Shown piece by piece: positions 1-23,824 of a stretch of DNA of 23,824 nucleotides. Source of the stretch: a virus; the IMG/VR virus record IMGVR_UViG_3300029923_000106, positions 1-23,824 of that record; one strand, 5' to 3'. The position numbers and the translations under genes were made by a program. Numbering within the stretch: position 1 is the stretch's first letter; each line of letters opens with the position of its first letter. The notes below the pieces were generated by a model. The model did no database searches. It was not told the origin of the DNA and saw nothing but the letters and a program-made list of their open reading frames with translations.

Positions 1-104
1 CCGGCAGAAACGTGTTTCAAACAATGATATTTTTTGTTTTGGTCTGCCGTTTGGTCACATTTTCAGGCATTTATGTAAATTTTACTTGAAAATTTGAGTT
101 GAAA

Positions 105-163
105 ATCGCCCCGAAAATGAATTATATCGCCCCGATTTTGTTTTGTGATATTTGATTTCGGGG
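105..163. repeat. Direct and inverted GC-box repeats in AT-rich DNA
   Basis: The 10-mer ATCGCCCCGA occurs at 105-114 and again at 126-135, 21 bases apart. The 8-mer CCCCGAAA at 109-116 is matched in inverted orientation by TTTCGGGG at 156-163. The surrounding 1-244 stretch is AT-rich and has no coding frame I can support. The roughly two-turn spacing suits an operator or replication-related protein-binding site, but that role is inference. Confidence 0.45.
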
Positions 164-244
164 ATGACTATTAGTTGAGGTTGACCGGATCTTATTTTTA
201 GGATGCAGATTCGTTTCTAGGCGAAAAATGGAAATGGAGGTAAA

Positions 245-400
245 ATGCGTGTTATTTTTGTTGATTCTTATGATTTTCGTTTTTTATTTTGTTTCCACAG
301 ATTGGAATATCTGTTTGACGGACAGAGTGTTTGGCGTGGAGACAAAATAATGAAGTGCGAGGTGGTAATGTTTGGCGATATTCCGTCTATTTCTGAGTAA
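245..400 (+). CDS. Hypothetical 51-aa ORF
   Basis: A small ORF starts at ATG 245 with a good ribosome-binding site, GGAGG, five bases upstream. It ends with TAA at 398-400. The predicted protein is short and rich in aromatic and basic residues (FRFLFCFHR near residue 11). I recognise no family. The main support is the SD spacing, which is shared with ORFs at 592 and 702 in the same region. It could equally be a chance frame in regulatory DNA. Confidence 0.25.
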   Translation: MRVIFVDSYDFRFLFCFHRLEYLFDGQSVWRGDKIMKCEVVMFGDIPSISE

Positions 401-476
401 AGGTGATCGTGATCATAGTCTTGGTCTGTCTTTTTGCTATGCGAATGAGGTGGTAAATGATAGCGGTGAGAGTGTT

Positions 477-532
477 CCCCTACAGGGGAAGAGATGTGCC
501 CCTGTAGGGGAAAACATCTACCCCTACAGGGG
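477..532. repeat. Three near-palindromic 12-mers at an exact 22-bp period
   Basis: CCCCTACAGGGG lies at 477-488, its reverse complement CCCCTGTAGGGG at 499-510, and CCCCTACAGGGG again at 521-532. Each unit has palindromic arms CCCCT/AGGGG around a two-base centre, and successive units alternate orientation. The unit starts are exactly 22 bp apart, about two helical turns, so bound proteins would sit on one DNA face. GTT before the first unit and GAAC after the third extend the outer symmetry. A phased operator or iteron cluster is the likeliest reading. The array sits in a stretch (401-591) where I see no convincing gene. Confidence 0.75.
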
Positions 533-591
533 GAACATAAGAGAGGTGTTCTTTTGGATTGCGTGAGGTTAGCGGTTGGAAAGGTGGATTT

Positions 592-708
592 ATGTTTGAT
601 TCCACATATTTGTTGCTGATTGATAGATGGTTAGTTGCTTTTGTGGAGACAAAGCGTACAAAGAACACAAGATATAAAAAGAGTAAAAAACAGGAGGTGA
701 TATGTTAA
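592..708 (+). CDS. Hypothetical 38-aa basic ORF
   Basis: ATG 592 is preceded by AAGGTGG. The frame runs to TAA at 706-708 and encodes a short protein with a hydrophobic N-terminal part and a strongly basic C-terminal half (TKRTKNTRYKKSKK). The last codons contain the sequence CAGGAGGTGAT, which is also a near-perfect SD for a 22-codon frame starting at ATG 702 and ending at 770. No family is recognised. This arrangement, with the next SD inside the previous tail, resembles the coupled small genes at 4653-7260. Confidence 0.25.
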   Translation: MFDSTYLLLIDRWLVAFVETKRTKNTRYKKSKKQEVIC

Positions 709-746
709 ACTCGCATCTTGTTAACAAAAAAGTTAGCATATTGTTT

Positions 747-775
747 TTTGTTTCTGACGCATTTTATTAACTTTG
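747..775 (+). promoter_or_regulatory. Bacteroidetes-type promoter for the 814 unit
   Basis: TAACTTTG at 768-775 fits the Bacteroidetes -7 consensus TAnnTTTG, and TTTG at 747-750 can serve as the -33 element (17-base spacer). Transcription would start near 778-782, upstream of the SD at 801-806. An in-frame ATG at 778 would be leaderless. Confidence 0.6.
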
Positions 776-813
776 CAATGAAAACAATTATTAGTATCGC
801 AAGGAGAAAAAAT

Positions 814-1047
814 ATGTGCATAATTAAAGCAATAATGAGTTTCATTTTTAATGGAGCAAAAACGTTTCGTATAGCAGCTTCCGGTAAATATGATTTTGAA
901 TCTGATTCTGTCAAACAGATACGTAAAGAAATGCTAGGGAAGAAATCAACCCGTTCAAGCGACTTAGAAAACTTAAAACATGATCAAAAGATGATCAGCG
1001 GAGACTTTCGTTCAGGTTTTAATAAGTTAGTTTTGAATAATGGGTAA
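814..1047 (+). CDS. Small protein upstream of the DUF2335-like gene
   Basis: The start at ATG 814 is chosen because AAGGAG at 801-806 lies at good spacing and downstream of the promoter. Frames beginning earlier (718, 778) run through or touch the promoter. The 77-aa product has a short hydrophobic N-terminus and a charged, probably helical C-terminal half (KQIRKEMLGKK, and DLENLKHDQKMISGDFRSGF near residues 50-69). It overlaps the next gene by eight bases, so the two are probably translationally coupled and may act together. From memory, a short gene of this layout often precedes DUF2335 genes in prophages. No biochemical function is known to me. Confidence 0.55.
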   Translation: MCIIKAIMSFIFNGAKTFRIAASGKYDFESDSVKQIRKEMLGKKSTRSSDLENLKHDQKMISGDFRSGFNKLVLNNG

Positions 1048-1474
1048 AAAGTCTATGAATCGTCGAGAAACGGAAGTTTCTACGAATAATGGTGTTGGAA
1101 AGCAACTGGAGCAGACTGTTATTTTAGAGGATAATGTCTTGCCCTCTCCACAAGAACTTGAAGCCTATCAACGGATTGATCCAAGGATTGTAGATCATTT
1201 ATTAATTATCTCAAAAGATGAGCAGGAATATAGGCATAAAACTGAACTCATTAAAATGAGAATTCTACGAAATTCAGATAAAAGAAAAGGTAGAATGAAT
1301 TGGTGGGGTATGTTCTTTGCATTCTTAAGTATTGCTTTCTTTTTAGCCGATGCTGCTTTTGCTTTATATTTGGACCATCCTTGGTTTTCTGCATTTTTTG
1401 GCGCTTCTTCTTTAGTATCGATAGTGTCCATATTTGTTAAGAATGATAACAATAAAAAAATCACCAAGAAGTAA
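1040..1474 (+). CDS. DUF2335-like predicted membrane protein
   Basis: This 144-aa protein has a polar N-terminus, then a segment LPSPQELEAYQRIDP (residues 34-48) followed by a charged helix ending in EQEYRH (61-66). Two predicted membrane helices follow at about residues 88-108 and 114-133, then a lysine-rich tail. That order (LP-x-P-x-x-L-x-x-Y, E-x-x-HR-like helix, TM pair at the C-terminus) is what I recall for DUF2335, a family of unknown function common in prophages and mobile DNA. It overlaps the upstream small gene, and a HicB-like gene follows 18 bases later. A superinfection-exclusion role is possible but unproven. There is no SD; the start sits inside the previous gene's end. Confidence 0.65.
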   Translation: MGKKSMNRRETEVSTNNGVGKQLEQTVILEDNVLPSPQELEAYQRIDPRIVDHLLIISKDEQEYRHKTELIKMRILRNSDKRKGRMNWWGMFFAFLSIAFFLADAAFALYLDHPWFSAFFGASSLVSIVSIFVKNDNNKKITKK

Positions 1475-1492
1475 GATTTAAATTGCATCGTC

Positions 1493-1894
1493 ATGAAAAC
1501 AAAAATGAAAGTAATCGTAGAAAAAGCGACTACGGGGAACTATGCATGTTATCCTGAGAAAGAATCTGAGGATATCGGTCTAGCCGGGTATGGTGATACG
1601 GCAGCCGAAGCAATTGAGGATTTTAAAGTCGCTTATGAGGAGTTGTGTGAGTTTAATGCTAAAAAAGGTATTGTAACTAATGATCTTGAATTTGAATTCA
1701 AGTATGATATGCAGTCGTTCTTTGATTATTTTAATTTTCTTAATGTATCAAAAGTAGCAGAGCGAGCCGGTATCAATTCAGCACAGTTAAGGCAGTATCT
1801 TATCGGAAAAAGGAGAGCAAGTCAGGTGCAGTACGACAAAATGTCCAAATGTATTAAGGAAATAAAGAACGAATTGGAGACAGCAACGTTTTAG
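1493..1894 (+). CDS. HicB-like antitoxin/repressor with C-terminal HTH
   Basis: Residues 1-75 look like the HicB partial RNase H fold: a strand with KVIVEKATTGNYACYPE, then an acidic loop, then GYGDTAAEAIEDFKVAYEEL. Residues 80-125 form a predicted helix-turn-helix (VSKVAERAGINSAQLRQYLIGKRR). HicB proteins neutralise HicA mRNA interferases and repress their own operon by DNA binding. No HicA-sized toxin gene lies on either side, so this is an orphan antitoxin or a HicB-derived phage regulator. It is the last gene before an intrinsic terminator. The inverted repeats just downstream at 1952-2036 are plausible targets, by inference only. Confidence 0.7.
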   Translation: MKTKMKVIVEKATTGNYACYPEKESEDIGLAGYGDTAAEAIEDFKVAYEELCEFNAKKGIVTNDLEFEFKYDMQSFFDYFNFLNVSKVAERAGINSAQLRQYLIGKRRASQVQYDKMSKCIKEIKNELETATF

Positions 1895-1919
1895 GAATTA
1901 GTAAAAAAGAATTAATAGT

Positions 1920-1950
1920 AGCAGGAAAGGAGGACTTTCCTGCTTTTTTT
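1920..1950 (+). terminator. Intrinsic terminator after the HicB-like gene
   Basis: A perfect 10-bp stem (AGCAGGAAAG at 1920-1929 pairing with CTTTCCTGCT at 1935-1944) closes a five-base loop and runs directly into a T tract ending at 1950. It closes the 814-1894 unit. Confidence 0.9.
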
Positions 1951-1951
1951 G

Positions 1952-1977
1952 TTTGCAAAATGGAGGTATTTTGCAAA
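1952..1977. promoter_or_regulatory. Perfect 10-bp inverted repeat, operator-like
   Basis: TTTGCAAAAT at 1952-1961 and ATTTTGCAAA at 1968-1977 are exact reverse complements around GGAGGT. The element lies between the terminator and the next promoter and is not followed by a T tract, so it looks like a protein-binding site rather than a second terminator. Confidence 0.5.
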
Positions 1978-1996
1978 TAACGTGTCAAAAATATGG

Positions 1997-2036
1997 GATT
2001 TTATGTACATATTAGGGTTTTATTGTACATAAAATC
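1997..2036. promoter_or_regulatory. Perfect 13-bp inverted repeat overlapping the -33 region
   Basis: GATTTTATGTACA at 1997-2009 and TGTACATAAAATC at 2024-2036 match 13 of 13 in inverted orientation, separated by 14 bases. The right arm covers the -33 position of the promoter at 2023-2055. A repressor bound here would occlude RNA polymerase at the exonuclease gene. Confidence 0.6.
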
Positions 2037-2055
2037 GATTTTTTTGTTACTTTTG
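2023..2055 (+). promoter_or_regulatory. Promoter for the exonuclease gene
   Basis: TACTTTTG at 2048-2055 fits TAnnTTTG and is followed by C. TTG at 2023-2025 lies 22 bases upstream, slightly longer than the usual spacing. It gives a leader of about 20 nt before ATG 2080. Confidence 0.5.
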
Positions 2056-2079
2056 CGACGTAACTTAATAATTATGATC

Positions 2080-3399
2080 ATGGAAAAGGATTTTGAAAAC
2101 GAAGAGACTGGTATCGAAAATAGTTTTATAGCTGTTGATTTTGAAACAGCGACAAATACAAAAATGGCTTGCCAGATAGGAATAACCATTGTAAAAAACG
2201 GTGTTATTCAAGAAACTATAACAAGATTGATACAACCTCCATTTAATATTTATGATAAAAATGTATTAGTACATCATCATGTAAGACCAAACATGACAGA
2301 GAGTGAACCGACGTTTGATTTAGTATGGGATGATATTAAAAAATATTTTGAAGGTGCTATTTTTGTAGCTCACAATGTTGATTTTGACAAAGATGTTTTA
2401 GAAAAGAATCTGAACTTCTATGGAATAGGACATCCAGACATCAAAGAATATAAATGTACCTGTAAGTTATACGGGCGTGCCAATTTAGAGAAACTTTGCT
2501 CTGCATTTGACATTCAATGTGATAACCATCATGATGCAGGATTCGATTCTGAATGTTGTGCACAGTTTTACCTAAATTACTTAAATGGAGTAGAACCTAT
2601 CGGATTGGAAGTTACGGACAATGTAACAGATAAGCGTAAGAGGGAAAATAAACTAAGCGGAGACATCTTAAAGAAAGACCTTACTAACGCATACCAGTCA
2701 CCGGAAAATCCGTTTTTTGACAGAAGGGTTGTTGTTACAGGAGTATTTGAGATTGAGAGAAAACGTCTTGGTCTAATTTTGAAAAGAATGGGGGCTGACA
2801 TAAATAGCTCAATATCTAAAAATACGAATTTTGTATTGATAGGAGAAGACCCGGGGTATTCAAAATTAGAAAAATTAGAAAAACTTGAGCATGATGGATT
2901 TAAGATACAGATAATATATGAAAAAGATTTGCAAGAAATCTTTTCCGGCAATGGATTAAGATACCACACGCCGAAAGAAAATAAGAAAGATATCGACCTT
3001 ACAATATCTCATTACGACAAGAGACATATCGTATTTGAAGATATGACAAACGTTATTGCTGGGAAAGAATTGTTCTTAGATAAAGGTATTACGGGGAATA
3101 GAGATTGCTTTTCTCAAATTATAGGGAACCTTGGGGCATATTGTAATTACAGGTTAGATAAGGAAACACAGGTCTGCATATTAAGTATGTCTACTATTAT
3201 TAATTTACGAAAAGGAATAAAAAATGAGGTAATAATTAAAATTCAAAATTACTATAATGAAAACAAGTCAAATATATTTGATTATGATTTTATTTCTGAT
3301 ATTGAGATTCTTGATTATTGTAAGAGGCGTTGTGAGACTTGTGGAGATAAGGTAACAATGAGATTGTATGATGAATATGTTTCCAACTCAGAAGAATAA
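2080..3399 (+). CDS. DnaQ-like 3'-5' exonuclease with BRCT domain
   Basis: The start is placed at ATG 2080 because the longer frame reads back through the promoter and operator. The 439-aa protein opens with a DEDDh exonuclease domain: motif I VDFETA (D20, E22), motif II AHNVDFD (D103) and motif III HHDAGFD (H151, D156). All catalytic residues are present, so 3'-5' exonuclease activity is expected. A BRCT domain follows at about 211-288 (RRVVVTGVF, then LKRMGADI, then TNFVLIGEDPGYSKLEK), a phosphopeptide- or DNA-end-binding module. Residues 310-439 are less clear. They may hold a degenerate second BRCT and end with a cysteine cluster (CKRRCETC). It has its own promoter and operator and shares a unit with the DUF4468-like gene 25 bases downstream. 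Likely roles are DNA repair or nucleic-acid degradation, or phage competition. Confidence 0.8.
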   Translation: MEKDFENEETGIENSFIAVDFETATNTKMACQIGITIVKNGVIQETITRLIQPPFNIYDKNVLVHHHVRPNMTESEPTFDLVWDDIKKYFEGAIFVAHNVDFDKDVLEKNLNFYGIGHPDIKEYKCTCKLYGRANLEKLCSAFDIQCDNHHDAGFDSECCAQFYLNYLNGVEPIGLEVTDNVTDKRKRENKLSGDILKKDLTNAYQSPENPFFDRRVVVTGVFEIERKRLGLILKRMGADINSSISKNTNFVLIGEDPGYSKLEKLEKLEHDGFKIQIIYEKDLQEIFSGNGLRYHTPKENKKDIDLTISHYDKRHIVFEDMTNVIAGKELFLDKGITGNRDCFSQIIGNLGAYCNYRLDKETQVCILSMSTIINLRKGIKNEVIIKIQNYYNENKSNIFDYDFISDIEILDYCKRRCETCGDKVTMRLYDEYVSNSEE

Positions 3400-3424
3400 T
3401 TTTATTAATTAAAAAAATAAGAAA

Positions 3425-3988
3425 ATGAGAAAACTAATAGTATTAATGGCACTCTTAATAAGTGCTACATGTTTTGGGCAAAAACCCTTAATTTATTCTA
3501 TAGTGATTCAGCAGGACAGCACATCTGCTCAGACGTTATATGAAATGTCTAAGAGTTGGTTTGCAAAAGAATATGTGAATTCACAAAAAGTTCTTCAAAA
3601 CGATAATCCAGGGAAAGAAATATCCGGGAAAGCAAGAATTGAACTCACTATAACAAGTTTGAAATATGCAGGTTTATCTGGATATATCTCTTATTTCATA
3701 GACCTTGAGTTTCGTGATAATAGATTGAAGGTTACAATGACAGATTTTTGCCATGATCCTACAAGGTCCGTAATGTATGACAATCAAATGGGTTTTGTTC
3801 TTGATTCCCTTCCGGATGACTTGAAAACCCTTGGAGGAAAATTTGAAAAAGGTTTTCATAGAACATTTTATAAATCGTTTTGGGAAAAGGCGAAACCATT
3901 ATGCGCCTTGGAATTTCATGACGTAACAAAAAGTCTTTCTGATTTTTTAAAGACTAAAAGAAATGACGAAAAGAAAGATAATTGGTGA
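3425..3988 (+). CDS. Secreted DUF4468-like protein
   Basis: The 187-aa product begins with a signal peptide (MRKLIVLMALLISATCFGQ), with Bacteroidetes-style cleavage likely before Gln. There is no clear lipobox because the residue before Cys16 is Thr. The mature part shows DUF4468-like features: TLYEMSKSWFAKEY near residue 38, a GKEISGKARIEL strand pair, and LEFRDNRLKVTMTDF near residue 93. The family is exported or periplasmic and of unknown function, common in Bacteroidetes. It lies 25 bases after the exonuclease gene with no SD. In a phage it would be a cell-envelope-directed lysogenic conversion gene. Family call from pattern memory only. Confidence 0.6.
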   Translation: MRKLIVLMALLISATCFGQKPLIYSIVIQQDSTSAQTLYEMSKSWFAKEYVNSQKVLQNDNPGKEISGKARIELTITSLKYAGLSGYISYFIDLEFRDNRLKVTMTDFCHDPTRSVMYDNQMGFVLDSLPDDLKTLGGKFEKGFHRTFYKSFWEKAKPLCALEFHDVTKSLSDFLKTKRNDEKKDNW

Positions 3989-4035
3989 TTTTATCTTATA
4001 TTTTTTCATTTTATTGTAAAATTAAGACGTTTTTG

Positions 4036-4066
4036 TTTGGTGGTTCAAAAATAGTTTGTATATTTG
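4036..4066 (+). promoter_or_regulatory. Consensus Bacteroidetes promoter
   Basis: TTTG at 4036-4039, 19 bases, then TATATTTG at 4059-4066 is an exact match to the standard -33/-7 layout. Transcription would begin near 4070 and produce a leader of about 230 nt before ATG 4301. Confidence 0.8.
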
Positions 4067-4300
4067 CAGCGTCAAATATCCGTAACGTCAAGTTACAAGG
4101 TGTGGGAACACTAAAAATATCCACAATTTTTTTGCAGGTTCGACCAAAAGAATAACCCTCTTTCGGGTAAATAAAATGGCGGCTGCCTCCCCCAGTGTTT
4201 TTTGCCTTTGTGGCTTGAGATACGGATGTTTGACAACAGGGAGAGCAGCCGCTTTCCGTTCCTGCACCGTCAGAATCCGGTATGTCAAACATCCGTAAAC
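4067..4300 (+). promoter_or_regulatory. Structured 5' leader with competing helices
   Basis: TACGGATGTTTGACA at 4221-4235 pairs perfectly over 15 bp with 4283-4297, which ends three bases before the start codon. The same strand can pair over 14 positions, with one G-U, with GTCAAATATCCGTA at 4071-4084, the very start of the transcript. A further helix, GCGGCTGC 4179-4186 with GCAGCCGC 4245-4252, interleaves with the first, so they exclude each other or form a pseudoknot. This topology is expected for a translational or transcriptional switch. Three copies in alternating orientation would also fit a DNA-inversion site. No ligand or protein is identified. Confidence 0.6.
4176..4298 (+). CDS. 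Possible 40-aa leader ORF
   Basis: ATG 4176 opens a 40-codon frame that ends at TAA 4296-4298, two bases before the start codon of the downstream gene. The peptide is rich in Ala, Cys and Arg and lies wholly inside the structured leader, including both arms of the 15-bp helix. Ribosome movement through it would disrupt the helix that sequesters the downstream start. There is no SD, so translation is uncertain. Confidence 0.2.
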   Translation: MAAASPSVFCLCGLRYGCLTTGRAAAFRSCTVRIRYVKHP

Positions 4301-4606
4301 ATGGAACGTCAAGAAACGATTCATTTCGAGGGGAATCAGGCAAAGGCCCCGGTTGATTTTAAAAGTTGGATCAACAGAAAGTCTGAAAGTTTTAAATTGT
4401 GGCTAAATGCCAAGAGTGTGTTCTATAGTAGAATCGCTGAGTTTCCGGTTAGTAGGAAACTTGTGATACGAATTAATCTTGTTACCTTATGCCTTCTCGC
4501 CGCTGTTATTGCAGTGGAGCAACAGCCGTTTGTAGCTGTTACGGCAGGACTGTGCGCCGGATGGATCGTGTACAGGATTCAGAAGGGTGATAAAACGTCC
4601 TTTTAG
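4301..4606 (+). CDS. Small membrane protein
   Basis: ATG 4301 is preferred; a longer frame would need a TTG start inside the leader. The 101-aa protein has a polar, basic N-terminal half with a Trp/Lys-rich helix (SWINRKSESFKLWLNAKS, residues 22-39). Two adjacent hydrophobic segments follow at about 55-73 and 75-92, then a short charged tail. The topology is probably a hairpin with both ends in the cytoplasm. Its stop codon sits on the first phage-type -33 box. No named family is recognised. The unusual regulated leader upstream suggests tight control of dose, as expected for a membrane-active or exclusion protein, but that is inference. Confidence 0.6.
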   Translation: MERQETIHFEGNQAKAPVDFKSWINRKSESFKLWLNAKSVFYSRIAEFPVSRKLVIRINLVTLCLLAAVIAVEQQPFVAVTAGLCAGWIVYRIQKGDKTSF

Positions 4607-4631
4607 GAGTCGTTTTGTATTTGTAATTTTG
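4597..4631 (+). promoter_or_regulatory. Phage-type promoter 1
   Basis: GTCCTTTT at 4597-4604, 19 bases, TAATTTTG at 4624-4631. The same box and exact spacing recur at 8379, 15346 and 19474. It drives the small-gene and methyltransferase unit and overlaps the stop codon of the upstream gene. Confidence 0.75.
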
Positions 4632-4652
4632 TATTATTAAAAACAAAAGATT

Positions 4653-4904
4653 ATGGAACACAAAGAATTAAACACAAGGATTCCTCTTGATCAGATGATA
4701 GAGGAAGCAACGACCATCGAGATTTGGGAGAAAGTGAAACCTGAAAAGGCACAGTTCAAGTATTTCTCATTAATGAAAGGAAAAGTAATCAGTGCATACG
4801 GGTATGTTAAGGTGAATGGGGAAATTTGCCCGTGCATCTGGAACTATCAGGGAATTTGCTTGGATAAAAAGGCTTTAACGGTTATTGAGGAGGGATGCTT
4901 ATGA
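4653..4904 (+). CDS. Hypothetical 83-aa protein
   Basis: This is the first gene after phage-type promoter 1, starting at ATG 4653 about 20 bases downstream of the -7 box with no SD. The protein is acidic at its N-terminus (DQMIEEATTIEIWEKVKPEKAQF), followed by predicted strands (VISAYGYVKVNGEICPCIWNYQGICL). I recognise no family. It ends in EEGCL, whose codons contain GAGGAGGGATG, the SD of the next gene; stop and next start overlap as ATGA. Confidence 0.6.
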   Translation: MEHKELNTRIPLDQMIEEATTIEIWEKVKPEKAQFKYFSLMKGKVISAYGYVKVNGEICPCIWNYQGICLDKKALTVIEEGCL

Positions 4905-5149
4905 AATTAAAGAATATAGCTAAGATGGTTGATGATGACAACAAGGGAGTTATGATGGGCGGAACAGTCATCAAACTTCAAAGTTGCTCTCAGGGAGGAC
5001 TGATAACCTTTGGTGTCTCTCGTGATGTTATGTCTAAATTAATAGAAGATTCCACAATCGGAGGAAACAGATACTCCATTTTCTTTCTTGTCGTTGATAA
5101 GATAGAGGAAAAGAAATATGAAGATAAAAAAGAGGAGGGATGTTTATGA
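4901..5149 (+). CDS. Hypothetical 82-aa protein
   Basis: ATG 4901 is preferred to ATG 4895 because it overlaps the previous stop as ATGA and is well spaced from GGAGGGA at 4889-4895. The product looks like a small alpha/beta protein: GVMMGGTVIKLQSCSQGGLITFGVS, then a helix, then RYSIFFLVVDKIEE and a lysine-rich tail. The tail again ends EEGCL, repeating the junction sequence of the gene before, which hints at a cassette-like origin of these coupled genes. No function assigned. Confidence 0.6.
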   Translation: MKLKNIAKMVDDDNKGVMMGGTVIKLQSCSQGGLITFGVSRDVMSKLIEDSTIGGNRYSIFFLVVDKIEEKKYEDKKEEGCL

Positions 5150-5277
5150 AAGTAGCAATTATTATAACGAAGGTTATTCTAGGAATATTCTTTCTGAGCA
5201 TTTTGGCCGTTGTAGGGATTATCTTTGTCATACCGGCATCGTTAATCATGAGTAAAGAAAAGGAGGGAATGATATGA
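5146..5277 (+). CDS. 43-aa single-pass membrane peptide
   Basis: ATG 5146 overlaps the previous stop (ATGA) and lies a few bases after GAGGAGGGA. The product is almost entirely one hydrophobic helix (residues 3-34, VILGIFFLSILAVVGIIFVI core) with a short charged tail, KEKEGMI. That tail encodes the SD GGAGGGA for the next gene, which starts inside the last codons. The family is unknown. Size and topology fit a small phage membrane effector or a holin/antiholin-like peptide, though it is far from the lysis genes. Confidence 0.55.
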   Translation: MKVAIIITKVILGIFFLSILAVVGIIFVIPASLIMSKEKEGMI

Positions 5278-5585
5278 ATGCAGAAGAATATATAAAAAGA
5301 AGCGAATTTGCTAATGGATTTTTCGATAATAGTTTCAACGAACAATCAGATAGACTTGTTGTGACACAAACAAGGGCAATGAATGCTATTGCACTTGCTC
5401 GTCAAGAAGTTCGTGAAGAGTACGAAGAAAGATATAAGCATATAGAGGAGACTCTGGAGGCTATCATTTATGATTGTCAAAGACTGACATCCGGAAATGT
5501 AAGCCATCATGCTGCATCTATTCAGGGATTTGCGCAAAGAAGATTGGAATATATAAGAAAACATAAGAAGGAGGGAATGGAATGA
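5274..5585 (+). CDS. Hypothetical helical protein
   Basis: This 103-aa protein is predicted to be largely helical. A central charged helix (LARQEVREEYEERYKHIEETLEAII, about residues 41-65) has coiled-coil character. Histidines and a basic tail (RRLEYIRKHKKEGME) follow. The SD GGAGGGA is at 5262-5268. Start and stop both overlap neighbouring genes, so it belongs to the same coupled run. No family recognised; nothing indicates an enzyme. Confidence 0.6.
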   Translation: MNAEEYIKRSEFANGFFDNSFNEQSDRLVVTQTRAMNAIALARQEVREEYEERYKHIEETLEAIIYDCQRLTSGNVSHHAASIQGFAQRRLEYIRKHKKEGME

Positions 5586-5896
5586 AAGTATATATATCGG
5601 GAAAGATTACAGGTCTTGACATTGAAAAGGCTAGAGATAATTTCTTTTTGGCTGAAATGAATGTGAGAATGATGGGTTTGACACCAATTAATCCTATGAA
5701 TAAGAAATATTTATTTAACAAGGTAAAGAAAATACCTTGGCTTATCTATATGATATGTGATATCTGCCTGCTTCTGAAATGCACCGGAATATACCTACAG
5801 GAGAACTGGCAGGAGAGTAAGGGAGCAAGAGTCGAATATCGAGTTGCTAAATTCTTTGGATGTATTATAATTAAAGAAAAGGAGGAAGGGAAATGA
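5582..5896 (+). CDS. DUF4406-like protein
   Basis: The N-terminus MKVYISGKITGLD, the central PINPM (residues 36-40) and the C-terminal block YLQENWQESKGARVEYRVA (about 72-90) match my memory of DUF4406. Those proteins share a Rossmann-like fold with nucleoside 2-deoxyribosyltransferases and are frequent in phages. Substrate and reaction are unknown for the family; a nucleotide-related role is the usual guess. The segment between (IPWLIYMICDICLLLKCTG) fits the family's W-x-x-YM-x-x-DI-x-x-LL pattern. It is coupled to both neighbours by overlapping stop/start codons, and its tail KEKEEGK carries the next SD. Confidence 0.75.
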   Translation: MKVYISGKITGLDIEKARDNFFLAEMNVRMMGLTPINPMNKKYLFNKVKKIPWLIYMICDICLLLKCTGIYLQENWQESKGARVEYRVAKFFGCIIIKEKEEGK

Positions 5897-6225
5897 CCTA
5901 TTTTATAGAATTAGATGTAAAGGCATATTTTCACAAAGAGAGGAATAACGATCAGAAGAATGAGTTTGAACGAAGGATAGCGGAATACGCAAGAGATAAA
6001 TATTCAAATAGTGTCATCAACGATGAGTCTATGGACGCAATGGAGGATGATCTGAAATTGAAGATAGAAGAGATACTTAAGGAATTACCTCTATGCGGGA
6101 AGGCATCTGTTCACAGACCTTATCCGACCAAATTCGTGATATATTATTCTATGAATATGATGATAATATTTGAAATTTTCTTAAATGAAATTATTCGAGA
6201 ATACACAGACGGTGTTGGCTTATGA
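5893..6225 (+). CDS. Hypothetical 110-aa protein
   Basis: It starts four bases inside the previous gene behind AAGGAGGAAGGGA. The N-terminal half is helical and charged (QKNEFERRIAEYARDKYSN), the C-terminal half more hydrophobic (FVIYYSMNMMIIFEIFLNEII). No family recognised. Immediately after its stop is a seven-codon mini-frame (ATG 6222 to TGA 6245) resembling the start of another gene, perhaps a decayed member of this run. Confidence 0.55.
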   Translation: MTYFIELDVKAYFHKERNNDQKNEFERRIAEYARDKYSNSVINDESMDAMEDDLKLKIEEILKELPLCGKASVHRPYPTKFVIYYSMNMMIIFEIFLNEIIREYTDGVGL

Positions 6226-6258
6226 AGATAGCAATATTAATATGATGGAGGAGATAAT

Positions 6259-6462
6259 ATGACATACGAAGAGGCTAAAATAAAAGAGAAAACAGCGGAT
6301 TATGTAGCAAACAATAATGCGGCTGATAGTTTAGTGAAATTAAGGAATCGAATATTTTTCGAACTTCATAATGAAATCAAAGAAATATTAGCAAGAGAGA
6401 TATCTGATGCGTATGAACAAGGATATAAGGATGCTATTAAAGAAAAGGAGGAACGGAAATGA
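6259..6462 (+). CDS. Hypothetical 67-aa helical protein
   Basis: ATG 6259 follows ATGGAGGAGATAAT, an excellent SD. The product is acidic/basic and almost wholly helical (EEAKIKEKTADYV, then EIKEILAREISDAYEQGYKDAIKEKEERK), typical of small phage proteins of unknown role. The tail codons supply AAAAGGAGGA for the next gene, with an ATGA overlap. Confidence 0.55.
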   Translation: MTYEEAKIKEKTADYVANNNAADSLVKLRNRIFFELHNEIKEILAREISDAYEQGYKDAIKEKEERK

Positions 6463-6860
6463 ATAATTATGAATTGTATTTAGAACCAGTTCGAGATAGG
6501 AAGTCGAACGGACAATTTGTGAAAGGTAACATTCCCCATAATAAAGGGAAAAAGTGGAATGATTTCGTTCCTCTCGAGAAACAGGAGAAATGTAAAAAAG
6601 GTCTTTTGCTTGGAAGAATCTTAGGGAATAAGAATATAGCAGGATGGAATTCTAGAAAGATAGTCGGCATTGATGAAAATGGTAGATGGTGTGTTTTTGA
6701 TTCCTCACGAGACGCAGCAAGAAAGGTTCAAGGATGTGACGATGCGCTCATAAGACGTTGCTGCAGAGAAAAAGGAATTCATCACCATCGAGGGATAAAA
6801 TGGTTTTTCGAGAATGATCCAAAGTGGTATAAGGAAATAAAAAAGGAGGAACATCCATGA
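6459..6860 (+). CDS. NUMOD-domain DNA-binding protein without a nuclease domain
   Basis: The 133-aa protein has a NUMOD3-like patch (NGQFVKGNIPHNKGKK, residues 17-32) and a NUMOD1-like module (VGIDENGRWCVFDSSRDAARKV, 69-90, then ALIRRCCREKGIHHHRGIKWFF, 96-117). In homing endonucleases such modules bind DNA next to an HNH or GIY-YIG nuclease. I see no HNH signature, so this is either a stand-alone DNA-binding protein or a homing endonuclease remnant that kept only its targeting half. SD AAGGAGGAACGG lies in the previous gene's tail. It overlaps the next gene by four bases. Confidence 0.65.
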   Translation: MNNYELYLEPVRDRKSNGQFVKGNIPHNKGKKWNDFVPLEKQEKCKKGLLLGRILGNKNIAGWNSRKIVGIDENGRWCVFDSSRDAARKVQGCDDALIRRCCREKGIHHHRGIKWFFENDPKWYKEIKKEEHP

Positions 6861-7033
6861 AGACGGTAGGAGATATTAAGAGGATGCTTGAGGGTATTCC
6901 AGACGAGAGGAGGATACTTTCTTTCGTGATGATGATGGACAATGAGGATATCGTGATGCCACCATCCGGGAAAATAGGAGATAGAAAAGTAAAGAAAGTG
7001 CGCTGTTGCGCAAAATTAACAAAAATCAAATAA
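6857..7033 (+). CDS. Hypothetical 58-aa protein
   Basis: ATG 6857 overlaps the previous stop and is preceded by AAAAGGAGGAACATCC. The first half (MKTVGDIKRMLEGIPDERRILSF) suggests a helix then strand; many short phage proteins open this way, but I assign no family. The C-terminal part is lysine-rich (DRKVKKVRCCAKLTKIK). Its codons contain a small perfect hairpin, TGCGC-TGTT-GCGCA at 6999-7012, upstream of the next start. Confidence 0.5.
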   Translation: MKTVGDIKRMLEGIPDERRILSFVMMMDNEDIVMPPSGKIGDRKVKKVRCCAKLTKIK

Positions 7034-7035
7034 AA

Positions 7036-7260
7036 ATGGAAAATAACAAAATTACAATGAACGAGAGTGTTACAGAAGGAGTGAGTCACATACAAAGTTC
7101 AGATACTTATCTGAATGATACCATCAACGACACGAGGCGGCTGATTATTGATTTCTCAGACTCTTTCGGAGAAAGGCAATTGCCGAAAGTGATGGAGATA
7201 CTCAAAGGACTGAATATCATTGAGGAGGACATCCTGAAGATACAAGGAGGAGGGGAATGA
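7036..7260 (+). CDS. Hypothetical 74-aa protein preceding the methyltransferase
   Basis: Start at ATG 7036, two bases after the previous stop; a longer frame to 7006 would read into the previous gene. There is no SD, unlike its neighbours. The protein is polar and mostly helical (DTYLNDTINDTRRLIIDFSDSF, then LPKVMEILKGLNIIEEDIL). The last codons, AAGGAGGAGGGG, form the SD of the methyltransferase, which starts at the overlapping ATGA. No family recognised. Confidence 0.55.
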   Translation: MENNKITMNESVTEGVSHIQSSDTYLNDTINDTRRLIIDFSDSFGERQLPKVMEILKGLNIIEEDILKIQGGGE

Positions 7261-8306
7261 GACATGCAAGCCTGTTCTCTGGGTTAGGAGCTGCCGAGTT
7301 AGCAGCAAAATGGATGGGATGGGAAAATATATTTCATTGTGAAATAAATCCATTTTGTCTCAAAACCTTAGAATATTGGTTTCCAGAAAGTAAAGAATAT
7401 GAAAACATCAAAGATACAGACTTTAGACAATGGAGAGGAAAAGTTGACGTCCTCACAGGAGGATTTCCTTGCCAGCCATTTTCACAAGCAGGGAAAAGAA
7501 GAGGAAATAATGATGACCGTTATCTCTGGCCGGAGATGCTACGAGCAATACGGGAAATACAGCCATCTTGGATTGTTGGTGAAAATGTTAATGGAATCAC
7601 CAATATGGTGGAATCCGTTGAAGAGATTGAAGTGGGACGTTCAGACGATATCTTCGATGAGAGTTTCATATACAGAAAGGAAGAGAAATTCACCATCTGG
7701 AGAATTTGTGAAGACCTTGAACAAGCTGGATATTGGGTCCAACCTGTTATTATTCCGGCTTGTGCCGTGGGGGCGCCACACAGAAGAAACAGAGTGTGGT
7801 TTATTGCAACTTCTAAAGACACCAACAGGTTTCGATGCAACGGAAAGACTGACAGCGAAGACAAACCCCACACCGGGGAATACGGGAAGTCTTGCACAGG
7901 AGATAATGGGAGGACTTGTTTTTCTTCCGACTCCGAACGCTGCGGAAGCAACGCACTACTCAAAGAAGTTGAACGTAAACAGCCAGATGGGGAAAGGACT
8001 GACGGCAAGGGCAATAAACAATTTGCTTCCCACTCCGAAGGTTCAGGAAAAAGGAGGAAACTGTTCTCGCGACAGGAAACACAGAAACCTTTCAGACAAA
8101 ATAGCGGAAATATACAATCCAGATGGGAAGGTTTCCCAACTCAACCCCCTATTTGTAGAGGAAATGATGGGATTCCCTTTAATGTGGACGACCTTACCAT
8201 TCCTTTCAAGGAATGGAGAGAAGAAAGCATCAAAGGCTATGGAAACGCATGGGTACCACAAGTAGCATTTGAAATTTTCAAGATTATAGAGAAACTATCA
8301 AAATGA
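7257..8306 (+). CDS. C5-cytosine DNA methyltransferase
   Basis: The 349-aa protein carries the ordered motifs of the Dcm family. Motif I (AdoMet binding) is SLFSGLGAAELA at 5-16. Motif IV is GGFPCQPFS with catalytic Cys72. Motif VI is ENV at 109-111, motif VIII APHRRNRVWFIA at 173-184, and motif X GYGNAWVPQVAFEIF near the C-terminus (about 328-342). It transfers a methyl group to cytosine C5. The target-recognition region (about 185-300) is polar and of low complexity, and the same DNA is open in another frame (7510-8265). There is no cognate endonuclease nearby, so it is an orphan phage methyltransferase, probably protecting phage DNA from host restriction. Last gene of its operon, followed by a terminator. 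Confidence 0.9.
   Translation: MRHASLFSGLGAAELAAKWMGWENIFHCEINPFCLKTLEYWFPESKEYENIKDTDFRQWRGKVDVLTGGFPCQPFSQAGKRRGNNDDRYLWPEMLRAIREIQPSWIVGENVNGITNMVESVEEIEVGRSDDIFDESFIYRKEEKFTIWRICEDLEQAGYWVQPVIIPACAVGAPHRRNRVWFIATSKDTNRFRCNGKTDSEDKPHTGEYGKSCTGDNGRTCFSSDSERCGSNALLKEVERKQPDGERTDGKGNKQFASHSEGSGKRRKLFSRQETQKPFRQNSGNIQSRWEGFPTQPPICRGNDGIPFNVDDLTIPFKEWREESIKGYGNAWVPQVAFEIFKIIEKLSK
7510..8265 (+). CDS. Overlapping +1-frame ORF with methyltransferase TRD-like sequence
   Basis: Lying wholly inside the methyltransferase gene, this frame is open from 7399. ATG 7510 is suggested because GAGG lies just upstream. The 251-aa product has no Dcm catalytic motif. It does have a repeated LLPTP-type pattern (LLKTPTGFD, FLPTPNAAEA, LLPTPKVQEK) and a C-terminal LNPLFVEEMMGFPLMWTTLPF-like block. 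I recall the latter, as LNP-x-(F/W)V-x-x-(M/L)MGFP-x-x-W, from phage DNA methyltransferase recognition regions. Possible readings are a second overprinted protein, an alternative C-terminus reached by a +1 frameshift after motif VIII, or an ancestral frame now lost. Translation is not shown. Confidence 0.45.
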   Translation: MMTVISGRRCYEQYGKYSHLGLLVKMLMESPIWWNPLKRLKWDVQTISSMRVSYTERKRNSPSGEFVKTLNKLDIGSNLLLFRLVPWGRHTEETECGLLQLLKTPTGFDATERLTAKTNPTPGNTGSLAQEIMGGLVFLPTPNAAEATHYSKKLNVNSQMGKGLTARAINNLLPTPKVQEKGGNCSRDRKHRNLSDKIAEIYNPDGKVSQLNPLFVEEMMGFPLMWTTLPFLSRNGEKKASKAMETHGYHK

Positions 8307-8327
8307 TTTTCATATGATTTTAATAGT

Positions 8328-8358
8328 AGCCCCGGTGATGATTCATCGGGGCTTTTTT
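8328..8358 (+). terminator. Intrinsic terminator after the methyltransferase
   Basis: An 11-bp stem with one G-U pair (AGCCCCGGTGA pairing with TCATCGGGGCT) closes a four-base loop at 8328-8353 and is followed by T tract 8353-8358. It separates the 4653-8306 operon from the structural operon. Confidence 0.9.
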
Positions 8359-8378
8359 GTGGGGTGTGGTGAAAAGGT

Positions 8379-8413
8379 GTCCTTTTCGCGCGGGCGTAGG
8401 ATTATTATATTTG
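8379..8413 (+). promoter_or_regulatory. Phage-type promoter 2 (structural operon)
   Basis: GTCCTTTT at 8379-8386, 19 bases, TATATTTG at 8406-8413 then CA. The ATG of the first gene is only five bases beyond the box, so the transcript is probably leaderless or nearly so. Confidence 0.8.
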
Positions 8414-8417
8414 CAGT

Positions 8418-8876
8418 ATGAATGAGAATAGTAAGACAGGCGTAGAGTCATGGGATGCGAAGAATCTGTGGATTCAGGAGATGATGGACCAGCATGGTGA
8501 ATGGCTGTGCGACAGGTTCAGGGATGCTCTGGAGAGAAACAAGAACGTGGACACAGGGAATCTGATGGAATCGATAGCATACGAAACAAAGTTGACGGCA
8601 TTCGGATATACGACGCTGCGGGTGAAGTTCTTTGACTATGGACGTGCGTTTGAGATAGCCGGATATCAGAAAAATAAGAAGTCGAAGTTCGGCGTGAACA
8701 CTAACCGTGACATCTGGGGTATCAAAGAGAACAGGGAGAAAAAACGGAGCAAGAATACGCGATGGTACTCTGTGAACATGTACGCAGGCCTATCTTCACT
8801 GGTTGCACGTATCGCAGCAGGGATGACGGAAGCTGAGAGAACGAGAATATTAGGAATATTAAACAATAAACAATAA
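8418..8876 (+). CDS. HK97 gp10-like head-tail morphogenesis protein
   Basis: This 152-aa protein is the first gene of the structural operon. It contains NVDTGNLMESIAYE (residues 43-56), resembling the VdTGxLxxSI signature of HK97 gp10-like and Mu virion-morphogenesis proteins, which act in head closure or tail completion. The rest is mixed (RVKFFDYGRAFEIAGYQ, then a basic loop, then a helical C-terminus MTEAERTRILGIL). Expected to be a virion or assembly protein at the head-tail joint. The next in-frame Met is at residue 22, so ATG 8418 is the natural start despite having almost no leader. Confidence 0.5.
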   Translation: MNENSKTGVESWDAKNLWIQEMMDQHGEWLCDRFRDALERNKNVDTGNLMESIAYETKLTAFGYTTLRVKFFDYGRAFEIAGYQKNKKSKFGVNTNRDIWGIKENREKKRSKNTRWYSVNMYAGLSSLVARIAAGMTEAERTRILGILNNKQ

Positions 8877-8884
8877 AGAATAAT

Positions 8885-10270
8885 ATGGGAACAACAAATA
8901 AAAAGAGAGAGGCAAAGATAGTGGACAGAGGCGGAGGGTTCTCCGTGGTGGACTGCGGTGTGGGTAAATTCGCAATAGGGCTGTCGGCAGAGACGAACTA
9001 TAACAAATTTTCCACTTTCTTTAATCTGACAAGCAGTGACTGGGACGGGAACCCGATTGGCGTGACGGGTGTGAGGTGCGTGCCATGGGGAATGATGAAC
9101 GACATGCCGGAGATGGTGAGGGATATCCTCGAGAAAAACAATCTAGGTCCGGGAATCCTGCGCCGAAAACTTGGACTGATATATGGGCAAGGGCCACGGT
9201 TGTATAAATGGGAGTTAGTGAACAACGAACTGCAGCAGACATGGATAGAAGATAACGATATACAAGGGTGGCTGGACACATGGGACTATAAGAAATACCT
9301 GCGTAACGCGATGAATGAATATGTGAACATGGACGGTCACTTTACGAAGTATGTGAGCGGTAAGGCGGTGAGGATAGGAAAAGCGTGGATTTCGAGACTG
9401 GAAAGCATGCCATCCGGAGACTGCAGGCTGATATGGCCCGACGGGATGACTCACCCGAGACTAGAGGATATACAGGAGGTGCTAACAGGAGATATGATCA
9501 ACATGAGGGAGACATACAGCTTCCCCATCTTCGATAAATACAATGCCAATAAATATGAAGCTGCTATCGGGTATCATAACCTGCGAAGTTTCGGAAGGAA
9601 TTTATATAGTATCTCGAGCTTTCACGGGAGTATCCCATGGATGCAGGACTCTAATGACATCGCGGACATTGTGCGCGTGTTGAACGATAACCTGATAGCA
9701 TCGGCGTACATCGTGCATGAGCCGCAGGCATACTGGGATCAGAAACGTAACGACATGTTGAACGACCACCCGACATGGACGGATGAGAGGATCAATCAGG
9801 AGATGGATATGCTGCGTGATAGCATTATCAAGAAGCTGGCAGAGGTGATGGCCGGAAAGAGGAATGCAGGGAAGTTCTTCACGTGCGTGGATTTCACGGA
9901 CGAGATGGGACACGCACAGAGCTGGAAGATAGAACCGATAGAAATGAACCTTGACAAATATATCGAGGCACAGAAAGATATATCACGGCTTGCAGACAGT
10001 GCGGCAACATCAGGTCTGGGACTGAGTCCATCGCTGGCAAACATCATCATCGACGGAAAGAGTGACTCAGGGAGCCAGATGCTCTACGCTCTAAAGATAT
10101 TTTTCGGCGCAGACACACAGATACCTGAGGATATCGTGACAGAGGCGATCAACGATGCTATCAGAATCAATTTCCCAAAGAAAAAAGGCATTTTCATGGG
10201 ATTCTACCGCAAGGTGATACAGAAAGAAGATAACGTGAGCGCGGGAGACCGTGCCATCAACCAGGCATAA
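8885..10270 (+). CDS. Portal protein
   Basis: At 461 aa this is in the portal size range. An N-terminal block deals with GMMNDMPEMVRDILEKN (residues 69-85) and a G-x-I-x-GQGPRLYKWE segment. A central region (SSFHGSIPWMQDSNDIADIVRVLNDN) and the C-terminal SLANIIIDGKSDSGSQMLYALKIFF match what I remember of Bacteroidetes phage portals. The portal forms the dodecameric ring at the capsid vertex through which DNA is packaged. It sits nine bases after the gp10-like gene and has no SD (AATAATATG), typical of Bacteroidetes translation starts. No terminase gene is adjacent, which is unusual. Confidence 0.7.
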   Translation: MGTTNKKREAKIVDRGGGFSVVDCGVGKFAIGLSAETNYNKFSTFFNLTSSDWDGNPIGVTGVRCVPWGMMNDMPEMVRDILEKNNLGPGILRRKLGLIYGQGPRLYKWELVNNELQQTWIEDNDIQGWLDTWDYKKYLRNAMNEYVNMDGHFTKYVSGKAVRIGKAWISRLESMPSGDCRLIWPDGMTHPRLEDIQEVLTGDMINMRETYSFPIFDKYNANKYEAAIGYHNLRSFGRNLYSISSFHGSIPWMQDSNDIADIVRVLNDNLIASAYIVHEPQAYWDQKRNDMLNDHPTWTDERINQEMDMLRDSIIKKLAEVMAGKRNAGKFFTCVDFTDEMGHAQSWKIEPIEMNLDKYIEAQKDISRLADSAATSGLGLSPSLANIIIDGKSDSGSQMLYALKIFFGADTQIPEDIVTEAINDAIRINFPKKKGIFMGFYRKVIQKEDNVSAGDRAINQA

Positions 10271-10284
10271 ACAATCAATAAAAT

Positions 10285-11121
10285 ATGAAGAAAGACGAAA
10301 AGGCAGAGTTCCCGGAGGTATGGGACGAACTGACGCAGAAAGACTGGGCGGACGTACTGCGACTGAGACAACGGGTGATCGACGAGAAGATGCAAGTGAC
10401 GATAGAGGATATCAGGAATGAGACGGCCCGCTGCTTCCTTCTAAACAGAGGCGTCAAGACGAGATACAGCAACAATAAGTATTTCATCCTGGTGCATCAG
10501 TGCGCCGTGACGCTGGACTGGCTGTGGAAGGTAGACGAGGACGGAATGCTCGCCCTGGTGTACCGGTCGACCGTCAACCTGATACCGAGAGTAGGGAAAT
10601 TCAGAGGACCACTGTCGCACGGTGCAGACATGACCTTCGGAGAATTCAAAGACGGGGTGACGGCAATGAAGACATATAACGAGACGAAAGACGATTGTCA
10701 CCTGAAGGTTCTGTGCGGAATCCTATATAGGGAGAAATCAGATTACAAGAAGACAGGGCATTTCAGAATGCCTGTCGGCAACGACACGAACAAAGAGCAT
10801 TACATGAGGGGAATGCAGATACCGGAACAGACGAAGTGGGGTATTATGGCTTGGTTTTCATTCTTCTGCGAGTATCTGACGACGGGCGACTTTATCATTG
10901 ACGGAAATACGGTTAACTTCGGCTGCCTATTCCAACAGAGCGGAGAGGAGAAAAAGAACGACGTTGGACTAAACGGAATTGCTTTCACCATGGCAGAAAG
11001 CAGAGTGTTTGGAGACCTGAAAGGTGTGGACGACACGAACATCTTGAGAATCATGCTGAAATTACTGAACGACTTTAACAAAATAAAAGAGATAAACCAT
11101 GATATTCAACAAAAACGATAA
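10285..11121 (+). CDS. Hypothetical virion-operon protein
   Basis: A 278-aa protein between the portal and the DUF6712-like gene. It contains an acidic start, a Cys/Trp-rich middle (FILVHQCAVTLDWLWKVDEDGML) and a helical C-terminus (ILRIMLKLLNDFNKIKEINHD). No family recognised. Its position suggests a head or connector component. The stop overlaps the next gene by 23 bases, indicating coupled translation. It is not a recognisable capsid, scaffold or protease. Confidence 0.6.
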   Translation: MKKDEKAEFPEVWDELTQKDWADVLRLRQRVIDEKMQVTIEDIRNETARCFLLNRGVKTRYSNNKYFILVHQCAVTLDWLWKVDEDGMLALVYRSTVNLIPRVGKFRGPLSHGADMTFGEFKDGVTAMKTYNETKDDCHLKVLCGILYREKSDYKKTGHFRMPVGNDTNKEHYMRGMQIPEQTKWGIMAWFSFFCEYLTTGDFIIDGNTVNFGCLFQQSGEEKKNDVGLNGIAFTMAESRVFGDLKGVDDTNILRIMLKLLNDFNKIKEINHDIQQKR

Positions 11122-12031
11122 CGGAGCACAAGAGTTGCGGGAGTTGACAGGGAGTTATTTTGCCAATAATGAGTTTGGAAAGATAGCAGGCATTGTGGAG
11201 CAGGTGCAAGACGAGACGGCAGCAATCATCGGAGCTGATACCATGGAAGCACTTGAGGCACTCTATCTGGCAGACAATGACAACAATCACTGCGTGATGT
11301 GGGTACGTAAGGTGATTGCCACCATGGCCACGCTGCGACTATACAGAAGCAACGACCTGAGTCACGAGGACGACGGAAGAAAATTCAAAATTGACGCAGG
11401 AAATGAAAAGATACCATGGGAATGGCAGCTCAACAGAGACGACAGGATCATTCTGGAAAGTCATTACGCTGCGCTGGATAACCTGTTGCGGAATCTGGGC
11501 GAGAGCAACATCGCCTCATTCAAGCAAACACAGAGTTATCAAATCAGCAAATCGCTATTGATACGCTCGGCAGACCAGATGTTCTTCTTTAACGGGATCA
11601 AAGACTATTACGTATATTTCACGATGATTCCCTACCTGCTAGAAGCGCAGAAACAAGTGAAAAAGGCATACGGAGAGGGACTAGACCAACTCACGGGAGA
11701 TAATAACGACGGAACGGCACATATAGAGAATGAAGTTGCGTATGCAGCAGCCATGGCAGAGAGCCTGCTGGCATCGGCGATCATGCTAGAGCGGCAAGAG
11801 CTGAAGCTGATTCCATACGGATTCGTGAAGCAGGTCAACACGGAGGGCGGAATGGAGCAGAATCCGCCATCAGCATCGGAAGTAAGAGAATATGGAGAAA
11901 GGTTGAGAATGGACGCGATATACTGGCTGAGAGAAATGAAGAAACTGCGTGATATCGCAGCAAGTACGGAGATATATAAGTCGACCATCGACGATAAAAA
12001 CGACAGACACAACAAATTCTTTAGATTATGA
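11099..12031 (+). CDS. DUF6712-like head-tail connector candidate
   Basis: 310 aa, mostly helical. Features include the segment MWVRKVIATMATLRLYRSND (about residues 66-85), paired with AALDNLLRNLGE and later YVYFTMIPYLLEAQKQVKKAYGE. The family assignment is from memory of Bacteroidetes phage proteins following the portal, some of which are labelled DUF6712. A role as adaptor between portal and tail is inferred from gene order. It starts inside the previous gene and its stop overlaps the next start as ATGA. Confidence 0.5.
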   Translation: MIFNKNDNGAQELRELTGSYFANNEFGKIAGIVEQVQDETAAIIGADTMEALEALYLADNDNNHCVMWVRKVIATMATLRLYRSNDLSHEDDGRKFKIDAGNEKIPWEWQLNRDDRIILESHYAALDNLLRNLGESNIASFKQTQSYQISKSLLIRSADQMFFFNGIKDYYVYFTMIPYLLEAQKQVKKAYGEGLDQLTGDNNDGTAHIENEVAYAAAMAESLLASAIMLERQELKLIPYGFVKQVNTEGGMEQNPPSASEVREYGERLRMDAIYWLREMKKLRDIAASTEIYKSTIDDKNDRHNKFFRL

Positions 12032-13008
12032 CAGTAACGCAGAGACCGGACACGATATTCTTTGCTGCAGAATGCAAGGATTACATCATAGCGAGTGACG
12101 CCTCTATCGACTTCACGATTACACAGGTGAGCACGGGAAGACAGATTCTGAAAGAGACCTACAGCCCGGACACGGACGGGGTGATCACCATCAGGGAACT
12201 TTCCACCATCTTACAGATGTGTCTGTATGGAATCATTGACAACATGATACAGATACACGCGATAGATACCTTCATCTTTGCAATCAACGGCGTAAATGAG
12301 ACTACATCGACCGTCATTATGAGTAATAACCGGGTTACAGGAATACCTACAACTGTATCTATGCTCACGAGGAAACAGAAAGATACAACAATTCTCGGAG
12401 TCTATAAATACAAGAACTTCATCGGGAACTGTACTTGTACAGCCTACAATGTAACCGGAATAGCACTCCGAACGCTGAGTAACTTTATTACCAACAATGA
12501 CGGAGTCATCAAGACGGTTAACGTTGATCCTCTGTTATTATTCCCTGACATTATCGACAATGTAGACTACATTCAATTTGACGGAGAAGGAGGGTTATTT
12601 ACTTCGATCATCAAGATAGACCGGACTTCTTTCTACTCATACGATACCTTCCGGTATCTGAACGTGTTCGACCTTCCGGAGACACGGATCGCAAAAGGAG
12701 GGATATCCGTCAAACCATCATCGACAGACACGGTAAGCCGATATAATGGCATCGACGTAAGATTTGGCATTGAGCAGACGGATGAGTACACGGCTAACAG
12801 CGGAGCGCTGCTGATGAGGGAGGAATATGCACACTGGAGAGACCTGGTAATGAGCAGAAAGGTGGACATACTATACGAAGGGGAGTGGAGACCGATACTG
12901 ATAAAGAAGACGAACTACACGCATACGCTACAGAAAGGTGAATATTCGGCTATTGAATTCACCTTCACCATGGCCGACCCGATGGATAACGGACTCATAA
13001 CAGAATAA
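12028..13008 (+). CDS. Putative tail protein, beta-rich
   Basis: 326 aa with strongly beta-type composition (ITQVSTGRQILKETY, TDGVITIRELS, then TFTMADPMDNG at the end). The C-terminal block (WRPILIKKTNYTHTLQKGEYSAIEFTFTMAD, about residues 287-318) has the look of tail-tube or baseplate-wedge proteins. I cannot name a family. Location between connector genes and the hub-like protein supports a tail structural role. Confidence 0.5.
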   Translation: MTVTQRPDTIFFAAECKDYIIASDASIDFTITQVSTGRQILKETYSPDTDGVITIRELSTILQMCLYGIIDNMIQIHAIDTFIFAINGVNETTSTVIMSNNRVTGIPTTVSMLTRKQKDTTILGVYKYKNFIGNCTCTAYNVTGIALRTLSNFITNNDGVIKTVNVDPLLLFPDIIDNVDYIQFDGEGGLFTSIIKIDRTSFYSYDTFRYLNVFDLPETRIAKGGISVKPSSTDTVSRYNGIDVRFGIEQTDEYTANSGALLMREEYAHWRDLVMSRKVDILYEGEWRPILIKKTNYTHTLQKGEYSAIEFTFTMADPMDNGLITE

Positions 13009-13011
13009 ACT

Positions 13012-13482
13012 ATGATAAGACTAACGGATTATATGCAGATGATGGCGGAACTCAAAGTAAGAGTAAACGCCATGGGGGTGGAACAGATAGACAATGTGAT
13101 CATCTCTATGCAAGAGGAGCAACTGATTAAGAAACTGAAAGACAAAGGAGGAATTATCCTTGCCGCGAACGTGCCGGGAGCGGAGGAGGATAAGACGATC
13201 AGCTACAGAGGTGAAGGCGATGTGATCATGTTTATCATCGAGAAGATACCGGCAGGAAGCCAGACTGACGACGCTGAGTTTACGGCATACGCAAAATATC
13301 AGACAATCATGTTGCGCCTTATGAAACTGCTGTTCGGAGATGAAGAGGGAGCGGACAACCTGATTTGCGGAGCGAACATTACAGCACCGGAAAAACTCAA
13401 AATAGAGTGGGAATATAACATATATGGGGGTTACAACGGTTTGAGCGTAAGCTTCAAGCTAACAGACAACGCAGGACTATGA
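13012..13482 (+). CDS. Putative tail completion/minor tail protein
   Basis: A 156-aa protein with an N-terminal helix (TDYMQMMAELKVRVNAMG), a strand region and an acidic loop (FGDEEGADNL). The closing strands (LKIEWEYNIYGGYNGLSVSFKL) suggest a small tail-terminator-like fold. No family recognised, and the assignment rests on size and location. It starts three bases after the previous stop and overlaps the next gene as ATGA. Confidence 0.45.
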   Translation: MIRLTDYMQMMAELKVRVNAMGVEQIDNVIISMQEEQLIKKLKDKGGIILAANVPGAEEDKTISYRGEGDVIMFIIEKIPAGSQTDDAEFTAYAKYQTIMLRLMKLLFGDEEGADNLICGANITAPEKLKIEWEYNIYGGYNGLSVSFKLTDNAGL

Positions 13483-15338
13483 CGCAGTTATATATAGCCG
13501 GAGTAGAGGTGGTGATATCAAAAGAGTTCAGCACTGCAGTGAAAAGGGAGAACTCCTTTTTTACGAAGAACGGTGAGTATACCTACGACGTGACCGTTAA
13601 TCTGGACAACCCGATCAACAAAGCGCTGTGGCCACAATGGAGGCTGAACAACAGCGCAGCAGAATTAACAAAAAGGACAGCTGTGCTGATAGCGGACAAC
13701 AGAGTGTACTGCAACGGAACGGAGGTGATCACGGGATGGACAAACAACACGGTGACAATACAGATTGTGAGCGGGAACTCTGAGTTGAATTACTTTATAG
13801 GTCAGGACTTGGAGATTAAATGGCTGACGGGAATGGGCGAGGTGGACGCAAATACCATCATGAGTGCAACAGTGAAACCTGACGGAATAAATGAGGGAGT
13901 ATATACGGGAGTGGTATATCCGGATATAGACTACTGCCTGCCAACCATCTATAACGAGACGAAAGAAGCAACCTACAATCTGTATATGCTTCATTTCGCT
14001 CAGTTGAGATCGGAATCACAGAGTAATGACGACCTGAGAGTGCAGCCTTACCTACTATCAACAATCAAGAAGATACTTCACGCTCTGGGATATACGATCA
14101 CGACAAATCAACTCGATAACACCTCTTATAAATACCTATTCACCACAAACTACGTGAACACACGGAAATACTGCGAGATGTTTCCCGGATGGACCGTAAA
14201 AAGTTTCTTTGAACAGGTGGAGAACCTGCTGAACGTGGTATTCGTGGTAGACAACACGGAGAAGACCTGCGGGATATACGTGAAGACATCATACTATGTA
14301 AATACTCCGCAGCGTACCATCAAAGACGTGATAGACGAGTATGAAGTAGAGGTGGAGGATGAAACTACGGACGAGCACAGCGCATCGAACATCATGTATA
14401 CAACACCGGATACGAGTTTCTACAAAATAGGAAAACTGAGCGATACTGCGAAAGCTGCCCTAAAAACAAAGAGCTATCCTGGGATGACGGTGCTCTATTT
14501 TGCATCGAAAAGCATTGACGAAAAGGCTAAGCTCCTGATGAAGGACAGCACAACGGGAAGGACATACATCAGGTCGTCTAATAATCCCGGTTATCGAAGC
14601 GGGATAGAAGAGGCGGACCAGTGGCGGAGCCTGATAAGAGACACAACGACCGACAGCGGTCTTGAGATTAAGATAGTGCCGGCACCATACGGCATTGCAA
14701 AAATAAACAGCGCAGAGGAGGACACCCTGGGCGCATACTGCGAAGTAAACATTATCAGCGCACCGGACACGACGGACAGCAGCGATGAGTCGGACACTGT
14801 GGATGAAGGCACAGAGAACCTGAACGACTATATCACAGGGCTGTCGGATAGCAGCACGACGTCATCGGAATGTCAGTTATACCTTGCATTCTATAACGGA
14901 TGGCATACTTACGCCCTTGGGAAAATGCCGAACTCATACACAGACACGTATCACGCAATGACAATAGGTAACTTCACCGTTCCGGACGCTGCATCACTGG
15001 GACTGAGTGATAACTTCGAGGGAAGCCTGAGACTAGAGGATATCGATAAAGAGCTGTATGATGGGGTATATATCATAGACACAAAACACGGCGTAACGAT
15101 AGAGAGTTACGACCCGAATAAATACGACGTGAGAAATATATTCATTATCGGGAATAAGAGATACGTATGCAGCAGCATAGAAGAGACGATCGTGGCGAAA
15201 GGAAGGCAGAAGAAATGGAAAGGGACTTTCTACCCCATCACACTGAGCGATACGGCGGCCAATTCAAGATGGGTGCTGAATGACGGGAACTGGGACGACG
15301 GAGGAGTCTGGATAGACGACGGGAAGTGGATTGACTGA
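13479..15338 (+). CDS. Putative tail hub/baseplate protein
   Basis: 619 aa. The N-terminus (LYIAGVEVVISKEFSTAVKREN, FFTKNGEYTYDVTVNLDNPIN) and the segment SFFEQVENLLNVVFVVDN (about 247-264) resemble hub proteins with a gp27-like fold from Bacteroidetes phages. An acidic Ser/Thr-rich linker lies at about 430-448 (DTTDSSDESDTVDEGTEN). The C-terminus is a Trp/Gly/Asp repeat (WVLNDGNWDDGGVWIDDGKW), probably a short exposed tip. Being just upstream of the tape measure in the same orientation supports a tail-tip or baseplate role. Confidence 0.55.
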   Translation: MTQLYIAGVEVVISKEFSTAVKRENSFFTKNGEYTYDVTVNLDNPINKALWPQWRLNNSAAELTKRTAVLIADNRVYCNGTEVITGWTNNTVTIQIVSGNSELNYFIGQDLEIKWLTGMGEVDANTIMSATVKPDGINEGVYTGVVYPDIDYCLPTIYNETKEATYNLYMLHFAQLRSESQSNDDLRVQPYLLSTIKKILHALGYTITTNQLDNTSYKYLFTTNYVNTRKYCEMFPGWTVKSFFEQVENLLNVVFVVDNTEKTCGIYVKTSYYVNTPQRTIKDVIDEYEVEVEDETTDEHSASNIMYTTPDTSFYKIGKLSDTAKAALKTKSYPGMTVLYFASKSIDEKAKLLMKDSTTGRTYIRSSNNPGYRSGIEEADQWRSLIRDTTTDSGLEIKIVPAPYGIAKINSAEEDTLGAYCEVNIISAPDTTDSSDESDTVDEGTENLNDYITGLSDSSTTSSECQLYLAFYNGWHTYALGKMPNSYTDTYHAMTIGNFTVPDAASLGLSDNFEGSLRLEDIDKELYDGVYIIDTKHGVTIESYDPNKYDVRNIFIIGNKRYVCSSIEETIVAKGRQKKWKGTFYPITLSDTAANSRWVLNDGNWDDGGVWIDDGKWID

Positions 15339-15345
15339 TTCCGAT

Positions 15346-15380
15346 GTCCTTTTATGGATAAGGAGACGCGTTTAAATTTG
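15346..15380 (+). promoter_or_regulatory. Phage-type promoter 3 (tape measure)
   Basis: GTCCTTTT at 15346-15353, 19 bases, TAAATTTG at 15373-15380 then CA. It lies just after the hub-like gene and gives the tape-measure gene its own start of transcription, with a leader of about 20 nt. Confidence 0.8.
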
Positions 15381-15401
15381 CAATAACAAATTTAAACGCG
15401 T
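15366..15401. promoter_or_regulatory. Perfect 15-bp inverted repeat across the -7 box
   Basis: ACGCGTTTAAATTTG at 15366-15380 and CAAATTTAAACGCGT at 15387-15401 are exact reverse complements with a six-base centre. The left arm contains the whole -7 element and the right arm would be in the leader. Because transcription should start inside or just after the centre, the left arm is mostly not transcribed, so this is better read as a DNA operator than an RNA hairpin. None of the other three phage-type promoters has it. Confidence 0.7.
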
Positions 15402-15407
15402 TTTATT

Positions 15408-18400
15408 ATGTCATTGAAAATCGATAGATGGCAACTTGAATTAGACATCAAGCCCAACAAATCACAACAGGAACTTCAGGCCCTTAATGTACAACTGACG
15501 GAGGCAAATAAGAAACTTACACAGCTAGGAAACGAGCGTGACAAGATCAACGCCTCTATCAAAAAAGAAAATGCCCAGGACGCAGGATCGAGAGACTATA
15601 ATAAAATAGAAGTGCTCAAGACAAAGTTGGAAGAGGTCAATAAAGAATATGATCAGCAGGTGACTGTAGTGAGAAAAGCAAAGGTGGCCATGGACAGTCA
15701 GCTCGAGACAATCGGAATAACAGGATTGACACTCAGCCAGCTCACGCAACGACAGAAGGAACTTAACAACATCGTAAGACATCTTACGCCGGATTCTGCG
15801 GATTACAATAAATATAAGGCACAACTCGATGAGGTAAACGCAAGAATGAAGAGTCTGAAGGGGACGGCGGTAGAGACGAAAGGGAGTCTGCAAGGTCTGT
15901 CCGAAGGGTTTAATAAATACGCGGCGATAGCTGCAACAGCTGCTGCTGCGCTGGCAGGAATGGGGATCAGCGGAAGTAAATCCGTGCAGGACTTTGCGGA
16001 TATGAAGGAGGCAGAGAGTCAGGTGGTGAAATATACGAATCTGACGAAAGCGGAAGTTGAGGACTTGAATGAGGAGTTCAAGAAGATGGACACCAGGACA
16101 AGTCGCGAAGAGTTGAACAAACTGGCAGGAGACGCAGGAAAGCTAGGTATAGACGGAAAGAAAAACATCTTAGATTTCGTTGACGCAGGAAATCAGATAA
16201 AAATAGCACTTGGTGAAGATTTGGGCCAGGACGCTATCACGAACATCGGTAAAATAGCCAGTATGTTCGGTGATGATAAGAAGTTGGGACTAAAACAGGC
16301 GATGCTTTCGAGCGGATCGGCTATCAACCAACTAGGGCAAGACAGTAACGCAACGGAAGCATACATACTTGACTTCACGTATAGGCTTTCAGGTGCCGGG
16401 AAGCAGGCAAAGATAACACAGACGGATATCATGGGTCTTGCATCTGTTCTTGATCAAAATGGGCAGGAGGTAGAAACGTCATCTACAGCCATATCTCAAC
16501 TTCTTATAAAAATGTATCAGGACCCGGCAAAATTTGCGAAACTTGCAGGAATTGATGTCAAGGAGTTTGTTAACTTGCTGAAGACAAACGGAAATGATGC
16601 ACTTATCAAGTTTTCGACAGCCATGAAAGACAAAGGTGGATTTGCAGAACTGGCACCAATGTTTGAGAAGATGAACCTAGACGGAACACGAAGTGTGGGT
16701 GTGCTATCAACCGTCGCTGACAATGTGGTTGCAGTAAAAAAAGCACAGATAGATGCAGCAGAAGCATACAGCAAAGCTACTTCTGTCACAAAAGAATATG
16801 ATAAACAAAATAGCACATCACAGGCACAACTAGATAAGAAAAAGAAAGCCCTGCATGATATTAGTGTGGAATTGGGAGAAAAGCTTTTCCCTGCCACACT
16901 TGACTTAATGTCGGCAGAGACAAAACTTGCAAAAGCGGCAGCATTTACTATATCGACATTATACAACTACAGATACACTGTTGCCACACTTTCCAGTTTG
17001 ATAGTAGTATATACAATTTATCTATACTCACACGTTATAGCCCAGAAGCTTGTTGCATTCTGGAATAATGTTATAGCTGCTTCTTTTAAAAAATTATGGG
17101 CAACCATGATAGCAAATCCATATATTGCTATCACTGCAGGTATTATCATATTAATATCGTTTATCGTTGACTTGATCAGAAATAACAACGAATTAAGTGA
17201 GTCACAAAGAAAGGCCGCAATAGAATCGAACGCAAGAAGAAAGGCGATGGAAGATGAAGCAGAAGCCATGAAAGAAGCTAATGAAAAATATGCAGATCAG
17301 AAGACACGTGTAGAGATTCTTACAAAGACAATACATGACAATAACGCAAGTCTGGATTCAAGAAAAAAGGCGATTGAGGACTTGAAGAAAATCATACCTG
17401 ACTATCACGCATCAATCAGTAAAGAGGGTACGATATATAATGAGAATACAAAAGCAATCGACACCTATCTGGCAAACATCAAGAAGATGGCACTTGCAGA
17501 AGCCATGTACGACAAACTAAAGGCTGCTATGGGTGAGCAGGCAAATGCAGAAATGGCCGCAGACACATGGAACAAGGCTGTGAATAGAAGAGAAGACCTC
17601 ATGACCCAGAAAGGACATGAAAGCAATACGCAGAGGACTTATTCTTCCGGTGCATTTGGCGCAGGCGGTGGAGTGTATTCACAAGACGAATCCAATAAGG
17701 TAAGGGCAAATGATGAGTTGATGCTTGCACACGATAAAGAAAGACAGAAAATATGGAATGAAGCACTGGCGGAAAAAAGAAAAGTGGTTGAAAATATCAA
17801 CAACTATATCAAAGAAAAAAATCTTCAGGACGCAATGGTAAAAACTGCCACAAAAGAAAATACAAATACAGGAGATTATGTTGATCCGAAAGAGGCAGAT
17901 AGAAAGGAAAAGGAAAGAAAAAAGGCAGAAGTTGCTGCAAGAAAGACTGCTACTGCAAATCAAAAAGACGAAAGCAAAGACGAAAAGCTGGAAAATGCGA
18001 ATTACGACAAGCAATTGGCTGAACTGAAATCCTCTTTGAGCAAAAAGGAAATTACTCAAAATGAATATCATGACAGTGTATATCAGGCTGAGGTAAAACA
18101 TCTTGGTAATATTCTTGATATACAGAAGAATCATCATGCCAGCGAAGCAAAGGTGACTGAGACCGGAAATAAGATACTTGATGCCATCACTGAGGAAACG
18201 AACTATCAGTACGAGAAAAGAAAAAAGGATATGAATGATGACTTGATAGGGTTGGATGATGCCTACAACTCAGACAAAATTTCATTAGCACAATCAAGAC
18301 TATCTGGAGAAATTTCCACCGAAGAAGAATATCAGAATAAAATGAAAGAGTCTGAAATTGACTACTTGGAAAAGAAACTTGAGATAGAGAAAAAATACGA

Positions 18401-19469
18401 TCAAGATAGTACTGATACAGAAAAAGAAATACTCGATATCAAACGACAGCAGCAGAAAGAAGGACTCGACAAACAAAAAGCGGACGCAGAACAAGCGTAT
18501 GAATCAGAAAAGAATCTGGATCAAAAAAGTCTTATGAATCAATCGATGTATGATGCGAAATTAATAGATTACGAGAAATATCAGAAAAACAAGACGGATA
18601 TTGCCAAAACGGAAGCAGAGCAGCGTACACAAATAGAGGACGCTGCGCTTCAGACTGTGAGTAATCTGGCATCATCAGCAAGTCAGTTGTATCAATCGAT
18701 GCAGTCGAGAGAGACAACAAAAGTTGAGAATAAATATTCGAAATTGATCAAGGCAGCACAGAAGGCAGGGAAAGACACAACGAAGCTGGAGGAACAGGAG
18801 GACGCAGAGAAGCTGGCAATTAAAAAGAAATACGCCAATAAAGAGTTTCAGATGACGGTGCTGAGTGTGATGGCAAAGACAGCAGAGGCAATCATGAAGA
18901 TTGCGGCAGAGTGGGCATGGAACCCGGTTATGGAGGGTATCTTGATAGGAGCGACGGTGGCAGAAGGTGCCGTTCAGCTGGCTGTAGCAAAGAATACCAG
19001 GGACGAGGCATCAGGACTGTATGAGGGTGGATACTCGGACGGATATACCGATAACGGGAATCCGAGAGACGTGGCGGGAGTGATACCTGTACACAAAAAT
19101 GAATTCGTGGCCAATCATAAGGCCGTGGGGAACCCGGCTGTGCGACAGTTCCTGGATGTGTTTGACGCAGGGCAGAAGGACGGGACAATAAGCCTGATGA
19201 ACACAACGGACATTCTGGATAAGGTACGCATCACAGGCGGAAAGTACGACGGAGGATATGCAGGGAATGGGAACTCATTGTCCAACGCAGCACAGGGAGG
19301 ATATACCGGACAGGCATCAGAAGGGGTGTCAAACGAAGAATTGCTCATGTATCTAAGACTGATATCTGAATATACGAAGGCGACGGCAGAGAAGGAGACG
19401 GTAACCATCAGGGATATCAAGAAAAAGATACAACATATCGATACGCTCGAGAAGAACGCGAGCAGATAG
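15408..19469 (+). CDS. Tail tape-measure protein
   Basis: At 1353 aa this is by far the longest protein. Residues 15-125 form an N-terminal coiled coil. About 165-470 is a TP901-type core (SGSKSVQDFADMKEAESQVV, then TSREELNKLAGDAGKLGI, then DAITNIGKIASMFGDD). Two or more hydrophobic segments lie at about 510-590 (TLSSLIVVYTIYLY and YIAITAGIIILISFIVDLI), followed by long charged coiled coils to about 1120. A glycine-rich C-terminal part contains VIPVHKNEFVANHKAVGNP and FLDVFDAG. The tape measure sets tail length and is ejected with DNA to form a channel. Such length implies a long-tailed phage, probably siphovirus-like; no contractile-sheath gene is visible. It is transcribed from its own phage-type promoter. 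Confidence 0.92.
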   Translation: MSLKIDRWQLELDIKPNKSQQELQALNVQLTEANKKLTQLGNERDKINASIKKENAQDAGSRDYNKIEVLKTKLEEVNKEYDQQVTVVRKAKVAMDSQLETIGITGLTLSQLTQRQKELNNIVRHLTPDSADYNKYKAQLDEVNARMKSLKGTAVETKGSLQGLSEGFNKYAAIAATAAAALAGMGISGSKSVQDFADMKEAESQVVKYTNLTKAEVEDLNEEFKKMDTRTSREELNKLAGDAGKLGIDGKKNILDFVDAGNQIKIALGEDLGQDAITNIGKIASMFGDDKKLGLKQAMLSSGSAINQLGQDSNATEAYILDFTYRLSGAGKQAKITQTDIMGLASVLDQNGQEVETSSTAISQLLIKMYQDPAKFAKLAGIDVKEFVNLLKTNGNDALIKFSTAMKDKGGFAELAPMFEKMNLDGTRSVGVLSTVADNVVAVKKAQIDAAEAYSKATSVTKEYDKQNSTSQAQLDKKKKALHDISVELGEKLFPATLDLMSAETKLAKAAAFTISTLYNYRYTVATLSSLIVVYTIYLYSHVIAQKLVAFWNNVIAASFKKLWATMIANPYIAITAGIIILISFIVDLIRNNNELSESQRKAAIESNARRKAMEDEAEAMKEANEKYADQKTRVEILTKTIHDNNASLDSRKKAIEDLKKIIPDYHASISKEGTIYNENTKAIDTYLANIKKMALAEAMYDKLKAAMGEQANAEMAADTWNKAVNRREDLMTQKGHESNTQRTYSSGAFGAGGGVYSQDESNKVRANDELMLAHDKERQKIWNEALAEKRKVVENINNYIKEKNLQDAMVKTATKENTNTGDYVDPKEADRKEKERKKAEVAARKTATANQKDESKDEKLENANYDKQLAELKSSLSKKEITQNEYHDSVYQAEVKHLGNILDIQKNHHASEAKVTETGNKILDAITEETNYQYEKRKKDMNDDLIGLDDAYNSDKISLAQSRLSGEISTEEEYQNKMKESEIDYLEKKLEIEKKYDQDSTDTEKEILDIKRQQQKEGLDKQKADAEQAYESEKNLDQKSLMNQSMYDAKLIDYEKYQKNKTDIAKTEAEQRTQIEDAALQTVSNLASSASQLYQSMQSRETTKVENKYSKLIKAAQKAGKDTTKLEEQEDAEKLAIKKKYANKEFQMTVLSVMAKTAEAIMKIAAEWAWNPVMEGILIGATVAEGAVQLAVAKNTRDEASGLYEGGYSDGYTDNGNPRDVAGVIPVHKNEFVANHKAVGNPAVRQFLDVFDAGQKDGTISLMNTTDILDKVRITGGKYDGGYAGNGNSLSNAAQGGYTGQASEGVSNEELLMYLRLISEYTKATAEKETVTIRDIKKKIQHIDTLEKNASR

Positions 19470-19473
19470 GGGT

Positions 19474-19508
19474 GTCCTTTTATCTCAAAGGATGAAGTAT
19501 TAAATTTG
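19474..19508 (+). promoter_or_regulatory. Phage-type promoter 4 (lysis and Csf genes)
   Basis: GTCCTTTT at 19474-19481, 19 bases, TAAATTTG at 19501-19508 then CA, immediately after the tape-measure stop. No other promoter or terminator is visible from here to the end of the window on this strand, so the lysis and Csf genes may be one transcript. Confidence 0.8.
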
Positions 19509-19532
19509 CATTATCATTTAAAAAATACGAAT

Positions 19533-19772
19533 ATGGGCGTAAACTTCTTGGAAATAATGAAATATGTAATCACGGCGGTAATATCAACCCTCTGTGCTTA
19601 CTTCTCAATACAAAAGGACCTGGCACTCGCAAAACAGCGTATTGCCAATCTGGAGAGCAGGACGGACTCGCACAGCAAGAAGATAGACAATATCTTGAGC
19701 GGGGTAAATGACATTAAAGAAATGCTGGCTGAGATCAGAACTGAACTAAAATATAAGGAGGATAAGAAATGA
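19533..19772 (+). CDS. Membrane-anchored coiled-coil protein
   Basis: ATG 19533 is chosen; the upstream ATG 19506 lies within the promoter. The 79-aa product has one hydrophobic helix (about residues 9-25, YVITAVISTLCAYFSI) and then a heptad-like coiled coil (LAKQRIANLESRTDSHSKKIDNILSGVNDIKEML). It closely resembles small phage haemolysin/XhlA-like or holin-accessory proteins. It precedes and overlaps the endolysin, so a lysis or membrane-tethering role is likely. SD for the next gene, AAGGAGGATAAGAA, lies in its last codons. Confidence 0.6.
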   Translation: MGVNFLEIMKYVITAVISTLCAYFSIQKDLALAKQRIANLESRTDSHSKKIDNILSGVNDIKEMLAEIRTELKYKEDKK

Positions 19773-20227
19773 AGTATTTCACAATTACAGAGATGTACGG
19801 CAGCGCAACGGCAAAGACGAAGGGTATAGACAATACTCCGGGTGCACTGGTGAAAGAGAACCTCACAGCGCTGGTGGAAAATGTGCTCGATCCGCTGAGA
19901 GCTGCATATAAGAAGCCCATCAAGGTGAACTGCGGGTACCGGTGCCCGGAACTAAACAAAGCAGTGGGCGGTGTGGCATCATCACAACACCTGACAGGAC
20001 AGGCGGCAGACATTACGGGAGGAAGTCCGGAGGAGAACAAGAAGCTATTCAATCTGATCATGATGTTGTTACCTTTCGATCAGGTGATCTACGAATTCGG
20101 GGGTCAGTGGGTGCATGTATCTTATTCTACTCGCAACAGACACCAAGCTCTTATGTCATATAAACAAAATGGAGTAACTAAATATGCAAAATATGCTGAA
20201 AACAATAATAGCCAAGTGGCGAAGTGA
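19769..20227 (+). CDS. Peptidase M15-type endolysin
   Basis: The 152-aa protein has the M15_3 zinc-peptidase signature SxHxxGxAxD (SQHLTGQAAD, with H74 and D81) and the third ligand in WVHVS (H116). CGYRCPELNKAVGG at 55-68 matches the family's NSGYRxPxxNxxVGG block. It should cleave peptide stems of peptidoglycan (L-Ala-D-Glu or DD-carboxypeptidase type) at lysis. No signal peptide, so release depends on a holin; the two-TM protein at 20184 overlaps its end. It follows a strong SD within the previous gene. Confidence 0.88.
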   Translation: MKYFTITEMYGSATAKTKGIDNTPGALVKENLTALVENVLDPLRAAYKKPIKVNCGYRCPELNKAVGGVASSQHLTGQAADITGGSPEENKKLFNLIMMLLPFDQVIYEFGGQWVHVSYSTRNRHQALMSYKQNGVTKYAKYAENNNSQVAK

Positions 20228-20453
20228 GACACCTCTCGCAGCACGAATAGTGCGAAATACAGCAGCTACAATAGCAGCTGCATTACCTACTGCATATATA
20301 ACTGTCACAGGTATGGGTATAACGCTACCTGAGACATGGCAATACATCATAGGAGGTGTTACATTAGCCTCTGTCCTGATAACCGGAATCGCAGGAACTA
20401 AGGAGACTAATAACGCAAAAGCAAATAGACAAAATACTGACTTAAAAAATTAA
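20184..20453 (+). CDS. Two-TM holin candidate
   Basis: 89 aa with a basic N-terminus (MLKTIIAKWRSET) and two hydrophobic segments at about 22-46 and 52-71, separated by a short turn. A hydrophilic tail follows (NNAKANRQNTDLKN). Overlap with the end of the endolysin gene and class-II-like topology make a holin the best guess, but no sequence family is recognised. An alternative start is ATG 20193. Confidence 0.6.
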   Translation: MQNMLKTIIAKWRSETPLAARIVRNTAATIAAALPTAYITVTGMGITLPETWQYIIGGVTLASVLITGIAGTKETNNAKANRQNTDLKN

Positions 20454-20457
20454 AATT

Positions 20458-20673
20458 ATGCCAAAAGATTATTTAGAGAGAATGAAATCTGAAGAAACTG
20501 AACTTTCTTCAAAGTTAGAAAAAATAGAGAATTTTTTCCATACGGAAACCTATGAAGGTTTGTCTAAGCAAAAACAAAACTTATTGTGCGCTCAATATGG
20601 AGCCATGATAGCATATCAAAGAATACTTTTTGAACGAATCAGAGTAGAAAATGAAATAACCCCTGCATCATGA
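20458..20673 (+). CDS. crAss001_48-like small protein
   Basis: The 71-aa sequence (DYLERMKSEETELSSKLEKIENFF, then a loop ending LSKQKQNLLCAQYGAMIAYQRILFERI) has the two-helix pattern I recall for crAss001_48-related proteins, widespread in gut phages and of unknown function. It is probably a helical hairpin. It lies between the holin and spanin candidates and overlaps the latter as ATGA. Confidence 0.65.
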   Translation: MPKDYLERMKSEETELSSKLEKIENFFHTETYEGLSKQKQNLLCAQYGAMIAYQRILFERIRVENEITPAS

Positions 20674-21272
20674 AATTAAAAATCATCCTTATCTCAATAG
20701 CGGTATTAGTAGTTTTAGTTGGAAGTCTCGTGTGGTCGTTGTCGGCTTTGCAGAAATGCAGAAAAGACAACGATCGTCTCGAGACAAACCAGACGGCTCT
20801 AATGTCCGGAGTAACTCAGTACAAGACTTCTTCCGGAAAATGGGCTGCTAAAGCAACTGCCCTTACTCTCACGGCTTCTGAATTTAAGAATAGTAATGAT
20901 TCCCTTTTGTCTGTCATCAAAGAACTTGGCATAAAGGCAAAGAGAACATTAGAAGCTTCTCAGACGGCTTCATCTACGGATATCCCCCTTCAGTTGCATG
21001 CTAAAGATAGTATTGTCTACGTAAATGGGCATACAGACACACTCAAGTGTATGGAATACCACGATCTCTGGACAGATTTCTCTGGATGCCTCCAGAAAAG
21101 CAACTTTACAGGATACATACAGAATCGTGATACCCTCTACCATATCCTCCATAACATACCGAAGCATTTTTTATTCTTTAGGTTTGGAAGTAAATCGATA
21201 CAGCTGGATGTTGTATCTTCAAACCCGCATACCAAAATCGTTTATACAAAAATAATTCGTTTAAGTAAATAA
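20670..21272 (+). CDS. Spanin-like (DUF6549-like) membrane protein
   Basis: 200 aa with an N-terminal membrane anchor (residues 4-24), then a periplasmic helical region (KCRKDNDRLETNQTALMSGVTQYKTSSGKWAAKATALTLTASEFK) and a beta-type C-terminal part. Anchor plus coiled coil next to endolysin and holin genes is the usual inner-membrane spanin layout. The DRLETNQTALMS block recalls DUF6549 proteins of Bacteroidetes phages. Role inferred: outer-membrane disruption at lysis. It ends 14 bases before the Csf1-like gene, with no promoter in between. Confidence 0.6.
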   Translation: MKLKIILISIAVLVVLVGSLVWSLSALQKCRKDNDRLETNQTALMSGVTQYKTSSGKWAAKATALTLTASEFKNSNDSLLSVIKELGIKAKRTLEASQTASSTDIPLQLHAKDSIVYVNGHTDTLKCMEYHDLWTDFSGCLQKSNFTGYIQNRDTLYHILHNIPKHFLFFRFGSKSIQLDVVSSNPHTKIVYTKIIRLSK

Positions 21273-21286
21273 TCACGTAATTAAAA

Positions 21287-21973
21287 ATGAATGTATGTGA
21301 AAAGATATATGCCATAGGCGGGGAAGGGAAACGCTATGGTGAAGAGAAGGGGGTGTGTCGGATAACCGGGAAGGAGAGTACCGGTGTAGAATTCGACAAA
21401 TGGGTAAAAGATACTTTTAATGATCGGGACAGGCTGTATCCTGGCACGATCATTTCTAATGAGGCGATGTTCTGCTTTGACGAAGCATCGGAGATTGTGC
21501 AAAGAAAAACGGGAAGAGATAAGCCCCAGAGATTCCGTACTTACTCGCACATTATTAAGAATGGTGAGTGGTTCTGTCTTACAAAGGCGGATAAGAGAAA
21601 GATATTTGAACTTATCACAGAGGGTGCTGAGATGGTATGCTTGACAGAGACAGGGCAGAAACACATACTGTTTAAACATATGGATGGGATGTGGCAACTC
21701 GATGAGTTGCATGTTACTCCAGATATTGAGCTGCTCAAAAACTTACATGAATGTATGTGCGGACTTCTTAACCTTCAGTTCTCGCAGACAGAAGTGATCA
21801 CTGGGAATTACAGTCCAGGACGGATTATGAAAGCGGGACTTAAGAACTGGATGGCTTTAGAAAGAGAGATAAGGGAATATCGAGGTAGAGAGATATTCGA
21901 CTTTGCCTCATTTATGCTTTATTCTGATAAACAGGAGACGGACGGACCTGTAAGCAATCCGGACGATAAATGA
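21287..21973 (+). CDS. csf1: Csf1-like type IV CRISPR-Cas protein
   Basis: The 228-aa protein matches my memory of Csf1, the large-subunit-like component of type IV effector complexes. It has a cysteine start to a zinc-finger-like region (CRITG at 24-28), FDKWVKDTFNDRD at 36-48, FCFDEASE at 62-69, then the run RFRTYSHIIKNGEWFCLTKADKRKI (about 82-106). Typical Csf1 has two CxxC pairs. Here the positions read Cys24/Thr27 and Ala60/Cys63, so only half of the zinc ligands remain. It lies after the spanin-like gene and starts the module of four genes with csf2 and cysH. No csf3 (cas5), csf4 (dinG), cas6 or array is in the window. Confidence 0.75.
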   Translation: MNVCEKIYAIGGEGKRYGEEKGVCRITGKESTGVEFDKWVKDTFNDRDRLYPGTIISNEAMFCFDEASEIVQRKTGRDKPQRFRTYSHIIKNGEWFCLTKADKRKIFELITEGAEMVCLTETGQKHILFKHMDGMWQLDELHVTPDIELLKNLHECMCGLLNLQFSQTEVITGNYSPGRIMKAGLKNWMALEREIREYRGREIFDFASFMLYSDKQETDGPVSNPDDK

Positions 21974-21980
21974 TAAATCT

Positions 21981-22334
21981 ATGGAAATAAATCAAGAGAC
22001 AGTCGCGGAGAAACTCCTTTGGGGACTCTGGCGCAGTATTACGGAGGATTACAAAATGCAGTATCCTCGTGTGATATGGGAACAATTTGAGAATGCTATA
22101 CGGTCTGCGAGTTATACAGACTCGTTGAAAGTATTCCTTACAAACTTTCAGCGTCGTATTCCTGTAGAAATACAGGCACAATATGGACGTGACATCCTCG
22201 CTATTGTTGATTCAGGCGAAGATGAACAAGTGCTGAACTGGCTGAGAAGTGAAAGCACTTACCTCACCATGATCGTGAGACTGAAAAACCAAGAAAGGAA
22301 AGAAAATATAAAATTTGAAAGGGGAGAAATATGA
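21981..22334 (+). CDS. Cas11-like small subunit candidate
   Basis: A 117-aa protein, predicted almost entirely helical (ETVAEKLLWGLWRSITEDYK, EQFENAIRSASYTDSLKVFLTNF, then DEQVLNWLRSESTYLTMIVRL). Size, all-helical character and position between csf1 and csf2 fit the type IV-B small subunit (Cas11), which lines the belly of the effector filament. The sequence is too diverged for me to call by motif, so this rests mainly on context. It starts seven bases after csf1, and its stop overlaps the csf2 start as ATGA behind GGGGAG. Confidence 0.55.
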   Translation: MEINQETVAEKLLWGLWRSITEDYKMQYPRVIWEQFENAIRSASYTDSLKVFLTNFQRRIPVEIQAQYGRDILAIVDSGEDEQVLNWLRSESTYLTMIVRLKNQERKENIKFERGEI

Positions 22335-23239
22335 AGACATACGTATTAGAAGGAGTGTGTACCGCCTTGAGCAGCATCTGCCATAATGGTGGTGAGAAAA
22401 ATGGTACTATCGTGCAACTTCGCAGAGAGAAGTTTGTACAAGAAAACGGAAAAATCGTAGAGGTACCGGTGATATCCGGTAACAGTATCAGGGGCAAGCT
22501 CAGAGACCTAGCAGCTATCGAGATACTGACAAAAAAGGATGGTGTAAAAGTGCAGGTAGATGCGGATAGCTTCAATCTGTTATTCTCCGGTGGATCACTT
22601 GAGAGTACCGGTGGAAAGAACCTAGATATCGAAAAGGTGAGACAGTTGAGAAAAGAAATTCCGATGATCAGCGTACTTGGCTGTTCAATTGGAAATGTAA
22701 TTCTTCCGGGAAAAGTAAGTATCGGGAAGATGATCCCAATCTGTAAAGAGACGTTGCACCTTATTCCATCCCAGTTTCATGGGGATGATGAAATAAAATC
22801 CATCTGGTCATACTGTCAAGTGGAAATGAACACCAGACGGGATGATACGAAGGATGAGAATAAACGAGAGTTTATCAAGCAGGAGCATCTGACGGATGAC
22901 CTGAAGGGAGGTCAGATGATGTATAACACAGAAACGCTGGCAGCAGGTACCAGGTTCTACTGGAAAGTTTGCCTGATGGATACAACAGACATCGAGACCG
23001 GTGCTTTCCTTTCTACGATCCAATCATGGGCGAACCAGGCAAGCCAGGTTGGTGGTAATGGACGTGTTGGTATGGGCCATCTTAAAATAGATTTGTCTCA
23101 TACTACCGTAGTGGACTCAGAAGTGGAGTTTAACAACTCAGATTTTGTAAAGTATATCGATGCTGCAAATGAGGCAAAGAAGGATGTAACAGAATTCTTT
23201 GAAACAGGAGGCTCGAAAAAGCTCTTTGTAAATGGATAA
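22331..23239 (+). CDS. csf2: Csf2 (Cas7-like) backbone protein, type IV
   Basis: The 302-aa protein shows the Csf2 pattern: LEGVCTALSSICHNGGEKNGT (6-26), LRREKFVQENGKIVEVPVISGNSIRGKLRDLAA with the SGNSIRGKLRD block at 49-59, LFSGG at 84-88, IPMISVLGCSIGNVILPGKVSIGKMIPI at 110-137, and the RAMP-type glycine loop GGNGRVGMGHLKID at 241-254. Csf2 polymerises along guide RNA to form the type IV filament. Length is near the usual for the family. It overlaps the gene on each side, by four bases with the Cas11-like gene and eight with cysH, so the subunits are probably made together. Confidence 0.85.
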   Translation: MKTYVLEGVCTALSSICHNGGEKNGTIVQLRREKFVQENGKIVEVPVISGNSIRGKLRDLAAIEILTKKDGVKVQVDADSFNLLFSGGSLESTGGKNLDIEKVRQLRKEIPMISVLGCSIGNVILPGKVSIGKMIPICKETLHLIPSQFHGDDEIKSIWSYCQVEMNTRRDDTKDENKREFIKQEHLTDDLKGGQMMYNTETLAAGTRFYWKVCLMDTTDIETGAFLSTIQSWANQASQVGGNGRVGMGHLKIDLSHTTVVDSEVEFNNSDFVKYIDAANEAKKDVTEFFETGGSKKLFVNG

Positions 23240-23824
23240 AAAAACAGCCTTGCTATACGCAAGGCTGAAACAGTATAAAGCCCTTGTTAACAAAACGAGT
23301 GGCTTTATAAGGTGGGCGTTAGCACAGGTTAATAATCCATACGTGGCATGCTCTTTCGGAAAAGACTCGAGCGTTATGCTTGACTTGATACTGAAACATA
23401 AGAAAGATGTTCGAGTTCTTTTTGCAACATCTACAGAGACATTTATAATTGATAATTATGAGGATGTTATCCGTCAGTGGGGTAAACTGAATCTTGAAAT
23501 ACTTCATTGCGAAAGGGAAAGTGACGGACGAACTCATACAAGCGATAAGATGAGTTGTTATTATGACTATGATAGTTATTTTGTAGGAATCAGAGCAGAG
23601 GAGAGTTCGGCCAGAAGGATGTCTTTGAAATTTCAGGGAATGTTCTATAAAAAGAAAAATGGTAAAATACGCATTTCTCCTCTTGCAGAATGGACGGATA
23701 AGGATATTATTACTTATATCTTGAGTAATGATTTGCCGTTGCTAGACACCTACAAAGTATTTACAGAGAAAGCAAGGACAACATCTGTTGTTCCGACAGT
23801 CGGAAGAGAGAGAATGCTTTCAAT
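23232..23824 (+). CDS. CysH-like PAPS reductase-family protein (truncated by window)
   Basis: ATG 23232 overlaps the csf2 end; 197 codons are visible with no stop before the window ends. The PP-loop ATP-pyrophosphatase signature is CSFGKDSSVML (40-50). GIRAEESSARR (119-129) and ISPLAEWTDKDIITYIL (148-164) follow, as in phosphoadenosine phosphosulfate reductases and related phage proteins. In metabolism such enzymes reduce PAPS or APS; in type IV-B loci a CysH-like gene of unknown role is a recognised companion. Its direct overlap with csf2 supports that association. The C-terminal ECG-type redox motif, if present, would lie outside the window. Confidence 0.85.
   Translation, partial: MDKKTALLYARLKQYKALVNKTSGFIRWALAQVNNPYVACSFGKDSSVMLDLILKHKKDVRVLFATSTETFIIDNYEDVIRQWGKLNLEILHCERESDGRTHTSDKMSCYYDYDSYFVGIRAEESSARRMSLKFQGMFYKKKNGKIRISPLAEWTDKDIITYILSNDLPLLDTYKVFTEKARTTSVVPTVGRERMLS
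23238..23267 (-). terminator. Minus-strand intrinsic terminator pattern at the csf2/cysH junction
   Basis: CAGCCTTGC at 23245-23253 pairs perfectly over 9 bp with GCAAGGCTG at 23259-23267 around TATAC. Seven A residues at 23238-23244 lie on its left, so on the minus strand the hairpin is followed by a T tract. On the plus strand there is no T tract. It lies inside the first codons of cysH and would stop antisense transcription entering csf2. Confidence 0.5.

Follow-up and report, generated by a model that had tools for sequence, protein, structure and literature searches.

The window, a stretch of 23,824 nucleotides, is a phage contig, with matches to tape measure, endolysin and other phage families. 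Its plus strand carries two overlapping genes. The alpha gene (7257-8306, frame 0) encodes a C5 cytosine methyltransferase of 349 residues that holds motifs I-VIII and X and is predicted to be without a target-recognition domain (TRD). Motif IV (GFPCQ, 7461-7475) and motif VIII (GAPHRRNR, 7770-7793) were placed by sequence and by the motif I-VIII alignment, and motif X (GNAWVPQ, 8241-8261) lies in a confidently modelled region; these and motif VI are all in frame 0. The beta gene (7399-8265, plus strand) is nested in the +1 frame (frame B) and encodes 288 residues. It begins with the ATG at 7399-7401, at the site where +1-frame stops vanish across the family. Frame B contains three LPTP-type elements, LLKTP (7810-7824), FLPTP (7921-7935) and LLPTP (8023-8037), followed by a motif IX-like block, NPLFVEEMMGFPLMW (8143-8187), in which NPLFVEEMMGFP starts at 8143. 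The block was recognized by alignment with Leperchaun gp69 and by a profile match. A preliminary description had reported a second frame open for 288 codons inside a full Dcm frame, LLPTP-type repeats in that frame, and a Dcm frame that is of low complexity over the same stretch and regains motif X; the ORFs and the repeats are as it described, and frame 0, predicted to be disordered over the stretch, does regain motif X. Elsewhere in the window, an HNH endonuclease-like ORF (6459-6860) lies a little upstream of the methyltransferase, and the ORF at 1993-3399, possibly an exonuclease-BRCT fusion, has a match to a DNA polymerase exonuclease family (34-267), followed by one to the C-terminal portion of DNA ligases (206-298).

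Catalytic and putative recognition sequences of the two frames

Alpha matches Pfam DNA_methylase (2e-39), phrog_363 (1e-64) and NCBIfam dcm (4.6e-32). In an AlphaFold (AF2) model built with 48 sequences, residues 1-190 mostly form a confident fold, that of the C5 methyltransferase large domain, and the motif X region is also folded confidently. Foldseek matches the model to M.HhaI and M.HaeIII over about 190 columns. The protein thus has what defines a C5 catalytic subunit, namely motifs I, IV (PCQ), VI (ENV), VIII and X and the large-domain fold. In a monomeric enzyme, one polypeptide unites motifs I-VIII and X with the TRD and motif IX, but here the IX-like block and the LPTP modules are in the +1 frame. 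Between motifs VIII and X, alpha residues 193-313 (about 120 residues) have pLDDT below 50 and are predicted to be disordered. This linker corresponds to 7833-8195, a boundary drawn from pLDDT and from the wobble switch described below, and the same DNA reads as a putative TRD in frame B. Alpha is therefore predicted to keep its frame open while lacking a small domain.

Beta matches phrog_1008 (1.4e-20). With E values of 8e-10 to 1e-10, a profile of beta finds the in-frame stretch that leads up to motif X in RitaG, Estave1 and Leperchaun gp69. Gp69 is a single-frame protein with one Pfam DNA_methylase stretch that reaches profile position 317 of 324, and the IX-like block aligns inside this stretch. 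On these alignments the C-terminal half of beta is homologous to the in-frame recognition-IX sequence of single-frame methyltransferases. The LPTP modules vary as whole units between near-identical relatives while their flanks stay fixed: locus L047 has one that is absent from L048, and L012, L013 and L016 have differing modules between unchanged flanks. Swapped recognition elements would be expected to look like this. The homology and the module turnover agree with the earlier reading of frame B as resembling a target-recognition region, and support its identity as putative target-recognition sequence. The AlphaFold model of beta is poor (pLDDT 61, pTM 0.29), a Foldseek search with this low-confidence model matched no solved fold, and a sequence search of the PDB returned nothing relevant, just meaningless ester hydrolase matches. 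To our knowledge, the part of beta that lies over motifs IV-VIII has no counterpart among other methyltransferases.

Conservation and selection of the nested frame

The search for relatives covered viral contigs as well as genomes of bacteria and archaea and used the motif I-VIII alignment only, which avoids bias; extra relatives were sought with a Bacillota-type alignment. Openness was scored over 145 fixed codons, from 95 before to 50 after motif VIII. The +1 frame is open over this stretch in 229 of the 231 usable loci and the third frame in none of them; the median overlap of beta with alpha in this sample is 216 codons. Scattered frame-B stops in homologues, the check proposed with the preliminary description, were not found. 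Nearly every locus has one to six LPTP elements in the +1 frame, and almost none occur in frame 0 or the third frame. The layout also occurs in phages of Bacteroides, Porphyromonas, Paenibacillus, Lacticaseibacillus, Klebsiella, Erwinia and Synechococcus. The beta of Klebsiella phage Soft, as sole query, retrieved 223 phage records. Short exact frame-0 peptides used as queries matched the window itself only.

The distribution of the C-terminal motifs between the frames varies. In most loci beta ends just before or at motif X, which is in frame 0. Gordonia phage Geodirt has motif X in the +1 frame. CheeseTouch has motifs IX-X in frame 0 and its LPTP repeats in the +1 frame, and frame 0 of RitaG and Estave1 contains the last LPTP element together with IX and X. 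In all the phages named here, I-VIII, LPTP, IX and X are supplied by the two frames combined. Loci L207, L209, L210, L212 and L214 have the IX-like block in frame 0, or the frames shifted, with frame B ending otherwise, and some frame-B products of this group have a second, degenerate NPxxxEWLMG block. The Leperchaun gene is split into gp68 and gp69 near motif IV (L006:1501-2593) by an apparent indel, compared with the single-frame RitaG gene (L281:601-1689). In a Porphyromonas phage record (L003:2179-2793) the annotated gene is the nested +1-frame one, as a hypothetical protein, and not the methyltransferase frame. In three separate contigs the methyltransferase frame has TGA in place of two Trp codons (L007:1555 and 3634; L128:2549 and 3620; L129:2549 and 3566), one within DLAAE*MGW and one ahead of motif X within FSQ* or FSR*; TGA may be reassigned in these phages, or the genes may be decaying. 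The L007 methyltransferase, from a faecal phage, is also interrupted at its catalytic PCQ motif by an intein-like insertion (PCF...VVHNCQPFS, about 1717-2760).

Stop codons show that frame B is maintained. For the window by itself, shuffling frame 0 synonymously produces a mean of 5.3-9.9 frame-B stops, with zero stops in at most 0.03% of shuffles. Motifs IV-VIII span 108 codons; across 135 loci, one +1 stop was observed there against 661 expected from codon usage and 277 from permutation; a second sample had 2 against 453/139. The control region upstream of beta had 241 against 245/258 expected. The fixed IV-VIII stretch is the fair test, because the repeat region is delimited by the frame-B stop and its +1-stop count is not independent. 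The deficit sets in at alignment columns 49-54, right after columns 43-48, where most Bacteroidota-type loci have the nested ATG. Frame 0 is maintained as well: in the VIII-IX repeat region, given beta, 33 frame-0 stops were observed, in 9 of 183 loci, against 1328/862 expected. A chance ORF is ruled out by the frame-B stop deficit and the 229 open loci.

Substitution patterns were taken from 20 informative close pairs. Mismatch rates at frame-0 codon positions 1, 2 and 3 are.068,.041 and.320 upstream of beta;.092,.042 and.172 over motifs IV-VIII;.306,.173 and.175 in VIII-IX; and.145,.117 and.361 after beta. On either side of beta, frame-0 position 3 changes fastest, but in VIII-IX the fastest is frame-0 position 1, the third position of frame-B codons. 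The rate at frame-0 position 3 drops to roughly half over IV-VIII. Frame 0 is therefore the dominant one over IV-VIII, and in the repeats frame B is. In all 80 held-out loci, the amino acids of beta over IV-VIII score higher than any of the synonymous shuffles. Both frames are kept under selection, and beta is, by these computations, a conserved and selected protein gene with a nested start. The suggestion that both frames are selected is thereby borne out, and of the origins offered for the second frame, overprinting is the right one, given the stop deficits in both frames and the wobble switch. The dual coding had been placed in the repeat stretch; it does hold there, but it is not limited to the repeats, since the overlap over IV-VIII is also constrained.

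Probable internal initiation and a proposed two-subunit methyltransferase

A Shine-Dalgarno sequence of at least 5 nt precedes a nested start in 16 of 19 Bacillota-type loci, against 6.3 expected; the comparison value for internal starts is 2.5%. Two viral sets have such sites in 9 of 17 and 18 of 49 loci, against 4.8 and 8.1 expected. Examples are aaggagagtttttATG in L182, aaggaggcattttTTG in L189 and gggaggttttagaacaagATG in Paenibacillus phage Leyra. These sites point to internal initiation. Bacteroidota-type loci, to which the window belongs by sequence, show no enrichment (29 of 161 against 24.8 expected), and Bacteroidota hosts are thought not to depend on Shine-Dalgarno sequences. For these loci, the window included, homology, position and constraint argue for the nested start.

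The locus is very probably a two-subunit C5 methyltransferase, with a catalytic alpha and a nested recognition beta made by internal initiation, like M.EcoHK31I, in which the gene for the large subunit also encodes the small polypeptide in an alternative frame. Two proteins acting together are suggested by the anatomy and the precedent: the division of motifs between alpha and beta, together with M.EcoHK31I and other split methyltransferases, leads us to propose a nested two-subunit phage enzyme. Alpha would provide the SAM-binding catalytic domain, with motifs I-VIII and X and a flexible linker in place of the small domain. Beta, started from its own ATG at 7399, also in Bacteroidota hosts, would supply the missing small domain, its LPTP modules serving as target-recognition elements that set specificity, together with motif IX. 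One mRNA would yield both proteins, which would then assemble physically into an active enzyme. Its purpose is probably to shield phage DNA from host restriction.

The second frame had also been explained by a frameshifted alternative C-terminus. A programmed +1 frameshift near motif VIII would fuse the catalytic domain to the TRD, with another C-terminus, beside the frame-0 protein, and such a product would account for LPTP coding that starts directly past motif VIII in the +1 frame and for the +1-frame motif X of Geodirt. A frameshift gene should be constrained solely downstream of its shift site, yet in frame B the constraint sets in at the nested start codon near motif IV, some 100-140 codons before motif VIII; in Bacillota-type loci Shine-Dalgarno sites precede this start codon. 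The fusion would moreover be without motif X in most loci, where beta ends before it. A frameshift is thus disfavoured and very unlikely. A fossil of a past frame switch, which had been proposed too, or chance openness with shadow conservation, might be read from the low complexity of frame 0 over the stretch and from the loci in which the frames have clearly rejoined or shifted. The constraint tests refute both: there are 0 or 1 stops where hundreds are expected, the wobble position switches, both frames are constrained in amino acids, and 229 of 231 loci are intact. The probability left to a fossil or to chance is negligible, and the ongoing constraint excludes the fossil option.

Another reading, unlikely on different grounds, is that beta is a genuine nested gene product with a role outside the methyltransferase, for instance as a separate anti-restriction or regulatory protein. 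The N-terminal half of beta is novel, no solved fold was matched, and the alpha-beta interaction is a proposal, all of which would fit such a protein. Its C-terminal half, however, is homologous to the recognition-IX part of single-frame methyltransferases, alpha is predicted to be without exactly that domain, and M.EcoHK31I provides a precedent for the arrangement. These points favour beta as the recognition subunit.

If the two-subunit reading holds, annotations of a very common phage enzyme family are routinely wrong, usually showing a single gene. The recognition subunit would be labelled hypothetical, labelled a second methyltransferase, or overlooked, and the specificity would be inexplicable under a single-gene reading. 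This case of same-strand dual coding is unusual in its length, age and spread. Phages of Bacteroidota, Bacillota, Actinobacteria, Proteobacteria and cyanobacteria supply replicates, which makes it a good system for studying two proteins that evolve on one sequence. Phage anti-restriction specificity would become testable through simple two-ORF expression. More tentatively, and with nearly even odds, full nesting could make obligate heterodimers of a large and widespread class of phage C5 methyltransferases, whose specificity would evolve by swaps of LPTP modules; one frame would read these as recognition elements and the other as a tolerated linker. Beta might then be exchangeable between alphas in trans.

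Comparison with known systems

PHROGs holds phrog_363, the alpha family, and phrog_1008, which matches beta, as two separate families, both labelled DNA methyltransferase, whereas at this locus a single DNA segment encodes both, each in its own frame. The single-frame actinophage methyltransferases RitaG and Estave1 share the homologous LPTP-IX region. They differ in having the recognition part, IX and X in frame with the catalytic motifs, and their +1 frame keeps a beta-like remnant over VI-VIII alone. The genes of M.AquI overlap just partly. M.AquI also consists of two polypeptides, with catalytic motifs I-VIII apart from IX, being split in the variable region between VIII and IX (PMC3404938; PMC3439449), but its beta holds X as well, while the phage locus keeps X in alpha and its beta is fully nested. 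Separately expressed fragments of several C5 methyltransferases reassemble in vivo (PMC3404938; PMC3439449).

Among Paenibacillus larvae phages, both overlapping ORFs of the gp61/gp62 pairs are annotated as DNA-cytosine methyltransferase, as seen for Leyra and in a table of PMC6070908; in the passages searched, that source does not treat the overlap as dual coding. No report of the phage-wide nested pattern was found in the open-licence literature searched. The kind is known from one restriction-modification enzyme, and its spread in phages and the modular nested recognition subunit are undescribed in the open papers searched.

That enzyme, M.EcoHK31I (YGGCCR), is a natural two-polypeptide C5 methyltransferase with motifs I-VIII and X in the large subunit and IX in a small polypeptide (PMC3404938), and the phage loci match its description in anatomy. 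A small polypeptide in another frame inside the large-subunit gene is likewise found at this locus and its homologues. M.EcoHK31I is an E. coli restriction-modification enzyme, and its TRD is assigned to the large subunit (PMC3404938); in the phage loci, unlike M.EcoHK31I, the nested subunit carries repeated LPTP modules, and the overlapping part of alpha reads as a disordered linker.

Follow-up and report, generated by a model that had tools for sequence, protein, structure and literature searches.

A Complete Type IV-B Csf Module in a Tailed Phage and Repeated Exchange of the Gene at Its CysH Position

Introduction

Type IV-B CRISPR-Cas is known mostly from plasmids, and type IV systems in phages and viruses have already been published (PMC10848311, PMC11656645). 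What type IV-B does, and why it keeps company with CysH, is treated in this literature as an open question (PMC7937560, PMC8175902, PMC11656645). The type IV-B system reported for the Bathyarchaeia viruses 'Fuxiviridae' is virus-borne and has CysH adjoining Csf3 (PMC10848311), as does the locus presented here; according to the same source, however, it belongs to archaeal viruses and has a two-repeat mini-array, whereas our window and its twin contig L002 have no array of three or more repeats, two-repeat arrays having been searched in a part of our loci. New here is the comparative part, i.e., the exchange of the gene in the cysH position; judging from titles and abstracts of the open-access literature outside bioRxiv, we recognized no report of CysH replacement in type IV-B.

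Results

Genes of the module

The window, which is the whole stretch of DNA analyzed, is an entire viral record of 23,824 bases (G000). The features concerned are as follows, the last two being those of contig L002.

19769..20227, + strand: M15 endolysin gene, upstream of the module (PHROG 894, 1.5e-37)
20670..21272, + strand: DUF6549 gene (PF20186, 3e-51), with a weak Rz-spanin-like match (PHROG 214, Rz-like, 0.0069)
21287..21973, + strand: csf1, Cas8-like, 228 aa (PADLOC typeIV_Cas8, 8.5e-10; alignments with relatives)
21981..22334, + strand: cas11, small subunit, 117 aa (PADLOC typeIV_Cas11, 1e-21)
22331..23239, + strand: csf2, Cas7-like backbone, 302 aa (PADLOC Csf2_0_IV, 4.7e-67)
23232..23822, + strand: cysH-like PP-loop gene (SFGKDS), the exchangeable position (PF01507, 3.6e-17)
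L002, 10902-11558: complete cysH, 218 aa
L002, 11555-12211: csf3, directly after cysH (PADLOC typeIV_Cas5, 2.6e-46)

Positions 21287-23822 carry the csf1, cas11, csf2, and cysH-like genes of a type IV-B CRISPR effector module. The first-pass annotation, made from the sequence alone, had proposed such a phage-borne module with CysH, and this was borne out: the four ORFs lie on the + strand where it had placed them, its motifs SGNSIRGKLRD and GGNGRVGMG are present in the csf2 translation, and the profile searches that it had suggested gave PADLOC matches for Csf1, Cas11, Csf2, and, in L002, Csf3, together with PF01507 for CysH. Its two most exposed claims, a Cas7-like protein at 22331-23239 and a Csf1 relationship at 21287-21973, were both upheld by PADLOC. 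The genes are tightly packed, with a gap of 7 bases between csf1 and cas11 and overlaps of 4 bases between cas11 and csf2 and of 8 bases between csf2 and the cysH-like gene. The NCBIfam profile cas7_csf2 (TIGR03115) matches csf2 at 7.8e-26 with 91 bits, below its curated cut-off of 130, and the Csf2 family profile finds the solved IV-B Csf2 (7jhy, 1.3e-27) and a chain named Cas7c (11fs, 1e-28). Because Pfam, PHROGs, and NCBIfam have no match for Csf1 or Cas11, these two assignments depend on PADLOC and the comparison with relatives. According to the alignment, the zinc finger of the window's Csf1 is degenerate (CRIT...ISNE), while CxxC...CxxC is kept in some relatives. No protein of the module matched a nuclease family.

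The window's cysH-like ORF stops at the end of the record after 197 aa. Its positions 20078..23824 (3,747 bases) are identical to L002; the alignment as a whole spans 19562-23824 with 111 mismatches, all within 19566-20077, so that exact identity starts inside the M15 endolysin gene, after 20077, and no further contiguous alignment was found upstream. Since L002 runs on into the full cysH and csf3, followed by a terminator-like hairpin, the module is complete and not minimal. The absence of csf3 noted in the first reading holds for the window itself but reflects the end of the record, and the suspicion of an unusually minimal, csf3-less assembly is ruled out by the extension past 23824 through L002. 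The locus is thus a complete type IV-B Csf module of a tailed phage.

Arrays, Cas1, Cas6, and helicase

A script requiring three exact 18-mers found no CRISPR array of three or more repeats in the window or in the examined half of the L002 record, both of which are fragments, and found such arrays in 3 of 151 partly overlapping loci. A search for two-copy repeats, which covered 63 loci and leaves room for two-repeat mini-arrays elsewhere, flagged L004/L005 and L009; the L004/L005 repeat is a 56-bp tandem of near-identical units, and an array was rejected for the window, L002, and L004. Rfam gave no match in the window, L002, L004, L025, or L012. Neither Cas1 (PF01867) nor a DinG-type helicase (PF13307) was found in 13 records including the window and L002, nor was Cas6 (PF10040) found in the latter two, these absences being provisional in fragments. 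The first-pass annotation, which had noted neither an array nor Cas6 in the window and had described type IV-B loci in general as lacking arrays, adaptation genes, and the DinG helicase, agrees with these searches of both contigs. Cas6 exceeded the cut-off in 2 of 15 records (L021 and L043) and was found in 2 of the 68 loci of the Csf1 scan; the relatives carrying it are L021, L043, and L045.

Neighborhood of the module

The start of csf1 is 14 bases past the end of the DUF6549 gene, and the position downstream of lysis genes pointed out in the first-pass annotation is real. Only this phage and its twin L002 were seen to have the module in a lysis operon. When the flanks of nine close loci were compared in all pairs, only three matches were obtained: one of 752 bases between L003 and L020, overlapping a methylase-like ORF, and two of 101 and 39 bases between L004 and L025, the longer containing a terminator-like hairpin. 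With so few matches, expression linked to lysis is not a general property of such modules, and a lysis-operon location was discarded as a common feature, neighboring genes having been judged by eye. A conserved RNA element in the flanks was likewise rejected on these comparisons and on Rfam. The window has no tRNA gene.

Census of the cysH position

Among the 68 viral loci having both csf2 and csf3, a CysH-like gene is present in 61, and in all seven remaining loci another enzyme gene takes its position: a SAM methyltransferase (three loci), DUF3440 plus ParB, a pair of glucosyltransferase-like (GT-like) and TGT-like genes, a radical-SAM gene, and an N6/N4 methylase. A SpoU methylase occurs in relatives beside CysH, not instead of it. 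Searching the whole records of these seven loci, we found no PF01507 in six and, in the seventh (L097), only that of its DUF3440 protein; CysH is absent from the whole records of relatives L007, L010, and L012 and from the contig of L025. The enzyme gene lies between csf2 and csf3 in 29 of the 68 loci and after csf3 in 17. On plasmids, a PAPS-family gene was present within about 5 kb in 10 of 10 inspected regions, picked for diversity from the 69 plasmid records that matched Csf2. One viral scan yielded 92 relatives, of which 80 were kept. Within Bacteroidales, the order of G002, Csf3 of this kind occurs in 2 of 393 genomes, both among the relatives already found. The PP-loop SxGK[DQ]S is intact in all 66 CysH proteins scoring at least 80 bits, and the GxRxxE..R pattern is missing in 13 of them.

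The gene in this position has been exchanged repeatedly while its csf neighbors stay alike. L004 and L025 are 85% identical in Csf1, 86% in Cas11, 89% in Csf2, and 90% in Csf3, and have CysH and a methyltransferase, respectively, at the slot, where identity across the exchange is 12% vs 85–90% for the neighboring csf genes. The Csf2 of L127, which has an N6/N4 methylase and no CysH, is 98% identical to that of L130 and 96% to that of L133, both having CysH; and one cluster linked at 90% Csf2 identity unites a methyltransferase (L010), CysH (L076 and L077), and DUF3440, ParB, and CysH together (L075). In the tree, at least three changes between methyltransferase and other genes were counted over 23 rows, change counts for CysH type a or b using the 12 rows so labelled; all are minima without a shuffle control, and the tree has poorly supported deep forks and a very long branch for L009. 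The exchanged genes mostly overlap the stop and start codons of csf genes.

Identity and background of the substitute enzymes

The slot methyltransferase, a protein of 156 aa, has a predicted class-I SAM fold (pLDDT 82.7, Foldseek 3.1e-7); the top structural matches are peptide and small-molecule methyltransferases, with TYW2 at rank 11, and the family profile finds TYW2 at 1.9e-4. In Pfam, the L012 copy exceeds the RrnaAD cut-off (3.1e-6), the L007 copy has no family, and the L010 and L025 copies have none over cut-off; dN/dS for the last pair is about 0.12. Other Pfam matches over cut-off are SpoU (1.4e-8 and 2.2e-11), N6_N4_Mtase (3.5e-8, 4.3e-8, and 5.4e-8), DUF3440 (9.2e-25 and 2e-36), and Radical_SAM (6.3e-8); ParB_N in L097 is below cut-off. 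The TGT-like label comes from PHROG 887 (7e-4 and 0.0068); a structural assignment was abandoned, the model (pLDDT 48) being unusable and no PDB sequence matching. The GT-like copies of L026 and L082 are 45% identical, with a PHROG match (5e-5) for the former and none for the latter, and the GT-like/TGT-like pair of L082 has no Pfam match. Several accessory profiles were seeded with loci that they later found, so those rows are not independent evidence, and the independent support is that of the Pfam matches.

As a background, the 68 loci had 783 ORFs of at least 100 aa that are not part of the operons; these included one cysH, one ParB, and 13 N6/N4 methylases and no match to the methyltransferase, SpoU, DUF3440, TGT-like, GT-like, or radical-SAM profiles, a rough count since the profiles were seeded mostly from slot genes and the class 'modifying enzyme' was assigned after seeing the genes. 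Because N6/N4 methylases are thus common in these contigs, replacement by one is weak evidence by itself. Because the enzymes mix RNA-type and DNA-type activities, no single substrate emerges.

Discussion

In our proposal, a IV-B complex is a platform loaded with RNA for an interchangeable nucleic-acid-modifying enzyme and performs RNA-guided modification instead of cutting; we give this reading nearly even chances. Judging from the solved homologous complex, Csf2 and Cas11 would polymerize on an RNA of about 55–60 nt, and the filament ends would presumably be occupied by Csf3 and Csf1. The working enzyme would be the product of the gene between csf2 and csf3. In the window, this is a CysH-like PP-loop protein, which is likely to adenylate its substrate using ATP. 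In relatives, the role would fall to a SAM methyltransferase, to a PP-loop protein of the DUF3440 type accompanied by ParB, to a pair of TGT-like and glucosyltransferase-like proteins, to a radical-SAM enzyme, to an N6/N4 methylase, or, beside CysH, to SpoU. The complex, using its RNA as a putative guide, would find a nucleic acid by base pairing and present it to the slot enzyme, presumably in physical contact, for modification; the phage may use this against host defense or rival elements.

The solved complex contained heterogeneous RNA, which fits equally a sponge (PMC7937560). On that account, which we consider unlikely, the Csf filament would coat short RNAs regardless of their sequence, thereby starving CRISPR or another RNA-guided defense of the host, and the enzyme would do a separate counter-defense job. 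Sponging has already been proposed on the basis of heterogeneous RNA bound by the recombinant complex (PMC7937560, PMC8175902), and it agrees with the searches of the window and L002, which detected neither an array nor Cas6, but it leaves unexplained why an enzyme gene sits between two subunit genes in 29 of 68 loci, why CysH is present in 61, and why it is replaced rather than lost in 7 of 7.

Somewhat less probable still is that the csf2/csf3 junction is merely permissive to insertions, the enzymes belonging to the usual accessory gene content of phages and having no functional tie to Csf. Inserts do occur at other junctions: L025 has a 94-aa ORF between csf1 and cas11, and in L040 cas11 and csf2 are separated by a Vsr/DUF559-like gene. 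The slot itself contains a phosphatase-like gene in L040 and a weakly zinc-finger-like one in L042, and N6/N4 methylases abound in the contigs. Against this speak the association of a single enzyme family with most loci across gene orders, and with every plasmid region inspected, the overlap of exchanged genes with csf codons, and the methyltransferase, whose three records in the viral scan were all type IV-B (the scan missed L113, also IV-B). The poorest chance is given to interference by crosstalk: loaded with crRNAs taken from the host or from other elements, the complex would silence rival phages or plasmids in the manner of type IV-A, and the slot enzyme would tune or protect the RNA. Type IV-A represses transcription without cutting (PMC11656645), and a few relatives have Cas6 or arrays, but the window and L002 show neither and Cas6 is rare in the Csf1 scan.

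If the platform reading is true, it would offer a compact natural RNA-guided modification scaffold. Rather more tentatively, type IV-B may represent a third CRISPR-derived mode, distinct from cutting and going beyond silencing, in which an interchangeable enzyme (a PP-loop ATPase, a SAM or SpoU methyltransferase, a TGT-like plus GT-like pair, or a radical-SAM protein) would be directed by RNA to modify RNA or DNA chemically, in phages and plasmids. Natural CysH substitutes with known kinds of chemistry make the role of IV-B directly testable, because methyl transfer is easy to assay and CysH chemistry is not.

Comparison with known systems

Guide-RNA-directed modification is known from C/D and H/ACA RNPs, in which an RNA-bound scaffold carries a modifying enzyme; the likeness concerns the proposed working mode, and no homology is claimed. 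Type IV-A is defined by a DinG helicase and an array, neither of which was found in the window or L002. With the type IV-B of plasmids our module shares all five genes (csf3 through L002) and the Csf2 family profile match to 7jhy, and searches of the window and L002 fragments detected no array of three or more repeats, Cas1, or DinG-type helicase; unlike plasmid type IV-B, the module is phage-borne, has its enzyme gene between csf2 and csf3 in an exchangeable position, and has a degenerate Csf1 zinc finger. Skermania phage SPI1 (KR011061), an isolated phage, has csf2 and a CysH-like PF01507 protein (orf44) within orf40-44, as here, with csf1, cas11, and csf3 assigned by gene order and our own profiles; downstream of the module, at a distance of about 2.2 kb, it has genes for lysin and holin. 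It differs in that cysH follows csf3 and its Csf2 is 36% identical. All five genes of the SPI1 module are now annotated as hypothetical proteins, and if our proposal is true, this module would be one example of a class of modules serving phages as weapons or shields.

The csf module and its completion in a twin contig

The gene cluster of the window and its continuation in L002, a twin viral contig (IMGVR 3300030294_000082, 41.6 kb), are as follows.

Window 21287-23822, + strand: four tightly packed genes
L002 10902-11558: complete cysH
L002 11555-12211: csf3 (PADLOC typeIV_Cas5, 2.6e-46)
L002, after csf3: hairpin, then a U-rich stretch (z -7.1)

PADLOC placed the first three genes in type IV, as Csf1 (8.5e-10), Cas11 (1e-21) and Csf2 (4.7e-67), the last also matched by NCBIfam under its cut-off, and the fourth matched PAPS_reduct (PF01507, 3.6e-17); these matches bear out the first-pass annotation, which had named Csf1, a small protein, Csf2 and CysH. 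Csf1 and Cas11 of the window had no match in Pfam, PHROGs or NCBIfam. We hardly doubt that the module belongs to type IV-B. The window breaks off within cysH because it is the entire viral record of 23,824 bases, and the same annotation had held that the assembly would be unusually minimal if no csf3 lay downstream; extension through L002, to which window 20078-23824 is 100% identical, reaches csf3 and overturns that reading, and the module is complete. Cas6 had no match in the window or L002, no CRISPR array was seen in the window and the L002 stretch examined, and a search of 13 records for Cas1 and DinG-type helicase domains gave 0 matches to either.

Every one of the 111 mismatches in the 4,263-base alignment with L002 falls within 19566-20077, either ahead of the endolysin gene or in it, and inside this gene identity steps abruptly from ~78% to 100% at 20077/20078. 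Upstream of the alignment there is no contiguous match, just three short patches elsewhere. This pattern suggests that two otherwise different phages have in common one recently exchanged lysis-plus-csf segment; the switch would stem either from a recent recombination event between the phages or from chimeric assembly. A separate 92% identical block (window 475-547, L002 13990-14066), which in L002 has three 22-base units with the CCCCTAYAGGGG palindrome, has the look of a phage operator or origin and not of CRISPR.

Survey of related loci

Relatives were gathered by scans with Csf2, then Csf3 and lastly Csf1. The last scan found 92 relatives, of which 80 were kept; csf2 and csf3 are both present in 68, and in the other 12 one or the other was not recognised in the stretch examined. 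Most loci are metagenome fragments, and viral contigs may contain misassigned host or plasmid DNA. At 90% Csf2 identity the 68 loci fall into 50 clusters. The enzyme lies between csf2 and csf3, as in the window, in 29 loci and after csf3 (csf2-csf3-enzyme) in 17; csf1 is not first in 22, following the other genes on the same strand in 19 and lying on the opposite strand in three (L138, L148, L149). The two cell-genome relatives are a Bacteroidales MAG and a Massilibacteroides MAG, and window-type Csf3 occurs in just 2 of 393 genomes of the order of the Bacteroidales genome G002, both already known.

A csf1-cas11-csf2-csf3-cysH module has gone unrecognised in Skermania phage SPI1 (KR011061.1, 32609-36242), where each of the five genes is annotated as hypothetical. 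A clear CRISPR array of 11 exact 37-nt repeats and 10 different spacers (L144, 13049-13818) lies ~4.6 kb beyond csf1 of a IV-B locus ordered cas11-csf2-csf3-cysH-csf1, on a contig that may not be a phage. Mini-arrays of four similar repeats stand directly upstream of a lone csf1-like match in L108 (from 1456) and L109 (from 7715), where csf2 and csf3 were not recognised in the stretch examined; their first spacers differ and the others are identical, which suggests spacer turnover.

Enzymes at the cysH position

Of the 68 loci, 61 have a CysH-like gene, which in all except L118, L126 and L134 is no more than 600 bases away from a csf gene. The remaining seven carry other genes.

Genes at the cysH position in the CysH-less loci, classed only after being seen
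L010, L078 (L007 record), L085 (L012 record): methyltransferase of ~155 aa
L082: GT-like and TGT-like genes (both weak calls)
L097: DUF3440 protein and ParB-like gene
L101: radical SAM
L127: N6/N4 methylase

Searched over their whole length, six of the seven records contain no PF01507 protein, and in L097 the sole one is its DUF3440 protein. Cell-genome contig L025 has the methyltransferase, in line with the viral loci; L026, also from a cell genome, has a TGT-like/GT-like pair related to that of L082 (40% and 45% identical, order reversed) and another PF01507 protein ~36 kb off. L113 (7887-9513) holds a csf1-like ORF of 167 aa, the methyltransferase and csf3, beside which neither cas11 nor csf2 was recognised. 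The 68 loci also hold 783 ORFs of at least 100 aa that are not part of the operons. Profiles for the methyltransferase, SpoU, DUF3440, TGT-like, GT-like and radical-SAM genes matched none of these ORFs, cysH one, ParB one and N6/N4 methylase 13, a rough control only, since the profiles were seeded mostly from genes at this position. N6/N4 methylases are common in these contigs and prove little. As an observation, the pattern of exchangeable enzymes is solid.

Loci with SpoU methylases are L040 and L118, those with N6/N4 methylases L062, L127 and L134, and those with Cas6 L021, L043 and L045. DUF3440, ParB_N and CysH are consecutive in L006 by Pfam, and L134 has the same row by profiles built here, of which it is itself a seed. 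Ten plasmid regions were selected for diversity out of the 69 records in which Csf2 matched, and all 10 have a PAPS-family gene within ~5 kb. On a Natrinema plasmid the csf genes are followed by DUF3440, a ParB-like gene (below cut-off) and CysH. A Halomontanus plasmid carries DUF3440 and ParB together with an acetyltransferase and a PAPS-family gene, and an Actinarchaeum plasmid carries a ParB gene along with two PAPS-family genes.

The PP-loop SxGK[DQ]S is kept in all 66 CysH proteins scoring at least 80 bits (five with K-Q-S); 28 have a Cys within the last 45 residues, and no protein shows an ECGxH-like motif among its last 60. CysH of type IV-B has been called 'inactivated' (PMC11656645), which on this evidence can refer to reductase chemistry and not evidently to ATP use.

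The methyltransferase has a predicted class-I SAM fold (pLDDT 82.7; Foldseek best 3.1e-7), with peptide and small-molecule enzymes ranked first and TYW2 at rank 11. The L012 protein exceeds the RrnaAD cut-off (3.1e-6), that of L007 matched no Pfam family, and the family profile gave TYW2 at 1.9e-4 and Trm1 only at 0.29; judged by sequence, the enzyme tends toward RNA methyltransferases. A viral scan that missed L113 recovered the enzyme from three records, each of them IV-B, and a tblastn search of 50,697 phage records gave no match. Between L010 and L025, dN is 0.155 and dS 1.29, which indicates purifying selection.

Recent and repeated exchange

The csf proteins of L004 and L025 are 85% (Csf1), 86% (Cas11), 89% (Csf2) and 90% (Csf3) identical, despite which L004 has CysH and L025 the methyltransferase. 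Csf2 of L127 (N6/N4 methylase) is 98% and 96% identical to those of L130 and L133, which have CysH, and Csf2 identity of 90-91% connects L010 (methyltransferase) with L075 (DUF3440, ParB and CysH), L076 and L077 (both CysH). CysH of L006 is closer to L011 (73%) than to L004 (55%), opposite to its Csf2 (74% and 88%). A 26-row tree has at least three changes between the methyltransferase and other contents (23 rows counted) and at least three between two CysH types (12 rows counted). Judged from these comparisons, exchange is recent and repeated.

The second CysH type, with K-Q-S in place of K-D-S in the PP-loop, is scattered over the tree (L003, 4223-4960; L008, 6899-7636; L040, 10969-11712). 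The ~100 bases after csf3 in L004 (11208-11308) and L025 (10649-10746) contain a strong hairpin and are 91% alike, the sole other flanking match being 39 bases before csf1; these two stretches are probably the edges of a moving cassette.

Possible mechanism

An RNA target is suggested by the SpoU, TRM5-like and TGT-like genes, a DNA target by the N6/N4 methylases, ParB and the GT-like gene. By homology, Csf2 and Cas11 would form a filament on RNA, and the resulting RNA-loaded targeting scaffold would carry an interchangeable modifying enzyme; we infer its guide, its target, the enzyme-scaffold contact and its purpose. We tentatively consider this the best among the explanations considered, at slightly less than an even chance. 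The solved IV-B complex is reported to have contained heterogeneous RNA of 55-60 nt (PMC7937560), and Taylor et al. (PMC8175902) had put CysH forward as a modifier of the nucleic acid that the complex binds. The replacements at the cysH position, with varying chemistry on a constant scaffold, are as that idea predicts, and we therefore favour a scaffold for modifying enzymes.
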